Assembly (NCBI GenBank): GCA_017847835.1
Contig: JAGASH010000005.1
Coordinates: 248,001 to 312,000 of the forward strand
Direction of reading: 5' to 3'
Source: Oscillospiraceae bacterium
GTDB taxonomy: Bacteria > Bacillota > Clostridia > Oscillospirales > Ruminococcaceae
Length of the DNA stretch: 64,000 nucleotides
Shown piece by piece: positions 1 to 64,000 of the stretch (positions are counted from its first letter, which is position 1; every line of letters begins with the position of its first letter). Position numbers and translations under genes: made by a program. The notes under the pieces were generated by a model. It worked only from the letters and a program-made list of their open reading frames with translations. It was not told the origin of the DNA and searched no databases.

Positions 1-6
1 TTCATT

Positions 7-978
7 TTATTTTACCTCTGAAATTATTTTCAACATTCTCTCGAAGTCCTCGAAAGTGTTCATTTTTGAAAATTCATCGCGCAGCTTTGCCGCACCGTTT
101 AACCCGCGAATATACCAAGCCGCCTGCCTGCGAGCCTCTTTCATTCCCGTTTTCTCACCCTTGTCCTCAACGAGAAGCGAGATATGCCGGCGCATAATCT
201 CGATTTTTTCTTCAAGCGCAGGCTCGCTTCGCGGTTTTTTTCCCTCAAAATAGTCGCGGATTTGTCCGAAAAGCCACGGTCTTCCGTAAGAGCCTCTTCC
301 AATCATCACCAAGTCGCAGCCCGTTTTTTCGTACATCTCCACGCAGTCCGAAACGCTTGAAACGTCACCGCTTCCGATTACGGGGATTTTCACCGCGTCT
401 TTCACGGCTTTTATCACGTTCCAATCGGACTTTCCTGTGTAGAGCTGAGTTTTTGTTCTCGGGTGAACGCAAACCGCAGCAGCGCCGTTTTTCTCGGCAA
501 TTTTCGCGATTTCCACGGCATTCACAGAGCTTTCGTCCCAGCCGCTTCTGATTTTCACGGTCACAGGGATTTTTGTCGCAGAAACAGCAGCATTCACAAC
601 CTCGCCAAACAGCTCGGGACTTTTCATCAGCGCGCTCCCCGAACCGTTATTCACGATTTTCGGCATAGGACAGCCCGCGTTCAAATCGATAATATCGGGG
701 TGATACTCCTCGGCAATTTTCACCGCCTTTGCGATAAACTCTGGCTCAGAGCCAAAAAGCTGCACAGCCGCGGGTCGCTCACCGTCGGTCATCAGAAGAA
801 GCTCGGCGGTTTTTTTGTCGTTATAGCAGAGTCCCTTTGCAGACGCCATTTCACCCACGCAATAAGCCGCTCCGAACTCTTTCGCGATAAGTCTGTATGC
901 CCTGTCGGCTACGCTTGCCATAGGAGCTAATGCAGCGGTTTTTTCGATTTTTACTCCGCCGATTTCTATATATTCCAC
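7..978 (-). CDS. dusB: tRNA-dihydrouridine synthase (DusB family)
   Basis: Flavin-dependent reductase that converts uridine to dihydrouridine in the D-loop of tRNA. The 323-residue product has the FMN-binding TIM-barrel signature: LAPMASVADRAYR near the N-terminus, QLFGSEPE, the active-site stretch DLNAGCPMPK with the catalytic Cys, VKIRSGW, and the phosphate-binding IGRGSYGRPW near the C-terminus. Length fits the family. I place the start at GTG 978 because GGAGAG lies just upstream and homologues begin close to the IGG segment; an upstream TTG at 1053 would add 25 atypical residues. It stands alone, reading out of the window, and is divergent to the acyltransferase gene. Family assignment is secure; the DusB subtype is inferred. 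Confidence 0.93.
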   Translation of the reverse strand: MEYIEIGGVKIEKTAALAPMASVADRAYRLIAKEFGAAYCVGEMASAKGLCYNDKKTAELLLMTDGERPAAVQLFGSEPEFIAKAVKIAEEYHPDIIDLNAGCPMPKIVNNGSGSALMKSPELFGEVVNAAVSATKIPVTVKIRSGWDESSVNAVEIAKIAEKNGAAAVCVHPRTKTQLYTGKSDWNVIKAVKDAVKIPVIGSGDVSSVSDCVEMYEKTGCDLVMIGRGSYGRPWLFGQIRDYFEGKKPRSEPALEEKIEIMRRHISLLVEDKGEKTGMKEARRQAAWYIRGLNGAAKLRDEFSKMNTFEDFERMLKIISEVK

Positions 979-1024
979 TTTTCTCTCCGTTTTAACTAGA
1001 TTTTCGCTTGTTCTCCAACATATT

Positions 1025-1053
1025 ATTTTAACATATTTCAAACTTTTTTTCAA
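1025..1053 (-). promoter_or_regulatory. sigma-A promoter of dusB
   Basis: On the minus strand TTGAAA (1053-1048) and TAAAAT (1030-1025) are separated by 17 nt, with TATGT directly before the -10 box. It lies about 50 nt upstream of the GTG start and back to back with the divergent promoter at 1061-1089. Confidence 0.6.
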
Positions 1054-1060
1054 GAGGTTA

Positions 1061-1089
1061 TTGTATTTTTTTGAAAAATGTGTTACAAT
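1061..1089 (+). promoter_or_regulatory. sigma-A promoter of the DUF1624 gene
   Basis: TTGTAT (1061-1066), a 17-nt spacer ending in TGTGT, and TACAAT (1084-1089). The gene starts at 1128. Its -35 box is only 7 nt from the -35 of the divergent dusB promoter. Confidence 0.55.
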
Positions 1090-1127
1090 ATAATGAATAT
1101 ATTTTTTTTTACATAAGCGAGGATTTT

Positions 1128-1877
1128 ATGGCTAATCTTAATAACAACTCAAAGCGCGTGGGACTTCTTGACGAGCTGCGCGGTTTTGCAATAATCTGTA
1201 TGGTTGTATATCACGCGATGTACGACCTGAAATTCATCTTCGGCGTTGACGTGCCGATTTTCTTTGACGGGTGGTTTTATGTAATCCGCGACATATTTGC
1301 GGGAATGTTCATCTTCATCTCGGGAACGGTCTGCCGTTTCTCAAAAAACAACATAAAGCGCGGCGCGCAGTGCTTCTTCCTCGGAATGATTATCACATTC
1401 ATCACTCCGTTTTTCAGCAGCGTTCCCGTAACCTTCGGTATTCTGCATTTCCTTGGAATTTCGATGATGATTTTCGGGCTTTGCGAAAAACTGCTGGATT
1501 ATCTCCCTGCACTTGTCGGAATTATTATTTTCGCGTTGCTTTTTGTGCTGACGTGGAACGTACAAAACGGTTTCATCGGAATAGGCGGGCTTTTCGAGTG
1601 GTATCTCCCGAAAAAAGCCTATGAAGTAGGAGTGCTGTTCCCGTTCGGTATGTACAACAACTCATTCGCGTCCTCGGACTATTTCCCGCTGTTTCCGTGG
1701 TTGTTTTTGTTCCTTGCAGGCAGCTTTTTCGGTATCTGGGCAAAGGACGGCTCGCTCCCGAAATTCTTCTATCCCACTCACATCAGATGGCTTGCAGCTG
1801 TCGGAAGAAACACAATCTGGATTTATCTCCTGCATCAACCTGTCGTTTTCCTCATTTTTTCACTCATTTTCCACTAA
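1128..1877 (+). CDS. DUF1624-type membrane acyltransferase-like protein
   Basis: Integral membrane protein of 249 residues resembling the DUF1624 (heparan-alpha-glucosaminide N-acetyltransferase catalytic domain) family. After a short polar N-terminus comes the family hallmark LDELRGFAIICMVVYHAMYDL, with the conserved D-x-x-R-G and H inside the first membrane helix, then about six further hydrophobic helices and a terminal helix with YLLHQPVVF. The family is thought to move acetyl groups onto sugars across the membrane; the substrate here is unknown. The start at ATG 1128 follows a GAGG site; an in-frame upstream start at 1071 would lie inside the promoter. It is followed at 126 nt by lon with its own promoter, so it is probably monocistronic. 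Confidence 0.8.
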   Translation: MANLNNNSKRVGLLDELRGFAIICMVVYHAMYDLKFIFGVDVPIFFDGWFYVIRDIFAGMFIFISGTVCRFSKNNIKRGAQCFFLGMIITFITPFFSSVPVTFGILHFLGISMMIFGLCEKLLDYLPALVGIIIFALLFVLTWNVQNGFIGIGGLFEWYLPKKAYEVGVLFPFGMYNNSFASSDYFPLFPWLFLFLAGSFFGIWAKDGSLPKFFYPTHIRWLAAVGRNTIWIYLLHQPVVFLIFSLIFH

Positions 1878-1907
1878 ATTCTCAGAAAACAGACAAAATG
1901 TTTGGGC

Positions 1908-1936
1908 TTGAAAATCTGCCCGAAATGTTGTATAAT
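1908..1936 (+). promoter_or_regulatory. sigma-A promoter of lon
   Basis: TTGAAA (1908-1913), 17-nt spacer, perfect TATAAT (1931-1936), about 68 nt upstream of the lon ATG. I see no HrcA (CIRCE) or CtsR-like operator next to it. Confidence 0.75.
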
Positions 1937-2003
1937 AGTAGTATCATTGTATCTGCCGTATTATCTTCGGCACTTGAAAACGAATTTTTGGAGGTTTACA
2001 TAT

Positions 2004-4412
2004 ATGATAAACAACACTTTGACTATTCCCGCGATTTCTCTTCGCGGTCTGGTTATTTTCCCGTCGATGGTCCTGCACTTCGATGTCGGCAGAGAACGCT
2101 CTGTTGCCGCTCTGAAAGCAGCCGCTGCGGGTGACGGAAAAATCTATCTCGTTGCACAAAAAGACGCGAGCGATACCGACCCAACAAGCGACAGCATTTA
2201 CAATGTCGGCGTTGTCGCGGAAATAAGACAGCTTCTCTCCACGCCCGACGGCTCTACGCGAGTGCTTGTCGAGGGACTTTACCGTGCGAAAACCGTGCGC
2301 TCCGTGCCCTGCTCGGAATACCTCAAATTTGAGGTCAAGTCTATGCCCTCACGCGGTGCCGCTATGTCAAAAAGCACCGAAACCGCCGCAAAGCGCGCCC
2401 TCAAAGAAACATTCGACCTGTACGCTTCAATGTCCCCGAAAATGCCGCGCGACCTCTACGAGAGCATTATGTCCGAGGAGAATTGCAGCCGGCTGTTCGA
2501 TAAGGTTGTGTTCAACATCGTGCTGAGCGTTGAGGACAAACAAAGACTTCTCGAAACAAACGGCTCGCTTCAGAGAATTAACCTGCTTATAGCAATGCTT
2601 CACGATGAAATTGAAGTCATTCAGGCGGAAATTGAAATCGGCGAGCAAGTTCGCGAACAGGTTGACAAAAATCAGCGCGAATACTACCTGCGCGAGCAGA
2701 TGAAAGCTATCTCCAGACAGCTCGGCGACGGTGAAAGTCCCGCTGAGGAATTTGACGAGTATGTCGATAAAATCAAAATGCTCGGTCTTCCCGAGGAGTC
2801 CGAGGAAAAGCTTATCGGCGAGGCGGAAAAGCTCTCGAAAATGTCAAGTTCATCGCAGGAAGCGGCTGTGCTCAGGACTTATCTCGACACCGTGCTTTCC
2901 ATTCCGTTCAACGTGAGAACCAAGGACAAAAACGATATAAAATCCGCAGCAAGACAGCTTGACAAAGACCACTACGGTCTTGAAAAGGTCAAGGAGCGTA
3001 TCCTCGAAACGCTTGCCGTGAGAGCGCTCGCACCCGATATCAAGGGACAGATTATCTGCCTTTACGGCCCTCCCGGAGTCGGAAAAACCTCAATCGGAAA
3101 GTCTGTCGCAAAGGCTCTCGGACGCAAATACGCGAGAATTTCGCTCGGCGGTGTGCGTGATGAAGCAGAAATCCGCGGTCACAGAAAAACCTACGTCGGC
3201 GCAATGCCCGGACGTATCATCGAGGCGCTCAAACAGGCAAAGTCGATAAATCCCGTGATTTTGCTGGACGAAATCGACAAGATGAGCAACGATTACAAGG
3301 GCGACCCGTCCTCGGCAATGCTCGAAGTGCTTGACGCGGAGCAGAATGTCGCTTTCGTTGACCACTACATCGAAATTCCCGTGGATTTGAGCGATGTGCT
3401 GTTCATCACCACCGCAAACAGCCTCGACACAATTCCCGCGCCGCTTCTCGACAGAATGGAAGTAATCGAACTGTCGAGCTACACGCGCGAAGAAAAGTTC
3501 AACATCGCGAAAAAACATCTCGTTCCCAAGCAGCTCAAAAAGCACGGTGAGAGCGCGAAAACGCTCAAAATCAACGACCGCGCGCTCTATGATATCATCG
3601 ACTGCTACACTCGCGAGGCGGGCGTGCGAAAGCTCGAAAGAAAGATTGCAGATGTGTGCAGAAAAGCCGCGAAAATGCTGGTTTCGGGTGAGAAAAAGGT
3701 CAGTGTTACCGAGAGCAATCTTAAGGACTTCCTTGGAGTGAAAAAATATCAGCCCGAGCGTCTTGCCGCACACGATGAAGTCGGTCTTGTAAACGGTCTT
3801 GCGTGGACTTCCGTGGGAGGCACAATGCTCCCGCTTGAAGTTCTTGTGCTTGACGGTACGGGTAAAACCGAGTTTACCGGCTCGCTGGGCGATGTGATGA
3901 AGGAAAGTGCGAAAATCGCTGTCAGCCTCACGCGCTCCCTTGCCGACAAATACGGCATTGACAAGGAGTTCTACAAGAACAAGGATATCCACGTCAACGC
4001 TCCCGAGGGCGCTGTCCCCAAGGACGGTCCTTCCGCGGGCGTTACCCTCACGACAGCGCTTGTTTCTGCGCTTTCGGGCACTCCTGTGCGCCGTGACGTC
4101 GCGATGACAGGTGAAATCACCCTTCGCGGAAAAGTGCTCCCTATCGGCGGTCTGAAAGAAAAGACAATGGCTGCCTATCGCGCGGGAATTACAACCGTCT
4201 GCATTCCCAAGGACAATGTTCCCGATATCGAGGAAATCGACGAAAAGGTCAAGGAGAACATCAGGTTTGTTCCCGCGGAGGACATCTCGACGGTACTCGA
4301 AACCGCGCTTGTTCTGCCGAATTGCTCGGTCAAACCGAAAGCCGAGAAAAAACTCACGGGAAAGGCTGTCGAGAAAACCGTAACCAAGAAAAAGCCCGTT
4401 TTAAATGCGTAA
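2004..4412 (+). CDS. lon: ATP-dependent Lon protease (LonA)
   Basis: Cytosolic AAA+ serine protease that degrades misfolded and regulatory proteins. The 802-residue product has the LON substrate-binding domain (about 1-200), a coiled-coil helical region, the AAA+ module with Walker [10 protein letters not shown] at about 355 and Walker B ILLDEID at about 417, and the C-terminal peptidase domain. The catalytic dyad is visible: Ser677 in KDGPSAG and Lys720 in GGLKEK, 43 residues apart as in E. coli Lon. The tail after about 780 is Lys-rich and atypical. The start is ATG 2004 with GGAGG about 10 nt upstream. A strong terminator follows, yet engB begins 63 nt later, the lon-engB order common in Firmicutes. 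Confidence 0.97.
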
Positions 4413-4414
4413 AA

Positions 4415-4462
4415 ATGCGCCGCGCCGAACCCAAATAGCGTTCGTTTGCGCGGCGTATTTTT
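4415..4462 (+). terminator. intrinsic terminator after lon
   Basis: A GC-rich stem (GCGCCGCGC paired with GCGCGGCG) encloses an inner CGAAC/GTTCG stem and is followed by ATTTTT. It ends only about 12 nt before the engB start, so engB depends on read-through or an unseen promoter. Confidence 0.7.
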
Positions 4463-4474
4463 GAGGAGAATTTT

Positions 4475-5059
4475 ATGAACTTTAACAAAGCTGAATTTGT
4501 CACGTCTTTCGGCAGCTTTTCACAGCTCCCGCCGCCCGAGCGCATTGAAATCGCGTTCTCGGGGCGCTCAAACGTGGGAAAATCCTCGCTTATCAACAAG
4601 CTGTTCAACAGGAAAAATCTCGCGCGCGTGTCCGCTGTTCCGGGAAAAACCGCGACTATAAATTTCTACAAAGCCGACAATATTTTCATCGTGGATTTGC
4701 CGGGATACGGCTATGCAAAGGTTGCAAAATCGGACAAAAAGCGCTGGAACGAGCTTATCGGCGGCTATCTTTCGGCTGAACGCGAGCTTGCGCTTGTCGT
4801 GCAGCTTGTGGATTTCCGCCACCCGCCGACTGCCGATGATTTGCAGATGATAAACGCGCTGATTGACGGGGAAATTCCGTTTATCATCGCGCTCACAAAA
4901 GCGGACAAGCTCTCGAAAAATCAGCGTATGGAACGAAGAGAATTGCTTAAAACCGAGCTTCCCTGTGCAGAAGATTTGACGATTATCGAAACTTCTGCCG
5001 ACACGGGTGAAGGTATCGAGGAGCTTCGCGCGATTATTGAGGAAATTTCGGAAGAATAA
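4475..5059 (+). CDS. engB: Ribosome biogenesis GTP-binding protein EngB/YsxC
   Basis: Small essential GTPase (194 residues) for late assembly of the 50S ribosomal subunit. All G motifs are visible: G1 GRSNVGKSS at 30-38, the switch-region Thr in GKTATINF, G3 DLPGYG at 74-79, G4 TKAD at 141-144, and G5 in ETSADTGEG. Length is normal for the family. The ATG at 4475 follows TGAGGAGAA. The next gene starts 18 nt downstream, so the two are probably co-transcribed. Confidence 0.96.
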   Translation: MNFNKAEFVTSFGSFSQLPPPERIEIAFSGRSNVGKSSLINKLFNRKNLARVSAVPGKTATINFYKADNIFIVDLPGYGYAKVAKSDKKRWNELIGGYLSAERELALVVQLVDFRHPPTADDLQMINALIDGEIPFIIALTKADKLSKNQRMERRELLKTELPCAEDLTIIETSADTGEGIEELRAIIEEISEE

Positions 5060-5077
5060 CATTTGAGAGGTATTTTT

Positions 5078-6058
5078 ATGAATATTGCACTTGACATAAT
5101 TTTACTTATCGTGGGATTTGCTTTGCTGGTAAAGGGCGCTGATTTCTTTGTTGAAGGCGCGGCTGATTTAGCGAGAAAGCTGAAAATCCCGTCGCTTGTC
5201 GTGGGACTGACAATCGTTGCTCTCGGCACAAGCGCACCTGAGCTTGCCGTGAGCATCTCGGCTTCGTGCAGCGGCGCAAATTCAATGGCTGTGAGTAATG
5301 TTCTCGGCTCGAATATCTTCAACCTGCTCTTTGTGCTGGGTGTTTGCGCGCTGATAAAGCCTGTCGGAGTAACGAAAGATATTCTGAAGAGGGATTATCC
5401 CGTGTCGATTATCGTCACGATTTTGTTCTTCGTTTTCCTGATTTTCGGTAACGACATCGGCAGAATTGAAGCGGGAGTTTTCATTCTGCTTATGGTCGGG
5501 TATATGATTTGGACAGTCAAATCCGCGCTCAAAAACCGCACTCCCGAGCAGGAAACCGAAAAAAAGTTCAACCCCGTGAAATGCGCGCTGTTTATCGTTT
5601 TGGGAGCTGCGGCAATCGTTTTCGGAGGAAACTTTGTCGTTGACCACGCAAGCAATCTCGGCGCGGCTATGGGTATGAGCGAAACGCTTATCGGTCTTAC
5701 AATCTGCGCTGTCGGCACTTCCCTGCCCGAGCTTGTCACGACAATCGCGGCTGCCCGCAAAGGTGAAACCGATATGGCTATGGGCAACGTTATCGGCTCG
5801 AATATCTTCAATGTGCTGTTCATTCTCGGCATGTCGGGAGTTATTTCACCGATTGAAATTGCCGCGACAGAGGTTACAAAAACGCTGATTGACAGCGGAT
5901 TTTACATCGCAATTTGCCTTCTCGCGTACGTCTTCTGCCTCACCGCAAAGAAAATCACCCGCGTTGAGGGCGGCATTCTCGTGTTCCTGTACGTTGGCTA
6001 CACCGCTTTTGCGATTATGCGTGATACGGGAGTTTTCGCGGGGTTGCTGCCTGCTTAA
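5078..6058 (+). CDS. Calcium/sodium antiporter (CaCA family, YrbG-like)
   Basis: Membrane exchanger of 326 residues that moves Na+ (possibly K+-dependently) against Ca2+. It shows the two inverted alpha-repeats typical of CaCA exchangers: GTSAPELAVS in the first half and GTSLPELVTTIAA in the second, each followed by a GNVIGSNIFN-type segment (NVLGSNIFNLLF; NVIGSNIFNVLF). About ten hydrophobic helices are split by a short charged loop near residue 160. The start is ATG 5078 after GAGAGG; an in-frame TTG at 5063 is less likely. It sits 18 nt after engB and ends at a bidirectional terminator. The transported ion is inferred from the family. Confidence 0.9.
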   Translation: MNIALDIILLIVGFALLVKGADFFVEGAADLARKLKIPSLVVGLTIVALGTSAPELAVSISASCSGANSMAVSNVLGSNIFNLLFVLGVCALIKPVGVTKDILKRDYPVSIIVTILFFVFLIFGNDIGRIEAGVFILLMVGYMIWTVKSALKNRTPEQETEKKFNPVKCALFIVLGAAAIVFGGNFVVDHASNLGAAMGMSETLIGLTICAVGTSLPELVTTIAAARKGETDMAMGNVIGSNIFNVLFILGMSGVISPIEIAATEVTKTLIDSGFYIAICLLAYVFCLTAKKITRVEGGILVFLYVGYTAFAIMRDTGVFAGLLPA

Positions 6059-6078
6059 ACCGAATAATTGCAAAAAGT

Positions 6079-6100
6079 ATCCCCCGAGTGTTCGGGGGAT
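6079..6100. terminator. bidirectional terminator between the exchanger and pfp
   Basis: Perfect stem ATCCCCCGA / TCGGGGGAT around a short loop. TTTCGTTT follows on the plus strand and ACTTTTTG on the minus strand. It serves the two convergent genes. Confidence 0.85.
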
Positions 6101-6105
6101 TTCGT

Positions 6106-7332
6106 TTATTCGATATTCAAGTGCCGCGGCAGTCCGTCAACCATAAACGGCGTAAGCTCGCCGATTATCAGCGGGCGCGCGTACTCGAAAAACTCCTCGG
6201 AAACGTAATAGCCGCCGTCCGTTATCCACTCGAGCGGCACCTTTTTCTCCGCGTTTGCCACGGCTGACGCGGGACAAGAGCCTGTTTTGAGCTGGTACGG
6301 ATTGTTGGAAATGCGCTCAAATGTTATCATTTTTCCTGTTTCACCGTCAAGCGAATGACGGACGCCCTCTGCACCCGCGATATAAGCCTCGGTGATGTCG
6401 CGACGAGAAACCAAGTGTGAAGCGCACCTCTGCAATGTTGAGAATACAATTCCGCGCGACTTTACCCCGAGCTCTCTTCCTATCAAATCGGACAGGTAAA
6501 GCGCTGTGCCGCCGAGCATTTTGTGACCGAAAACGTCCTCGTTAAGCGAGCGATTTGTTTCCTCGCAGACGTACTTTCCGTCGGCAGTCTTTATTCCCTC
6601 GGAAACAGCAATCGTGATTACCTTTTTCTCCTTGCGGATTTCGGAAATTTTGTTCATAAAGCTGTTGTAATCGAAAACCGTTTCGGGCAGGCAGATAAGG
6701 TCGGGACCGTCGCAGTCCTCGTTTCGGCAAAGTGCAGCTGCACAGGTAAGCCAGCCCGCGTCACGTCCCATAATTTCCACAACGTTTATCGACTCCAAAT
6801 CATATATTCCCGCGTCGCAGATTATCTCCTTAACCGCAGCCGCGATATATTTCGCTGCGCTTCCGTAGCCGGGAGTGTGGTCGGTCATCACAAGGTCGTT
6901 GTCGATTGTTTTCGGGATACCGATAAACGTGATATCGCTGTTCACCGATTTTGCATACTGTGACAGCTTGTCTATCGTATCCATAGAGTCGTTGCCGCCG
7001 ATGTACAGGAAATGCTTGATATCAAGCTTTTTCAAAATCTCGATTATTCTCTTGTAGGGCTTGTCGTCCTTGGTGAAATCGGGCATTTTATAGCGGCAGG
7101 TTCCGAGGAAGGAAGACGGCGTGCGCTTTAAAAGTTCAAGGTCGACGCCGTTTCTGATATGCTCGGACAAATCAACATATCGTTCCTGCAAAAGTCCCTC
7201 GATGCCGTTTCTCATACCGTAAATCACGGGACAGCCCATATCCTTTGCCGTTTTGAAAACTCCCGCAAGACTTGAATTAATAACCGATGTCGGTCCGCCG
7301 GATTGACCTACAATAATATTTCCAAGCTTCAT
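6106..7332 (-). CDS. pfp: 6-phosphofructokinase, pyrophosphate-dependent type
   Basis: Phosphorylates fructose 6-phosphate to the 1,6-bisphosphate in glycolysis. The 408-residue product has the PFK fold: N-terminal GQSGGPTSVINSSL, GGNDSMDT at 112-119, PKTIDND at 140-146 and MGRDAGW at 188-194. Two positions that separate phosphoryl donors point to pyrophosphate: Asp in GGND (Gly in ATP enzymes) and Lys in PKTIDND (Gly in ATP enzymes). That assignment follows known PFK signature rules; the sequence alone does not prove donor use. The ATG at 7332 follows AAGGAG. It is probably monocistronic, with its own promoter and a shared terminator. Confidence 0.94.
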   Translation of the reverse strand: MKLGNIIVGQSGGPTSVINSSLAGVFKTAKDMGCPVIYGMRNGIEGLLQERYVDLSEHIRNGVDLELLKRTPSSFLGTCRYKMPDFTKDDKPYKRIIEILKKLDIKHFLYIGGNDSMDTIDKLSQYAKSVNSDITFIGIPKTIDNDLVMTDHTPGYGSAAKYIAAAVKEIICDAGIYDLESINVVEIMGRDAGWLTCAAALCRNEDCDGPDLICLPETVFDYNSFMNKISEIRKEKKVITIAVSEGIKTADGKYVCEETNRSLNEDVFGHKMLGGTALYLSDLIGRELGVKSRGIVFSTLQRCASHLVSRRDITEAYIAGAEGVRHSLDGETGKMITFERISNNPYQLKTGSCPASAVANAEKKVPLEWITDGGYYVSEEFFEYARPLIIGELTPFMVDGLPRHLNIE

Positions 7333-7381
7333 TTTTTTCTCCTTAAATCCGCGTTTTTTCGCAAATCAAACACTTGCTTTT

Positions 7382-7410
7382 ATTATACAATATTTTCCTT
7401 AAAAATTCAA
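7382..7410 (-). promoter_or_regulatory. sigma-A promoter of pfp
   Basis: Minus-strand TTGAAT (7410-7405), 17-nt spacer, TATAAT (7387-7382), about 50 nt upstream of the pfp ATG. Confidence 0.65.
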
Positions 7411-7468
7411 GAGCTTTTGCCGAATAATTTTCTCACTTGTCTGAAAAAATAACGTTGAGGTGATTATT

Positions 7469-7765
7469 TTGGCAAAGAAAGATATGAAACATCACTACAC
7501 CCACGACACCAAGGACGGAACACCCGTGCCTGAGCTTCAGGGCAAGGCAAAATCCACAAAAAAGCGTGCAAACCCGATTATTGCAGGAACTGAACCGCCT
7601 GCACAAAAGGTGTGGCACAACGCTGTTCTCCCCGAGGAAGCCGCAAAACCGCTCACCGAGGGCACGGAAAAGCCGATTTCAAGCGTCTATCCCGTTATTG
7701 ATACCGACCTTGCGCGCGATAATCTCGAAAACGATATTCCCGAGGCGGACTTGAACGATTTATAG
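7469..7765 (+). CDS. Small hypothetical protein
   Basis: I do not recognise this 98-residue product. It is Lys-, Pro- and acid-rich with no hydrophobic helix and no signal peptide, so it is probably a soluble, largely disordered cytosolic protein. The N-terminal part (KKDMKHHYTHDTKDG) is rich in His and charged residues and the C-terminus is acidic. Coding is supported by a good ribosome-binding site (GAGGTG, 6 nt before TTG 7469), codon usage like the neighbours, and a terminator directly after the stop. A GTG at 7460 is an alternative start but overlaps the binding site. No clear promoter was found. Confidence 0.6.
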   Translation: MAKKDMKHHYTHDTKDGTPVPELQGKAKSTKKRANPIIAGTEPPAQKVWHNAVLPEEAAKPLTEGTEKPISSVYPVIDTDLARDNLENDIPEADLNDL

Positions 7766-7768
7766 CAC

Positions 7769-7794
7769 AAAAGCGGGCTGAAAATGCCCGCTTT
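7769..7794. terminator. bidirectional terminator
   Basis: Stem AAAGCGGGC / GCCCGCTTT with a 7-nt loop, followed by TGTTTTA on the plus strand and TTTGTGC on the minus strand. It separates the small plus-strand gene from the convergent tetR gene. Confidence 0.8.
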
Positions 7795-7797
7795 GTT

Positions 7798-8391
7798 TTA
7801 TCTAAGTTTTCTGATGTTCTCAACGCAGCCTTCCGCCATTATTCCTGCAAGACGCGCTGCCTGTTCAACGGGGACATTCCCCCCGCTTGTTCTCCATTCA
7901 ACAAAAACATTGAAAAATCCGCCGACAATATACTCCGAAACCATTTCGGCAAAACCGCGCTCCAGATTTTCGTTATGCGCAAGAAGCTTGTCCGCAAGCT
8001 CGCCGGCAATGCCCTTCAGCCGCGTCATAAACGCCCCGCGCATATCCATTCTCACGCGGCTGAAATAATAGTCAAACTCAACGTCAACCATTTCATTCAG
8101 CTCAATAAAAACATTATACGCGCTTTTTCGGATATCAGCAACATCGATTTTATGCACAACCTCGCTCAAAAGCGAAACCATTTCGCTTTCAATCTCGTCG
8201 ATAATTTCGCTTATGCTTCGATAATGCGTGTAAAATGTACGGCGGTTAATTCCCGCCTTTCGCGTAAGCTCGCTTATTGTAATGTCGGAAATATCCTTTT
8301 CCTCCATTAAGCTCAGATGCGCCGCTTTAATCGCTTTTTTTGTTTTGAGAACCCTTTTGTCGGTTTCACGCCGATTTTTTAAATCAGCCAT
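7798..8391 (-). CDS. TetR/AcrR family transcriptional regulator
   Basis: Dimeric DNA-binding repressor of 197 residues. The N-terminal domain (about 12-60) carries the TetR helix-turn-helix: ISDITISELTRKAGINRRTF, then YTHYRSISEIIDEIE. The C-terminal ligand domain is divergent, so the effector cannot be named. The start is ATG 8391, which follows AAGGTG; an in-frame upstream start at 8415 would lie within the operator. It has its own consensus promoter overlapped by an inverted repeat, suggesting autoregulation. No efflux or metabolic target gene lies beside it; nrdG upstream has a separate promoter and TetR proteins normally do not control it. Confidence 0.88.
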   Translation of the reverse strand: MADLKNRRETDKRVLKTKKAIKAAHLSLMEEKDISDITISELTRKAGINRRTFYTHYRSISEIIDEIESEMVSLLSEVVHKIDVADIRKSAYNVFIELNEMVDVEFDYYFSRVRMDMRGAFMTRLKGIAGELADKLLAHNENLERGFAEMVSEYIVGGFFNVFVEWRTSGGNVPVEQAARLAGIMAEGCVENIRKLR

Positions 8392-8401
8392 ATAAAACAC
8401 C

Positions 8402-8450
8402 TTCCTAAACCTCATATGTGCATAATTCTATTATATACATATTTTAGGAA
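8402..8450. promoter_or_regulatory. Probable TetR operator (interrupted inverted repeat)
   Basis: TTCCTAAA (8402-8409) and TTTAGGAA (8443-8450) are perfect 8-nt inverted repeats, with inner ATATGT (8414-8419) and ACATAT (8437-8442) arms. The structure spans the -10 box and the leader of the tetR promoter, where an autorepressor would bind. Binding is inferred. Confidence 0.5.
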
Positions 8451-8458
8451 TTTGTCAA
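8430..8458 (-). promoter_or_regulatory. consensus sigma-A promoter of the tetR gene
   Basis: Minus-strand TTGACA (8458-8453), exactly 17 nt, TATAAT (8435-8430). Both hexamers are perfect matches, which suggests strong transcription unless repressed. Confidence 0.75.
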
Positions 8459-8484
8459 CACATTTTTTTATTTTCTATACTAAA

Positions 8485-8976
8485 TCAGTCGTCAAACAGG
8501 ACAATTCTTCCGACCTTCAGCGTTTCGGGCACTTCAATCACGCGCTGATTTGCGCTGCCCTTCCAGTGAAGCTTCTCATCAAGCAGCTCCTTCTTGAACT
8601 CACCGTCAACGAGAACATCAATATACTTCATAATTTCAAGCTCTTTTACCTCGTCAAACGAATAGCCCGTGTACAGCCAGATGTTCTTCTTCGGGAAAAG
8701 CTCGCGCGATTTTTTGGCAAGACGAGTGATTTCATCGCGGTTTTTCGGGTGAAGAGGGTCGCCTCCGCTGAACGTCAGCCCGCTTATATAATCGGGAGCA
8801 AGCTTCTCGAAAAGCTCGTTTTCGGCTTCCTCGTCAAAAGGAATACCGCCGTTTATGTCCCAGGTAATCGGGTTCTGACAGCCCTCGCAACGGTGACTGC
8901 ACCCCGCAACCCACAGAACCGTCCTTAGTCCGTCACCGTTCAACATATCATCGGTTGTTATGTTATGATAACGCAT
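8485..8976 (-). CDS. nrdG: Anaerobic ribonucleotide reductase activating protein
   Basis: Radical-SAM enzyme that installs the glycyl radical on NrdD. The 163-residue product has the CxxxCxxC cluster motif (Cys26, Cys30, Cys33 in CSHRCEGC), the SAM-contacting TFSGGDPL segment, and the small-activase size typical of NrdG. Tyr-Thr-Gly-Tyr and the VDGEF segment also match. It starts 18 nt after nrdD and reads in the same operon, under the NrdR-box promoter at about 11.2 kb. The ATG at 8976 follows GGAG. Confidence 0.95.
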   Translation of the reverse strand: MRYHNITTDDMLNGDGLRTVLWVAGCSHRCEGCQNPITWDINGGIPFDEEAENELFEKLAPDYISGLTFSGGDPLHPKNRDEITRLAKKSRELFPKKNIWLYTGYSFDEVKELEIMKYIDVLVDGEFKKELLDEKLHWKGSANQRVIEVPETLKVGRIVLFDD

Positions 8977-8994
8977 ATCTACTCCATTGTCCGC

Positions 8995-11115
8995 TTACAT
9001 ACTCTTTCTGTCCGCAATTTCAGCCATTTTTGCAGCATTCAGACGCGTGTCGCCCTTAACTCTCGAATAGCTCAGATAACCGTTCATTCGGTCAATTTTC
9101 GTGAGGTTCTTCGAGCCGCACTTCGGGCATACGTCCATTTCAAGCTGCTGATAACCGCAGTCGTCGCAATAAGCAAGCGAGAGATTTACGCCCTCATAGA
9201 AGCCCTTTTGCATTGCCCTGCGGACAAGCGATTTCACAGCGCCCTTGTTGTAGTCAATCGGATAACGGACGTACTGGATTTTGCCGCCGTTGAACAGGTT
9301 CCAGAAACGCTCTTCCCTGTCCTGCTTCTGAATAGGCGTGATGTCCTCGGCAACGTGGCAATGGAAAGAATTGGAAACGTACTCCCTGTCGGAAACGTTC
9401 TCGACAATTCCGTATTTTTTGCGGAACTGCTGAATTTGCAGACCGCAGAGATTTTCAGCCGGTGTTCCGTAAATCGCGTATAGGTGTCCGTCCTCTTCCT
9501 TGAACTCCTGAATACGCTTGTTGATGAATTCCATTGTTTTCAGCGCAAAGCTACCGTCCTCGGCAATGGATTTCTTGTCGGCAAGCTGTTCAAGCTCGTT
9601 GAGCGCGGTTATACCGAAAGAAGCGGTCGCAGCGTTCAGAAGCGGCTTGATTTTGTCGTGAATGCCCAGATGTCCGCCCAGGAAACCACCCTCGCAGTAA
9701 GCAAGCGGGTTTGTCGAAGCTTTCATCTCACCGAGATATTCGTAGGTGCGGCAGTGGATACGACGTATTAAATTGAGGTAATAGTCGAGAACCTCAAAGA
9801 AATCACGACTTTCCTGCTGCGCCTTCGCGTAAATCATCGGCAAGTGCAGCGAAACCGCGCCGATGTTAAATCTGCCGACGAAAATCGGCTTGTCGTTCTC
9901 GTCAGCGGGCTTCATTCCGCCGCGCTCGTACCACGGTGACAAGAACGCTCTGCAGCCCATCGGGCTGATGATTTTTCCGTACTTTTTGTACATTTCCGCG
10001 ACATATCCGTCACCCGTGAGCGACAGCCAGTCGGGGTACATCGCCTTTTGCGAGCAGGCAATTCCCGCCTCGAAAACGTCCTCCAGCTCACAGCCCTCGC
10101 CGTGCAGCTTTTCATCGTACAGGAACACGATTTTGGGGAAAAGCACAGGCTTTTTGCAGGTTTTCTTGCCCTGTCCGTTCTTTCTCACTTCGAGCATTAA
10201 AATGCTCGCCATTTTCGCGAATTTTCCGCGTCCAACGCCGCAGGTCATTGTGATAAACGGGTAGTCACCGCGGCTTGACGAAACGGAGTTGAACTTGTAC
10301 TCCCAGCCCTGAAAGCCCTGTCGGAAGTCAACCTCAACGTCCTTCATCGCCTCCCTGTCGGCAACCTCCTCCGACAAGCCAAGGCTCAGATAGCGCTCGT
10401 ACTGCTTTTTGTAGGTTTTCTCGGCATAAGGCTCCAACAGCTCGTCCACACTCGGCACAGTAAATCCGCCATACTGCTGGGACGCAGCCGCAAGCGTTAC
10501 ATCACCGATTACGTCAAACGCAACCGCAAGCGTTTTCGGCTCGTTGTACCAGAGATTTCCCATCTCAAATCCGCCTTCCATAACGCTTTTCATATCAAAA
10601 AGGCAGCAGTTCATAGTATCGCGGCGCGCGCTCATATCGTGAACGTAAATATACCCGTCGCGGCAAGCCTGAAGCTCCTCGGCGGTCATAAAGAACTTCT
10701 TGTACAGCTCTTTGTTCAGCTCGTTAAATATAAGAGAACGCTTTGTCGAAACAAGCGCGGAGTCCGAGTTTGAGTTTTCCTTGTCGCCGATGTACATAAT
10801 CGACTGCGACTTCACATAAACTTCGTCCAGCATATGCACAAAATCCTGCTTGTAGTTGCGGTAATCCTTGTAGCTTTTCGCAACCGCGGGATTTGTCGCT
10901 TCGAGAGCGCCCTCGACAATATTGTGCATTTTGGCAATCGGGATTTCATCAGAGCCGAATTCCATCGCTCTGTCTGTGACAAACTTGCAGATAAAGGTCA
11001 GCTCCTCAGGCGTGAATTTGTACATAACACGCGTCGCAGACTTGTTTACCGCGTTCACAACCTTCTGAACGTTGAAATCTTCCTTCGTGTTGTCCTTTTT
11101 GATAATACTTATCAT
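8995..11115 (-). CDS. nrdD: Anaerobic ribonucleoside-triphosphate reductase (class III)
   Basis: Glycyl-radical enzyme that reduces ribonucleoside triphosphates to deoxy forms without oxygen. The 706-residue product begins with an ATP-cone regulatory domain (about 1-95), continues with the large barrel, and ends with a Zn-site (CDDCGYQQ ... CPKCG) before the glycyl-radical segment RMNGYLS with the radical Gly at about 679. The start is ATG 11115, 8 nt after AGAGAG; a GTG at 11124 overlaps the binding site. It forms an operon with nrdG. Regulation by NrdR is indicated by two boxes on the promoter. The enzyme implies an anaerobic lifestyle. Confidence 0.97.
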   Translation of the reverse strand: MISIIKKDNTKEDFNVQKVVNAVNKSATRVMYKFTPEELTFICKFVTDRAMEFGSDEIPIAKMHNIVEGALEATNPAVAKSYKDYRNYKQDFVHMLDEVYVKSQSIMYIGDKENSNSDSALVSTKRSLIFNELNKELYKKFFMTAEELQACRDGYIYVHDMSARRDTMNCCLFDMKSVMEGGFEMGNLWYNEPKTLAVAFDVIGDVTLAAASQQYGGFTVPSVDELLEPYAEKTYKKQYERYLSLGLSEEVADREAMKDVEVDFRQGFQGWEYKFNSVSSSRGDYPFITMTCGVGRGKFAKMASILMLEVRKNGQGKKTCKKPVLFPKIVFLYDEKLHGEGCELEDVFEAGIACSQKAMYPDWLSLTGDGYVAEMYKKYGKIISPMGCRAFLSPWYERGGMKPADENDKPIFVGRFNIGAVSLHLPMIYAKAQQESRDFFEVLDYYLNLIRRIHCRTYEYLGEMKASTNPLAYCEGGFLGGHLGIHDKIKPLLNAATASFGITALNELEQLADKKSIAEDGSFALKTMEFINKRIQEFKEEDGHLYAIYGTPAENLCGLQIQQFRKKYGIVENVSDREYVSNSFHCHVAEDITPIQKQDREERFWNLFNGGKIQYVRYPIDYNKGAVKSLVRRAMQKGFYEGVNLSLAYCDDCGYQQLEMDVCPKCGSKNLTKIDRMNGYLSYSRVKGDTRLNAAKMAEIADRKSM

Positions 11116-11149
11116 TTCAAGCACTCTCTTTTCAAATCATATTATCCAA

Positions 11150-11165
11150 CCACAAGAAATTGTGA
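11150..11165. promoter_or_regulatory. NrdR box, promoter-proximal
   Basis: Imperfect 16-nt palindrome, read on the minus strand as TCACAATTTCTTGTGG, close to the NrdR consensus acaCwAtATaTwGtgt (mismatches at positions 1, 8, 10 and 16). It lies downstream of the -10 box, between promoter and nrdD. Confidence 0.75.
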
Positions 11166-11174
11166 TTAATTCTA

Positions 11175-11203
11175 ATTATAACACATTTTATTGTGTAGGT
11201 CAA
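11175..11203 (-). promoter_or_regulatory. sigma-A promoter of nrdDG
   Basis: Minus-strand TTGACC (11203-11198), 17-nt spacer, TATAAT (11180-11175). The spacer is almost entirely filled by the distal NrdR box. Confidence 0.8.
11181..11196. promoter_or_regulatory. NrdR box, promoter-distal
   Basis: Minus-strand ACACAATAAAATGTGT, with perfect ACACA/TGTGT outer arms matching the NrdR consensus at 14 of 16 positions. It begins exactly 31 nt from the other box, i.e. three helical turns, the usual arrangement for paired NrdR boxes. The nrdR gene itself is not in this window. Confidence 0.8.
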
Positions 11204-11268
11204 TATGTTTTTTGCATTTTTAGCTATATAGAAAATTTTCGTCAAAATAGATAAATTTATATCGAAAA

Positions 11269-13095
11269 TCACTCTGAGGACGGGTTTTGTGCGACAATAA
11301 AATCATTAATAACACTAAGGAATTTTTTGCCATATTTCTCGGCTTTAAGCTCGCCAACACCCGAAACTTCAAGCAGCTCGTTGTGAGTTCTCGGCAGCTT
11401 TGTGGTCATATCGCGCAGCGTCGCGTCCGAAAAAACAACATAAGGCGGCACTCCGAGCACCGACGCGATATTTCTGCGAACCTTTCGGAGATTTTGAAAA
11501 AGCTCGTTTTCCGTGTCCTGCGAAACTTTCACGGGAACACGCGCGCTCTTTTCCGAAACACGCATTACAAGCGATTTTTTGCTCTTGATGAACTCATCGG
11601 CTTTAGGTGTAAGCTCGCAGGAATTATACTCTCCGACAATGCTGATATACCCCTCGCCTTCAAGAAAATTTATTATTTCCGTGATTTTCTTTCGCGGAAC
11701 ATCGCTCATTATGCCATAGGTCGAGAGCTCGTCAAAACCAAAATCAAGAACGCGTTTGTCGCGGCTTCCCGTGAGAATAAGACTGATTACCGTTTTACTC
11801 GCGCTTTTTCCGCGCTGTTTCACACGAAAAACGCACGACAGTATTTTCTGTGCTTCTATCGTCACATCTGCAAGCTTGAAATCCTTTTCGCAATTCGAGC
11901 AATTTGAGCAATGCTTATTCGATTTTTCCCCGAAGTAGTCGAGAATAAACTCCCGAAGACAACGCGTTGTATCGCAGTAATTTGTCATTTTACGAAGCCG
12001 CTTCATATCGCGCTCCTTGAGCGCTTTTTGCTCGGAATAATCGAGATTTGCGTCCTCGTGGCTCACGTCAATCATATATTTTGCAAGCTCCACGTCGCCG
12101 TAATTGAACAGCAGAACACACCTTGCAGCTGAGCCGTCACGACCTGCCCTGCCCGCTTCCTGATAGTAGCTTTCCACGTCCTTGGGCATATTATAATGTA
12201 CAACCAGCGACACGTTTGACTTGTCAATTCCCATTCCGAAAGCGTTTGTCGCAACCATCACGTCAACCCTGTCGTACAGGAAATCATCCTGAGCGGTTTT
12301 ACGCGTTTCGGCATTAAACCCCGCGTGATACATTGCCGCGTTAATGCCGTTTTTCTTCAGCATTTCGCAGACGCTCTCGACATTTTTCCGAGTCGCGCAG
12401 TACACAATCGCGCTTCCCGGACTGTCCCGAAGAATTTTGAGAAGCTCTGCGTCCTTTGAGTCGGGTTTTCGCACCTCAAAGTACAAATTCGGTCGGTCAA
12501 AGCCTGTCGTCAGCGAAAGCGGCTCACGAAGTCCCAGAATACTCACGATGTCGTTTTTCACGATATCGGTTGCCGTTGCCGTAAACGCAGCGATAACAGG
12601 ACGTTTTTTCAGCGAGCTCACAAATCCGGAGATTTTCAGGTATGACGGTCTGAAATCCTGTCCCCAGTGCGAAACGCAGTGAGCCTCGTCTACAGCGACA
12701 AGCGGTATTTCAAGCCGCTCACAGAGCCGTTTGAAGCCCTCGGTTTCCAGCCTCTCGGGAGCAACGTAAAGTATCTTCAAATCCCCCGAGCTTGCTCTCA
12801 GAAACGTTTCGCGGGACTCGCTCTCCGAAGCGGAGCTGTTGATACAAGCAGCGCTTATGCCGTTTTCTCGAAGCGCGTTCACCTGGTCGCGCATAAGCGA
12901 AATCAGCGGTGATATCACGACTGTTGTGCCGTTCATCATCAGCGCGGGCACCTGAAAGCAAATCGATTTTCCCGCTCCCGTCGGCATTACACCAAGGCAG
13001 TCCTTACCGCTCAGAATACAGTCAACAAGCTGCTCCTGTCCGCCTCGGAAAGCCGTGTGACCGAAATATTTCCTCAAAACCTCGTTCTTATCCAT
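11269..13095 (-). CDS. recQ: ATP-dependent DNA helicase RecQ
   Basis: 3'-5' DNA helicase for recombination and replication-fork repair, 608 residues. Visible features: Walker A MPTGAGKS at 37-44, DEAH at 136-139, the RecQ-specific AHCVSHWGQDFRPSY, motif VI QEAGRAGRDG, the Zn-binding cysteine group at about 375-405, a winged-helix RQC domain, and a C-terminal HRDC domain (about 530-605). Length is normal. The ATG at 13095 follows TTTGAGG. It lies just beyond the hairpin that ends upp, with almost no space for a promoter, so expression may rely on read-through of that weak terminator. Confidence 0.96.
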   Translation of the reverse strand: MDKNEVLRKYFGHTAFRGGQEQLVDCILSGKDCLGVMPTGAGKSICFQVPALMMNGTTVVISPLISLMRDQVNALRENGISAACINSSASESESRETFLRASSGDLKILYVAPERLETEGFKRLCERLEIPLVAVDEAHCVSHWGQDFRPSYLKISGFVSSLKKRPVIAAFTATATDIVKNDIVSILGLREPLSLTTGFDRPNLYFEVRKPDSKDAELLKILRDSPGSAIVYCATRKNVESVCEMLKKNGINAAMYHAGFNAETRKTAQDDFLYDRVDVMVATNAFGMGIDKSNVSLVVHYNMPKDVESYYQEAGRAGRDGSAARCVLLFNYGDVELAKYMIDVSHEDANLDYSEQKALKERDMKRLRKMTNYCDTTRCLREFILDYFGEKSNKHCSNCSNCEKDFKLADVTIEAQKILSCVFRVKQRGKSASKTVISLILTGSRDKRVLDFGFDELSTYGIMSDVPRKKITEIINFLEGEGYISIVGEYNSCELTPKADEFIKSKKSLVMRVSEKSARVPVKVSQDTENELFQNLRKVRRNIASVLGVPPYVVFSDATLRDMTTKLPRTHNELLEVSGVGELKAEKYGKKFLSVINDFIVAQNPSSE

Positions 13096-13114
13096 CAAAA
13101 ACCTCAAATGCAAC

Positions 13115-13138
13115 AGCCCCCGAATTTTCAGCGGGGGC
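13115..13138 (-). terminator. terminator-like hairpin after upp
   Basis: Stem GCCCCC / GGGGGC with an AT-rich loop. On the minus strand it is followed by TGTTGCATTT, a poor U-tract, so termination is probably partial and recQ may be read through. Confidence 0.5.
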
Positions 13139-13158
13139 AGAAATGTTTATTGCCGAAA

Positions 13159-13800
13159 TTACTTTGTACCGAAAAGTCTGTCCGAGCCGTCACCGATACC
13201 GGGAACAATGTACAAATCCTCGTTCAAGCCGCTGTCGATTGCACCCGTCACGATTTCAACATCGGGGTGCGCGTCGTGCAGCGCTTTGATACCCTCGGGA
13301 CAAGTCAGCAAGCACATAAACTTAATGTGAACCGCGCCCGCTTTCTTTACGATATCAACCGTCTTTATCGCGGATACACCCGTTGCCAGCATCAAATCCA
13401 TAACGATAACCTCGCGGTTTGCGATATCAAACGGCAGCTTGCAGTAATACTCGGCAGCGGTGTTGCCGTTTTGCTTGTCGCGGTAAATGCCGACGTGACC
13501 AACCTTTGCCGCGGGAACAAGAGCCAGCGCACCGTCAACCATTCCAAGTCCCGCACGCATAATCGGCACAAACGATACCTTTCTTCCGCTGATGATTTTC
13601 GCGTCAGCAAGCGCAAGAGGCGTCTGGATTTTTACGTCCTTCAGCGGCAAATCGCGGGTTGCCTCGTAGCAAATGAACATCGAAACTTCCTTCACCAGCT
13701 CGCGGAATTCCTTTGAACCCGTCTGTTTGTCGCGAAGAAGCGACAATTTATGCTGAACCAGAGGGTGCTCGCAGAGTACAACATTTTCGTAATTCTCCAT
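13159..13800 (-). CDS. upp: Uracil phosphoribosyltransferase
   Basis: Salvage enzyme joining uracil to PRPP to give UMP; 213 residues, normal for the family. Family landmarks are ENVVLCEHPLVQHKLSLLRD at the N-terminus, PIMRAGLGMVDG, and the C-terminal PGIGDGSDRLFGTK uracil-binding stretch. The PRPP loop reads DLMLATGVSA, whereas the usual form is DPMLATGGSA, so two normally conserved positions (Pro, Gly) are replaced by Leu and Val. The ATG at 13800 is 1 nt after the rpiB stop, with GGAGG inside the rpiB end, which suggests translational coupling. Confidence 0.94.
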   Translation of the reverse strand: MENYENVVLCEHPLVQHKLSLLRDKQTGSKEFRELVKEVSMFICYEATRDLPLKDVKIQTPLALADAKIISGRKVSFVPIMRAGLGMVDGALALVPAAKVGHVGIYRDKQNGNTAAEYYCKLPFDIANREVIVMDLMLATGVSAIKTVDIVKKAGAVHIKFMCLLTCPEGIKALHDAHPDVEIVTGAIDSGLNEDLYIVPGIGDGSDRLFGTK

Positions 13801-13801
13801 A

Positions 13802-14236
13802 TTACTTTTCCTCCAACTTTGAAATTTTATCAATGCGGTCACTGTGTCTGCCGCCTTCAAATTCCGTTTCCAGGAACACGTCAACCAGCTCCAGCGCAAG
13901 CCCTGCACCCAGAACTCGTCCTCCGAGGCACAAAACGTTTGCGTTGTTGTGCAGACGGGTGTACTTCGCGGAATACCAGTCCGAGCAGACCGCCGCGCGA
14001 ATTCCCTTAATCTTGTTTGCGGCAATCGACATTCCGATTCCCGTACCGCAGACCAAAATCGCAAGCTCACATTCGCCGCTCGTCACCTTTTTGCACACCG
14101 CTTCGGCAATGTCCGGATAATCACATCTCTCACCGTTGCAGCCGCAGTCAACATACTCGATTTTCTTGTTCAGCAAGTGGTTCATCACAGCGCATTTCAG
14201 CTCAAATCCGCCGTGGTCACAGCCTATCGCTATCAT
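13802..14236 (-). CDS. rpiB: Ribose-5-phosphate isomerase B
   Basis: Interconverts ribose 5-phosphate and ribulose 5-phosphate in the pentose phosphate pathway; 144 residues. RpiB/LacAB signatures: GCDHGGFELK at the N-terminus, the active-site CGTGIGMSIAANKIKGIRAA, and HNNANVLCLGGR. The ATG follows GGAGG. It is 45 nt downstream of tsaB and tightly coupled to upp; both enzymes feed the ribose-phosphate/PRPP/UMP salvage route. Confidence 0.96.
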   Translation of the reverse strand: MIAIGCDHGGFELKCAVMNHLLNKKIEYVDCGCNGERCDYPDIAEAVCKKVTSGECELAILVCGTGIGMSIAANKIKGIRAAVCSDWYSAKYTRLHNNANVLCLGGRVLGAGLALELVDVFLETEFEGGRHSDRIDKISKLEEK

Positions 14237-14281
14237 ATTTTTTCCTCCGATTTTATATATTTCATTCCCGCTCGGTTTTCT

Positions 14282-14962
14282 TTATTTCTGCTGTAATTTT
14301 TCCGCTCTTTCACGCTCAGCCTGAGCCATTCTCAGATACTTCGGCATAAGCGCAGCAGCTTCGATAACAGGCTTGTTTTCAGCGGCAAGGCACACTCCGC
14401 TTCCGCGCTGAAACCGCAAGGCAAGCGGTGCGAGCGTGTACTTTTCACCTGTAAACTCGTGCGCAAGTGAAGCTCCGTCGCCCGCGAGAATTATCTTCCC
14501 GCCGAGATTTTCAAGCTCCTCGGACAAGTCGGCGAGAGAAATTGCTCTGTCCTCGCAAAGCCGCGTTATAACGCCGTTTTCGGACTTGAACAGGGCGTTG
14601 TACACCTGCTTCAGCCGCGCGTCCATACAAGCGCAGATTATCCCGTCAATGCCGACAAAGTTGTACGCAATCGCTTCCAATGTCGATACGTCAACACACG
14701 GTTTTTTGACGCCAAGGCACATTCCCTTCACGCAGGAAACGCCTATTCTCAGTCCCGTAAACGAGCCCGGACCTGTCGTCACGGCAATTTTCTCCACGTC
14801 AGAAAGCGTTTTTCCCGATGTTTCGAGCATTGTTTCAATCATCGGCAAAAGCGTCTGCGAGTGCGTGTGCGCAACATTCAGAAACTCCTCGGCAAGGATT
14901 TTTTCACCGTCGTACAATGCGCAGCCCGCCGTAATCGCGGAGCTGTCTATTCCAAGTATCAT
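14282..14962 (-). CDS. tsaB: tRNA t6A37 modification protein TsaB
   Basis: Non-catalytic ASKHA-fold partner of TsaD, needed with TsaE to make threonylcarbamoyladenosine at tRNA position 37. The 226-residue product starts MILGIDSS, has the TTGPGSFTGLRIGVS motif diagnostic of TsaB, and TLEAIAY. The ATG at 14962 overlaps the tsaE stop by 4 nt (ATGA). TsaD is not in the window. Confidence 0.94.
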   Translation of the reverse strand: MILGIDSSAITAGCALYDGEKILAEEFLNVAHTHSQTLLPMIETMLETSGKTLSDVEKIAVTTGPGSFTGLRIGVSCVKGMCLGVKKPCVDVSTLEAIAYNFVGIDGIICACMDARLKQVYNALFKSENGVITRLCEDRAISLADLSEELENLGGKIILAGDGASLAHEFTGEKYTLAPLALRFQRGSGVCLAAENKPVIEAAALMPKYLRMAQAERERAEKLQQK

Positions 14963-15405
14963 AAGCAAACCTCGTTTGAAATCAGGATTTTTCGCTCGTT
15001 CTCACCGATTTTTTCAATTCGGACGGTATAAACGACGCGTTTTCCGTCGTTCAGCTCCTCGGCAAGAGCGGGAATATTTTCGCTCCATTCGGCGGCGATT
15101 ACTCCCCCTCTGTCAAGGTAATCGAAAAATCCAATCGCGTACAAATCGTCAAAGGTTTCTATTCTGTACAAATCGAAGTGGAACAGCGGAATTTTCCCGC
15201 TGTACTCGTTCACCAGCGCAAAAGTCGGGCTTGTCACCACATCGTCCACGCCAAGCGCTTTTGCAAGCCCCTTCGTGAACCTTGTTTTTCCCGCGCCCAA
15301 ATCACCCTCGTACAGGACAACATCTCCCGCTTTGAGCGTTTTTCCAAGCTCCAGAGCGATTTTCTCGGTGTCCTCGGCGCTGTGCGAAAATTTTTCCTCG
15401 TTCAT
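14959..15405 (-). CDS. tsaE: tRNA t6A37 modification ATPase TsaE
   Basis: Small P-loop ATPase (148 residues) that drives turnover of the TsaB-TsaD complex. It has Walker A GDLGAGKT at 34-41, SPTFALVNEY, FHFDLYRIE, and AAEWSENI, all typical of TsaE. It overlaps fhs by one base upstream and tsaB by four bases downstream, so the three are translationally coupled. Confidence 0.96.
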   Translation of the reverse strand: MNEEKFSHSAEDTEKIALELGKTLKAGDVVLYEGDLGAGKTRFTKGLAKALGVDDVVTSPTFALVNEYSGKIPLFHFDLYRIETFDDLYAIGFFDYLDRGGVIAAEWSENIPALAEELNDGKRVVYTVRIEKIGENERKILISNEVCL

Positions 15406-17075
15406 CAGAAAAGTCCCGTGATAACGCCGTTTTCATCAACGTCAATGTTGTTTGCGGCAGGCACTTTCGGCAGTCCCGGCATTGTCATAATATCACCGGT
15501 GTAAACAACGACAAATCCTGCGCCGTTGCTCAGACGAACATCGCTTACCGTGATTTTGAAGTTCTCGGGTTTGCCGAGCTTCGCGGGGTCGTCGGACAGC
15601 GAATACTGCGTCTTTGCCACGCAAACGGGCACTCTGTCAAGACCAAGGCTCTCGATATCCTTGATTGCCTTTTCGGCAGCCGCGCTGTAAACAACTCCGT
15701 CTGCACGGTAAATATTCTTTGCAATTGTTTCTATCTTTTCCTTAATGGGAAGCTTTTCGTCATAAAGCGGCTTGAAATCGCTCTTTTCATTCTCGATTGT
15801 ATCAACGACAGCGTTTGCAAGCTCAACGGCACCATCGCCGCCCTTCAAAAATCCGTCCGAGAACGCAACCTTTGCGCCCTTTTCCTCGCAGTATTCGCGG
15901 ACAATTCTGATTTCCTCGTCGGTATCGGTGTAGAAATGGTTGATTGCCACAACAACAGGCACACCGTACAAGCGCATATTCTCGATATGAACTCCGAGGT
16001 TTACGATGCCCTTTTTCAGCGCTTCGGTGTTCTCCTTTGTGAGCTCAGCCTTAGGCACGCCGCCGTTGTATTTCAGCGCTCTGATTGTCGCTACGAGAAC
16101 AACGCAGTTCGGCTTCAGTCCCGCAAAACGGCACTTGATGTCGAAGAATTTCTCTGCGCCAAGGTCAGAGCCGAAGCCAGCCTCGGTTATCGTGTAATCA
16201 GCGAGTTTTAGCGAAAGCTTTGTTGCACGAACGGAGTTGCAGCCGTGCGCAATGTTCGCGAAAGGACCGCCGTGGATAATCGCGGGGTTGTTTTCGAGCG
16301 TCTGGACAAGGTTCGGGTTAATCGCGTCCTTCAAGAGCGCGGTCATTGCGCCGACAGCCTTAATATCGCGTGCGAAAACGGGCTTGTTGTCGTAGGTGTA
16401 TGCAACAAGAATATCACCGAGGCGCTTTTTGAGGTCGCTCAAATCAGCCGCAAGGCAGAGAATTGCCATAATCTCGCTTGCAACGGTAATCTGAAAGTGG
16501 TCCTCGCGCGGAACACCGTTTATCTTGCCGCCCATTCCCACAACGCAGTTTCTCAGCGCGCGGTCATTCATATCAAGGCAGCGCTTGAACAAAATTCTAC
16601 GAACGTCAATATTCAGCTCGTTGCCCTGCTGAATGTGGTTGTCAATCATCGCGCAGAGCAGGTTGTTTGCAGCGGTAATCGCGTGCATATCGCCCGTGAA
16701 GTGAAGGTTGATGTCCTCCATAGGAACGACCTGCGAATAGCCACCTCCCGCAGCGCCGCCCTTTACTCCGAAAACAGGTCCCAGCGACGGCTCGCGAAGC
16801 GCAAGACAAGCCTTCTTGCCGATTTTGTTCATTCCCTCGCAAAGTCCGACAGATGTTGTCGTTTTGCCTTCTCCGGCGGGAGTCGGGTTGATTGCCGTCA
16901 CAAGAATAAGCTTTCCGTCGGGATTGCCTGCCGCACGGTCAATGAGCTTCTGCGAGAGCTTTGCCTTATAGTGACCGTAAGGCTCGATTTCGTCCTCGGA
17001 AACTCCGAGCTTTGCCGCAATTTCCTTGATTTCCAGCATTTTTGTAGACTGTGCGATTTCAATATCCGTAAGCAT
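15405..17075 (-). CDS. fhs: Formate--tetrahydrofolate ligase
   Basis: ATP-dependent synthesis of 10-formyl-THF from formate, supplying one-carbon units (and the Wood-Ljungdahl methyl branch where present). The 556-residue product has the P-loop TPAGEGKT at 65-72, [31 protein letters not shown], and [10 protein letters not shown], all hallmarks of the family. The ATG at 17075 follows AAGGAGAT. It sits in a long co-directional series after the esterase gene. No THF riboswitch is visible in the 35-nt gap upstream. Confidence 0.97.
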
Positions 17076-17110
17076 AGTTTATCTCCTTTTTTATCCCGTT
17101 TTTCGGGTTT

Positions 17111-17989
17111 TTATCCGTTAACAAGTTCTTTAATCCAGCCTGTGACGCCGTCGGGAAGCTGCTCGTCGTACGGTTTTCCTTCGTTGTCTATAAGATTTGA
17201 CTGAACCTGAACCATAACACAATGTTGTCCCATTTCAACGCCGTTTACATTTATTGACGCAATTCCTCCGTCGGGATTTTTAATCCATCTCGGGAACCAG
17301 CAATGTATATTATCATAATTTTTGAGGATTGCGAGCTTTGACTCAACATTCCGATAATCGATAAACTCGTCGTGAAGTCCGAGAATAAAGTGAACCGAAA
17401 TATTCTTCTCGCGGAAAATCTCCAGCTTATTCTTCGATGAAACATAGTTTGTGGAAACAGGCATAATTCCCGCAAAAATCGGGTATTCCTCGCAAAATCT
17501 CCAGGTAAACCAGCCGCCCATAGAGCCGCCCAGAGCAAACTTTTTCCCGCAGGAATACTTCTCGGACGTTTCGTTTATTATGTTGTAAATCGGGATAAGA
17601 TAATCTCTTGACCACGTTCCCTTAACTGCGCCGTTATCCAGTCGGATTTCGTTTGAAAGAGGCACAAGAATATAGGCTCCGCCCATTTTCTCCTGATATT
17701 CGGGTGACGCGAAATACTCAGCACCGCTGTAACTCACGCACATTTTCTCGTCAAGCGAATTTGAAGTACCGTGGAAAAAAACAATCAGCGGGTAGTTTTT
17801 GTTCGGCTCTGCACCGTGCTTTACCGGGTCATAGAGAAAATATCTGATTTTCCCCGGCTTTTCACATTCATAGTAGTATTTGTCGAATAAACCGCTGTAC
17901 TTACCTGCCTGAAGTCCGTCGTGACTGCTGATTTTTATGCCACTAGGAAGCTCGTTCGCCCACTTTGGAATATACTGTTCTTCTGACAT
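17111..17989 (-). CDS. Alpha/beta-hydrolase, esterase-like
   Basis: Probable cytosolic hydrolase of 292 residues with no signal peptide. The oxyanion-hole HG lies in FFHGTSN (73-74). The nucleophile elbow is GGSMGG with Ser156. Asp207 (GLHDEF) and His256 (GQHCV) are in the right order and spacing for a catalytic triad. The overall form resembles the poly(3-hydroxybutyrate) depolymerase/esterase D-like group, but the substrate cannot be named. The ATG at 17989 follows AAAGGAG; an in-frame upstream start at 18007 overlaps that site. It is 33 nt downstream of parC. Confidence 0.78.
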   Translation of the reverse strand: MSEEQYIPKWANELPSGIKISSHDGLQAGKYSGLFDKYYYECEKPGKIRYFLYDPVKHGAEPNKNYPLIVFFHGTSNSLDEKMCVSYSGAEYFASPEYQEKMGGAYILVPLSNEIRLDNGAVKGTWSRDYLIPIYNIINETSEKYSCGKKFALGGSMGGWFTWRFCEEYPIFAGIMPVSTNYVSSKNKLEIFREKNISVHFILGLHDEFIDYRNVESKLAILKNYDNIHCWFPRWIKNPDGGIASINVNGVEMGQHCVMVQVQSNLIDNEGKPYDEQLPDGVTGWIKELVNG

Positions 17990-18022
17990 TTTGCCTGCTC
18001 CTTTCAAATATATTTTTAAAAA

Positions 18023-20236
18023 TCAATCCAGCCTGAGCTGGTCGATATCCGACATCATTCCCGCCTGTGGAATTGTCTTTATGCGGAAATCTTCAACATT
18101 TTCAACACTTGCGCTCTCCTTCGGGAAGGCTGCCGCAAGCTCGGCTTTGGTAAGGCGCATAACCTGAACTCCCTGTGTATTTCTCGTGGTTTTTGCGAGA
18201 ACAAGCGCGGTGTTGAACAAAATCACCTTGCCCGCGGTGGATTTCAGAACAAAATCGCTGTCTTCCTTTACAACATACATCGCCACAACCTCGGACAAAT
18301 CCGAATAAGCCGCCTGAAGCTTTTTGCGCTTTGTCTTGGTTTCGTAGCTTGAAAGCGGGATTTTCGCGCACTTTCCGTTCTTGAAGAAAATCACGAGCAG
18401 CTCCTCGAATTTCTCGGTTGCCGCCATAAATATCGGGAATTCTCCGTCCTCCATTTGCAGCTTCGCGGGAACGTAATCTCCCATAACGCTCGCTTTTGTT
18501 TCGGGGAAATCCGCGCAGCGCGACTTGTAGCACTGGAACTTGTTCGTGAAGAACAGCAGCTGGGCGTTGCTCGAAACCTCGGCTGTGAAGATAATCTCGT
18601 CATTTTCTTTGAGCTTCTGCTCATTGCTCATACGAAGCGATTTCGGAGTAATCTGCTTGAAATAGCCCTCGCGCGTGAAGAAAATGTTCACGGGATAACC
18701 CTCGGGCTGTTCCTCCTCGGTTTCCTCCTCTGCTTCAACATCATAGAGAAACATCGTTTTTCTCGGCTGGGAATACTTGTCGATAACCTCGCGCAGCTCA
18801 TCGATAATCACCTTATCGATACGCTTCGGGCTGTTGAGAATTTCCTCCATTTCCGCGATATCAGCCTGCAGAGCCTCGGTTTCCTCGGTACGTTTGAGTA
18901 TATACTCGCGGTTGATGTGACGGAGCTTGATTTCCGCGACGTATTCAGCCTGCTGCTCGTCAATGCCAAAGCCTATCATCAAGTTCGGCACAACCTCGGC
19001 TTCTTCCTCGGTTTCGCGGATTAACTGAATTGCATAATCGATATCAAGCAAAATCTTCTTCAGTCCGAGCAGCAAGTGTAGCTTCTCTTTTTTCTTTTTC
19101 AAGTCGAAGAAAATTCTGCGTTTCACACACTCACGTCTGAAATCCGTCCACTCGTTCAGGATTTCGTAAACGCCCATTACCTTCGGTGTGCCCGCAATCA
19201 GCACGTTGAAATTACAGTTGAAATTCTCCTGAAGCGGCGTCATTCTGAACAGCTTTTTCATAAGTGCGTCGGGGTCGCAGCCTTTTTTCAAGTCAAATGC
19301 AAGCCGCAGTCCCGAAAGGTCGGTTTCATCGCGGACATCGGATATCTCACGGATTTTTCCGTCCTTGACAAGCTCGACAACCTTGTCGATAATCGCCTCA
19401 ACCGTTGTCGTGGGCGGGATTTGCGTGACCTCTATACAGCGCGCTTCCTTATCGTAATTGTACACCGCGCGTATCTTGACAGCTCCAAGTCCCGTGCGGT
19501 AAATCTTTTCCATTTCCGCTTCATCATAGACGATAAGACCGCCGCCCGCGAAATCAGGACCTTTCAGCGTGGAAAGCGCGTTGTGCTCGGGATTTTTTAT
19601 AAGGGCAACCGCAGTTTCGCAAACCTCTGCAAGGTTAAACGAGCAGATGTTGCTTGCCATTGATACCGCAAGACCGAAATTCGAGTTCACCAAAACCGAC
19701 GGAAAACGCACGGGAAACAGCGTGGGCTCAAGCATTGTGTTATCGTAATTCGGCACCATATCAACGGCGTCCTTGTCGATTTCCGCGAAAAGCTCGCCGC
19801 TTATGCTTTCGAGTTTTGCCTCGGTGTATCGCGAAGCCGCGTAAGCCATATCGCGCGAATAAGCCTTGCCGAAATTGCCCTTGCTGTCAACATACGGGTG
19901 CAGAAGAGCCTCGTTTCCGCGCGCAAGACGAACCATTGTTTCATAAATTGCCGCGTCACCGTGCGGGTTCAAGCGCATTGTCTGTCCGACAATATTCGCG
20001 GATTTCGTCCTCGCGCCCGTCAGAAGTCCCATTTTGTACATCGTGTACAAGAGCTTTCTGTGAGAGGGCTTGAAGCCGTCGATTTCGGGCAGCGCGCGCG
20101 AAACGATAACGCTCATCGCATACGGCATATAGTTTTCTTCAAGCGTGCTTATTATATCCGTTTCAACAATTTTTCCGGAGCCCTCAATATACGCCGAAAC
20201 ACTTCCGGAAGCCTTTTTTGGTGTTTTTTTCTTCAA
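18023..20236 (-). CDS. parC: Type IIA DNA topoisomerase, subunit A (ParC/GyrA-like)
   Basis: DNA-breaking subunit of a type IIA topoisomerase, 737 residues. The winged-helix domain has RALPEIDGFKPSHRKLLYTM, a QRDR-type segment (SANIVGQTMRLNPHGDAAIY), and the catalytic pair Arg136-Tyr137 in AASRYTEAKL. A tower and coiled-coil region follows (about 330-490) and then a shortened beta-pinwheel C-terminus. I do not see the GyrA box (QRRGGKG), so Topo IV-like rather than gyrase activity is likely. The start is a TTG directly after the TGA of the zeta-like gene, with GAGG 11 nt upstream: tight coupling. The sequence is divergent from ordinary GyrA/ParC, suggesting a second, lineage-specific enzyme. 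Confidence 0.85.
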   Translation of the reverse strand: MKKKTPKKASGSVSAYIEGSGKIVETDIISTLEENYMPYAMSVIVSRALPEIDGFKPSHRKLLYTMYKMGLLTGARTKSANIVGQTMRLNPHGDAAIYETMVRLARGNEALLHPYVDSKGNFGKAYSRDMAYAASRYTEAKLESISGELFAEIDKDAVDMVPNYDNTMLEPTLFPVRFPSVLVNSNFGLAVSMASNICSFNLAEVCETAVALIKNPEHNALSTLKGPDFAGGGLIVYDEAEMEKIYRTGLGAVKIRAVYNYDKEARCIEVTQIPPTTTVEAIIDKVVELVKDGKIREISDVRDETDLSGLRLAFDLKKGCDPDALMKKLFRMTPLQENFNCNFNVLIAGTPKVMGVYEILNEWTDFRRECVKRRIFFDLKKKKEKLHLLLGLKKILLDIDYAIQLIRETEEEAEVVPNLMIGFGIDEQQAEYVAEIKLRHINREYILKRTEETEALQADIAEMEEILNSPKRIDKVIIDELREVIDKYSQPRKTMFLYDVEAEEETEEEQPEGYPVNIFFTREGYFKQITPKSLRMSNEQKLKENDEIIFTAEVSSNAQLLFFTNKFQCYKSRCADFPETKASVMGDYVPAKLQMEDGEFPIFMAATEKFEELLVIFFKNGKCAKIPLSSYETKTKRKKLQAAYSDLSEVVAMYVVKEDSDFVLKSTAGKVILFNTALVLAKTTRNTQGVQVMRLTKAELAAAFPKESASVENVEDFRIKTIPQAGMMSDIDQLRLD

Positions 20237-20794
20237 TCAGTTCACAACCTCAATCAATTTTTTCAGCCAGTCGGGTTTGTACTCCCCTACAACACGGATT
20301 TTGCCGTTTTTATACTCCGCAACCTTTGCAAATCCGTTTTCATTGTCAAATAAAAACGCTTCATCGCAGTACGGTAAAATCTTCGACAAATCCTCGAAAC
20401 GGCTCTTATATCGCCTCAGAACATCGCTTTCGGGTATCCCGTGACCGCCCTTTTTCACGCGGTTTTCAATGCGTGAGAGGCTTTCCTCCGCGGAGCTTAT
20501 CCCAATGTAATACAAGCGAACGAAATAGTTTTTCTCACGCGCCGCTTTTATTGTTCGCAGGGTTTTATGCCCCGAAAGCGTGGTTTCCTGAGTAAAACTT
20601 ATTTCCTTTTCAAGGCAGTCGGCAATCATCTGAGAAGCTGTTTTTCCGCCCTTGACCTTGTTTCCGCCGAACCGCAGATTTATCTTGTCCGCGTCAACAA
20701 CAACACCCAAATCATCACGCTGTTCGTCAAGACTTCCAAGGAAACTGCTTTTGCCAACGCCATTTGTTCCGCCTATTATTGTGTAAATTTTCAT
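20237..20794 (-). CDS. Zeta-toxin-like P-loop kinase
   Basis: Soluble 185-residue P-loop protein resembling chromosomal zeta-toxin/UDP-GlcNAc kinase relatives. Visible features: Walker A GGTNGVGKSS at 8-17, a substrate Asp in VVDADKIN, the zeta-like ETTLSG at 70-75, and GGHGIPESDVLRRY at 116-129, whose arginines would contact ATP phosphates. No epsilon-type antitoxin gene lies beside it, so it is probably not an active toxin-antitoxin pair but an orphan kinase of unknown substrate. It sits between parE and parC with 26 nt and 0 nt gaps. ATG 20794 follows AAGGTG. Confidence 0.8.
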   Translation of the reverse strand: MKIYTIIGGTNGVGKSSFLGSLDEQRDDLGVVVDADKINLRFGGNKVKGGKTASQMIADCLEKEISFTQETTLSGHKTLRTIKAAREKNYFVRLYYIGISSAEESLSRIENRVKKGGHGIPESDVLRRYKSRFEDLSKILPYCDEAFLFDNENGFAKVAEYKNGKIRVVGEYKPDWLKKLIEVVN

Positions 20795-20820
20795 ATAACA
20801 CCTTTATAATATTCCGTAAA

Positions 20821-22803
20821 TCAGCTCACATCAGCCGCTTCAAGGTAACGGCTGCCGTTTTCGCGGATAAAGTCCTTTCTTCCCGCGAGGTCGTCTCCGA
20901 GAAGTATATCGAACATCTGCCGAGTTTTTTCCGCGTCTGCGGGCATTACCTTTATAAGACGTCTGGTTTCGGGATTCATCGTAGTGAGCGACATCATATC
21001 GGGGTCGTTCTCGCCAAGACCTTTCGAGCGCTGAATTGTGTACTTCTTGTCGCCTATCATTCCGAGAATTTTCGTCTTTTCGGGCTCGGTGTACGCGAAA
21101 TAGGTCTTGTCCTTTGTGCTGATTTCGTACAGCGGTGACTCAGCGATGTACACCTTTCCCTCTTGAATAAGCGTTGGGCAAAGCTCCTCAATCATCGTCA
21201 AAATCAGCGTTCTTATCTGAAATCCGTCAACGTCGGCATCGGTGCAGATAACAACCTTGTTCCAGCGAAGATTGTCGATATTGAACGAATTGAGCTTCTT
21301 GTTTGCCTTTGACTTAACCTCGACTCCACAGCCCAGAACCTTTATCAGATTTGTGATAATCTCGCTCTTGAAAATCTTGTCGGGGCTTGCCTTGAGGCAG
21401 TTCAGGATTTTACCGCGAACTGGAATTACCGCCTGAAACTCTGCGTCGCGCGCAAGTTTAACCGAACCGAGCGCCGAGTCGCCCTCGACGATATAAACCT
21501 CGCGCTTTGAAACATCGCGGCTCCGGCAGTCCACAAACTTGTCTATGCGGTTTGTGAGGTCGATTTTCTGCGTGAGGCTCGCGATAGACGATGTGCGAAC
21601 CTTTTCCGCGTTTTCGCGGGAACGCTTGTTTATCAGAACGTTTTCGGCGATTTTAACAGCCTCGTCGGGATTTTCAAGGAAGTATACTTCAAGGCTGTGC
21701 TTGAGCCAATCGGTCATCGCTTCCTTGATAAACGCATTTGTGACAGCTTTTTTCGTCTGGTTTGCGTAGCTTGCCTGCGTGGAGAAATTCGAGCTGATGA
21801 ACACAAGACAGTCCGAAACGTCCTCCCACTTTATCGCTTTTTCGCCTTTGTTGTACTTATTGTTGTTTTTGAGGTACGCGTCAATCTGCGACAAAAACGC
21901 CTTTTTCATCGCGTCCTCGGGTGAGCCGCCGTGCTCCAGCCAGCTCGAATTGTGATAATGCTCGATGAAGTGAATTTCCTTTGAAAACGCAAAGGCAACA
22001 TTCATTTTGAGCTTGTATTCTTCCTTATCCTCGCGGTCCTTGCCCTGACGCTGAGCCTGCCAGAGCTGCGGAGTTGTGAGGGACTTTTCGCCGAGAATTT
22101 CCGTCAGATAATCGAAAATTCCGTCCTTGTAGAAGAACGTTTTTTCATCGCGGGTTCCGTCCTCATTTTCGGCAATCCTCAGAAACTCAATTCCGCCGTT
22201 TACGACAGCCTGTCTTCTGAGCATATCGTCGAGGTATTCAAGACCGATATTTATATCCGTGAAAACGTCCAAATCGGGCCGCCAGTGAATTTTCGTTCCC
22301 GTCAGTTCGGTTTTGCTCTTTTTAAAGCCGCGCTCGTCATCGGTGACATTAAAACCCTTTTCAAAGCGCAGATTGTACTGCCAGGTGCCGTTTTTACTCT
22401 CGACTTCCATATACTCGGAAGCAAACTGCGTTGCGCAAAGTCCCAGACCGTTCAGTCCAAGCGCGTAAGAGTAGTTTTCACCTGTGTTGTTGTCATATTT
22501 GCCGCCTGCGTAAAGCGTGCAGAAAGCCAGCTCCCAGTTGTACTTTTCTTCGCCCTTGTTATAGTCAATCGGAATTCCGCGTCCAAAGTCCTCGACAGTA
22601 ACGGACTTGTCCGCGTGAAGTGTAATTATAATGCGCTTTCCATAGCCCTCGCGTGCCTCGTCAATCGAGTTTGAGATAATCTCGAACACAGAGTGCCGAC
22701 AGCCTGCTGCGTCGTCCGAGCCGAAAATAACCGCAGGACGTTTGCGAACCCTGTCCGGTCCTTTTAGCGCTTTTAAATCAACATAATTTGACTGCTTTGC
22801 CAT
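20821..22803 (-). CDS. parE: Type IIA DNA topoisomerase, subunit B (ParE/GyrB-like)
   Basis: ATPase subunit partner of the ParC-like protein, 660 residues. The GHKL ATPase shows EIISNSIDEA (Glu41, Asn45), EDFGRGIP at 71-78 and a lid GLNGLG at 116-121 where GyrB usually has GLHGVG. The usual RPGMYIG is replaced by RPAVIFGSDDAAGCRH. The TOPRIM domain is clear: VEGDSALGS (usual EGDSAGGS), CTDADVDGFQIRT. The ATG at 22803 follows GGGAGTGA. A strong extended -10 promoter lies about 40 nt upstream. This leads the unit parE-kinase-parC-esterase-fhs-tsaE-tsaB-rpiB-upp. The subunit class is certain; the Topo IV label is inferred. Confidence 0.87.
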   Translation of the reverse strand: MAKQSNYVDLKALKGPDRVRKRPAVIFGSDDAAGCRHSVFEIISNSIDEAREGYGKRIIITLHADKSVTVEDFGRGIPIDYNKGEEKYNWELAFCTLYAGGKYDNNTGENYSYALGLNGLGLCATQFASEYMEVESKNGTWQYNLRFEKGFNVTDDERGFKKSKTELTGTKIHWRPDLDVFTDINIGLEYLDDMLRRQAVVNGGIEFLRIAENEDGTRDEKTFFYKDGIFDYLTEILGEKSLTTPQLWQAQRQGKDREDKEEYKLKMNVAFAFSKEIHFIEHYHNSSWLEHGGSPEDAMKKAFLSQIDAYLKNNNKYNKGEKAIKWEDVSDCLVFISSNFSTQASYANQTKKAVTNAFIKEAMTDWLKHSLEVYFLENPDEAVKIAENVLINKRSRENAEKVRTSSIASLTQKIDLTNRIDKFVDCRSRDVSKREVYIVEGDSALGSVKLARDAEFQAVIPVRGKILNCLKASPDKIFKSEIITNLIKVLGCGVEVKSKANKKLNSFNIDNLRWNKVVICTDADVDGFQIRTLILTMIEELCPTLIQEGKVYIAESPLYEISTKDKTYFAYTEPEKTKILGMIGDKKYTIQRSKGLGENDPDMMSLTTMNPETRRLIKVMPADAEKTRQMFDILLGDDLAGRKDFIRENGSRYLEAADVS

Positions 22804-22837
22804 TAATTGGTTCACTCCCATATACAAATACATTATG

Positions 22838-22866
22838 ATTATACCACATATAGTTTGAAAAATCAA
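22838..22866 (-). promoter_or_regulatory. extended -10 sigma-A promoter of the parE unit
   Basis: Minus-strand TTGATT (22866-22861), 17-nt spacer ending TGTGG, TATAAT (22843-22838). Confidence 0.8.
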
Positions 22867-22888
22867 GTACCCACGCAAAATTTAGCGG

Positions 22889-22923
22889 CAAAAAAGATTT
22901 GGGAGAACAAATGTCCTCCCAAA
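22889..22923 (-). terminator. terminator after the ABC/DUF4340 unit
   Basis: Stem TTGGGAG / CTCCCAA (22899-22922) followed on the minus strand by ATCTTTTTTG. It closes the unit that ends with the 92-residue protein and lies upstream of the parE promoter. Confidence 0.8.
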
Positions 22924-22965
22924 ATCGCAAGAAATATTATTAATCCAATCGAGCAACTTTCCAAA

Positions 22966-23244
22966 TCAGCTGAAAAGAGCCTCGTTCAGCCAGATAAACG
23001 CTGCGTCAAGAGCCTCGTAAAAGCCTACAAAATCACCTTTCTTTGCTTTTGTGACATCAGCGGTGTTCTTTGTCGGAAGAAGCTGCACCATTATCTTATC
23101 GGGAACGTCCAGGTCAGCGACTTTTTTCGTGTCCTTGATAGTCAGCTTTGCCGCGAAATCATCTCCGCCGCTGCCGTAGAAAATCGTGTTTCCGCTGCGG
23201 ATTAAAGGAAATCCCCTGTAAAACATCAACTTGTTCTCTGCCAT
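22966..23244 (-). CDS. Small conserved-looking protein of unknown function
   Basis: A 92-residue soluble protein that I cannot assign to a named family. It contains a short beta-rich N-terminal part (KLMFYRGFPLIRSGNTIFYG) with a Gly-Asp loop, then KLTIKDTKKVADLDVPDKIMV, which looks like a small beta-barrel, and a C-terminal helix ending AFIWLNEALFS. No signal peptide, cysteines or catalytic motif. The ATG at 23244 has a perfect AGGAGG 8 nt upstream. It follows the DUF4340 gene by 29 nt and precedes the unit's terminator, so it is probably co-transcribed with the ABC exporter. Confidence 0.7.
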   Translation of the reverse strand: MAENKLMFYRGFPLIRSGNTIFYGSGGDDFAAKLTIKDTKKVADLDVPDKIMVQLLPTKNTADVTKAKKGDFVGFYEALDAAFIWLNEALFS

Positions 23245-23273
23245 TTTGTTTACCTCCTGTATTATAAAATTAC

Positions 23274-24794
23274 TTACCAAACAATATTTACGTCCTCGCC
23301 GTCAATCAGCTTTTGTATATTCTCAACAAGCCGCTCCGTATAAACCGAGCGCACCTTGAAAACCGGCTTTCCGTCAAGCGCGACGATATTTTTGTACTCT
23401 CCGCTTTCGTAAAAACTAAGCATGTTTTCTTCCGCGCAGTAGAGCTTTGCATAATCATCGGTGTAGATGAATTTCACGGAAACCGCTGCCTCTCCGGCAA
23501 CCTCTCCCGTATAAACCTCCTCGCCGATTGAACCGGCAAGCTGCTCGTAGAATTTGCGGAAATTCTCTCCGTCAAGCGTCTTTTCATCAAGCAAAGCGGT
23601 TTTGCCTTCCTTGTCGATAACAAAGCTGTAAACCCTGCCCGAAGCGCTTATTTCAACTCTTTCACAGCCGTAGATATACGGTGAAAGCGGTCTTGCAGAA
23701 ATAAAATCGGCAGGATTGAAATCATACCACGGAGCAGCCTGCGTTGTTATCACGAAAATTCCCGGAACTCCCACAAGCGTCGCGTAATAGCCCGTCACCT
23801 CGTAAAGCTGAGGTGTATCGGCGCTGCTTTCCGACACAACTTGTTTTGCTTTGTCGCCGAGAAGAAGCACTCTTTCCTCGCCGCCATAGCTGAATTTCAC
23901 AGTGCAGAACGGGTCGTCAAGACCGCACTTCGCGAGATTTTCCGCGTTTGCTTCGAGATACGCGCACTCCTTCATCGTCAAGCCGCATACCCCTCCGACA
24001 AGCGTGCCGCCCTTCGACACGTTAATCTCAGCGTTATAAGGGCTTGTAAAACGGTGCGTGTTCAGCGTGGACACAACGTAATTCTCGTCATCGCGTGCCG
24101 CTTCAAGCTCCGACATATAGCGGATTTCGACAGGCTCGCTCAAATCCTTGCGTTCGATTGTGATATAATCGACCTGCTCGTCATCGCCGAGCGACTTTGT
24201 AATCAGCAGGTTTGCGTAATCCTTGATATCCTTGAACGCTCCCGAAACACCGCTCGCATACGTCAGCATAACCCTGTCACCCTCGCGGAAGTATACGGTT
24301 GAGGTATTCGTGGGATTGTCAATTCCGAAAAACAGCTCGGTTTTCGTGCCGTCGTCAAAGGTTATCGAAACCGTTGCACGAGGTGATTTCAAGCCGTATT
24401 TGTCCAAGTCCTCGGCATTCTCCTCGACAATGCTGTTTGCAGTCAGCGCGGCAAAACCCGTAATGAAGCTACGGACTGCGCTGTCGCTTTGTCCGACGCC
24501 GAGAAGCTCCTCGCTCGTCCAATAATATGAAGCAGCAACCGTTCCGTCGTCGTTTGCCGAGCCGCGTGTCTTTCGGTTAAACGTGAAGCTGCCGTGCTCG
24601 TTTTTCACGGTAATCGACTGAACGTTGTCCGCGGCTTTGCTTGTAATCTGAATTTCCTGCGACTGCGAAACCGACGTTTCCGAGGAGCTTTCCTGCTCCT
24701 TTTTCGGAGCGGTCAACAGAAGAATTACCGCCGCAATCGCAAGCACCAAGCAAATACCGCCCGCAATCAGAGCTTTTTTCGCGGTTTTGCTCAT
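23274..24794 (-). CDS. DUF4340 domain membrane-anchored protein
   Basis: Extracytoplasmic protein of 506 residues with one N-terminal membrane helix (about 8-27) preceded by KTAKK, then a Ser-rich linker and repeated beta-rich DUF4340 segments (for example AEDLDKYGLKSPRATVSITF and ENLAKCGLDDPFCTVKF, each followed by LFFGIDNP or LLLGDKA). DUF4340 proteins are regularly encoded next to Gld-type ABC transporters, as here; their function is not established. The start codons ATGATG at 24797-24792 overlap the stop of the GldG-like gene; I take the second for its spacing to GGAGG. Confidence 0.82.
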   Translation of the reverse strand: MSKTAKKALIAGGICLVLAIAAVILLLTAPKKEQESSSETSVSQSQEIQITSKAADNVQSITVKNEHGSFTFNRKTRGSANDDGTVAASYYWTSEELLGVGQSDSAVRSFITGFAALTANSIVEENAEDLDKYGLKSPRATVSITFDDGTKTELFFGIDNPTNTSTVYFREGDRVMLTYASGVSGAFKDIKDYANLLITKSLGDDEQVDYITIERKDLSEPVEIRYMSELEAARDDENYVVSTLNTHRFTSPYNAEINVSKGGTLVGGVCGLTMKECAYLEANAENLAKCGLDDPFCTVKFSYGGEERVLLLGDKAKQVVSESSADTPQLYEVTGYYATLVGVPGIFVITTQAAPWYDFNPADFISARPLSPYIYGCERVEISASGRVYSFVIDKEGKTALLDEKTLDGENFRKFYEQLAGSIGEEVYTGEVAGEAAVSVKFIYTDDYAKLYCAEENMLSFYESGEYKNIVALDGKPVFKVRSVYTERLVENIQKLIDGEDVNIVW

Positions 24795-26347
24795 CATCTG
24801 TGCCTCCTGCGAACCCAGATTACAATTCCCAGAACAATAACCGCTGTCGGAATAACCGCGCAAAGAATTATCACAAGCACATTCGCTGTGGACGCGGTCA
24901 TCTCAAATCTGATATCCGAAACCGCTTTGGGACTGATTGTAATGCCTTTTTCCTTGCCCGAAACGCTGTCGAAAAGGTCAAGGAAGAAATCGGAGTTGAC
25001 CGCGTTTCCGTAAGCGAAGAAATAGCTGCCCGAGAGCTGGTCTGAGCCTATCGCGCAAACCCTGCTCGCGGTGCCGTCCGAGGTTGTTTTCGATGACATT
25101 ATTACATCGTTGAAAACACCCGTTTCGGCGGTGCTGAAATCAAAATCCTTGTCCGCGTCAAGCGGGAACAAGAACGCGTTTGAATAGGTTTTCAGAAGCA
25201 CTTCGAGAGTGTTCTGCGACCTTTCAAGCGCATATACCGGACGCAAATCCGCGCCCATCATATAGCCGTCATATTCGCCTGTGTAACTCGACTCGACAGC
25301 CTCCTGCAAATGAGCGTAAGCTGTCTGCTGACCGTTTATGATAATACGGTAATCGGCATTGCTCTGACCGATAACTGAGAAGCCGACTTCAATTCCCCAA
25401 TCGCTCAGGAAAGCGTCGATATTCGGTGTTTTCGGCTGAGAGGTTGACGCAAAATAGTACACGTTTTTGCCGTATTTTCCGCCGTTATCGAGGAATTTGT
25501 CCAGCTTTTTCAGCGAGCTTTCATCATAATCGGTGAGCGGTGCATAAACAACCGCGAAATCAAAGCTCTCGTCAATTTCAAGGGTTTTCGCGAGATTTAC
25601 CGCTTCAACCTCGTATCCGTTTTTCGAGAGGAAGGATTTGAGAGTTGAGCTGTCGCTCTCGTTAAAGCCTTCAAGAAAAGCCACTTTCACGGGATTGTCG
25701 TTTGAAACATACAGCATTGCCGACAGCGCAGCCTGTTCAATCGACGAGCCCATAATATAGCCGTAATAGTAGTAATAATATGCCGCCATTTCGTTGTCCA
25801 GACCGAAATAATCGGACTGCGTGAGAACCTTGTATCTGCCGTTTTGCGCGTTCTCAACGATAATATTGTTCGCGCTCAGCGTGACGCCCGTATATTTTGA
25901 TGCAAACGTCGGATTTTTCGTCAGGTCAACGAAATCAAGGCTGACGTGAGCGCTCTTCTTCTCCATTTTTTGGAGAATTTCTCTCACCTGTTTAAAATAA
26001 GTGCCCTGCTCGGAAAAAGCCTGCTCCGTGCTCAGAACCTTTATCGAAATATCGCATGCGAGCGTGTTTTCGAGATAATCCTCGGTTTTCTCGTCAAGCG
26101 TGTACAGACCTGTTGCCGTGAGGTCGGCTTCTGCGCCAAAACGCTCCGAAACCATTCCCACAACAACATTCAGCAGGATTATTCCCGCAAGAACAGCCGC
26201 CGTGAAAACCGCCGACAAAACGCGGTGTTCTTTGATTTTGCGTTTATCGGGAACATTTTCGCTTATCTCTTCAACGGTCGTTTCCGAGATATTTTTCTTT
26301 TCCTCAACCGTTTCGCGATTGAGTTTCTGAGATTTTTTCTTACTCAC
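24794..26347 (-). CDS. GldG-like ABC transporter auxiliary protein
   Basis: Membrane protein of 517 residues of the ABC-type uncharacterised transport system (GldG/DUF4350-like) group. It has a basic cytosolic N-terminus (about 1-40), one helix (about 43-65), a large extracytoplasmic domain containing the recognisable GLYTLDEKTEDYLENTL, VKVAFLEGFNES and DFAVVYAPLTDYDE segments, and a C-terminal helix followed by RRRHR. The domain resembles an inactive ThuA/peptidase-like fold in known relatives. It lies between the permease (12 nt) and DUF4340 (overlap). In Bacteroidetes GldG acts in gliding; in Clostridia the cargo is unknown. Confidence 0.82.
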   Translation of the reverse strand: MSKKKSQKLNRETVEEKKNISETTVEEISENVPDKRKIKEHRVLSAVFTAAVLAGIILLNVVVGMVSERFGAEADLTATGLYTLDEKTEDYLENTLACDISIKVLSTEQAFSEQGTYFKQVREILQKMEKKSAHVSLDFVDLTKNPTFASKYTGVTLSANNIIVENAQNGRYKVLTQSDYFGLDNEMAAYYYYYYGYIMGSSIEQAALSAMLYVSNDNPVKVAFLEGFNESDSSTLKSFLSKNGYEVEAVNLAKTLEIDESFDFAVVYAPLTDYDESSLKKLDKFLDNGGKYGKNVYYFASTSQPKTPNIDAFLSDWGIEVGFSVIGQSNADYRIIINGQQTAYAHLQEAVESSYTGEYDGYMMGADLRPVYALERSQNTLEVLLKTYSNAFLFPLDADKDFDFSTAETGVFNDVIMSSKTTSDGTASRVCAIGSDQLSGSYFFAYGNAVNSDFFLDLFDSVSGKEKGITISPKAVSDIRFEMTASTANVLVIILCAVIPTAVIVLGIVIWVRRRHR

Positions 26348-26359
26348 CGGCTTCCCTCC

Positions 26360-27079
26360 TTACGCTCTGCGACGACGTTCAAGAACGCGCGTTGCCAAGA
26401 AAATAAACATACCCGTAAGGCTCAGGAAGAAAACAACCGAAGCAAGGCTGAAAATTCCGCCGGTAAACTCTGCGAACTTACCGAAAACCGACAGAAAATC
26501 TATGACATTTTTTATATTCTCGTCGGAAATATAGCCCGAGATTATATCAAACGTGCAAATGACGATATTCGCGCCGATTGAGCCGAGCGCTGCAATCATC
26601 TGGTTGTCCGTGAGGCTTGAGATGAACACGTCAAGCGCCGTGAATACTGCGCCTATCAGCAGCATTCCCGCGAAATTACCCCAGAAAGCCGGCCAAACGA
26701 ACTCCGAGCCGCCGTTTCCGACAGCAGCAGCTATAAATATCGCGTAAATCAGCAGTACAAGCGCTGCGCAGAAAAACACGAAAAATGCCGCAATAAACTT
26801 GCCGAAAACTATCCCGAAAAGGCTCACCGGACTGCTGAAAGCAAGCTTGTCGGTGTTCTGCCGACGCTCTTCGGCAAAGGTTCGCATTGTGAGAACGGGA
26901 ATTATCACCAGCACGATGAAAAACATCAGCACAAAAACTCCCGACATATCCGCGCTTCCCGAGGACAAACAATTCATCCACAGGAAAAGACCCGAAAAAC
27001 CGTAAAATACCGCAAGAAATACATATCCAAGCGGAGAAGTGAAATAAGAGGAAATTTCTCTTTTGATAATCGCCGTCAT
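26360..27079 (-). CDS. ABC-2 type permease (GldF-like)
   Basis: Six-helix membrane permease of 239 residues. The N-terminus IIKREISSYFTSPLGYVF is characteristic of the GldF/NosY-like ABC-2 permease group, and TMRTFAEERRQNTDKLAFSSPV is the conserved cytosolic coupling segment. It overlaps the ATPase gene by 4 nt. Together with the ATPase and the GldG-like protein it forms a complete exporter; the substrate is unknown. Confidence 0.88.
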   Translation of the reverse strand: MTAIIKREISSYFTSPLGYVFLAVFYGFSGLFLWMNCLSSGSADMSGVFVLMFFIVLVIIPVLTMRTFAEERRQNTDKLAFSSPVSLFGIVFGKFIAAFFVFFCAALVLLIYAIFIAAAVGNGGSEFVWPAFWGNFAGMLLIGAVFTALDVFISSLTDNQMIAALGSIGANIVICTFDIISGYISDENIKNVIDFLSVFGKFAEFTGGIFSLASVVFFLSLTGMFIFLATRVLERRRRA

Positions 27080-28029
27080 TGTTCATTTCCTCCGTAAAAA
27101 TCGCCTGTTGTGAGCTTCAGGAAGATTTCCTCCAGCGTGAGCTCGCTTCCCTTCATCAGCAAAATCGGGCAGTCATTTTGCGCCATTTTGTTGAACAACT
27201 CTCTGCGGATATCACAGTTTTCCCGTGCTTCAAGCTCGTACTCCTTGACATTTCCCTCAACCGTTCTTCCGACGTGAAACGCGTCAATTCCCGAAACGGT
27301 TTTCAGGATATTTTCAACCTTATCGCAGTCACCCTCGATGTGTACCGTGAGCTTTCTGTCGCCCGTGAGTTTTCGCGAAAGGTTTTCAGCAGTGTCAAAA
27401 GCAATCAGCTTTCCCTTGTCGATAACCACAATTTTATCGCAGACCGCCTGTACCTCGGACAAAATGTGCGATGAGAGGATTACCGTGTGGTTTTTGCCGA
27501 GCTTTTTTATAAGCGAGCGAATTTCGATAATCTGCTTCGGGTCAAGTCCGACAGTCGGCTCGTCCAGAACAATCGTCTGCGGGTTTCCGATAAGCGCCTG
27601 CGCTATTCCCACGCGCTGCTTGTAGCCCTTTGAAAGATTACGGATAACACGCTTTCTCACGTCCTCGATACCCACAAGCGTGCGGATTTCTTCAAGGTGA
27701 GAATTTTTCGGGAACTTGCACTTTTTCAGCCCGTACACGAAATTCAGATACTCGTCTACGGTCATATCGGGATAAACAGGCGGTATTTCGGGAAGATATC
27801 CGATGCTTTTCTTTGCCTCCATCGGATTTTCCAGAATATTTATGCCGTTTATCAGCGCTTTTCCGCCCGTCTGTGTAATACAGCCCGTGATAATATTCAT
27901 TGTCGTCGATTTTCCTGCACCGTTCGGTCCTAGAAATCCGAGAATTTCTCCGTCTTCGACAGAAAAGCTAATTCCGCGAAGTGCCTCACGCGAGCCGTAA
28001 TTCTTCGACAAATTCTGTACCTCAATCAT
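27076..28029 (-). CDS. ABC transporter ATP-binding protein (GldA-like)
   Basis: ATPase subunit of 317 residues. Walker A GPNGAGKST at 34-42, Q-loop YLPEIPPVYPDMTV, signature LSKGYKQR (usual LSGGQ-type position), Walker B TIVLDEPTVGLDP, and the switch His in ILSSHILSE. The region after about 220 is an accessory C-terminal domain found in GldA/NatA-type ATPases. It leads the exporter unit; the ATG follows GGAGGGTGA. A clear promoter was not found in the 76-nt gap to gltX. Confidence 0.92.
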   Translation of the reverse strand: MIEVQNLSKNYGSREALRGISFSVEDGEILGFLGPNGAGKSTTMNIITGCITQTGGKALINGINILENPMEAKKSIGYLPEIPPVYPDMTVDEYLNFVYGLKKCKFPKNSHLEEIRTLVGIEDVRKRVIRNLSKGYKQRVGIAQALIGNPQTIVLDEPTVGLDPKQIIEIRSLIKKLGKNHTVILSSHILSEVQAVCDKIVVIDKGKLIAFDTAENLSRKLTGDRKLTVHIEGDCDKVENILKTVSGIDAFHVGRTVEGNVKEYELEARENCDIRRELFNKMAQNDCPILLMKGSELTLEEIFLKLTTGDFYGGNEQ

Positions 28030-28105
28030 TAATTCACCCTCCGAACCGTCAATCTTTTCTTATTTTATAACAAGAAAGTGACAGCCCTGTGAAATGCTTC
28101 TGAAA

Positions 28106-29575
28106 TTATTGTGCCGAAAGCCGCTCAATCGCTTTTCTTATTCTTGCAAGCGACTCGTCCTTGCCCAGAATTGCGCAAATTTCAACGCCGCCGCAGGGAG
28201 TAACCTGCTTTCCGCTCAGCGCAATTCTCAGCGGGAACAGCAAAAATCCGTTCTTCACGCCAAGCTGCTCAACAAGCGCCATAAGCTTATCGTGAACGTT
28301 GTCCTTTGTGAAATCCTCGATGCCTTCGAGCACGGGAAGGATTTTGTTCAGACAGTCAAGCGAGGCTTCAAGCGTGGTTTTGCTCTTCTTTGAAACGTAC
28401 ATTTCAAGCGGGTAATCAAGCGTTTCATCGATGAAATCAATCTGCGGCGCGATGTCCGTGAACACCTCGCAGCGCGGCTGAAGACCCGCACAAAGCAGAT
28501 TTATGTCGATATCGCGCTTACAGGCTTGTCTGATGTACGGCTCTGCATAGGTCACAAACTTTTCAAGCGGCATTTCCCTGATATAATGCGCGTTTATCGC
28601 TTTCAGCTTCAGCGGGTCGAAAATCGCAGGGGACTTTGATATACCGCTGATGTCAAACTCCTTAATCATCTCGTCAAGCGAGAAAATCTCGTTTTCACCC
28701 TTAGGAGCCCAGCCAAGCAGCAGAATGTAATTCAGTACAGCCTCGCTAAGATAGCCCTTTTCCATAAGGTCCTGGAAAGACGCGTCGCCGTCACGCTTTG
28801 CGAGCTTGTGCTGAGCGTCCTTCATAATGTGCTCGACGTGAATATACATCGGCGGCTCCCAGCCGAAAGCCTCGTACAAGAGATTATATTTCGGTGCCGA
28901 GGAAAGATATTCGTTTCCGCGGACAACGTGAGTAATTTTCATCGTATGGTCATCAACAACATTCGCGAAATTGTACGTCGGCATTCCGTCTGTTTTCAGC
29001 AAAACCTGGTCGTCGAGAATTGCATTTTCAACGGTGATATCGCCGTAAATCTCATCGTGGAACGATGTCGCGCCCTCAAGCGGGATTGCCTGTCTGATAA
29101 CGTAAGGTTTGCCCTCGGCAAGATTTTTTTCGATTTCCTCTTGTGAGAGATTGCGGCAGTGTCTGTCGTACATCAAAGCCGAGCTTCCCGCAGCCTTTTG
29201 CGCCTCGGAAACCTGCTCCAGACGCTCCTTAGTGCAGAAGCAGTAGTAAGCCTTGCCCTTTTTCACAAGTTCCTCTGCATAGTCCTTGTACATTCCCATA
29301 CGCTCGCTCTGAATGTACGGACCGAAATCACCGCCCACATCGGGACCCTCGTCCCAGTTCAGCCCGCAGTCGCGCAGGGTTTTATAGATAACGTCAACCG
29401 CGCCCTCAACATAGCGCTCGCGGTCGGTGTCCTCAATTCTCAGTATGAATTTTCCGCCGTTCTTCTTTGCGAGAAGATAGGTATAAAGCGCCGTTCTAAG
29501 GTTTCCGATGTGCATATAACCCGTCGGGCTCGGCGCAAAACGCGTTCTAACCTCGTTCATTTCAATCACACTCAT
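28106..29575 (-). CDS. gltX: Glutamyl-tRNA synthetase
   Basis: Class I synthetase that charges tRNA-Glu (and often tRNA-Gln for amidation in Clostridia). The 489-residue product shows RFAPSPTGYMHIGN (HIGH box variant), LRIEDTDRERY, VVRGNEYLSS, and KLAKRDGD in place of the common KLSKRHGD. Length is normal. The ATG at 29575 overlaps the ribF stop; a second ATG at 29560 would give the family's more usual start NEVRTRFAPSP, and I cannot decide between them. Last gene of the rimP-to-gltX translation unit. Confidence 0.96.
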   Translation of the reverse strand: MSVIEMNEVRTRFAPSPTGYMHIGNLRTALYTYLLAKKNGGKFILRIEDTDRERYVEGAVDVIYKTLRDCGLNWDEGPDVGGDFGPYIQSERMGMYKDYAEELVKKGKAYYCFCTKERLEQVSEAQKAAGSSALMYDRHCRNLSQEEIEKNLAEGKPYVIRQAIPLEGATSFHDEIYGDITVENAILDDQVLLKTDGMPTYNFANVVDDHTMKITHVVRGNEYLSSAPKYNLLYEAFGWEPPMYIHVEHIMKDAQHKLAKRDGDASFQDLMEKGYLSEAVLNYILLLGWAPKGENEIFSLDEMIKEFDISGISKSPAIFDPLKLKAINAHYIREMPLEKFVTYAEPYIRQACKRDIDINLLCAGLQPRCEVFTDIAPQIDFIDETLDYPLEMYVSKKSKTTLEASLDCLNKILPVLEGIEDFTKDNVHDKLMALVEQLGVKNGFLLFPLRIALSGKQVTPCGGVEICAILGKDESLARIRKAIERLSAQ

Positions 29576-30450
29576 TTCTTCAAATCTTCTTTAATCTGCT
29601 TTTTCAGCTCGTTCAAATCTGCAAATTTACGCTCTTCACGGAGAAATTTCACAAGCGAAACCGCGATTTTTTCACCGTACAAATCGCCGTGAAAACCGAT
29701 GATATGCGTTTCCATAACAGCCTTTTCGGTATCGCCGACCGTCGGACGGACGCCGATATTTGTTATCCCGCGGTAGTGTTTCCCGTGAACCTGAACATAG
29801 CTCTTGTAAACGCCGAAACGCGGGATTATGTTGGTTTCGGGAATAACCTGATTTATCGTCGGGAAATCAATCGTCCTGCCAAGCTGATTTCCGTAAACCA
29901 CGGGCAGATTGAACATCAGCTCGTACCCCAGCAGCCTGTTTGCAGCTTCAATTTCACCTTTTCGTATCAGCTCGCGGATATGCGTTGAGCTGATAAGTTC
30001 CCCGTCAAGACAAACGTCCTCGGCAATTTTCACGGTTATCCCGTACTTTTTGCCGATTTCGGCAAGCCGCTCGGGTGTGCCGCTCGCGTTCTTTCCGAAA
30101 CGAAAGTTTCTTCCGCAGCAAGCAAACGCTGCGTTCAGCCGTTTCACGAGAACCTCTTTCACAAAGTCCTCGTCCGTCAGCCCGCAAACCTCTGCAAAAT
30201 CGGGCGCGCAGATATACTTCACACCCATTTTATCAAGCAGCTCACATTTGTTCTCGAAGGAGATTATGTCCTCGGGACTTTGAAATTTCGGGAGCGTTGT
30301 ATCGCAGTTGAACGTGAAAACCGCGGGCGCAAAACGCTCGTTCAGCGCGCAGCTTATCACGAAAACGTGCCCCGAATGAAGCCCGTCGAAATATCCCAGC
30401 GCAACCGCCGTTTTTTCGCTCGGCGCAGCGCCGTATGTTACATCAATCAA
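29572..30450 (-). CDS. ribF: Bifunctional riboflavin kinase/FAD synthetase
   Basis: Makes FMN and then FAD from riboflavin. The 292-residue product has the N-terminal nucleotidyltransferase motif GYFDGLHSGH (19-28), ISSTHIRELI, and the C-terminal flavokinase motif GRTIDFPTIN followed by GVYKSYV and GITNIGVRPT. The start is TTG 30450 after AGGTGAAAAATT. Order truB-ribF is common in bacteria. Overlaps gltX by 4 nt. Confidence 0.95.
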   Translation of the reverse strand: MIDVTYGAAPSEKTAVALGYFDGLHSGHVFVISCALNERFAPAVFTFNCDTTLPKFQSPEDIISFENKCELLDKMGVKYICAPDFAEVCGLTDEDFVKEVLVKRLNAAFACCGRNFRFGKNASGTPERLAEIGKKYGITVKIAEDVCLDGELISSTHIRELIRKGEIEAANRLLGYELMFNLPVVYGNQLGRTIDFPTINQVIPETNIIPRFGVYKSYVQVHGKHYRGITNIGVRPTVGDTEKAVMETHIIGFHGDLYGEKIAVSLVKFLREERKFADLNELKKQIKEDLKK

Positions 30451-30466
30451 AATTTTTCACCTATAA

Positions 30467-31345
30467 TTATTCGTTTATAAAACGCTTCACGGAAACCAGC
30501 TCGCGCTCCCCGTTCACCTTTGCTATTCCGAGAAACTCACCGTTTCCGTAAACCCTGAGAAGCTCGTCAACAGGAGGCTTTTCGGCAAGTCTATCCGCGT
30601 CAAGCCGCACTCCGTTAAGGTACATTCTCGTCTGAACCTCGTCAAGCGTTGTCACGGGATAATCCCGAAAAACGCTCTCCACCGAAAGCAGCTTCAGCTC
30701 GTCAAGCGGCCTTTCGCGCAGTTCCTCAATCGAAACACATTCCGAAATCGAAAACCCGCAGGCTCTCGTGCGGCAAAGCGAAGTCATCACAGCACCCGTG
30801 CCGAGTGCTTTTCCGATATCGTCAACCAGCGTGCGAATGTAAGTTCCCGTCGAGCAGTCAACCTCGATTACACCGTTTTTGCCGTCAAAAGAAAGCAAAT
30901 CAAGCCGGCTTATCGTGATTTTCCGAGCTTTCCGCTCAACCTCAATTCCCTGCCGGGCAAGGTCGCAGAGCTTTTTTCCGCCGACTTTCAATGCCGAATA
31001 CATCGGCGGCGTCTGCTCGATTTCACCGCAAAACCGCTCCAGAACTGCTTCCAGAGCCTCTTTCCCGATATCGACGGGCTTTTCCTCGGAGAGCTCTCCC
31101 CAGATATCGAGCGTATCCGAAGTTAAACCGAGCCGAAAACCTGCGCGATAGCTTTTTCCGCTGTCGGGGAGCAAGTCAACCGCTTTTGTCGCGCAGCCGA
31201 CAAACACGGGAAGCACGCCTGTTGCCATAGGGTCAAGCGTGCCGCCGTGACCGACCTTTTTCGTGCCGAATTTTCGTCGAGCCACAGCCACAACGTCAAA
31301 CGACGTGAAATTCTGCGGCTTGTCGATTAAAATAATTCCATTCAT
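30467..31345 (-). CDS. truB: tRNA pseudouridine(55) synthase
   Basis: Converts U55 of tRNA to pseudouridine. The 292-residue product starts NGIILIDKPQNFTSFDVV, has the catalytic GHGGTLDPMATGVLPV with Asp38, YSALKVGGKK, and CSTGTYIRTLVDDIG, then a short PUA-like C-terminus. Overlaps nrnA by 4 nt and precedes ribF by 16 nt. Confidence 0.97.
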   Translation of the reverse strand: MNGIILIDKPQNFTSFDVVAVARRKFGTKKVGHGGTLDPMATGVLPVFVGCATKAVDLLPDSGKSYRAGFRLGLTSDTLDIWGELSEEKPVDIGKEALEAVLERFCGEIEQTPPMYSALKVGGKKLCDLARQGIEVERKARKITISRLDLLSFDGKNGVIEVDCSTGTYIRTLVDDIGKALGTGAVMTSLCRTRACGFSISECVSIEELRERPLDELKLLSVESVFRDYPVTTLDEVQTRMYLNGVRLDADRLAEKPPVDELLRVYGNGEFLGIAKVNGERELVSVKRFINE

Positions 31346-32301
31346 TTCTGCTTTTCAACCGCTTCAACGCTTGCTTTTACGATTTTTTCAACGGCTTTTT
31401 CCATAGTTGTGCCGTTAAACGAGCAGCCTGCCGCTCTCGCGTGACCGCCGCCTCCGAAATTCTGAGCAATTTCGGCTGCGTCAAAGTTATCGCTTGTGCG
31501 AAGAGAAGCCTTGAAAACTCCCGCTTTCTTTTCCTTAACGCAAATGCCGATTTCCACTCCCGCGATTTCTCTGGGAATATTCGCAAGCGCGCCGATATCA
31601 TCGGTGTCGATGTCGGGAAGACTGTCAATAAGCGCAAGCGAAGCCGTAATAACCGCGACTTTTCCGTCTGCAAAAAACTGAATATTCTTCAGCGTTTCCT
31701 GCTCCAGCTTAATTCTGCCCTGCGTTTTTACAACAAACATCGCGTAGTTTATCGCGCCGAAATCCGCGCCGTTTGCAATCAACTCGGCAGCAATACTGTG
31801 CGTTCTCGGTGTAACATTCGTAAACTTGAAGCAGCCTGTATCCGTGGCAATTCCCGTGTAAAGGCAGCTCGCGATATCCTTGTCAATCGTCACACCAAGC
31901 TCTTTTATCACAGCGTAAATCAGCTCGCAGCAAGCCGCGCTCTCGGGCTCGACATACTCCTTCTTCGCAAAATCCTTGTGAGAAGAATGGTGGTCAATTG
32001 CAAGCTGTGCCGCGTCGCCTGTACTCTTCATTTCCGCAAGCAGCTTTGTGTCCGCGATGTCAACGCAAACAACGTTTTTGTGCTCGAAATCCATTGGCTC
32101 AATCGCTTTGAAAAGGTAATCAAACCTATGCGGAATTACATCGGGACAAACAGCCTTTGCGCGCTTTCCGAGTTTCTGCAAAGCAAGGCATAAAGCCGAG
32201 CCGCTGCCCAGCGTATCTCCGTCGGGAGAAGCGTGCATTAAAATCAGATAATCGTCGTTTTCTCTGAGAAAATCGACAGCTGTTTTTATGTCAATCCTCA
32301 T
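31342..32301 (-). CDS. nrnA: DHH-family nanoRNase/pAp phosphatase (NrnA-like)
   Basis: Mn2+-dependent phosphoesterase that degrades very short RNAs and/or pAp. The 319-residue product carries HASPDGDTLGSG (23-34), the second metal motif VDIADT, the DHH motif IDHHSSH, and the DHHA1 C-terminal GGGHARAAGCSF. The ATG at 32301 is chosen because homologues begin at this point and GAGGG precedes it; the reading frame stays open further upstream inside rbfA. It overlaps rbfA by 11 nt, in the standard rbfA-nrnA-truB order. Confidence 0.93.
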   Translation of the reverse strand: MRIDIKTAVDFLRENDDYLILMHASPDGDTLGSGSALCLALQKLGKRAKAVCPDVIPHRFDYLFKAIEPMDFEHKNVVCVDIADTKLLAEMKSTGDAAQLAIDHHSSHKDFAKKEYVEPESAACCELIYAVIKELGVTIDKDIASCLYTGIATDTGCFKFTNVTPRTHSIAAELIANGADFGAINYAMFVVKTQGRIKLEQETLKNIQFFADGKVAVITASLALIDSLPDIDTDDIGALANIPREIAGVEIGICVKEKKAGVFKASLRTSDNFDAAEIAQNFGGGGHARAAGCSFNGTTMEKAVEKIVKASVEAVEKQK

Positions 32302-32674
32302 TGCCGCCCTCGCTTTCCTTGTCATCAACCGGCTTCGGAAGCTTTGAGATGATGTCCTCGATGTGCGCGCTGTATTCAAGCGAATTGTCCGGAACGAAAA
32401 TCAGCTCGGGCATCTTGCGCATACGAACGCGCCCGGCAATGCACTTCTTGAAATAACCGCTCGCTGCTTTCATACCCTCGCAAGCCTTGTTGGTTCGCTC
32501 AGCGCCGCCCATACAAGCAACCCATACCTTGCAGTAGGACAAATCGCTTGTAAGCTCCGTGCGGGTTATCGTGACAAATCCGTCGGCAACACGCGGGTCT
32601 TTTACCCCCGAAACCGCTGCCGAAAGCTCCCGCAAAATATCCTCGTTGAGCCGTTTTATATTAAAGTTAGGCAT
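32291..32674 (-). CDS. rbfA: 30S ribosome-binding factor A
   Basis: KH-fold factor for 16S rRNA maturation; 127 residues. The N-terminal ININRLNEDILRELS-type start, GVKDPRVADGFVTITRTELTSDL, KVWVACMGG, and RVRMRKMPELIFVPDNSLEY match RbfA. It is 24 nt after infB in the conserved infB-rbfA order. Confidence 0.96.
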   Translation of the reverse strand: MPNFNIKRLNEDILRELSAAVSGVKDPRVADGFVTITRTELTSDLSYCKVWVACMGGAERTNKACEGMKAASGYFKKCIAGRVRMRKMPELIFVPDNSLEYSAHIEDIISKLPKPVDDKESEGGNED

Positions 32675-32698
32675 AAATACTCCTTTTCTGAAGGAATA

Positions 32699-35455
32699 TC
32701 AATCTCTGTATTCCTCCATAACATACGCCTCGAAAATGTCGCCTTCCTTGATGTCGGTGAATTTTTCAAGACTGATGCCGCACTCAAAGCCCGCAGCAAC
32801 CTCTTTCACCGCGTCCTTAAAGCGCTGAAGTCCTGCAATCTTGTCGTCGCCGACAATAATGCCGTCACGGACAATGCGCACCTGACCGTTTCTCGTAACC
32901 TTTCCGTCAAGCACATACGAGCCTGCGACAACGCCGACGCCCGTGATTTTGTACACCTGACGAACCTCAACGCGGCCAAGATTAACCTCGCGGAATTTCG
33001 GAGCAAGCATACCCTTCATTGCCGCGGTGATATCTTCGATTGCGTCGTAAATTACGCGGTAAAGACGGATTTCAACGCCGTTTTCCTTTGCAGACTCCTC
33101 AGCCGACGGGTGAGGTCTTACGTTGAAGCCGACGATAATCGCTCCGCTTGCCATTGCCAGCATAACGTCGCTCTCGCTTACCGCGCCGACGCCGCCGTGA
33201 ATTACGCGAACCTTGACTTCTTCGTTTGTAATCTTTTCAAGCGACTGCTTTACGGCCTCGACAGAGCCCTGAACGTCGCCCTTTACGATAATCGGAAGCT
33301 CCTTGACCTCGCCCTGCTCGATTGAGCTGAACAGGTTGTCGAGCGTAACCTTCTGATAGCTCTTGAACTGCTCTTCCTTTGCCTCGTGCTTGCGCTTTTC
33401 AACAAGCTCTCTTGCAAGCTTTTCGTCCTCAACGGCAGCAAACGTGTCGCCCGCAGAAGGAACCTCGGAAAGTCCCATAATTTCAACGGGAACGGAAGGT
33501 CCTGCCTCGGTGATTGCCTTTCCTCTGTCGTCGCGCATTACACGAACACGTCCTACGGCAGTTCCCGCAATGAGGATATCTCCCGTGCGGAGTGTGCCGT
33601 TCTGTACGAGCAGCGTTGCGATAGGTCCTCTCGACTTGTCAAGGCGCGCTTCGATAACCGCACCCATACCAAGTCTGTCGGGATTTGCTTTGAGCTCCAT
33701 AACATCGGCGGTAAGTCCAACCATTTCGAGCAGGGTGTCCATACCCTCTCCTGTTTTCGCGGAAACGGGAACGCAGATTACATCGCCGCCCCAATCCTCG
33801 CAAACGAGCTCGTATTTTGTGAGTTCTTCCTTTACTCTGTCGGGATTTGCTCCCTCTTTATCAATCTTGTTTATTGCAACAATAATCGATACTCCCGCAG
33901 CCTTTGCGTGATTGATAGCCTCAACCGTCTGCGGCATAATTCCGTCGTCTGCGGCAACTACGAGGATTGCGATATCCGTAATCATCGCGCCGCGCGCTCT
34001 CATCGATGTGAACGCTTCGTGTCCCGGTGTATCAAGGAAAGTCATCTCGCGGTCGTTCAGCTTCACGCGGTAAGCACCGATGTGCTGCGTGATACCGCCT
34101 GCTTCTCCGGAAGCGACGTGCGCGTTTCTGATATAGTCGAGAATGGACGTTTTACCATGGTCAACGTGACCCATAACGACAACAACCGGTGAACGCGGCT
34201 TCAAATCCTCGGGTTTATCCTCGATGTCCTCGAAAAGACGCTCCTCGATTGTTACCACGATTTCCTTCTCAACCTTTGCTCCGAGCTCCTCGGCAACCAG
34301 CGAAGCCGTGTCGAAATCAATGGTTTCGTTGATATTTGCCATAACTCCCAAGCCGAACAGCTTTTTGATAACCTCGGAAGCGGTAACCTTCAGGCGTGTT
34401 GCAAGCTCTCCGACAACAATTTCATCGGGAATTTGAACCTTGAGCTGCTGCTTTCTCGCTCTCTCGAGCTCAAGACGCTTGAGCTTCTGAGCCTCGGTTT
34501 CGCGCTTGTTTCCGTACTGCTTGCCGTTTTTCTGGGATTTCTGGGTAAACTTCTGCTTGCTGCGGAAATTATCGTTGTTCATCTTGCCCGCAGGAGCAAT
34601 TGTTTCATAGCGCTCGTTGTACTTGTCAAGTTCAACATAGCTTCCGCGCGTGTCAACCTTTTTCGTGACGTGCTCGCCGTGCTTTACATTCTCGGTCTTC
34701 TGCTTCTGCTGGATAACAGGCGGAGCGTTGACCTTGATTTTGCTGCTGTCGATAGCAGGCTTTGCTGTCGGAATTTTTGCAGCGGGCTTCGGCTTGTTTG
34801 CGTTATTCGCGTTATTCGCGGGCTTTTCGCCGCGATTATCCTTATTATTGTTCGCGTTGTTATTGTTATTCTGCGGCTTGAACTCGGGCTTTCCCGCAGG
34901 ACGAGCGTTGTTCTGCGGACGATTGTCCTTGTTCTCGCGAACCTCGGGCTTCTTCTGAGGCTCGGGCTTAGGCTGTTCAACAGGCTTTTTCTGTGCCTCG
35001 GGCTTTTCCTTCGGCTCTTCCTTGACAGGCTCCTTTACCTCTTCCTTTACCGCTTCCTTCACGGGAGCAGCCTCGACGGGCTTCTCTGCGGGCTTTTCAG
35101 CAGCCTTTTCAGCAGGCTTTGCCTCTGAAGGCTTTTCCTCAGCCTTTTCAGCAACCTCGGGTTCTTCTTTTTTCGAGGGCTTTTTCTTAGGAGCAGCCTT
35201 TTTCGTGCTCTCAAAAGGCTTCTCGGTTTTGATATCCTTTGTAGCCGCAAATGCCTGAACGATATTGTCTACCTCGTTCGCGCGGGAATACTTGTCGAGA
35301 ATATAGCCAACCTCGTCCGCAGTAATAGCAGCGGTTGTTTTTCTCGGATTTTCGAGCGGGAAAACCTTATCAAGCAGCTCGATAAGCTCTGCTTTATCCA
35401 CTCCTAAATCCTTCGCAACATCTTGAACCTTGTATTTTATCTGTTTACTTGGCAA
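32699..35455 (-). CDS. infB: Translation initiation factor IF-2
   Basis: GTPase that places initiator tRNA on the 30S subunit; 918 residues. An IF2_N helical module (about 1-55) is followed by a long low-complexity linker (about 75-330) dominated by Lys, Pro, Ala, Glu and Asn, with KPAEK-type repeats and an Asn-rich stretch. Then come a second IF2_N module, the G domain with GHVDHGKTS at about 428, [15 protein letters not shown], and domains II-IV. Start is TTG 35455 with GGAGG 9 nt upstream. Part of the nusA operon. The linker length varies among species and is not unusual in itself. Confidence 0.97.
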
Positions 35456-35497
35456 TGTAAAATTCCTCCAAACTATTCAAATATCGAAGCATTATGT

Positions 35498-35791
35498 TCA
35501 ATTGTCGGACAACATAGTCCGTTTAACCGCGCCGAAAAGTCCTTCATCAGCTATGAAGAAAACTCCTGCGCGTTTGCCGACCGCTTTTTTCGCGTCGTCC
35601 ATAGTAAATTCGGCTTTCAAAACCTCTCGATTGTGCTTTTCGCAGAGAAAGCGGATTTCCTTTTCCGTCTTCGCGGAAACGTCGGCTGCCAGAAGTGCGC
35701 CGCCCTTGTTTTTTCCCGAAATCTCAGCGCAAACCGCGTCAAAGCCGATTTCGAGCTTTCCCGCTCTTCTGCAAAGACAAACGGTACTCAA
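35498..35791 (-). CDS. ylxQ: L7Ae-family ribosome-associated protein (YlxQ)
   Basis: Small RNA-binding protein of the L7Ae/L30e family, 97 residues. It has LCRRAGKLEIGFDAV near the N-terminus and a typical alternating alpha/beta fold. The only in-frame start upstream of the conserved part is TTG 35791, 4 nt after the ylxR stop, with no visible Shine-Dalgarno; translation is probably coupled to ylxR. Position between ylxR and infB is conserved in Firmicutes. Confidence 0.88.
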   Translation of the reverse strand: MSTVCLCRRAGKLEIGFDAVCAEISGKNKGGALLAADVSAKTEKEIRFLCEKHNREVLKAEFTMDDAKKAVGKRAGVFFIADEGLFGAVKRTMLSDN

Positions 35792-35795
35792 CGTG

Positions 35796-36065
35796 TTATT
35801 TATCCGACGTCAGCTCCTTTTCAATGTTGTCGTAAATTTCATCGGGAACGCTGCATTTAAGTGCGCGTTCAAGCTTTTTTCCTTTTTTTGCCGCCTCAAA
35901 GCATTTTATGTCGCGGCATATATATGCGCCCCTGCCGGCTTTTTTTCCGGTATCGTCAAGCGAAACCGAGCCGTCCTTATCCCTTACCACTCGCAAAGCG
36001 CCTTTTTTTCCTATCATCTCACCGCAGGAAATGCACTTTCTAAGCGGAATTTTCTTTTCGGGCAT
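35796..36065 (-). CDS. ylxR: YlxR family (DUF448) RNA-binding protein
   Basis: 89 residues with the diagnostic RKCISCGEMIGKKG and the GRGAYICRDIKCFEAA motif. YlxR proteins bind RNA or RNase P-related targets in some Gram-positives; the role here is inferred. It starts 4 nt after nusA and is coupled to ylxQ. Confidence 0.92.
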   Translation of the reverse strand: MPEKKIPLRKCISCGEMIGKKGALRVVRDKDGSVSLDDTGKKAGRGAYICRDIKCFEAAKKGKKLERALKCSVPDEIYDNIEKELTSDK

Positions 36066-36069
36066 ATCG

Positions 36070-37272
36070 TCACTCCTTTGAAGCCTCAGCGGTTTCGGAA
36101 GCAGCCTCGGAAGCCTCTTCCTCGTGCTTTACTTCAAGAGGCACAACCTCGAAATCCTCGGGACGAACTGCGCTCTGTGCCTTGATATCAATCTTGTAGC
36201 CCGTGAGCTTTGCAGCAAGCCAGGCATTCTGACCTTTGTTGCCGATTGCAAGCGAAAGCTGATTATCGGGAACGACAACCTTACAAGCGCGCTTGTCGGG
36301 ATTCGGATTTGTGATGACAACCCTGAGCACATCAGCGGGCTTCAGCGCCTGCTTGATGAACTCCTCGGGGTCGTCGCTGTACATAACAACGTCAACCTTC
36401 TCGCCCTTTACCTCTTTCGTAACCGCATTGATACGGCTCTTCTGAGGACCGATACAAGCGCCGACAGCGTCAACGTTCGGGTCGTTGCTGATAACAGCGA
36501 TTTTGCTTCTGCTTCCGGGAGCGCGGCTTACTGCCTTGATTTCAACGGTTCCGTCATAAATCTCGGGGCACTCCAGCTCAAAAAGACGCTTAATCAGCCA
36601 CTTATCGGTTCTCGAAACCTTAAGATACTGATTTTTGTCGCCTTCCTTATATTCCTTTGAAACGCCCGAAATATACACGCGGACAACCTGTCCCACTTCA
36701 AGAGTTTCGCCGGGAATTTGCTCGCTTCTCGGCAGCATAACCTCGTTTCCGCCGATTTTAAGCGTTGCGTGAAGCGTTTTCGGCTCAATTGTTTCAACGG
36801 TTGCAGAAACAGCCTCGTTCTCGTATTCACCCCAGATTTCACTCAAATGCTGTCTTTCCGCGTTTGAGAAGCCCTGCTTGATGAGGTCTTTTGCGTTCTT
36901 CGCGGCAATTCTCTTGAACAGCTTCGTATCAATCGGACATCTAACTCTGTCGCCGACTTCAAGCGTCGGGTCAATCTTTCTCGCTTCCTCGAGAACAATT
37001 TCCTTTTCCGGCTCGTAGAGAGTATCGACAACCTCGATTACCTCTTTCATAATGCTGACATCGAAAATCTTTTTCTTGAGGTCGATATTTACCTGTACAA
37101 AATCTTCCTCGTCATCGTCGAAGTGAAGGTTTGATTTCAGGCTCTTTTCGATTGCGTACTTTATTTTTTCCGCAAGAATATCGCTTGAAATTCCCTTTTC
37201 CTCCGCGAGCAAAGCGAGATTTTCATAAATATCTCCGTAGTCTTCCCCTTTAACTGTCTTTCTTCTAGCCAT
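36070..37272 (-). CDS. nusA: Transcription termination/antitermination factor NusA
   Basis: Binds RNA polymerase and RNA, controls pausing, termination and antitermination. The 400-residue product has the N-terminal polymerase-binding domain (about 1-130), S1 domain (about 140-205), and two KH domains including GSRSKIAVISND, GACIGPQKSRI and AIGNKGQNAWLAAKLTGYKIDI. The acidic C-terminal repeats of E. coli NusA are absent, as usual in Firmicutes; an acidic tail (EEASEAASETAE) ends the protein. It follows rimP by 6 nt. Confidence 0.97.
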   Translation of the reverse strand: MARRKTVKGEDYGDIYENLALLAEEKGISSDILAEKIKYAIEKSLKSNLHFDDDEEDFVQVNIDLKKKIFDVSIMKEVIEVVDTLYEPEKEIVLEEARKIDPTLEVGDRVRCPIDTKLFKRIAAKNAKDLIKQGFSNAERQHLSEIWGEYENEAVSATVETIEPKTLHATLKIGGNEVMLPRSEQIPGETLEVGQVVRVYISGVSKEYKEGDKNQYLKVSRTDKWLIKRLFELECPEIYDGTVEIKAVSRAPGSRSKIAVISNDPNVDAVGACIGPQKSRINAVTKEVKGEKVDVVMYSDDPEEFIKQALKPADVLRVVITNPNPDKRACKVVVPDNQLSLAIGNKGQNAWLAAKLTGYKIDIKAQSAVRPEDFEVVPLEVKHEEEASEAASETAEASKE

Positions 37273-37278
37273 TTTCCC

Positions 37279-37782
37279 TTATACCTCCATTAATTCATTA
37301 AAATCATCAAAATCATCATAATTCATCGCGGAAATCTCGGTCAAAGCGAGCTTTGCCTCGCCGAAATCTCCCGAAACCAGAACGTTTTCACCGTCGAATT
37401 CGTCCAGCACACACTTTACCGTTTTCTCCGGAAGCCCCTCGCAGAGCTTGTAGGTTTTGAGCGTGATTTTCCTGCCGAGCGAGGATTTTATCTGTTCCTC
37501 ACGGCGGATTGTACGCTCCAGACCCGCAGAACCGATTTCAAGATAATCGATTTTATCAATAAACGGCTGTTCGTCAATCACAGCGTTTATCTCACCGTCA
37601 ATCGATGTGCAGTCGTCGATTGAAATGCCCTGCGGCTTGTCAATTAAAATCCTCAGATACCACGCAGCGCCCTCTTTCACGAAAACCACGTCCCAGAGCG
37701 AAAAACCGTGCTCCTCGACAATGCCTCGAACCGCTCTTTCAGCCGCCGCTTCAACCTGATTAAACCCCTTTGCAAATCCCAA
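37279..37782 (-). CDS. rimP: Ribosome maturation factor RimP
   Basis: 30S maturation factor, 167 residues. It shows the family pattern LWDVVFVKEGAAWYLRILIDKPQGISIDDC, followed by YLEIGSAGLERTIRRE. The start is TTG 37782, 8 nt after a strong AAAGGAGG; I find no ATG or GTG alternative nearby. It heads the nusA-infB unit. No good promoter is visible in the 40 nt between it and the rplA terminator. Confidence 0.93.
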   Translation of the reverse strand: MGFAKGFNQVEAAAERAVRGIVEEHGFSLWDVVFVKEGAAWYLRILIDKPQGISIDDCTSIDGEINAVIDEQPFIDKIDYLEIGSAGLERTIRREEQIKSSLGRKITLKTYKLCEGLPEKTVKCVLDEFDGENVLVSGDFGEAKLALTEISAMNYDDFDDFNELMEV

Positions 37783-37821
37783 ACGTTCTGCCTCCTTTTA
37801 AGAAATCAATCGTCCGAATTA

Positions 37822-37852
37822 TAAAAACCGCCGCCCGAATTTCTCCGGGCGG
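37822..37852 (-). terminator. terminator after rplA
   Basis: Minus-strand stem CCGCCCG / CGGGCGG with an 8-nt loop, then GCGGTTTTTAT. It separates rplA from rimP. A TATAAT follows the U-tract, but no -35 sits 17 nt upstream of it. Confidence 0.85.
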
Positions 37853-37877
37853 TCGAATTTATTGCATAGTAGTGCGC

Positions 37878-38570
37878 TTACACGCCGAAACGCAAGGTGT
37901 TAACCTTGACGCCGGGACCCATAGTCGAAGAAACTGTGCAGCTCTTGATATAGGTACCCTTGGCAGCGGCAGGCTTAGCCTTAGCAACCGCTTCCATCAG
38001 CGCGTTGAAGTTCTCCTCCAGCTTTGCAGGACCGAAGGAAGCCTTTCCGATAGGGCAGTGAATGATGTTCGACTTATCAAGACGATACTCAATCTTACCT
38101 GCCTTAGCCTCGGTGATAGCCTTAGCAACATCGGGGGTAACAGTACCTGCCTTAGGGTTAGGCATAAGGCCTCTCGGACCGAGAACCTTACCAAGACGAC
38201 CAACAACACCCATCATATCGGGAGTTGCGATAACAACCTCGAAGTCCATCCAGCCGTTCTGAATTTTTGTGATAGTCTCGTTATCAGCGATGTAATCAGC
38301 GCCGGCAGCCTTTGCGTCATTTTCCTTCTCAGGCTTGCAGAAAACGAGAGTTCTTATGGTCTTACCTGTTCCGTTAGGAAGAACAACCGCGCCGCGAACC
38401 TGCTGGTCAGCATGGCGGGAGTCAACGCCAAGACGAACGTGAAGCTCAACGGTTTCGTCAAACTTTGCCTTAGCGGTCTTGCAAACGATGTCAAGAGCCT
38501 CGCCGCTCTCGTACAGCTTTGCACCTTCAATCAGCTTTGCGCTTTCATTATATTTCTTACCGTGTTTCAT
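37878..38570 (-). CDS. rplA: 50S ribosomal protein L1
   Basis: L1 stalk protein, 230 residues, with the signature [31 protein letters not shown] split over two conserved motifs, and [22 protein letters not shown]. It ends at a terminator, so rplJ-rplL, usually next in Firmicutes, are not part of this unit. The ATG follows AAGGAGG. Confidence 0.98.
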
Positions 38571-38642
38571 TAATATATCCTCCTTGTGGTACGGCGGACA
38601 ATCGAAGTCCGCGCTGACGGAAAAAATCCTCCCACGTTATAT

Positions 38643-39068
38643 TCAGTCTGCAACTTCTACGCCCATCGAACGGCAGGTACCTGCAATCATAGACATTGCG
38701 GTATCGATGTTAGCCGCGTTAAGGTCGGGCATCTTGGTTTCTGCGATTTCCTTGAGCTGAGCCTTGGTAATCTTAGCAACCTTTGTCTTGTTGGGAACAC
38801 CCGAGCCGCTTTCAATCTTGCAAGCCTTCTTGATAAGAACGGAAGCGGGGGGAGTCTTGGTGATAAACGTGAAGCTTCTGTCAGCGTAAACCGTGATAAC
38901 AACGGGAATAATAAGTCCTGCCTTATCCTTGGTGCGCTCGTTGAACTCCTTCGTAAACGCCATAATATTTACGCCGTGCTGACCGAGAGCCGGTCCTACG
39001 GGCGGAGCCGGCGTAGCTTTGCCGGCGGGAATCTGCAATTTAATAAATCCAACTACCTTCTGTGCCAT
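38643..39068 (-). CDS. rplK: 50S ribosomal protein L11
   Basis: GTPase-centre protein of 141 residues. N-terminal domain with [20 protein letters not shown] and [13 protein letters not shown]-terminal RNA-binding domain with [15 protein letters not shown] and [11 protein letters not shown]. The gene order nusG-rplK-rplA is the standard one. Confidence 0.98.
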
Positions 39069-39100
39069 AGCATTTTTCCTCCAAACTTTTTGAAAAACAA

Positions 39101-39628
39101 TTAAATTTTCTTGATTGCGGTAATTTCAAGCGTTGTCGGCGTAACCTCTCCGAACATATTGTAAACGTCCACAACAACTGTGTTCTTTTCCTCGTCAACC
39201 TCGGAAACCGTTCCCTCGAAGCCTTCGAGCACGCCCTGCTTGATAACAACCTTGTCGCCCTTTTCAAAGGACACGGCAGTTTCCTGTCTGCCCTGTTCAA
39301 GATTTCTGACCTCAGCCTCGCTGAGCGGAGTAGGCTTGCTTTCGGGGCCAACAAACCCCGTGACTCCTCTGGTATTTCTGCAGATGTACCACGACTCGTT
39401 GGTTTCCACCATTTTCACGAAAACATATCCCGGATAAACCTTATCTTCCACCTCGACAACCTTTCCGTTGTCCTTTTCGATGGTTCTTGTTACCGTGGGA
39501 ACCATAACATCTTCAATAAGATGACGGAGATTTCTGTTTTCAACGAGCTTCATAATATCCGCAGCTACCTTATTCTCATAGCCCGAATAGGTGTGAAGAA
39601 TATACCATTTTGCTTCTGAGTCAGCCAT
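39101..39628 (-). CDS. nusG: Transcription termination/antitermination factor NusG
   Basis: Bridges RNA polymerase and the ribosome or Rho; 175 residues. NGN domain with [27 protein letters not shown] and [12 protein letters not shown]-type segment; C-terminal KOW domain with [18 protein letters not shown]. Between secE and rplK as in most bacteria. Confidence 0.97.
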
Positions 39629-39643
39629 ATTTACCCCCGTAAA

Positions 39644-39991
39644 TCACTTGAACAGCAAATTGTTTAAAAGACCGAACAATGAATCCAGTCCGAAAACGAA
39701 CAAACCAGCCAGCAAGCAAACCACAACAACTACAATCGTATTGCGGGTTGTTTCCTTAGGCGTAGGCCATACAACCTTCTTAAACTCGGATTTTGCGTCC
39801 TTCAGGTACTTAATCGGGCCTTTCTTAGCCTTCTTTACCTTTGCAGCCTTTTTATCCTTGTCATTCTTGTCAGCCTTTTCGGCTTTCGCGCCCTTTTCGT
39901 TCTTCTTGGACTTATCGTCGTCTTTCTTCAACTTGTCCTTTGCCTCTTCACTCTCGGGAGAGCTCTTTTCAAGCTCCAAATCTTTAGCCAT
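39644..39991 (-). CDS. secE: Preprotein translocase subunit SecE
   Basis: Membrane component of the SecYEG translocon, 115 residues. The conserved core is C-terminal: KYLKDAKSEFKKVVWPTPKETTRNT followed by a single membrane helix (about 84-107). About 55 residues of Lys/Asp/Glu-rich, probably disordered sequence precede the core, longer than the roughly 60-residue Bacillus SecE. Position rpmG-secE-nusG is typical. Confidence 0.95.
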   Translation of the reverse strand: MAKDLELEKSSPESEEAKDKLKKDDDKSKKNEKGAKAEKADKNDKDKKAAKVKKAKKGPIKYLKDAKSEFKKVVWPTPKETTRNTIVVVVVCLLAGLFVFGLDSLFGLLNNLLFK

Positions 39992-40012
39992 AATTTGAAA
40001 TTCCTCCCGTGT

Positions 40013-40162
40013 TTACTTTGTTTCCTTGTGAAGAGTGTGTTTCTTGCAGAATCTGCAGTACTTGTTCATTTCAAGTCTGTCGGGGTCGTTCTTCTTGTTC
40101 TTCATAGAGTTGTAGTTGCGCTGCTTGCACTCCGAACACGCCAATGTAATTTTTACTCTCAC
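40013..40162 (-). CDS. rpmG: 50S ribosomal protein L33
   Basis: Small 49-residue protein read from GTG 40162 to TAA 40013. It begins [17 protein letters not shown] and ends [16 protein letters not shown], with the four zinc-binding cysteines of the C+ form (CSEC and CRFC). AGGAGGTG precedes the start. It lies directly upstream of secE in the normal order rpmG-secE-nusG-rplK-rplA. Confidence 0.96.
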
Positions 40163-40253
40163 TTTCGGCACCTCCTGTTTTCATATTGCCTCCCTCATAA
40201 ACCGCAGCCCTTTGCGGCGGCACTTGGGGTTTATCGCGTTTAAAAAAACGCAC

Positions 40254-40283
40254 AAAAAAATATACCCCATTCGAGGTATACTC
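40254..40283 (-). terminator. terminator overlapping the rpmG transcription start
   Basis: Minus-strand stem GTATACCTC / GGGGTATAT with GAAT loop (9 pairs, two G-U), followed by six to seven T. It begins 1-4 nt after the rpmG -10 box, so a transcript starting there would lack part of the 5' arm. It can act on transcripts arriving from the NfeD-like gene. Confidence 0.6.
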
Positions 40284-40312
40284 ATTATAACACATTGTAA
40301 TATTTTTGTCAA
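40284..40312 (-). promoter_or_regulatory. consensus sigma-A promoter of rpmG-secE-nusG-rplK-rplA
   Basis: Minus-strand TTGACA (40312-40307), exactly 17 nt ending TGTGT, TATAAT (40289-40284). It is a perfect consensus plus an extended -10 element, fitting a highly expressed ribosomal unit. The leader to rpmG is about 115 nt and contains two further possible hairpins (near 40241-40258 and 40199-40235). Confidence 0.88.
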
Positions 40313-40331
40313 GCACTTTTTTATGATTTTT

Positions 40332-40991
40332 TTAAATATTTTTCTCAACAGGTATAAAATTCTCGGTTTTTTCGTCGTTTTCAGCATTTTCAGCGGTATC
40401 ATCGGGCGCTTCCTCACCGTCGTCCTCAAACAAAATATCGCACAAATGCTCCTCGCTCTCGACGAAACAGCACGCGTCCTGCGCGTAAATCACCACGATT
40501 TTCTCGCCCGCAGGAATAAATCTTCCGTTTGCGGAAACCGCACGGAAAATGTAATTTCTCGAGCCGTGCCGCACCTCGATTACCCCGAAACCGTCCGTTT
40601 CCACGTCCTCGAGAACTTTTCCCGTAAGCTCGCAGAGTTCCTCGTCGTTCGGCTCGGCACTCTTGTGGAATTTCAGGTAAATCGGCGAAAAAACCATACT
40701 TATTAAAAAATTAAAGAAAACTCCCGCGACCGGAGCAAACAAAAGCGAAATCCAGCCCGTCAGCCCCGCTAAATCCATAAACAAACCGCTCAGCGAGCCT
40801 GTGAAAACCAGAATTATCAGCCGAAGCATATTTTTCGGGAAAACCGTCTGCCAGAGGTTTTTCTCTTTTTTGTCGGTGAACAGCTCGCTTGTGTCGGGGA
40901 AAAGCGTTTTTCCGAAGAAAACCTTTGCCATAACGTGCGCGAGAAGGTACACACCAGACAGGACTATCAGCACAATATAAAAAGCTCTCAA
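40332..40991 (-). CDS. NfeD-like membrane protein
   Basis: Membrane protein of 219 residues. An N-terminal helix (about 3-25), a pair of helices (about 57-100), then a C-terminal soluble domain of beta character (about 122-180: GKVLEDVETDGFGVIEVRHG, GEKIVVIYAQDA) that resembles an OB-fold as in NfeD/YqiJ-type proteins, and an acidic tail. The family link is tentative. It overlaps the CorC-like gene by 4 nt, so the two are translationally coupled. Confidence 0.6.
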   Translation of the reverse strand: MRAFYIVLIVLSGVYLLAHVMAKVFFGKTLFPDTSELFTDKKEKNLWQTVFPKNMLRLIILVFTGSLSGLFMDLAGLTGWISLLFAPVAGVFFNFLISMVFSPIYLKFHKSAEPNDEELCELTGKVLEDVETDGFGVIEVRHGSRNYIFRAVSANGRFIPAGEKIVVIYAQDACCFVESEEHLCDILFEDDGEEAPDDTAENAENDEKTENFIPVEKNI

Positions 40992-42253
40992 TCCTTCACC
41001 TCATCGGGAATAAGCTCAATCCTGACCTTATTTATACGAAGCTCAGCCGTTTCCAGCACCGTCACCCTGAACCCGTCGGAGCTTGTTGTATCGCCGTTTT
41101 TCGGGATTGTCCCGAACAGCTCCAGCACCCAGCCCGCGACCGTGTGCGCTTCGCTGTCGATTTCAACCTCGATTTCCCTGTCAGCGAAATATCTGCGCAG
41201 ACTGCCCAGCGAAACATCGCCGTAAGCCTCGAAAACACCGTCCGAAACCACGGTAATCGGGCTTTTCACCTCGTCGCTCTCGTCCCAGATTTCTCCGACA
41301 AGCTCCTCCAGCAAGTCCTCCATTGTGACAATTCCGAGCGTGCCGCCGTGCTGGTCGAGAACCACGCACATATGACACTTTTTCTTCTGCATTGTCCGCA
41401 GAACCTCGGAAATTTTCAGCATATGCGGGAAATACACCGTTTCCTGCACAACATCGCGCACCATAAGCTTGTCGCGCTTTTCGACGTACTCTTTGAGAAA
41501 ATCCTTCTGGTTGATTACACCTATTATATTGTCAAGCGTTTTTTCGTAAACCGGCATTCTTGAATACTGCTCGCTCAGAAAACGCTTGCAGACATCGGTT
41601 GCGTTCTCGTTTACCTCGGCTGCGACTATCCGTACTCGCGGTGTGATAATCTCGTCAACAGTCGTTTCATCGAACAAAAGCGCCGAGCGGACAAGATTGC
41701 TTTCCTGCTGCTCCAGAACACCCTCGTCCTCGATTTCATCGATGATTGCGATAAGCTCCTCCTCGGTTACGCTCACGGACTTTTTGCTGCGGAAAAGCTT
41801 TGCCACACCTTTTTTCAGCAGGATAAACAGTGCCGAAAAGGGTGTGAAAATTATCATCAGAAATGAAATTATCGCGGATACTCCTATGCAGACGCCCTCT
41901 GCGTGGTCTTTCGCGATACTTTTAGGCATAACCTCGCCGAAAATCAGCACGACAACCGTTGTCGCAATCGTCGAAACAAGCGAGCCGTACTTTTCACCGA
42001 CAATAGCAATGCTGACAATTGTCGCTATTGACGAGCAAGCGATGTTCACGATGTTGTTTCCGATAAGGATTGTCGTGAGAGCCTTGTCGTATTTTCCGAG
42101 TATTCTCAGCGCTCTCGCAGCGCCGCGATGACCATTGTCCGCCATATTTTTCAGACGAATTCGGTTCACGCTTGAAATAGCGGTTTCCGACGCGGAAAAA
42201 AACGCGGAAAACATTATCATCGCAACTATTATAATTATGTTTGCAGCACTCAT
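40988..42253 (-). CDS. CNNM/CorC/HlyC-type transporter-associated protein
   Basis: Membrane protein of 421 residues with the three-part layout of the hemolysin C/CorC family: N-terminal DUF21/CNNM domain with about four helices (1-190; SASETAISSVNRIRLKNM), two CBS domains (about 200-325; IITPRVRIVAAE, RMPVYEKTLDNIIGVI, CHMCVVLDQHGGTLGIVTMEDLLEELVG in separate segments), and the C-terminal CorC_HlyC domain. Relatives act in Mg2+/Co2+ export; this is a family inference. Coupled to the NfeD-like gene. Confidence 0.9.
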   Translation of the reverse strand: MSAANIIIIVAMIMFSAFFSASETAISSVNRIRLKNMADNGHRGAARALRILGKYDKALTTILIGNNIVNIACSSIATIVSIAIVGEKYGSLVSTIATTVVVLIFGEVMPKSIAKDHAEGVCIGVSAIISFLMIIFTPFSALFILLKKGVAKLFRSKKSVSVTEEELIAIIDEIEDEGVLEQQESNLVRSALLFDETTVDEIITPRVRIVAAEVNENATDVCKRFLSEQYSRMPVYEKTLDNIIGVINQKDFLKEYVEKRDKLMVRDVVQETVYFPHMLKISEVLRTMQKKKCHMCVVLDQHGGTLGIVTMEDLLEELVGEIWDESDEVKSPITVVSDGVFEAYGDVSLGSLRRYFADREIEVEIDSEAHTVAGWVLELFGTIPKNGDTTSSDGFRVTVLETAELRINKVRIELIPDEVKD

Positions 42254-42274
42254 AGCAAAATAAATGCGCTCTCC

Positions 42275-43063
42275 TTAAAGCGCGTATTCTCTGATACAGC
42301 GCGTAACACCGCCGCTGTTATTGTCGGGCGCGATAAAGCGGCAGAGCTTTTTCACGTCCTCGTGTCCGTTTTCCATACAAAAGCTGAAGTCAGCCGACTG
42401 AAGCATATCCGCGTCGTTGAAATAATCGCCGAAAGCCATTGTTTCCTCACGCGTCACACCGAGCGTTTTCTGAAGCGCACGAAGAGCCGTGCCCTTGCTC
42501 ACTCCGCCTGCCATAACGTCCATCCAGATTTCCCCCGAAGCCTGAACGTTAAGCTCGTCCCCGAAAATACCTTCGAGAAACGGCTTTCCGTGGTGAAGCG
42601 TTCCCTTTTTATCGCACACGGCAATCTTGTAAATCGTGTCCTTGATGTCGAGAAAATCGGTGACGGGAGTGTGGTACTTGTAAAATCTTCCCACCTCGTT
42701 TGAAAACTCCTCGCCTAAATCAAGGTGATATACACCGCTTTGCGCGCAAACCACCAGGATAAAATCACCCGTTTTCGCGCAGACGGAAATCAGTCTTTCG
42801 TACACGTCGCGCTCCAGCGGAAATACATTTGTGAATTTCCCGTTTAAGACAGTGCAAGCTCCGTTATCGCAGATAAACGAGAGCTTGTCGCGGTATTCTT
42901 CGGGAAAAAGATGTTCAAGCGCCGTGTAAGTCCTTCCGCTTGCCACGGTGAACGTGATTTTCTTTTCAATCAGCTCGTCAAGGACAGGAAAAAAATCCTC
43001 CGGAAGCCGCTTTTCATCATTCAGAAGCGTTCCGTCCATATCCGAAGCTATCAGCTTTATCAT
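42275..43063 (-). CDS. Cof-type HAD hydrolase
   Basis: Cytosolic phosphatase of 262 residues. Motif I DMDGTLLNDEK with nucleophile Asp near residue 8, motif II ASGRTY, the C2-type cap, motif III Lys, and motif IV FGDYFNDADML. These are typical of the Cof subfamily (sugar-phosphate or cofactor phosphatases). Substrate unknown. It lies 20 nt after the TIM-barrel gene. Confidence 0.9.
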   Translation of the reverse strand: MIKLIASDMDGTLLNDEKRLPEDFFPVLDELIEKKITFTVASGRTYTALEHLFPEEYRDKLSFICDNGACTVLNGKFTNVFPLERDVYERLISVCAKTGDFILVVCAQSGVYHLDLGEEFSNEVGRFYKYHTPVTDFLDIKDTIYKIAVCDKKGTLHHGKPFLEGIFGDELNVQASGEIWMDVMAGGVSKGTALRALQKTLGVTREETMAFGDYFNDADMLQSADFSFCMENGHEDVKKLCRFIAPDNNSGGVTRCIREYAL

Positions 43064-43082
43064 AAAAATCTCCTGTTTTAAC

Positions 43083-44048
43083 TCAGTTTAAAAGTCCCTT
43101 GCGCTTTTCGGCAAGAATATCGTCCTTGAAAACCCTTGCGCCCGTGCTTTTTACAGCCTTAATCAGCTCGTTGAAGATATCCTCGGGCAAATCCTCGTTT
43201 TTCATCATCTTTTCAACAGCCGTGATGTAGCTCTGCCGCATAAACTGCGCGTCCTTCAGGCGAACTCTCGTTTTCACGCGTTCACCCGTATCGCCGTTTG
43301 TCATCATTCTGATATCGTTGTCGAGAATTTCCATAAGCTGCAAAACGCTGTCCTTACGGGAATTCTTGAAAATATACTTGTTATAGACAGACGCACGGCA
43401 CATCGCTCCGGCATTCAGCTCGGACGGGATTGTGTCGTAAACCGACATAAGCGTGAATACAAAGTCCTCGAAAGACGCAAATCTTCCGTTTGAACCCATC
43501 GAAAGAGTGAGACTGTCTGCGCTCGCGAAAGCAAATCTGACAGCGCAGTCCAAAGCGGTTTTCTTGCCATTCATCGGGCAAAAGTCAACGGGCACGGTCA
43601 CGTCGTTCTTCACACGCAGAACATAAGCCGACGCTTCCGCGGGGGTGAACATTTCATAGCTTCCGCAAAGCCTTACAAGCGCGATTTCCCCGTCAACCTG
43701 AGCCTGCGCAAAACGAACGGCGCGTCCGGGAAGGCTGTCCATAACGGGAAGCTCCAGCATAAGCGGCACATCTGTCGAAATTTTCTTCTTCAAATCTGGA
43801 AAGGTTATCAACACATAGTCAAAGTCAAACACCTCTGTCAGCCGCAGAAACATCGGGTCAACCAGCCTGAAAATATACCCGACGCCTTTAGGCAGCTCGC
43901 GCAGCTTCATAACAGTGCGGAAATCCAGCTCCACATATTTCACGCCCGCAGCCGCAAGCATTTCGATGTAGTTGTAGATATCTTCGCTTTTGGCATTATC
44001 GAAAAGAGTGTTTGTGCAAAGACTGTTATCGGTGATAACCGTTTTCAT
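43083..44048 (-). CDS. TIM-barrel protein related to HMGL/isopropylmalate-synthase family
   Basis: A 321-residue soluble protein I can place only loosely. The N-terminus (VITDNSLCTNTLFDNAKSED) and AAAGVKYVELDF resemble the start of the HMG-CoA lyase/2-isopropylmalate synthase barrel, where DTTLRDG is expected. Here the metal-binding Asp and Arg motif is altered (TDNSLC), and the HxH motif is not evident, so catalysis of that type is uncertain. A C-terminal helical region (about 225-321) follows. The ATG at 44048 is preferred (AAAGGA upstream); a TTG at 44054 is an alternative. In a series of co-directional envelope-related genes. Confidence 0.55.
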   Translation of the reverse strand: MKTVITDNSLCTNTLFDNAKSEDIYNYIEMLAAAGVKYVELDFRTVMKLRELPKGVGYIFRLVDPMFLRLTEVFDFDYVLITFPDLKKKISTDVPLMLELPVMDSLPGRAVRFAQAQVDGEIALVRLCGSYEMFTPAEASAYVLRVKNDVTVPVDFCPMNGKKTALDCAVRFAFASADSLTLSMGSNGRFASFEDFVFTLMSVYDTIPSELNAGAMCRASVYNKYIFKNSRKDSVLQLMEILDNDIRMMTNGDTGERVKTRVRLKDAQFMRQSYITAVEKMMKNEDLPEDIFNELIKAVKSTGARVFKDDILAEKRKGLLN

Positions 44049-44086
44049 TTTCAAAATCCTTTCAAAAAGAAGCGAGAACTCATTTC

Positions 44087-44680
44087 TCAGCTTATTGCAA
44101 TTCCACGGACAAAATTCCTGCGGTAATAATCGGTATCAATGCTGACGTTCCAGACCTTTGTTTCCCCGTTATGCGTAATACACGCAACCATTTCTCCGCC
44201 GCCGACGTAAATTCCGCCGAAACTTACCTCGTCCTTGCCGTCGTCGGAAAAGAACACCAAGTCACCCGCGCAGAGATTTTCATAGGTCTGTCTTGCGCCC
44301 CACTCCGACTGCGCGAAAGTGCCTCTCGGGCAAGTCAGAAAGCCGTTTTTCCGCATTACATAATATATAAATCCCGAATTGTCAAAACCCTCGGGCGACG
44401 CTCCGTTTAACGCATACGGTGTGTTTATCAGCGAATATGCCATAGCGACAATATTTTTCGCAACCTCGCTGCCGGCGCCGTCACCGGGACGCCGATTTAT
44501 ATTGCTGTCGGCAGGACTGCGGGAATTATCGCTTTCATACGGCACGCTTGCGCTTACCGACGAACTGTGAAATTCGGATTGTCCTCCGCCGTCGGACGGC
44601 TGGCTGAAAACTATCACCAGAGCGATTACTCCGAGCGCTGCCAGAACCACGCCGACAATTATCAAAATATTACTTTTCAT
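44087..44680 (-). CDS. Membrane-anchored NlpC/P60-like protein lacking catalytic residues
   Basis: 197 residues: one N-terminal helix (about 5-26), a Ser/Asp-rich linker, and an NlpC/P60 domain (about 72-197). The fold motifs are clear: INTPYALNGASPEGFD, AQSEWG, CAGDLVFFS and GGIYVGGGEMV. In active members the nucleophile lies in FDCSG; here it is FDNSG with Asn101 (codon AAT). The catalytic His of SHVGIY is also missing (SFGGIY). So this is a peptidoglycan-hydrolase pseudoenzyme, perhaps a binding or regulatory protein. Start ATG 44680. It follows the FapA-like gene by 98 nt. Confidence 0.85.
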   Translation of the reverse strand: MKSNILIIVGVVLAALGVIALVIVFSQPSDGGGQSEFHSSSVSASVPYESDNSRSPADSNINRRPGDGAGSEVAKNIVAMAYSLINTPYALNGASPEGFDNSGFIYYVMRKNGFLTCPRGTFAQSEWGARQTYENLCAGDLVFFSDDGKDEVSFGGIYVGGGEMVACITHNGETKVWNVSIDTDYYRRNFVRGIAIS

Positions 44681-44778
44681 TTATTCTCCCGGCTGATAAA
44701 AAAGTTGTATTATCAAGCTTTGTATAATCGTATGAAAAACAACCGACGAAATATTTCATTTTTCCGAAAAAAGCGCTT

Positions 44779-46230
44779 TTACATCGGCAGAATTGTCAGA
44801 ACATCGTTTACAATAGTCACTCGCGAACGACTTGCCGCCTCAACGACATCGAGAGTGAGGAAGTTTATGCAGAATTTTACTCCGGGATAAATTGTTCCGT
44901 TGCAGACAGCGCTCAGATTATCCCTGTCCTTGATGTCCTCGTCAAGCTTTGCGATAAGCTCCTGAAGCTCCGTTTTCCTCATCGCGTAAAACAGCTTGTT
45001 CTGCATTTCAATTCTCTGCTGACGCTGCTGTTCCTCGTTCAGCACACCGCCCTGCATATTCTTTCGTTTTTTGAGAAACGCGAGATTTTTAATCGACAGG
45101 TCGTAAATGCGCTCTGCCTCGTTCAAATCCGACTCAGCCTCCCGCCTTCTTGCAAAAAGAACAGAGCCGTCGCCGATATTAACCTCGGTCGGAGTATATT
45201 TTTCGGAGCCGATAATTCCCGCGGTGATGTCGTGCATTGACGTGATTTTTCCGCCCGCAATAACTCCGCGGGGACCTTTTGTCGTGAGCTTTCCGTAACA
45301 GAAAACATTGCAGAATGCAAACTGCTTTGACGTGATATCACCCTTAACGAAAATCTCCGAATTCTCACAAAAACCTATATCAGCGTCACCGTTGCAGTTT
45401 ACCTTTGAGTTGATACACCCGCCGACAACAGTGAGATTTCCGCCTGCGCTGATTTCTCCACCGAAAACGCTGCCGTCGATTTTGACGTTTTTGCCCGCGT
45501 TTACGGAAAAGCCTTCCATAACGTTGCCCTTTATATGAACGTCGCCGAAAAAGCTGATGTTTCCAACTGAAATATCAAGGTCTGTTTTAATGGTAACGGC
45601 ATCCTCAACGTGGAAACAGCCTCCTGCAAAAACGATGTGCCCGTCACACGCAGAAACGATATTTTTGCCGTCCGTGGTAACGAGAGTGTTTCTTCCGAGC
45701 GAAATTTTCGCGGGAACACCGGGTTCACCGGGAAGCTCTATTCCATATACATTCTCTCCGGGAGTGCCTTCTTCGGGAGGAATAATATCCGCGACAACCT
45801 CGTTTTTACGAATGGGAACAATTGAATTCAGCTCGCGGTAATCGGCAACTCCGAACTCGTCCTGAACAGGCTTCAGCTTGTGTTCCTTATCAAAACGGAA
45901 GCTGATATAGCCGTTCGCGCCCTTTTTCGGAGGCTTGTATTCGGCAATTGTCATAGACGTTCCGAAAATGCGGTCTTCAACGACCTTGTTCAGAACCTTT
46001 TCTTCCACGCCAAAAATAATGCCATTCTTTTTAAGCTCGTCTTTCACCATTTTTACGGTTGCTTCTTTTCCGCCGTTTATCGGAGGGTGAATGGTGAGAG
46101 AAGCGTGTTTTCCACCGGAGTCCACGGTTATGTCAATGCGGCAGTCAACTACGGCGGTAATTTCCTTTTTCTCGGTATTTCCGTCGTTATTCGAGTTTTC
46201 GGCGCTGTTAGTATTTACGTTTTCAGCCAT
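44779..46230 (-). CDS. DUF342 (FapA-like) polymer-forming protein
   Basis: Cytosolic protein of 483 residues with the DUF342/FapA layout: an Asn/Thr-rich N-terminus, an N-terminal domain (about 45-160), a right-handed beta-helix of short repeats rich in Gly and Asp/Asn (about 165-345; e.g. GNISFFGDVHIKGNVMEGF, GKNVKIDGSVFGGEI), and a C-terminal coiled coil (about 355-440). FapA relatives were linked to flagellar assembly or cell polarity, but no flagellar gene is near. The ATG at 46230 follows AGGTG. It is 36 nt after the HAD gene. Confidence 0.85.
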   Translation of the reverse strand: MAENVNTNSAENSNNDGNTEKKEITAVVDCRIDITVDSGGKHASLTIHPPINGGKEATVKMVKDELKKNGIIFGVEEKVLNKVVEDRIFGTSMTIAEYKPPKKGANGYISFRFDKEHKLKPVQDEFGVADYRELNSIVPIRKNEVVADIIPPEEGTPGENVYGIELPGEPGVPAKISLGRNTLVTTDGKNIVSACDGHIVFAGGCFHVEDAVTIKTDLDISVGNISFFGDVHIKGNVMEGFSVNAGKNVKIDGSVFGGEISAGGNLTVVGGCINSKVNCNGDADIGFCENSEIFVKGDITSKQFAFCNVFCYGKLTTKGPRGVIAGGKITSMHDITAGIIGSEKYTPTEVNIGDGSVLFARRREAESDLNEAERIYDLSIKNLAFLKKRKNMQGGVLNEEQQRQQRIEMQNKLFYAMRKTELQELIAKLDEDIKDRDNLSAVCNGTIYPGVKFCINFLTLDVVEAASRSRVTIVNDVLTILPM

Positions 46231-46266
46231 AAAAACACCTGCCTTTCAAAAGCTCTGTATATTTCA

Positions 46267-46917
46267 TCACAATTTACAAATAATGTCAATAACCTTATCC
46301 AACGACTCTGCTTTTGCCGTGATAATACGGGAAAGTTCCTCGTCGGGCTCTGTCAAATCGGGAACCATAATCGTTTTGCACCCCGCCGCAGCCGCCGACA
46401 TTACCCCGTTCGGCGAGTCTTCCAGCGCCGCGCACTCCGACGGTTCAAGCCCAAGCTCGCTTGCTGCGTAAATGTAAATATCCGGCTTCGGCTTTCCGAC
46501 TTTTACCATTGTTGCAGAGATAATCTTATCGAAATGCCCGAAAATCCCCGTTTCTTTCAGATATTTTTCGGCTCGCTCGCTGTCGGTTGCCGTAGCGACT
46601 GCCGCGGGAATTTTGCTTTTATTTAAATATGTAAGCAGTTCCTTTGCACCTTTTTTCAGTTCAAGACCGTGTTTCGCAAGGTGCTCGTTCATCAGTTCCA
46701 TTCGTCTTGAACGGATTTTCACATAATCAAAATCCTGTCCGAGTTCGCTTTTTAAATAAGGTATGGCAAAGCTCCTGTGCATTGAGCGGATATTCAGCGC
46801 GATTTCCCGCGTCATCGGAAAACCCGCTTCACGAGCAGCTTCCTGCCAGTATTTCACCAGCAGCTTTTCGGTATCGAGAAGAAGCCCGTCCATATCGAAA
46901 ATTACCGCTTTTACCAC
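46267..46917 (-). CDS. HAD-superfamily hydrolase (beta-phosphoglucomutase-like)
   Basis: 216-residue phosphatase with motif I DMDGLLLDTEK, motif II in ATATDSERAEKYL, motif III KPKPDIYI (Lys) and motif IV ALEDSPNGVMSA, and a four-helix cap typical of the beta-PGM/YcjU branch. Substrate unknown. The GTG at 46917 (GTG GTA AAA GCG) fits the family's usual start VKAVIFDMDG; a TTG at 46935 adds six residues. It heads the transcription unit that includes the FapA-like gene. Confidence 0.9.
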   Translation of the reverse strand: MVKAVIFDMDGLLLDTEKLLVKYWQEAAREAGFPMTREIALNIRSMHRSFAIPYLKSELGQDFDYVKIRSRRMELMNEHLAKHGLELKKGAKELLTYLNKSKIPAAVATATDSERAEKYLKETGIFGHFDKIISATMVKVGKPKPDIYIYAASELGLEPSECAALEDSPNGVMSAAAAGCKTIMVPDLTEPDEELSRIITAKAESLDKVIDIICKL

Positions 46918-46961
46918 GCCTTCACCCGCTTTCAATAAAAATGCCTAAATATTCATATTAT

Positions 46962-46990
46962 ATTGTAACACATTTTTCACAAAATGTCAA
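46962..46990 (-). promoter_or_regulatory. sigma-A promoter of the HAD/FapA-like unit
   Basis: Minus-strand TTGACA (46990-46985), 17-nt spacer ending TGTGT, TACAAT (46967-46962). Confidence 0.75.
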
Positions 46991-47056
46991 TACGTTAAGT
47001 TATTGTACTTAACTGTTTTCGAAAACAAATTTTTTTGAAATTTACTAAAAAAATAC

Positions 47057-47085
47057 TTGAAATTTCTGTAATTGTATGGTATAAT
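47057..47085 (+). promoter_or_regulatory. extended -10 promoter of secG-rnr
   Basis: TTGAAA (47057-47062), 17-nt spacer ending TATGG, TATAAT (47080-47085). It lies about 46 nt upstream of the secG ATG and is divergent to the HAD promoter. Confidence 0.8.
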
Positions 47086-47131
47086 TACAAAGTATTGCAT
47101 TATTATACTTTTTTGGAGGAAGTTCATAAAA

Positions 47132-47518
47132 ATGAGCATTTTTGAAGTAATTAGCGCGATTGTATTGATTATCGCCTGCATTTTTATAGTTATTGTCGTT
47201 CTTGTAAAGGATACGAAAACGCAGATGTCGCAGACGATTTCGGGCTCCTCGTCCGACAGTTTTTATCAGAAAAACGCGGGTAGAACCAAGGAGGCTATGC
47301 TTAACAAGGCAACTGTTGCGGCGGCTATTATTTTCTTCGTGCTTGCAATTGCGGTAAACGTAATCAATGTTTACTGGGGCGGAAGCAAGGAAGAGGATAC
47401 AAGCAGCGGTTCTTCCGTTGTAAGCGAGGTTTCTTCCGACGCCTCTTCAACCACGGAAAGCTCGGCAGACAGCGGCTCAACGGAGAGTACTGCGGATAGC
47501 GGCTCGTCGGCTCAATAA
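47132..47518 (+). CDS. secG: Preprotein translocase subunit SecG
   Basis: Two-helix subunit of the Sec translocon, 128 residues. Helix 1 is about 4-27, the loop has the conserved GSSSDSFYQKNAGRTKEAML region, and helix 2 is about 56-76. A tail of roughly 45 residues follows, almost entirely Ser, Thr, Asp, Glu, Ala and Gly, longer than the short tails of most SecG. The ATG at 47132 follows GGAGG; upstream in-frame starts are inside the promoter. secG-rnr is a classic Gram-positive pair. Confidence 0.93.
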   Translation: MSIFEVISAIVLIIACIFIVIVVLVKDTKTQMSQTISGSSSDSFYQKNAGRTKEAMLNKATVAAAIIFFVLAIAVNVINVYWGGSKEEDTSSGSSVVSEVSSDASSTTESSADSGSTESTADSGSSAQ

Positions 47519-47525
47519 AAATAAG

Positions 47526-47555
47526 CAGACAGGCTTTTCGTCTGTCTGTTTTTTT
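47526..47555 (+). terminator. terminator between secG and rnr
   Basis: Stem CAGACAG / CTGTCTG with a 9-nt loop followed by TTTTTTT. It probably attenuates transcription into rnr, which begins at 47578. Confidence 0.8.
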
Positions 47556-47577
47556 CAAGTGATTATGAGGAATTTCT

Positions 47578-49728
47578 ATGAACAGTCTTAAAGTAAGCGT
47601 TTTGAAAGCGCTCTATGAAAACGAAAGCGGTCTTTCCGAAAAAGAGCTTGTAAAAAAGCTCGGAATTACCAAGAAAAATGCGAAAAAGCTCGAACAGGCG
47701 CTTTCGGAAATGAAAAAATACGGCGATTTATCCAACAAAAAGGGCGTCTGGAGAATTAAAGATTTCGAGCGCTATTTCACTGCGAGAGTTAACAGAATTA
47801 ACCCGAAATCCGGCTTCATCACACGCGACATCGACGAGGTTTTCGAGGAATTTTTCGTTCGCGGAAAGGACCTGCGCGGCGCAATCCCCGGAGATATCGT
47901 CCTTGCAATGAAAACAGCCGAGGCTTTCGAGGACAGGTCTGCCGAAGCGGTTGTGCTTGCGGTGCTTGAGGAAAGCAGGGCGCTTCAGACGGGAATTATA
48001 GTTGCCGAGGGAAACCGGCTTATGGTTCTCCCCGACAAGATGTGCGCGGAGCCGCTGTTTATCGCGAAATTCGGCGAAAAGCAGCTCAAAGTCGGCGACA
48101 AGGTTGCGTTTTCAATCAAAAAACGCGGTGAACATCACTACGACCACACCGTCTGCATTGAGGACAGCTTCGGTTCTTCCGAGGACGCTAAGGCAAGCGC
48201 TGAGGCTTATATGCTCGTGAACGGGCTTCACACGGAGTTTCCCGACGAGGTTCTCGCGGAGGCGCAGAAGCTGGATATCGACGAGCCTGACGAGGACGAA
48301 ATCGCACGCAGACTTGATTTGCGCGGTGAGCCGATTTTCACAATCGACGGCGCAGATACAAAGGATATCGACGACGCGATTTCAATTTCCCGCACGGAAA
48401 ACGGCTACAAGCTGGGAGTTCACATCGCGGACGTTTCGCATTATGTGAAAAAAGGCACGGCAATCGACAAGGAAGCGTTCTATCGCGGAACTTCGATTTA
48501 CTACGCAGACCAGGTTGTTCCTATGCTCCCGAGAGAGCTTTCCAACGGCATTTGCTCGCTTAACCCGAACGTTGACAGACTTGCGTTTTCCTGTCTTATG
48601 GACGTGGCTGAAAACGGAAAAATCAACTCGTTCCGCTTTGAGAAAACCGTTATCAGAAGCCGCGTCAAGGGCGTCTATTCCGAGGTGAACAAAATTATCG
48701 ACGGCACCGCGGACGAGCAAATCAAGGAGAAATACGCGCGCGTTATCGACAGAATTCCGATTATGGTTGAGCTTGCGGCAACTCTCGAAAAAAATCGCGT
48801 AAACCGCGGCGCTCCCGAAATCGATACCGTTGAAGCGAAAATCATCACCGATGAAAACGGAGTTTGCATTGATGTAAAGCCGCGTGAGCGCGGAACTGCG
48901 GAAAAGGTTATCGAGGAATTTATGCTTATGGCGAACAACGCGGCGGCTTCTCTCGCGATGAAGGAGGAATTCCCGTTCGTTTACCGCGTCCACGAGCCTC
49001 CCGCAGAGGAAAAACTCCTGACGCTCGGCGATACCCTGACAGCGCTCGGAATAAATCCCGAGGGAATAAACGAAAAGTCAACGGCGGTGGATTTGGCAAA
49101 GGTTCTCCGTGACGCAAAGGATACCGAAAAGTACTCTGTCATAAACAAAATTGTGCTGCGGACTATGATGAAAGCGAAATATTCCGACCAGCCGCTCGGC
49201 CACTACGGCTTGGTTATGCCGGAATACGCGCACTTCACCTCCCCTATCCGCAGACTTGCCGACCTGTCAATTCACCGCATTCTCACCGATTACGTCTACG
49301 CGCTCTCCAACGAAAAAATGGTCAAGAAGTTCGAGAAATTCGCTGCCGAAAACGCTCAGCGAGCAAGCGTAACCGAACTTTCCGCCGTAAAATGCGAGCG
49401 CGAGTGCGAGAATTTCTATATGGCTGAATATATGAAAAAGCACATCGGCGAGGAATTTGACGGAATTATCTCGGGTGTTTCCCCGAGCGGAATTTTCGTC
49501 TGCCTTGAAAACACGGTTGAGGGTATGATTTCCGTGACAAAGCTGCCTATGGGCGATTATGACGTCGCGCACGGAGTAATTCTCACGGGCGCGCCCAACG
49601 GAAAGCTGTACACGGTCGGCGACAAAATCAGAATAAAATGCGAGTCGGTCAGCGTAAACGGCGGTTTCATCGACTTTGACTTTGCAGATACAGATATAGA
49701 ACAGAAAGGAACGATTGAAGATGTCTGA
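47578..49728 (+). CDS. rnr: Ribonuclease R
   Basis: Processive 3'-5' exoribonuclease of the RNB family, 716 residues. An N-terminal winged-helix (about 1-60), cold-shock-like domains, the RNB catalytic domain with TIDGADTKDIDDAIS and GVHIADVSHYV (catalytic Asp cluster), LAFSCLMDV, and FTSPIRRLADLSIHR, and a C-terminal S1 domain ending in the acidic SVNGGFIDFDFAD. Lacks the usual Lys-rich tail. Overlaps the MetRS-like gene by 8 nt. smpB, often next to rnr, is absent here. Confidence 0.96.
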   Translation: MNSLKVSVLKALYENESGLSEKELVKKLGITKKNAKKLEQALSEMKKYGDLSNKKGVWRIKDFERYFTARVNRINPKSGFITRDIDEVFEEFFVRGKDLRGAIPGDIVLAMKTAEAFEDRSAEAVVLAVLEESRALQTGIIVAEGNRLMVLPDKMCAEPLFIAKFGEKQLKVGDKVAFSIKKRGEHHYDHTVCIEDSFGSSEDAKASAEAYMLVNGLHTEFPDEVLAEAQKLDIDEPDEDEIARRLDLRGEPIFTIDGADTKDIDDAISISRTENGYKLGVHIADVSHYVKKGTAIDKEAFYRGTSIYYADQVVPMLPRELSNGICSLNPNVDRLAFSCLMDVAENGKINSFRFEKTVIRSRVKGVYSEVNKIIDGTADEQIKEKYARVIDRIPIMVELAATLEKNRVNRGAPEIDTVEAKIITDENGVCIDVKPRERGTAEKVIEEFMLMANNAAASLAMKEEFPFVYRVHEPPAEEKLLTLGDTLTALGINPEGINEKSTAVDLAKVLRDAKDTEKYSVINKIVLRTMMKAKYSDQPLGHYGLVMPEYAHFTSPIRRLADLSIHRILTDYVYALSNEKMVKKFEKFAAENAQRASVTELSAVKCERECENFYMAEYMKKHIGEEFDGIISGVSPSGIFVCLENTVEGMISVTKLPMGDYDVAHGVILTGAPNGKLYTVGDKIRIKCESVSVNGGFIDFDFADTDIEQKGTIEDV

Positions 49729-51736
49729 CAACAAAAAGGAATTCCACGAAATTCCGCGTCCCGAGTTCCCCAAAAGAGCGATTATCACAGGCGGTATGCC
49801 CTACGGCAACAAAAAGCTGCATTTCGGTCACATCGGAGGAGTGTTCGTTTTTGCGGACTGCTACGCAAGATTTCTCCGCGACAGAATAGGTGCCGAGAAC
49901 GTTATTTTCGTGTCGGGAACCGACTGCTACGGCTCGCCTATCGCGGAGAGCTATCGCAAACTTTGTGAGGAACACGGCTTCACGGGCACAATCAAGGATT
50001 TCGTAAAGGAAAATCACGACGCGCAGAAGAAAACCCTCGATGATTATCTGATAAGCCTTGATATGTTCGGCGCGTCTGGACTTGGCAGAACCGCCGAAAT
50101 TCACGACGATGTCACGGACAAGTTTATCCGCAGACTTTACGAAAACGGTCACCTCAAAAAGATTGTCACAAAGCAGTTCTTCGACGAGAAAGCGGGCTGC
50201 TTCCTGAACGGCAGACAGGTTGTCGGAAAATGCCCCGTTGACGGCTGCCAGAGCGAAAAGGGCTACGCGGACGAGTGCGACCTCGGTCACCAGTATATGC
50301 CCGAAAATCTCATCGACCCGAAAAGCACCCTCACAGGCGAAACTCCCATTATGAAGGACGTAGAGAACTGGTACTTCGATTTGCCGTCCTACAACAAGCT
50401 TCTCAAAGAGTACTCCGCGAACATCTCCAAGCAGAAAAACGTCAGAAAGCTCGTTTCCAGCACCATTTCCGAGTTCCTTGCGGACCCTGTTATCCACATC
50501 AAAAACGAGCTTCTCGAACAGTACGAGAAGGTAAAATCTCAAATGCCCGAGCACGAGTTCCTCGAGGAAAAGAAAAAGCCCTCGTTCACGATTGCTTTCA
50601 AAGAGCTGGACGAGATGAACAAGGCCTGCGAAATTCTCTCGGCGAACGGCATACGCTATCGCACGGGAAAAACGCTCGTTCCGTTCAGACTTACCGGTAA
50701 CATTGAGTGGGGTGTGAAAGCGCCTATCCTCGAAAACGAGGAGCAGCTCACCGTCTGGGTTTGGCCCGAGAGCCTCTGGGCACCGATTTCGTTCACTAAA
50801 GCCGCTCTTGAAGCAAAAGGCCGCAGCATGGACGATTGGAAGGATTTCTGGTGCAGCAAGGACGCGCAGGTTTATCAGTTTATCGGTGCCGACAACATCT
50901 ACTTCTACGGCGTTGCCGAAATGGGTATGTTTGTCGCTCTGCAAAAGGGTGAGAACACGGTAAATCCCGCAGACGGCGAAATGCAGCTGCCTATTCTCTG
51001 CGCGAACAACCACATTCTCTTCCTCGACAAAAAAGCGTCAAGCTCCGGTGCAATCAAGCCGCCTATGGCTGCGGATTTGCTGGATTTCTACACCCCCGAG
51101 CAGCTTCGTATGCACTTCCTCGGTTTAGGTCTGGGACAGCACAGCGTAAGCTTTATGCCCAAGCCCTACAACCCCACGGCAAAGCCCGAAGACCCCGACC
51201 CCGTTGTCAAGGACGGATTTTTGCTCTCGAACGTGTACAACCGCGTTATCAGGACCTGCTTCTACACCGTTCAGAAGTACTTTGACGGAAATATGCCTGT
51301 GGGACAGGTTTCCGAGGAAATTCTCAGCGAGGCTAAGAAGGCTGTTCTCGATTACGAGCGCTTTATGTACCGCTTTGAATTTCATCAGGCAACCTATGTT
51401 CTCGACAGCTATATCAGAAAAATGTCGAAATACTCGTCAAGAGTTCTTGGCGAGGCGGACAAGGCCGACGACAATGAAGCGCGCCGTGCCGCTTTGATAA
51501 ACGTGTTCCATATGATTAGAACCGCTGCCGTTCTGCTTCACCCTATGGCTCCCGCGGGAACCGAAATGCTGCTCGACTATTTACAGCTTGACGACAGCTT
51601 CTGGAGCTGGGACAAGATTTTCGACACGCTTTCCGATTTTACGGGCGGAAAAGACCACAAGCTCAAATTCCTCGAGCCGAGAGTTGACTTCTTCACAAAG
51701 CACCAGAGTCAGCTTTCCGCAGACAGCGAAGAATAA
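49721..51736 (+). CDS. metG: Methionyl-tRNA synthetase-like class I tRNA ligase
   Basis: 671-residue class I synthetase most like MetRS. N-terminal Rossmann domain with the HIGH box as HFGH (34-37) after ITGGMPYGNKK, FVSGTDCYGSPI, a zinc knuckle (CPVDGCQSEKGYADECDLGH), and YQFIGADNIYFYG. The KMSKS loop reads K438-A-S-S-S442 then G, so the second, catalytic Lys is Ser. A helical anticodon-binding domain (about 510-640) follows with LHPMAPAGTEMLLDYL; no C-terminal tRBD. It may be a divergent MetRS or a paralogue. The start is ATG 49721; a TTG at 49715 is an alternative. Overlaps rnr by 8 nt. Confidence 0.8.
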   Translation: MSDNKKEFHEIPRPEFPKRAIITGGMPYGNKKLHFGHIGGVFVFADCYARFLRDRIGAENVIFVSGTDCYGSPIAESYRKLCEEHGFTGTIKDFVKENHDAQKKTLDDYLISLDMFGASGLGRTAEIHDDVTDKFIRRLYENGHLKKIVTKQFFDEKAGCFLNGRQVVGKCPVDGCQSEKGYADECDLGHQYMPENLIDPKSTLTGETPIMKDVENWYFDLPSYNKLLKEYSANISKQKNVRKLVSSTISEFLADPVIHIKNELLEQYEKVKSQMPEHEFLEEKKKPSFTIAFKELDEMNKACEILSANGIRYRTGKTLVPFRLTGNIEWGVKAPILENEEQLTVWVWPESLWAPISFTKAALEAKGRSMDDWKDFWCSKDAQVYQFIGADNIYFYGVAEMGMFVALQKGENTVNPADGEMQLPILCANNHILFLDKKASSSGAIKPPMAADLLDFYTPEQLRMHFLGLGLGQHSVSFMPKPYNPTAKPEDPDPVVKDGFLLSNVYNRVIRTCFYTVQKYFDGNMPVGQVSEEILSEAKKAVLDYERFMYRFEFHQATYVLDSYIRKMSKYSSRVLGEADKADDNEARRAALINVFHMIRTAAVLLHPMAPAGTEMLLDYLQLDDSFWSWDKIFDTLSDFTGGKDHKLKFLEPRVDFFTKHQSQLSADSEE

Positions 51737-51740
51737 TCAA

Positions 51741-51771
51741 AATCGCTCCCCGAAAGAGGAGCGATTTTTTT
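51741..51771 (+). terminator. terminator after the MetRS-like gene
   Basis: Stem AATCGCTCC / GGAGCGATT with an 8-nt loop, then TTTTT. It closes the secG-rnr-MetRS unit before the ddl promoter. Confidence 0.88.
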
Positions 51772-51803
51772 CACACGATTTGCTTAAATCGACCTTTTTC
51801 CCC

Positions 51804-51832
51804 TTGAAATTCCATTGCATTTGTGGTATAAT
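51804..51832 (+). promoter_or_regulatory. extended -10 promoter of ddl
   Basis: TTGAAA (51804-51809), 17-nt spacer ending TGTGG, TATAAT (51827-51832), about 55 nt before the ddl ATG. Confidence 0.8.
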
Positions 51833-51886
51833 GTAATTTGAGTTATTGTGCGGATATAATCCGCCTCTTTAGAAAGGCAGGTCATT

Positions 51887-52942
51887 ATGGCTAAACAGAA
51901 AATTGCGGTTCTTTTTGGAGGAGTATCAAGCGAACACGAGATTTCACTGATTTCGGCATACTCGGTGCTTACAAATATTCCTGCCGACAAATATGATGTT
52001 ATTTGTATAGGAATTACAAAAAAAGGTCACTGGATGTACTATCCCGGTGAATATGAAGATATCAAAACAGGAGAATGGGAAAACAATCCCGACTGCTGCA
52101 CGGCTGTATTAAGTCCCGACGCGCTTCACAAGGGACTTATCGTTATGGGAAGCGACGAAGCTTACCTGCGCAAAGTTGACGCAGTTTTTCCCGTTTTGCA
52201 CGGAATGAACGGCGAGGACGGCTCTATTCAGGGACTTTGCCAGCTCAGCGGTATTCCCTGCGTCGGCTGTGATATGACTTCGTCTGCCGCTTGTATGGAC
52301 AAATCGGTCACTCACCGTCTGCTTGACGCTGCGGGAATTAAAACCGCGCCTTATGTCACGCTTTGCCGCCTTTCGCTTGAAGATATGGCAAAATCAACCG
52401 AGCTTGTCGAAGAAAAACTCGGCTATCCCGTGTACATAAAGCCTGCCTGCGCGGGTTCATCGGTAGGCGTTTCGCGCGCGGAAAATGCCGAGGAGCTCAA
52501 AGCGGGACTTAAAGTGGCTTTTGCTCACGGCACGAAGGTTGTTGTCGAGAAAGAAATCATCGGCAAGGAGGTCGAGTGCGCGGTGCTCGGAAATATCGGC
52601 GACCTGCTCGCGTCAATTCCCGGTCAGATTACCCCTGCCGAGGGATTTTACGACTACGACTCAAAGTACAAAAAAGGAACGTCCGTGCTCGATATTCCCG
52701 CGAAAATTTCCGACGAGCAGACCGAAAAGCTGCGTGAAATCGCAAAGAAAGCATATAAAGCCTGCGGCTGCGGCGGTATGTCAAGAGTTGATTTCTTCGT
52801 AAACGACGAGGAGATTATCTTAAACGAAATCAACACAATTCCCGGCTTCACACCTATCAGTATGTACCCGAAGCTTATGGAAAATATGGGAATTCCTTAT
52901 CCCGAGCTGCTTGACAGGCTTATTCAGCTTGCAATGGAATAA
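51887..52942 (+). CDS. ddl: D-alanine--D-alanine ligase
   Basis: ATP-grasp enzyme that makes the D-Ala-D-Ala dipeptide for peptidoglycan; 351 residues. N-terminal FGGVSSEHEISLISA, VFPVLHGMNGEDGSIQGLCQLSGIPCVG (in parts), KPACAGSSVGVSRA, and EINTIPGFTPISMYPKL with the metal-binding Glu/Asn. The ATG at 51887 follows AAAGGCAGG. It heads ddl-DUF1934-argS-yfhO-NUDIX. Confidence 0.97.
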   Translation: MAKQKIAVLFGGVSSEHEISLISAYSVLTNIPADKYDVICIGITKKGHWMYYPGEYEDIKTGEWENNPDCCTAVLSPDALHKGLIVMGSDEAYLRKVDAVFPVLHGMNGEDGSIQGLCQLSGIPCVGCDMTSSAACMDKSVTHRLLDAAGIKTAPYVTLCRLSLEDMAKSTELVEEKLGYPVYIKPACAGSSVGVSRAENAEELKAGLKVAFAHGTKVVVEKEIIGKEVECAVLGNIGDLLASIPGQITPAEGFYDYDSKYKKGTSVLDIPAKISDEQTEKLREIAKKAYKACGCGGMSRVDFFVNDEEIILNEINTIPGFTPISMYPKLMENMGIPYPELLDRLIQLAME

Positions 52943-52972
52943 CACAAATCAAATGAAAACGGAGTAGATACA

Positions 52973-53386
52973 TTGGATAATTGTTCGATTACTTTAAATA
53001 TCAAGCAGACTGCCGACGGGTTTACCGACGAGTCGGAGCTGTTTACAAAGGGCGAGTTTCGTCTGCACAAGGGCTCGTTTTTCATCGATTACGACGAGAG
53101 CGAGGCTACCGGTTATGAGGGAAGTCACGTTCAGATGAGAATTGACGACAAAATGATGACGCTCACCCGAACCGGAACAACCTTTTCCAGCCTTATTTTC
53201 GAGAACAAAACCCGACATTTCTGCCACTACGGAACGGAATTCGGCGACTGTATGGTCGGGATTACCACGGAAGAGCTGAAACCCGAACTCAGCGAAAACG
53301 GCGGGAAAATTCATCTGAAATACACGATTGACGTAAACGGCGGTCTGATGACCGAAAACGAAATCACGATAAACGTAAAAATGTAA
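52973..53386 (+). CDS. DUF1934 beta-barrel protein (YwiB-like)
   Basis: 137-residue protein of the DUF1934 family, calycin-like beta-barrel. It has FFIDYDESEATGYEGSHVQMRI, TLTRTGTTFSSLIFE and LKYTIDVNGGLMTENEITI, the last typical for the family. Start is TTG 52973, 8 nt after GGAG. DUF1934 genes often precede argS, as here. Function unknown. Confidence 0.86.
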   Translation: MDNCSITLNIKQTADGFTDESELFTKGEFRLHKGSFFIDYDESEATGYEGSHVQMRIDDKMMTLTRTGTTFSSLIFENKTRHFCHYGTEFGDCMVGITTEELKPELSENGGKIHLKYTIDVNGGLMTENEITINVKM

Positions 53387-53400
53387 AGCGAGGTTTAAAT

Positions 53401-55191
53401 ATGTATTACAATGCGGTTGAAGAAGCAAAATCCGAGATTACCGAAATAATTATGAAGGCGCTGGGAGCGCTTGTTGCCGAGGGAAAAATCGCCGCGGAGC
53501 CGCTCCCCGCGTTTTCCGTGACCGTGCCCGCAGACAACGCGCACGGTGATTTTTCCGCGAACGCAGCGCTTGTTTCTGCGAAAGCGCTCAAAACAAATCC
53601 GAGAGCTCTCGGCGAGATGATTAAGGAAAAAATCGACCTTACCGGCACGCTTTTCGGGAAAATCGAGCTTGCAGGACCGGGTTTTCTGAACTTTTTCCTC
53701 GGTGACAGCTGGTATGACGAGGTTGTCAGCGAAACGCTTTCGCTCGGCGCGGATTATGGAAAAACCAATCTCGGCAACGGAAAGCGCGTGCTCGTGGAAT
53801 TTGTTTCGGCAAATCCGACAGGTCCTATGCACATCGGAAACGCGCGCGGCGGCGCAATCGGCGACTGCCTTGCCTCGCTTCTCGAAGAAGCGGGCTTCAA
53901 AGCCGACCGCGAGTTTTATGTAAACGACGCGGGAAATCAGGTCGCAAAGTTCGGTAAATCGCTTGATTTGCGCTATATGCAGCTCTGCTCGGACGCGGGA
54001 CAGGCTCTGATAAATGAAATTCCCGATAACGAAGCGCTTTGCCGTGAAATTTTCGCGAAAACCGTTTCCGATACCGAGGAAAAGCCTGCCGATAAGAATG
54101 ACCCGTTCTATATGCCCGACGACGTTTATCTCGGCGTTGATATCATCGACCACGCGAAGAATTATTACGACAAATTCGGCGGGAAAGCTCTCTCCGACAA
54201 GCCCGAGGACGAGCGCAAAAAGGCTCTTGTCGAGTACGCGCTCCCGATAAACGAGAAAATTCTCGAAACGGATTTGCTCAAATATCGCATAAAATACGAC
54301 AACTGGTTCAAGGAGAGCACCCTCCACAACAGCGGCGCCGTTTCCGAGGTCATCGAGCACCTCAAAAAAGGCGGTCACACCTACGAAAAGGACGGCGCGC
54401 TCTGGCTCAGAGCAACCGATTTCGGCGGAGAGCAAGATTTCGTTTTGGTGCGCTCGAACGGCTTCCCTACTTACATTGTCCCCGATATTGCTTACCACTA
54501 CAACAAGCTCGTGACAAGAAATTACGACAAGGCAATCGATGTTCTCGGTGCAGACCACCACGGATACGTCAAGAGAATGAGAATTTGCCTTCAGGCGATG
54601 GGAATTGACGAAAAGCGTCTTGACGTGGTAATCTGCCAGATGGTTATGCTCGTAAGCGACGGCAAGCCGATTAAGCTCTCGAAGCGCTCGGGCAAAGCGA
54701 TTACGCTGGCAACTCTCCTCGACGAAGTGCCGATTGACAACGCGCGCTTCTTCTTCAACCTCCGCGACGCGAACACTCACCTTGATTTCGACCTCGACCT
54801 TGCCGTTGAGGAAAGCTCCAAAAACCCCGTTTTCTACGTTCAGTACGCTCACGCGAGAATTTGCCGCGTTCTCGAAAAACAAGCCGAGGACGGCGCAAAA
54901 TATAACGGCGAAGCGCTTGTTTTCACTGCTGACGAGGAAAAGGCTCTTATCCGCAAAATCGCCGAATATCCCGAGCTGATAAACGAAGCGGCAAAGGAAT
55001 ACTCTCCCTTTAAACTGACAAAATATGTCTATGAGCTTGCGCAGATTTTCCACAAGTTCTATGACAGCTGCGGTATCAAGGACGCTGAAAATGACGTCAA
55101 GCTGTCAAGACTTGCGCTCTGCGAGGCTGCAAAGACGGTTATCAAGAACGTTCTCACTCTGCTTAAAATCGAAGCGCCCGAGAAGATGTAA
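53401..55191 (+). CDS. argS: Arginyl-tRNA synthetase
   Basis: Class I synthetase, 596 residues. N-terminal additional domain (about 1-110), HIGH box as HIGN in NPTGPMHIGNARGG, the catalytic Rossmann domain (with YHYNKLVTRNYDKAIDVLGADHHGY), KMSKS as KLSKRSG, and the DALR anticodon domain with YVQYAHARICRVL. Length is normal for Firmicutes. The ATG at 53401 follows GAGG, 14 nt after the DUF1934 stop. Confidence 0.97.
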   Translation: MYYNAVEEAKSEITEIIMKALGALVAEGKIAAEPLPAFSVTVPADNAHGDFSANAALVSAKALKTNPRALGEMIKEKIDLTGTLFGKIELAGPGFLNFFLGDSWYDEVVSETLSLGADYGKTNLGNGKRVLVEFVSANPTGPMHIGNARGGAIGDCLASLLEEAGFKADREFYVNDAGNQVAKFGKSLDLRYMQLCSDAGQALINEIPDNEALCREIFAKTVSDTEEKPADKNDPFYMPDDVYLGVDIIDHAKNYYDKFGGKALSDKPEDERKKALVEYALPINEKILETDLLKYRIKYDNWFKESTLHNSGAVSEVIEHLKKGGHTYEKDGALWLRATDFGGEQDFVLVRSNGFPTYIVPDIAYHYNKLVTRNYDKAIDVLGADHHGYVKRMRICLQAMGIDEKRLDVVICQMVMLVSDGKPIKLSKRSGKAITLATLLDEVPIDNARFFFNLRDANTHLDFDLDLAVEESSKNPVFYVQYAHARICRVLEKQAEDGAKYNGEALVFTADEEKALIRKIAEYPELINEAAKEYSPFKLTKYVYELAQIFHKFYDSCGIKDAENDVKLSRLALCEAAKTVIKNVLTLLKIEAPEKM

Positions 55192-55215
55192 TCACTTTTA
55201 ATGGGGAGAAACTCA

Positions 55216-57714
55216 ATGTATAAATCCGAGAAAAAGTTTTACCAAAAGTCATTTCTATACGCTCTGATAATGGCTGCGGCTCTGTTTTTACCGTTTGTTA
55301 TCATAGACGGCGGTTATTTTATTTTCTACGGCGACTACAACGCGCAGCAAATTCCCTTTTTCAAGCACTGCGTTGAGGCTGTCCACAACGGCACTCTCGG
55401 CTGGGACTGGGGAACCGACCTCGGTGCAAATTTCGTCGGAAGCTACACCTACTACACCCTCGGAAGCCCGTTTTTCTGGTTTATGACGCTGTTTCCTGCA
55501 GATTTCGCGCCGTACCTTATGGCACCGCTTCTCTGCGTGAAATTCGCGCTCATTTCGCTTTTTGCGTTCACCTATATCAGAAGATTTGTCACAAAACCGC
55601 AGTCGGCGCTTATCGGCGGCTTGCTTTTCGCGTTTTCAAGCTTTAATCTGTACAACGTTTTCTTCCAGTTTCAGGACGCGTTTATGTATTTCCCGCTTAT
55701 GCTAATCGGTCTGGAAGAATTTGTCGTAAACAAGAGAAAAGGTATTTTCGCGCTGACTGTCGCGATAAACTGCCTCGCAAACTATTTCTTCTTCATCGGA
55801 GAATGTGTGTTCCTTGTGATTTATTTCATCATAAGAACGCTGATGGACAAGCGTTTCAGCGTAAGACTGAGTGAATTTTTCCTGCTTGCTGCGGAAAGTA
55901 TTATCGGTGTTCTTATCGCGGGAATTCTGTTTATTCCGTCGATTTATCAGGTCCTTGACGTGCCTCGCTCGACGAATATCCTCAAAAACTGGAATTTCCT
56001 GTTCTTCTCAAACGAACAGCGCTATGGTCTGCTTATCGAGAGCTTCTTCTTCCCGCCCGAGGTTTCCGCACGAAACAATATGTTCACCGAGGCAAACGCG
56101 AAATGGTCGAGCGTTGCGCTTTATCTGCCGCTGTTTTCAATGGCGGGAGTTATCGCGTTTATCAAGGGCGCGAAAAAGCACTGGGCAAGCGTTCTGCTCG
56201 GAGTGTGCCTGCTTATGGCATTTATCCCCGGACTTAACGCCGCGTTTACGATGTTCAACGACAACTACTACACGCGCTGGTTCTATATGCCCGAGCTTAT
56301 CTGCTGTCTTGCAACCGCTTATGCACTCGAACGAGAGGATTTCGACTTCAATTTCGGAAACAAAATATGTGCGGGTGTTGTCAGCGTGATGTCGGTTCTC
56401 GCTCTGTTTGCCCCGTTTACGAAAAAAGTCAAGGACACCAATGGCAAGGAAACCGAGGTTATTGTCCCGCGGCTTCTTGCTAAAATGGATGCTACGGTTT
56501 ACATTCAGATTTTCATCGCCGTAGTATCGATGATTTGCCTGTATTTTGTTATCAGAACAAGAAAAACAAGCTCAAAGAAATTCTTCACGAATACGGTTCT
56601 TGCTTCGGTTATTGCAGCTTCAATGGTTCTCGGGTTTTATTTCATCGGCGTGGGACGGCTTATCGGACCTAAGCTCGGACGCTTCAATCAGGTTGTTTCG
56701 GCTGAATTTCAAATCGATGACCCGGATTTTTACCGCATTGAAGGTGTTGACGAAACGAACAATTTCAATATGTTCTGTGAAAGCAGCTCCCTCAAAAGCT
56801 TTACGAGCATAATCCCCGGCTCGACGTTTGACCTCTATGACGCGCTCGGACTGAAACGCACCGTTAATTCTGCGCCGGAATATTCAAATTACGCTTTTCG
56901 CGCAATGGCAAGAGTGAAATACCTGATGATACCGCGCGATATGGACAACACAAAGCGTGCCGACGCAATCGAAGATTTGGAGATTTATGAGTATTTCGAT
57001 ACTCAGGGAGATTACGACATCTACAAGACAGACTACGCGCTGCCTATGGGATTTGCGTATGACACCTATTTCCCGATGAAATCGGTTAAGGGAGCAACCT
57101 ACGCAGACAAACTTATGGTGCGCTCGGTTTTCCTAACCGATGAGCAAATCGAGAAATACGGCGATATCTTAACCAAGGACAAAACAGATTTCGTGTACTC
57201 CAAGAGCCAGTTTTTGATTGACGCAAAGGAAAAAATCAAAAACGGCGTAATTCAGTTCAGCGTAACCAAAGAGGGCTTTACCGCGAAAACGCGCTATAAC
57301 AGCGAAAAGCTCGTCTGCTTCAGCGTGCCCTACTGCAAGGGCTGGAGCGCTCAAATCAACGGTGAACCTGCCGAGGTTGACAAGATTAACGGCGGTCTTT
57401 GCGGAATTCGCGTGCCCGAGGGACTTTGCGAAATCACCTTCACTTACAGAACCCCCGGTCTTAATCTCGGAATTATCTGCACAGTTGCGGGAATTCTGCT
57501 CTTTGCGGTTTATGTCGTGGTTTTCCGCGTAATAAAGCGTGAAAAGCCCCTGCCATACGCTCACCTTTATGAGCTTAATCAGACTGACGGTGTGAAAGCG
57601 CACAAGTCCTATATCGACGCTGTCACAAGCGGTTTTTCCGAAAAGGAACAGCCGAAAAACCATTTCAACCCCCAAAACGAAAAGGAAACTCACGACAGCG
57701 AAAATAACGAATAA
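55216..57714 (+). CDS. YfhO-family multipass membrane protein
   Basis: Large membrane protein of 832 residues with about 13 helices, clustered at 12-570 and one at the C-terminus (about 750-772). The first extracytoplasmic loop has GDYNAQQIPFFKHC and WDWGTDLGANFVGSY, as in YfhO/GT-C glycosyltransferases, where an Asp here is expected to be catalytic. YfhO of Bacillus is linked to glycosylation of teichoic acid. A soluble extracytoplasmic part (about 490-740) precedes the last helix. Start ATG 55216 follows GGGGAG; a GTG/ATG-type upstream start at 55201 lacks spacing. It ends 12 nt before the NUDIX gene. Confidence 0.85.
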   Translation: MYKSEKKFYQKSFLYALIMAAALFLPFVIIDGGYFIFYGDYNAQQIPFFKHCVEAVHNGTLGWDWGTDLGANFVGSYTYYTLGSPFFWFMTLFPADFAPYLMAPLLCVKFALISLFAFTYIRRFVTKPQSALIGGLLFAFSSFNLYNVFFQFQDAFMYFPLMLIGLEEFVVNKRKGIFALTVAINCLANYFFFIGECVFLVIYFIIRTLMDKRFSVRLSEFFLLAAESIIGVLIAGILFIPSIYQVLDVPRSTNILKNWNFLFFSNEQRYGLLIESFFFPPEVSARNNMFTEANAKWSSVALYLPLFSMAGVIAFIKGAKKHWASVLLGVCLLMAFIPGLNAAFTMFNDNYYTRWFYMPELICCLATAYALEREDFDFNFGNKICAGVVSVMSVLALFAPFTKKVKDTNGKETEVIVPRLLAKMDATVYIQIFIAVVSMICLYFVIRTRKTSSKKFFTNTVLASVIAASMVLGFYFIGVGRLIGPKLGRFNQVVSAEFQIDDPDFYRIEGVDETNNFNMFCESSSLKSFTSIIPGSTFDLYDALGLKRTVNSAPEYSNYAFRAMARVKYLMIPRDMDNTKRADAIEDLEIYEYFDTQGDYDIYKTDYALPMGFAYDTYFPMKSVKGATYADKLMVRSVFLTDEQIEKYGDILTKDKTDFVYSKSQFLIDAKEKIKNGVIQFSVTKEGFTAKTRYNSEKLVCFSVPYCKGWSAQINGEPAEVDKINGGLCGIRVPEGLCEITFTYRTPGLNLGIICTVAGILLFAVYVVVFRVIKREKPLPYAHLYELNQTDGVKAHKSYIDAVTSGFSEKEQPKNHFNPQNEKETHDSENNE

Positions 57715-57726
57715 CGAGGTGTTTTT

Positions 57727-58269
57727 ATGCGGCTTGAGGAAAAAACAGTAAGCAGCGAGCAAATTTACGACGGAAAAGTAGTCAAGCTCTTCGTCGACAA
57801 AGCCGAGGTTGAAAACGGCGATATTGTCAGCCGCGAGGTGATAAAACACCCCGGCGGAGTTTGCGTCGTGCCGCTTGACGAGGACGAAAACGTGATTTTT
57901 GTGCGGCAGTTCAGATATCCGCATAAGCGCGTTTTTCTTGAAATTCCCGCGGGAAAGCTGGAAGTAGGCGAAAATCACCGCGAGTGTGGGCTGCGCGAGC
58001 TGAAAGAGGAAACGGGCTGCGTCTGCGACAGCTTCGAATACCTCGGAAATCTTGTTCCCACACCCGCTTATGATACCGAAATCATTCATATGTACCTCGC
58101 GCGCGGGCTTCATTCGGGTGAACAAAAACTCGACGAGGACGAGTTTCTCGAAACAGAAAAAATACCGCTTAAAAAAGCGGCAGAAATGATAATGAAAAAC
58201 GAAATCGCGGACGCAAAAACACAAATCGCGATTTTAAAGACTATGCTTTTGCTCGGTCACTGCAAATAA
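57727..58269 (+). CDS. NUDIX hydrolase, ADP-ribose pyrophosphatase type
   Basis: 180-residue hydrolase; the full NUDIX box lies at 76-98 (GKLEVGE then RELKEETG with all catalytic Glu residues). N-terminal KLFVDKAEVENGDIVSRE and RQFRYPHKRVFLEIPAG are typical of ADP-ribose pyrophosphatases (NudF/YqkG). Substrate inferred from these. Start ATG 57727 after GAGGTG. Its last 13 nt overlap the convergent spoVG gene. Confidence 0.92.
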   Translation: MRLEEKTVSSEQIYDGKVVKLFVDKAEVENGDIVSREVIKHPGGVCVVPLDEDENVIFVRQFRYPHKRVFLEIPAGKLEVGENHRECGLRELKEETGCVCDSFEYLGNLVPTPAYDTEIIHMYLARGLHSGEQKLDEDEFLETEKIPLKKAAEMIMKNEIADAKTQIAILKTMLLLGHCK

Positions 58270-58514
58270 TCGTTATACGCGCAGAGAATTTTCTGTTCAA
58301 GCTCTTCGCGGATATCCGATGAAATCGGGTGAATTATGTCGCGGAACATTCCGCTTTCTTCACGTCGCGACGGCATTGCCACAAACATTCTGTCGTCGCC
58401 CTGAACAAGCTTGATGTCGTGAATGGCAATCGCGTTGTCAATCGTTATCGAAACAACCGCGCGCAGTCTGCCCTCGTGCATCGTTTTTCTGATTTTAATG
58501 TCGCTTATCTCCAT
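58257..58514 (-). CDS. spoVG: Septation/sporulation regulator SpoVG
   Basis: Small nucleic-acid-binding regulator of 85 residues. MEISDIKIRKT at the start, RLRAVVSITIDNAIAIHDIKLV, and FVAMPSRREESGMFRDIIHPIS match SpoVG closely. ATG 58514 has GGAGG upstream. It is monocistronic, with no purR/yabJ neighbour as in Bacillus. It overlaps the NUDIX stop tail-to-tail by 13 nt and is divergent to murC. It supports a Gram-positive, probably spore-forming host. Confidence 0.97.
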   Translation of the reverse strand: MEISDIKIRKTMHEGRLRAVVSITIDNAIAIHDIKLVQGDDRMFVAMPSRREESGMFRDIIHPISSDIREELEQKILCAYNDYLQ

Positions 58515-58616
58515 AGTTACCTCCAACAATGTTTTGTCGGTTAGTATTGTGGGATAAAAGTGCCAAAATATACATAAATTAGTAGCAAAACCAATTTCAA
58601 GGGAGGAGCTGTCAGC

Positions 58617-59996
58617 TTGGAAAACTTTCTGAAAGGTAAAAAACATATACATTTTATCGGTATCGGCGGCAGCGGAATGTACCCGCTCGCGCAGATTTTG
58701 CACACAAAGGGGTACTATTTAACAGGCTCCGACAACAACGAAACCGCAACCCTCAAAGCCGTGAGAAATATGGGTATTCCCGTTTTTATGGGACAGGCAG
58801 CCGAAAATATCGAGGGCGCTGATTGTATCGTCTACTCCGCGGCTATTATGGACGACAACCCCGAGCTGATTGCAGCAAGAGAAGCGCAGAAAAACGGAGT
58901 TTATGTTGCTGAGAGAAGTGAGCTTCTGGGGCTTGTCACCGAGCAGTTCAGCAAGGCTTTCTGCGTTTCGGGCACTCACGGCAAAACCACCACAACCTCG
59001 ATGCTCACGATGATTATGCTTGCGGCAAATGTTGACCCGTCGGCGGTTATCGGCGGCAAGCTGAAAGCAATCGGCGGCAGCGGCAGAGCGGGAAAATCCG
59101 AGTATATGGTCTGCGAGGCTTGCGAGTTTAAGGATACTTTTCTGCACCTTTTCCCGAACATCTCGATTATTCTCAACATCGACCGCGACCATATGGATTA
59201 CTTCAAGACTATGGAGCGGCTGAAGGAAAGCTTCACGAAATTCTGCAACCTCACAACCGATATTATCGTAGCAAACGGCAGCGATGAAAACACAATGGAG
59301 GTTGTGAGAAATTGCGGTTCTAAAGCCAAAATCGTGACTTTCGGAAAGACAAATTCCTGCGACTTTTACCCCGAAAATATCGAGCAGATTTCCGATTTCT
59401 CGTGGAAATTTTCGCTTATGAATAACGGAAAAGAATTGAGCGAAATCGTGTTCAACGTTCCCGGAATTCACAATGTCTACAACGCTGTCGCGGCTTGTGC
59501 GGCAGCTTATTCGGCGGGAATTCCGATTGAGGCGATAAAGGACGGAATGGCTGAGTTTAACGGCGCGATGAGGCGATTTGAGCGGCTTGCCGAGATTGAC
59601 GGAGTGACGTTTGTGGACGACTACGGACATCACCCCGCCGAAATTGCCGCAACCCTCAAAACTGCGAAAACTATGAGTTTCAAGCGCGTGTGGGTGGTTC
59701 ATCAGCCGTTCACCTATTCGAGAACAGCAATGCTGCTCGACGATTTTGCGGACGCGCTTTCAATCGCAGACAAGGTTGTCCTCACAGAAATTATGGGCAG
59801 CCGCGAGAAAAACACCTACAATATCTACGCGAAAGATTTGGCTGCGAAAATCGACGGGTGCGTATGGTTTCCAACGTTTGAGGAGGTCGCGCGGTACGTT
59901 GTCGATAACGTGCAGAGCGGTGATTTGGTGATAACAACAGGCTGCGGCGACGTGTACAAGGTTGCCGATATTATGATTGAGATGATGAAAAAATGA
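58617..59996 (+). CDS. murC: UDP-N-acetylmuramate--L-alanine ligase
   Basis: Adds L-Ala to UDP-MurNAc, first of the peptide-stem ligases; 459 residues. N-terminal HFIGIGGSGM (nucleotide-sugar binding), ATP motif GTHGKTTTT at 119-127, VPGIHNVYNAVAA, and DDYGHHPAEIAATLKTAK with the conserved HHP. The start is TTG 58617 with GGGAGG 10 nt upstream; no nearer ATG precedes the conserved part. Overlaps the next gene by 4 nt. Confidence 0.96.
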   Translation: MENFLKGKKHIHFIGIGGSGMYPLAQILHTKGYYLTGSDNNETATLKAVRNMGIPVFMGQAAENIEGADCIVYSAAIMDDNPELIAAREAQKNGVYVAERSELLGLVTEQFSKAFCVSGTHGKTTTTSMLTMIMLAANVDPSAVIGGKLKAIGGSGRAGKSEYMVCEACEFKDTFLHLFPNISIILNIDRDHMDYFKTMERLKESFTKFCNLTTDIIVANGSDENTMEVVRNCGSKAKIVTFGKTNSCDFYPENIEQISDFSWKFSLMNNGKELSEIVFNVPGIHNVYNAVAACAAAYSAGIPIEAIKDGMAEFNGAMRRFERLAEIDGVTFVDDYGHHPAEIAATLKTAKTMSFKRVWVVHQPFTYSRTAMLLDDFADALSIADKVVLTEIMGSREKNTYNIYAKDLAAKIDGCVWFPTFEEVARYVVDNVQSGDLVITTGCGDVYKVADIMIEMMKK

Positions 59997-61351
59997 GTGA
60001 AATCCGTGAATATATTCAGTCCCAAAAGGACGAAATTCTGCGCGTTTTAGGCGAGCTTGTGGAAATCCCGAGCGTTATGGGAAATCCCTCGGAAAACGCG
60101 CCGTTCGGCGTTGAACCGAAGCGCGCTCTTGAAAAAATGTGCGAAATCTGCGAGAAATTCGGATTTTCCGTGACAAATTACGAGAACGCGATAGGCTTCG
60201 CGCAGTACGGCGAAACCGCGGACTTGGGGATTTTGTGCCACTTGGACGTTGTTCCCGCGGAGGGAAAAGGCTGGGAAACCAACCCTTTTTCCCTTGTCAA
60301 CAAGGACGGAATTTTATACGGGCGAGGCGTTATTGACGACAAAGGTCCTGCGGTCGCGGCACTTTTCGCGATGAAATGTGTGAAAGAGCTCGGTTTTCCG
60401 CTGAAAAAAGGTGTAAGGCTGATTTTCGGCACAAACGAGGAAAACGGCTCAGAGGACCTCGAAATTTACAAAAAGCACGACAAATTCCCGCCGATGGTGT
60501 TCACGCCCGACGCGAATTTCCCTGTCATAAATATTGAAAAAGGTATGGTTCGGGCGCGGTTTAAGGGAAAACTTCTCGGCGGCGCGCTGAGGAGCTTTCA
60601 CGGCGGCAAAATCCCGAATGCCGTTCCCGACAGCGCTTGCTGCGAGATTTGCGGTATTTCACGCGATAATGTTGTGCAAGCGATTTCAAGCGAAAAAACG
60701 GGCGCGCGATTTACGATAACGCAAAACGGCGATATTATCACAATTTCCTGCGAGGGAAAGCCCGCTCACGCGTCAACTCCCGAAAGCGGCATAAACGCGG
60801 TTACGGCGCTGATTTCGCTGCTGAACAGGATTATCGAGAACCCTATTCTCGCGGGACTTGAACAGCTTTTCCCGTTCGGAGAAACGGACGGCGCTTCCTG
60901 CTCCCTCAAAAGCTCGGACGAGCACGGCGCGCTTACCGCGGTTTTCAGCATTTTCGACTATGACGAAACCGGTTGCTCGGGCACGGTTGACGTGCGTTTC
61001 CCCTGCTGCAAAAATCTCAGCTTTGTCGTGGAAACGGAGCGCGCAGCTTTTGAGAAAATCGGGCTGGAATTTGACGGGTATATGGGGGACGAGCCTCATA
61101 TTGTGCCCGAGCACAGCGATTTTATCGGCACGCTTTTGTCGGTTTACGAGAAAATCGAGGGCGAACGCGGTTTTTGTCGGGCAATCGGCGGCGGAACTTA
61201 TGTCCACGACATCGAAGGCGGAGTGGCTTTTGGAGCGGAACGCGGTGATACCGACTATCATATGCACGGCGACAACGAGTTTATCACGCTGGACGAGCTG
61301 CTGAAAGACGCGGAGCTTTTCGCTGAGGCGATAAAAGAAATTTGCCTTTAA
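59993..61351 (+). CDS. M20 family dipeptidase (PepV/Sapep-like)
   Basis: Zinc-dependent cytosolic dipeptidase of 452 residues. Metal ligands: His in CHLDVVPAG-like segment (CHLDVVPAEGKGW), Asp in GVIDDKGP, Glu-Glu in GTNEENGSED, and a C-terminal His in HGDNEF. The lid domain (about 190-310) fits PepV/Sapep. ATG 59993 overlaps murC by 4 nt, so it is coupled. The substrate is a dipeptide, identity unknown. Confidence 0.9.
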   Translation: MSEIREYIQSQKDEILRVLGELVEIPSVMGNPSENAPFGVEPKRALEKMCEICEKFGFSVTNYENAIGFAQYGETADLGILCHLDVVPAEGKGWETNPFSLVNKDGILYGRGVIDDKGPAVAALFAMKCVKELGFPLKKGVRLIFGTNEENGSEDLEIYKKHDKFPPMVFTPDANFPVINIEKGMVRARFKGKLLGGALRSFHGGKIPNAVPDSACCEICGISRDNVVQAISSEKTGARFTITQNGDIITISCEGKPAHASTPESGINAVTALISLLNRIIENPILAGLEQLFPFGETDGASCSLKSSDEHGALTAVFSIFDYDETGCSGTVDVRFPCCKNLSFVVETERAAFEKIGLEFDGYMGDEPHIVPEHSDFIGTLLSVYEKIEGERGFCRAIGGGTYVHDIEGGVAFGAERGDTDYHMHGDNEFITLDELLKDAELFAEAIKEICL

Positions 61352-61354
61352 GTC

Positions 61355-61383
61355 TTGCAAAATTTGTCTGAATGTGGTATAAT
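61355..61383 (+). promoter_or_regulatory. extended -10 promoter of the lipoprotein pair
   Basis: TTGCAA (61355-61360), 17-nt spacer ending TGTGG, TATAAT (61378-61383), 46 nt before the lipoprotein start. Confidence 0.8.
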
Positions 61384-61429
61384 TTTGAAGAAAACAAAAA
61401 TATGGAAAAAAAGGAACGGTGAGTTTTTT

Positions 61430-61969
61430 ATGAAAAAGTTTATTGCATTAGCGGCATTTGCTGCAATTCTGCTCTGCGGCTGCGCGAACGATGAGGGAAC
61501 AATCTCAACTTCCCGCTTCAGCAGCTGCACAAGTTCTTCGAGCGTTGACCCGCTTGTGTCCTCGATTATGAGCGATTTGGATATTTCCATTCCCGAGGGC
61601 GGCACAACTTCCTTTTCTCACTCGGGTACGGTGGCAAAATCCACCGTCAACAGAAAAGCCACCATCGCTGCCGAGAAAACCTATGTTGTCAAGGAAAATA
61701 AGCAGCTGATTTTTGAGGATGGCGGCGAGCTCACGATTGAAGGAAAGTTTGACGCTCAGGAGGGCTGCAAAATCACTATTAAAAATGGCGGCGCGCTTAT
61801 CCTCAACGGCGAGAGCAGTCTTAACAGCGACCTCTATATTGAAGAAGGCGGAAAGCTGATTGTCGGCGAAAACGGCAAAGTTTCGGGCAGCGGCACAATT
61901 TACACATTCAATAACGACTGCATCGAGAACAGTCAAAATATCGAAACAAGCATCAAAATAACAGGTTAA
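61430..61969 (+). CDS. Lipoprotein with beta-solenoid-like repeat domain
   Basis: 179-residue secreted lipoprotein: basic MKK start, hydrophobic signal, lipobox LLCGC with the acylated Cys. A Ser/Thr-rich linker follows, then a domain (about 80-165) of short Gly-rich beta repeats (DGGELTIEGKFDA, NGGALILNGESSL, EGGKLIVGENGKVSG), as in right-handed beta-helices. The same domain occurs in the next gene, and 29 nt are identical (61847-61875 and 62370-62398). Probably surface bound; function unknown. Start ATG 61430 with GGTGAG upstream. Confidence 0.78.
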   Translation: MKKFIALAAFAAILLCGCANDEGTISTSRFSSCTSSSSVDPLVSSIMSDLDISIPEGGTTSFSHSGTVAKSTVNRKATIAAEKTYVVKENKQLIFEDGGELTIEGKFDAQEGCKITIKNGGALILNGESSLNSDLYIEEGGKLIVGENGKVSGSGTIYTFNNDCIENSQNIETSIKITG

Positions 61970-61988
61970 TTTACATCACGGGGGAAAT

Positions 61989-63032
61989 ATGAAACACACA
62001 AGACTTTGGGGGATTTCTGCTGCGGCAATTCTGCTCTGCGGCTGCACAAGCACACAGCTGAATAATATGGACAGCTCGTCGGGCGTCAGCACTTCCCTGA
62101 CAAGCTCTTCGGACAATTCAAGCGGCGAGGTTATTTATTCTTCGTCAGTAATAGAAGCTGAGTACACGGTATCCGAGAAACATTCGATTTCGCAAGCCGA
62201 TTCACTTGATGTTTTCAAAGAAGATACGATGTACATAGCAAATGGCGGAGAGCTCACGGTTGACGGGAAAATGACCTCCGAAAAAGGCGGCAAAATCATT
62301 ATTCAAAACGGCGGTGTGCTTATTCTCAACAACGAAAGTCAGCTTGAATGCGACTTGACGATTGAAAAGGGCGGAAAGCTGATTGTCGGCGAAAACGGAA
62401 AGGTTTCGGGCGGTGGCTCGATTACCGTGAAAAATTCGTTTGATGAAATCGAGTGCAGCGGAAGCGTAACTGCGAAGATTATCCCGCCGGCGCCCGTCAC
62501 TGAAAACGGCGTGACAACCGTAGGCGGTGTGCTTCTCGTCAACAAAAAGTACTCTATCCCGTCGGATTTCGGCTCGGAGCTGATTACCGATGACGAAGCC
62601 GGAACAGGTCTTATCCGTGACGAGGCTTATGACGCGCTCTGCGAAATGAGAGAGGCTTCTGGTTACACGATGTCAATCGTATCGGGCTTCAGAAGCTATC
62701 GCACGCAAACCGCAATTTACAACAGAAATGTCGCGAATTACGGTGAGGAAGAAGCGAACACCTGGTCTGCAAAGCCCGGTGAAAGCGAGCACCAGACAGG
62801 TCTTGCAATCGATATTTCCTCTCTTGAACAGAGCTACGGCGATACCGAAGAGGGAAAGTGGCTTGCGGAAAACTGCCACAAATTCGGCTTTATAATCCGC
62901 TTCCAACAGGGCAAAGAGCCGATTACCGGCTACATATATGAGCCGTGGCACGTCCGCTATCTCGGAAAAAGCACCGCAACGCTGGTTTATGACAGCGGTC
63001 TTGCGCTCGAAGAATTTCTCGGAGTGAATTGA
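61989..63032 (+). CDS. Lipoprotein with repeat domain and VanY D,D-carboxypeptidase
   Basis: 347-residue lipoprotein: signal with lipobox LLCGC, Ser-rich linker, repeat domain (about 80-155; NGGVLILNNESQL, KGGKLIVGENGKVSG) paralogous to the upstream protein, and a C-terminal VanY/peptidase M15B domain (about 200-347). The zinc site is recognisable: SGFRSYRTQ, GESEHQTGLAIDI (His and Asp) and EPWHVRYLG (His). It should cleave the terminal D-Ala from peptidoglycan stems. Whether it affects glycopeptide resistance cannot be said. 19 nt after the first lipoprotein. A terminator follows. Confidence 0.9.
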   Translation: MKHTRLWGISAAAILLCGCTSTQLNNMDSSSGVSTSLTSSSDNSSGEVIYSSSVIEAEYTVSEKHSISQADSLDVFKEDTMYIANGGELTVDGKMTSEKGGKIIIQNGGVLILNNESQLECDLTIEKGGKLIVGENGKVSGGGSITVKNSFDEIECSGSVTAKIIPPAPVTENGVTTVGGVLLVNKKYSIPSDFGSELITDDEAGTGLIRDEAYDALCEMREASGYTMSIVSGFRSYRTQTAIYNRNVANYGEEEANTWSAKPGESEHQTGLAIDISSLEQSYGDTEEGKWLAENCHKFGFIIRFQQGKEPITGYIYEPWHVRYLGKSTATLVYDSGLALEEFLGVN

Positions 63033-63041
63033 TTACACTTT

Positions 63042-63069
63042 TCCCCGTCTTTTTGGCGGGGATTTTTTG
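63042..63069 (+). terminator. terminator after the VanY lipoprotein
   Basis: Stem TCCCCGTC / GGCGGGGA with TTTTT loop, followed by TTTTTT. Confidence 0.85.
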
Positions 63070-63101
63070 CAGGCTTTTTTGTACAAAAATGATAAAATAT
63101 A

Positions 63102-63130
63102 TTGACAATGTTGGAATTTTATTGTATAAT
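63102..63130 (+). promoter_or_regulatory. consensus sigma-A promoter of the partial gene
   Basis: Perfect TTGACA (63102-63107), 17-nt spacer, perfect TATAAT (63125-63130), 38 nt before the ATG. Confidence 0.82.
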
Positions 63131-63168
63131 AAATATGGAGTGTTTTAAAAAATACAAGGAGAAAAAAT

Positions 63169-64000
63169 ATGTCTGATTTGGTTAATGAAATGCTGGGTAA
63201 ATTCGCTGAGCTTGCTCAGGAAGAAAAAAATATTTCCGCTGAAATGGACAACGCGTTCAAGGAGTACAACGACTATTGCAGCTCCTCGGACTCGGATTTG
63301 AGCGAGAAGCTTCAGCACTATCGAAAAAAGATTGCAAAGGTCGAGGAACTGATGAACTATGCCCGCGACCACGCTCAGCCTCAGGACCTTGAAGAAGCGC
63401 AAATGCCGTTTGAAACATCGGAGGGCGCTCTTGAAAGTATCCGCCAGACAATTAAGCTTGACTCTCACAACGACCCGAATGCCGAGTCGCTTTACACAAA
63501 AGCGTCCGGTATGAAGCTGTTCTACGAGTCTGAAATCGAACGCACAAGACAGCTTATCGAAGGCAGCAAGGTTCAGGCAAAGCGTCAGTATGACAGCGAT
63601 GTCGCTGCGCTCGAAAAGCGCAAAATCCAGCACGAAGCCGATGAAAAGGCTTACATACAGTCCGAGGATTTCAAGCAGTACCTCAAATTGCTGTCGTTTG
63701 ACAAATCAGCGTTCAACAGTCAGGGTACTGTAAATCTCCTCGACAAAAGCTCTGTCAGCCTCGGTCAGCGCAGAGTTAAGCTCACCGTTCCTATGGAGGT
63801 TGAGCAGGAGCTCTCCGCGCTCTCAAAAGGAGAATACAACTCCGCTGCAAGAACAATCGGCGCACCTTTCGGCGTTTCCACGCTAAAAGGCAGCGTTCTT
63901 ATGCTCGATTTTGACGAGAGAAACAACGCTTATCTTCTCGGCGGTGTTCAGCGTCTGCTGCTCAATTTTATCAAATATTTCGGACAAGACCTCACTGATG
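63169..64000 (+). CDS. Large coiled-coil protein, N-terminal part (cut by window end)
   Basis: At least 277 residues, open to the window edge. ATG 63169 has AAGGAG upstream. The first 200 residues are highly charged and helical, with heptad-like patterns (for example about 115-185), so a coiled coil is likely. From about 210 a folded domain begins: GQRRVKLTVPMEVEQ, APFGVSTLKGSVLMLDFDE and YLLGGVQRLLLNFIKYFG. This resembles the region before the motor domain in some FtsK/SpoIIIE-type proteins of Clostridia, but no Walker motif is yet reached, so the assignment is open. No signal peptide. Confidence 0.75.
   Translation, partial: MSDLVNEMLGKFAELAQEEKNISAEMDNAFKEYNDYCSSSDSDLSEKLQHYRKKIAKVEELMNYARDHAQPQDLEEAQMPFETSEGALESIRQTIKLDSHNDPNAESLYTKASGMKLFYESEIERTRQLIEGSKVQAKRQYDSDVAALEKRKIQHEADEKAYIQSEDFKQYLKLLSFDKSAFNSQGTVNLLDKSSVSLGQRRVKLTVPMEVEQELSALSKGEYNSAARTIGAPFGVSTLKGSVLMLDFDERNNAYLLGGVQRLLLNFIKYFGQDLTD

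Follow-up and report, generated by a model that had tools for sequence, protein, structure and literature searches.

The NlpC/P60 protein encoded on the minus strand of the window (the whole stretch of DNA analysed, 64,000 nucleotides) has lost its catalytic nucleophile and both partner positions, and comparison with its relatives strongly supports the view that it is a maintained pseudoenzyme, both ancient and selected. The role favoured here, with moderate confidence, is that of a membrane-tethered, non-catalytic NlpC/P60 protein that would bind peptidoglycan or a partner, possibly in the spore envelope. The coordinates of the gene and of the positions discussed are collected in Table 1.

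Table 1. Features of the Cys-less NlpC/P60 gene and its product, in window coordinates.
Feature	Position	Strand	Basis
NlpC/P60 protein CDS without catalytic Cys, 197 aa	44087..44680	(-)	ORF and translation; PF00877; orthologues
Ribosome-binding site GGGAG, just 5′ of ATG	44686..44690	(-)	Sequence reading
Lone N-terminal membrane helix, about residues 4-26	44603..44671	(-)	Hydropathy; without lipobox
Ser/Asp/Pro/Gly-rich linker, residues 27-70	44471..44602	(-)	Sequence; evolves fast
NlpC/P60 domain, residues 71-197	44090..44470	(-)	Pfam; AF2; VIA-align
Asn101, replacing catalytic Cys (codon AAT)	44378..44380	(-)	Family columns
Phe154, replacing catalytic His (codon TTC)	44219..44221	(-)	Family columns
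Ala166, replacing third triad residue (His)	44183..44185	(-)	Family columns
Cys117 of CPR motif, conserved in f1 branch only	44330..44332	(-)	Family columns

The reading frame is intact and has a sound ribosome-binding site before its ATG, as the first-pass annotation had it. The same annotation called the protein anchored, which agrees with the single N-terminal membrane helix (mean Kyte-Doolittle hydropathy of 3.3 over 19 residues); no lipobox was found in the N-terminus. Same-genus members with a readable N-terminus likewise carry one strongly hydrophobic helix and no lipobox, and many Cys-less members outside the genus have a lipobox instead of the helix. Tethering is therefore general in the Cys-less family, given that relatives bear one device or the other. 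The domain is presumably tethered by the low-complexity linker to the outer face of the membrane, with a predicted extracytoplasmic orientation.

PF00877 matches residues 87-191 (E=1.1e-14; score 54.7 bits, cut-off 23) and is the sole Pfam family above its cut-off in the protein, which contains no LytM (M23) domain. The AF2 model of residues 66-197 reached a pLDDT of 94.2, using an alignment of 38 rows in which 34 canonical domains taken from viral contigs accompanied the window's domain and three orthologues lacking the Cys; an earlier model from four sequences (pLDDT 52.7) was discarded. The best structural and sequence match is 7cfl, the catalytic domain of the Clostridioides difficile autolysin Acd24020 (34% identity; Z 22.0 and 1.3 Å by VIA-align), which is also picked by Foldseek, and the RipD structure 4jxb is matched with Z 17.3. 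The papain-like fold of NlpC/P60 proteins is thus retained. Asn101 opens helix 36-46 of the model, which in active relatives is opened by the catalytic Cys; given the predominance of canonical sequences in the alignment, the model speaks for the fold rather than for the fine geometry of the pocket.

The DNA and the 7cfl alignment both show the two substitutions named in the first-pass annotation, namely GFDNSGF instead of GFDCSGF and SFGGIY instead of SHVGIY. Its statement that both catalytic residues are replaced holds for the Cys and the His and is an undercount, as the third position is also lost. In a comparison of family columns between 58 Cys-less and 45 canonical domains, the nucleophile column is Cys in 45/45 canonical domains (100%) and Asn in 78-100% of the Cys-less groups, the rest being Ser. 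The His column is invariant (100%) in the canonical set and is occupied by Phe in 97-100% of the Cys-less clade. In the third triad column, 89% of the canonical set has His, and the Cys-less clade mostly has Ala, Gly, Ser or Tyr. The active-site Tyr89 is retained in the window's protein; 91% of the orthologues have Phe at this position. Neither the catalytic Cys nor the catalytic His of an active peptidase of family C40 is present. A relocated or altered active site with some residual activity, for instance through Asn/Ser at position 101 or through Cys117, could be proposed on the grounds that these residues are conserved, but we regard it as very improbable: almost all members carry Phe where the His would be, and Cys117, found in 100% of the window's genus and 94% of the other f1 members, is absent from the other families of the order. 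No conserved His was found in any column of the Cys-less domains, the highest value being 26%, which excludes a relocated Cys-His pair; the pseudoenzyme reading thus survives the check for an alternative pair.

The orthologue search covered 61 genomes, 37 of them from the same genus, including the window's own, and exactly one match per genome was found in 33 of these 37. The nucleophile motif is FDNSGF in 26 of the 33 orthologues and FDSSGF in the other 7, and FDCSG occurs in none, so that no close homologue with an intact Cys and His was found among them. Asn or Ser at position 101 is therefore universal in the genus (33/33), and the Phe in place of His is kept nearly throughout. A Cys in 0/33 same-genus orthologues against 45/45 canonical relatives is not attributable to chance. 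Pairwise NG86 estimates for twelve species pairs gave a dN/dS of 0.05-0.2 for the domain and, where computable, of 0.14-0.59 for the N-terminal part and linker; these ratios are approximate, since several dS values exceed 1. Judging from them, the NlpC/P60 domain of the Cys-less protein is under strong purifying selection. That an ordinary NlpC/P60 hydrolase was recently inactivated, or that its sequence contains an error, has a negligible probability: no point in its support was found, and it is refuted by the lack of the Cys in all 33 orthologues, which come from separate assemblies, by the presence of members in five families and by the purifying selection. The earlier suggestion of a maintained pseudoenzyme is thus borne out by substitutions fixed among orthologues, selective constraint, membership of a single clade and the lack of another Cys-His pair.

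When 394 genomes of the order were searched by pattern and by profile, further Cys-less members were identified in family f1 (in the sister genus g28 and also in g33) and in families f4, f14, f17 and f20, so that such proteins have so far been found in five families of the order. In a sample of 291 genomes from the class, FDC is present in all of the 28 best matches outside the family whose sequence was read, so that no Cys-less protein is among them. No viral relatives of the Cys-less family were found. In a maximum-likelihood tree with the canonical proteins, a branch with support of 100/96 sets the Cys-less proteins apart on one side, although the tree is unrooted and built on few columns, and the bootstrap had yet to settle. 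This arrangement is consistent with one old loss of the catalytic Cys. The proteins of the window's genus cluster with a sister-genus protein that adjoins ypeB (L153; support 96/80). In L139 and L140, at about 9.2-11.0 kb, two adjoining Cys-less paralogues, both with FDNSGL, lie beside a large glycoside hydrolase family 2 gene, and a GH5 gene is also present near the pair in L140.

PF00877 is found once in the window's genome (99.6% complete), in the Cys-less protein itself. The first-pass annotation proposed that the protein might regulate a real hydrolase; an active NlpC/P60 paralogue is ruled out as its target, since the genome has none, and the possible targets are hydrolases of other classes or a partner resembling YpeB. 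The claim that the gene belongs to an envelope-related series with FapA and CorC also stands in part. The order HAD, FapA, Cys-less gene, 323-aa protein, HAD, CNNM is found in part of the genus, but FapA is missing at the locus in some same-genus lineages, the Cys-less gene is located elsewhere in several species, and its neighbours in the sister genus are a quite different set; FapA and CorC are therefore weak clues. No spore signature was found among the genus neighbours FapA, HAD and CNNM. The 323-aa protein directly downstream (window 43083-44054, minus strand) is syntenic in many relatives and has no Pfam or NCBIfam match. Elsewhere in the window (61355-63032, plus strand) are two adjacent lipoprotein-like genes, the second of which encodes a VanY-type D-Ala-D-Ala carboxypeptidase (PF02557); both have weak AIDA repeat matches below cut-off.

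A less probable explanation is that the domain does not bind peptidoglycan and works purely through contacts with other proteins, as an adaptor that would switch on, hold back or position a hydrolase of a different class in the manner of degenerate LytM proteins. Regulators such as DipM act in this way (PMC10336132), YpeB itself is thought to keep SleB inactive (PMC13393411), ypeB adjoins the gene in the sister genus, and a bulky Phe takes the place of the pocket His. Against such an adaptor, the genus as a whole shows no conserved partner at the window's locus, and the genome has no active NlpC/P60 paralogue.

The Cys-less gene is present in 42/71 genomes of the sister genus (E up to 1e-30), and all members read there have the FDN motif. 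It lies directly downstream of ypeB and on the same strand in 33 of these 42, YpeB being identified by TIGR02889 above cut-off in one scanned example, with several of the matches among the 33 below that cut-off. YpeB also occurs without the Cys-less gene in about 25 genomes of the sister genus. In G715, G717 and G720, ypeB survives only as fragments, with the Cys-less gene that follows it retained. Two genomes, L141 (9084-9869, minus strand) and L143 (9477-10217, plus strand), have a second Cys-less paralogue, which is situated between a SipL/SpoIVA pair and a gene pair that includes an NAGPA-type gene. The window's genus is apparently spore-forming: SpoIVA is above cut-off in 21/22 same-genus genomes and is also present in the window's own. 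As SpoIVA occurs in 350/394 genomes of the order, its presence in the window's genome is not diagnostic, and enrichment of the Cys-less gene among spore formers is likewise uninformative. Neither YpeB nor a SleB/CwlJ-type Hydrolase_2 domain above cut-off was found in the 22 same-genus genomes (0/22 each), so that the ypeB link is at best inherited from relatives. A sigma-E-like promoter, AAATATT-15-CATACGAT, lying some 75-45 bases before the ATG (minus strand) and common to only one close relative (12/14 positions), was dropped because the other relatives mostly match at 9-11/14, which looks like unconserved background. The position of the nearest relatives outside the genus directly behind ypeB suggests a possible connection with the spore envelope, at the level of cortex or germination, and a spore role is tentative. 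More speculatively, this family of catalytically dead, tethered NlpC/P60 proteins, specific to the order, might take part in assembling the spore cortex or in germination, working with YpeB in one genus and outlasting the loss of YpeB and SleB in the window's genus as its only NlpC/P60 protein.

Under the favoured reading of a tethered binding protein, the membrane helix and flexible linker would hold the intact NlpC/P60 fold outside the membrane. In its pocket, where stem peptides of peptidoglycan were formerly cut, hydrolysis is proposed to be impossible because the nucleophile and both partner positions are replaced, mostly by fixed residues, and the sequence predicts no catalytic activity. 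By analogy, the dead domain may still bind a ligand. Most likely, a peptide- or peptidoglycan-binding role would be kept, as a tether, sensor or adaptor, in a process possibly linked to the spore envelope; a binding or adaptor function of some kind is likely.

Peptidoglycan hydrolase pseudoenzymes are already known from mycobacteria (RipD) and proteobacteria (degenerate LytM). The Cys-less NlpC/P60 family adds a separate example from uncultured clostridia; it is ancient, widely conserved and sharply marked by the exchanges Cys to Asn and His to Phe. Domain-based naming in databases would label these proteins hydrolases, an identity that is not likely. The position of relatives behind ypeB offers a lead, open to testing, on how bacteria lacking SleB and YpeB germinate. 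No paper joining NlpC, "pseudoenzyme" and peptidoglycan was found among the open-licence papers searched.

Among known systems, 7cfl differs from the window's protein in being an autolysin domain with intact FDCSG and SHVGIY motifs. DipM shares a catalytically dead hydrolase domain, which in DipM is kept as an envelope regulator able to control autolysins (PMC10336132), but this domain belongs to the unrelated M23/LytM family. YpeB, which is expressed with SleB (PMC13393411), is linked to the Cys-less family by gene order in the sister genus; the window's protein is homologous to neither YpeB nor SleB, and its genus lacks both. RipD of Mycobacterium tuberculosis (Rv1566c) has Ala83-Ser132-Glu144 in its active site, is inactive and binds peptidoglycan (PMC12067865). 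Like RipD, the window's protein combines replaced catalytic residues with a retained NlpC/P60 fold, as seen in the family columns, the AF2 model and VIA-align. It differs in the replacements themselves (Asn/Phe/Ala) and in having an N-terminal membrane helix and linker where RipD has C-terminal pentapeptide repeats; it scores 31.4 bits against the RipD family NF033743 (cut-off 215) and is closer in sequence to canonical enzymes than to RipD. Judged by sequence, the Cys-less family is thus none of RipD, DipM or YpeB, and RipD is the direct precedent for the window's protein.
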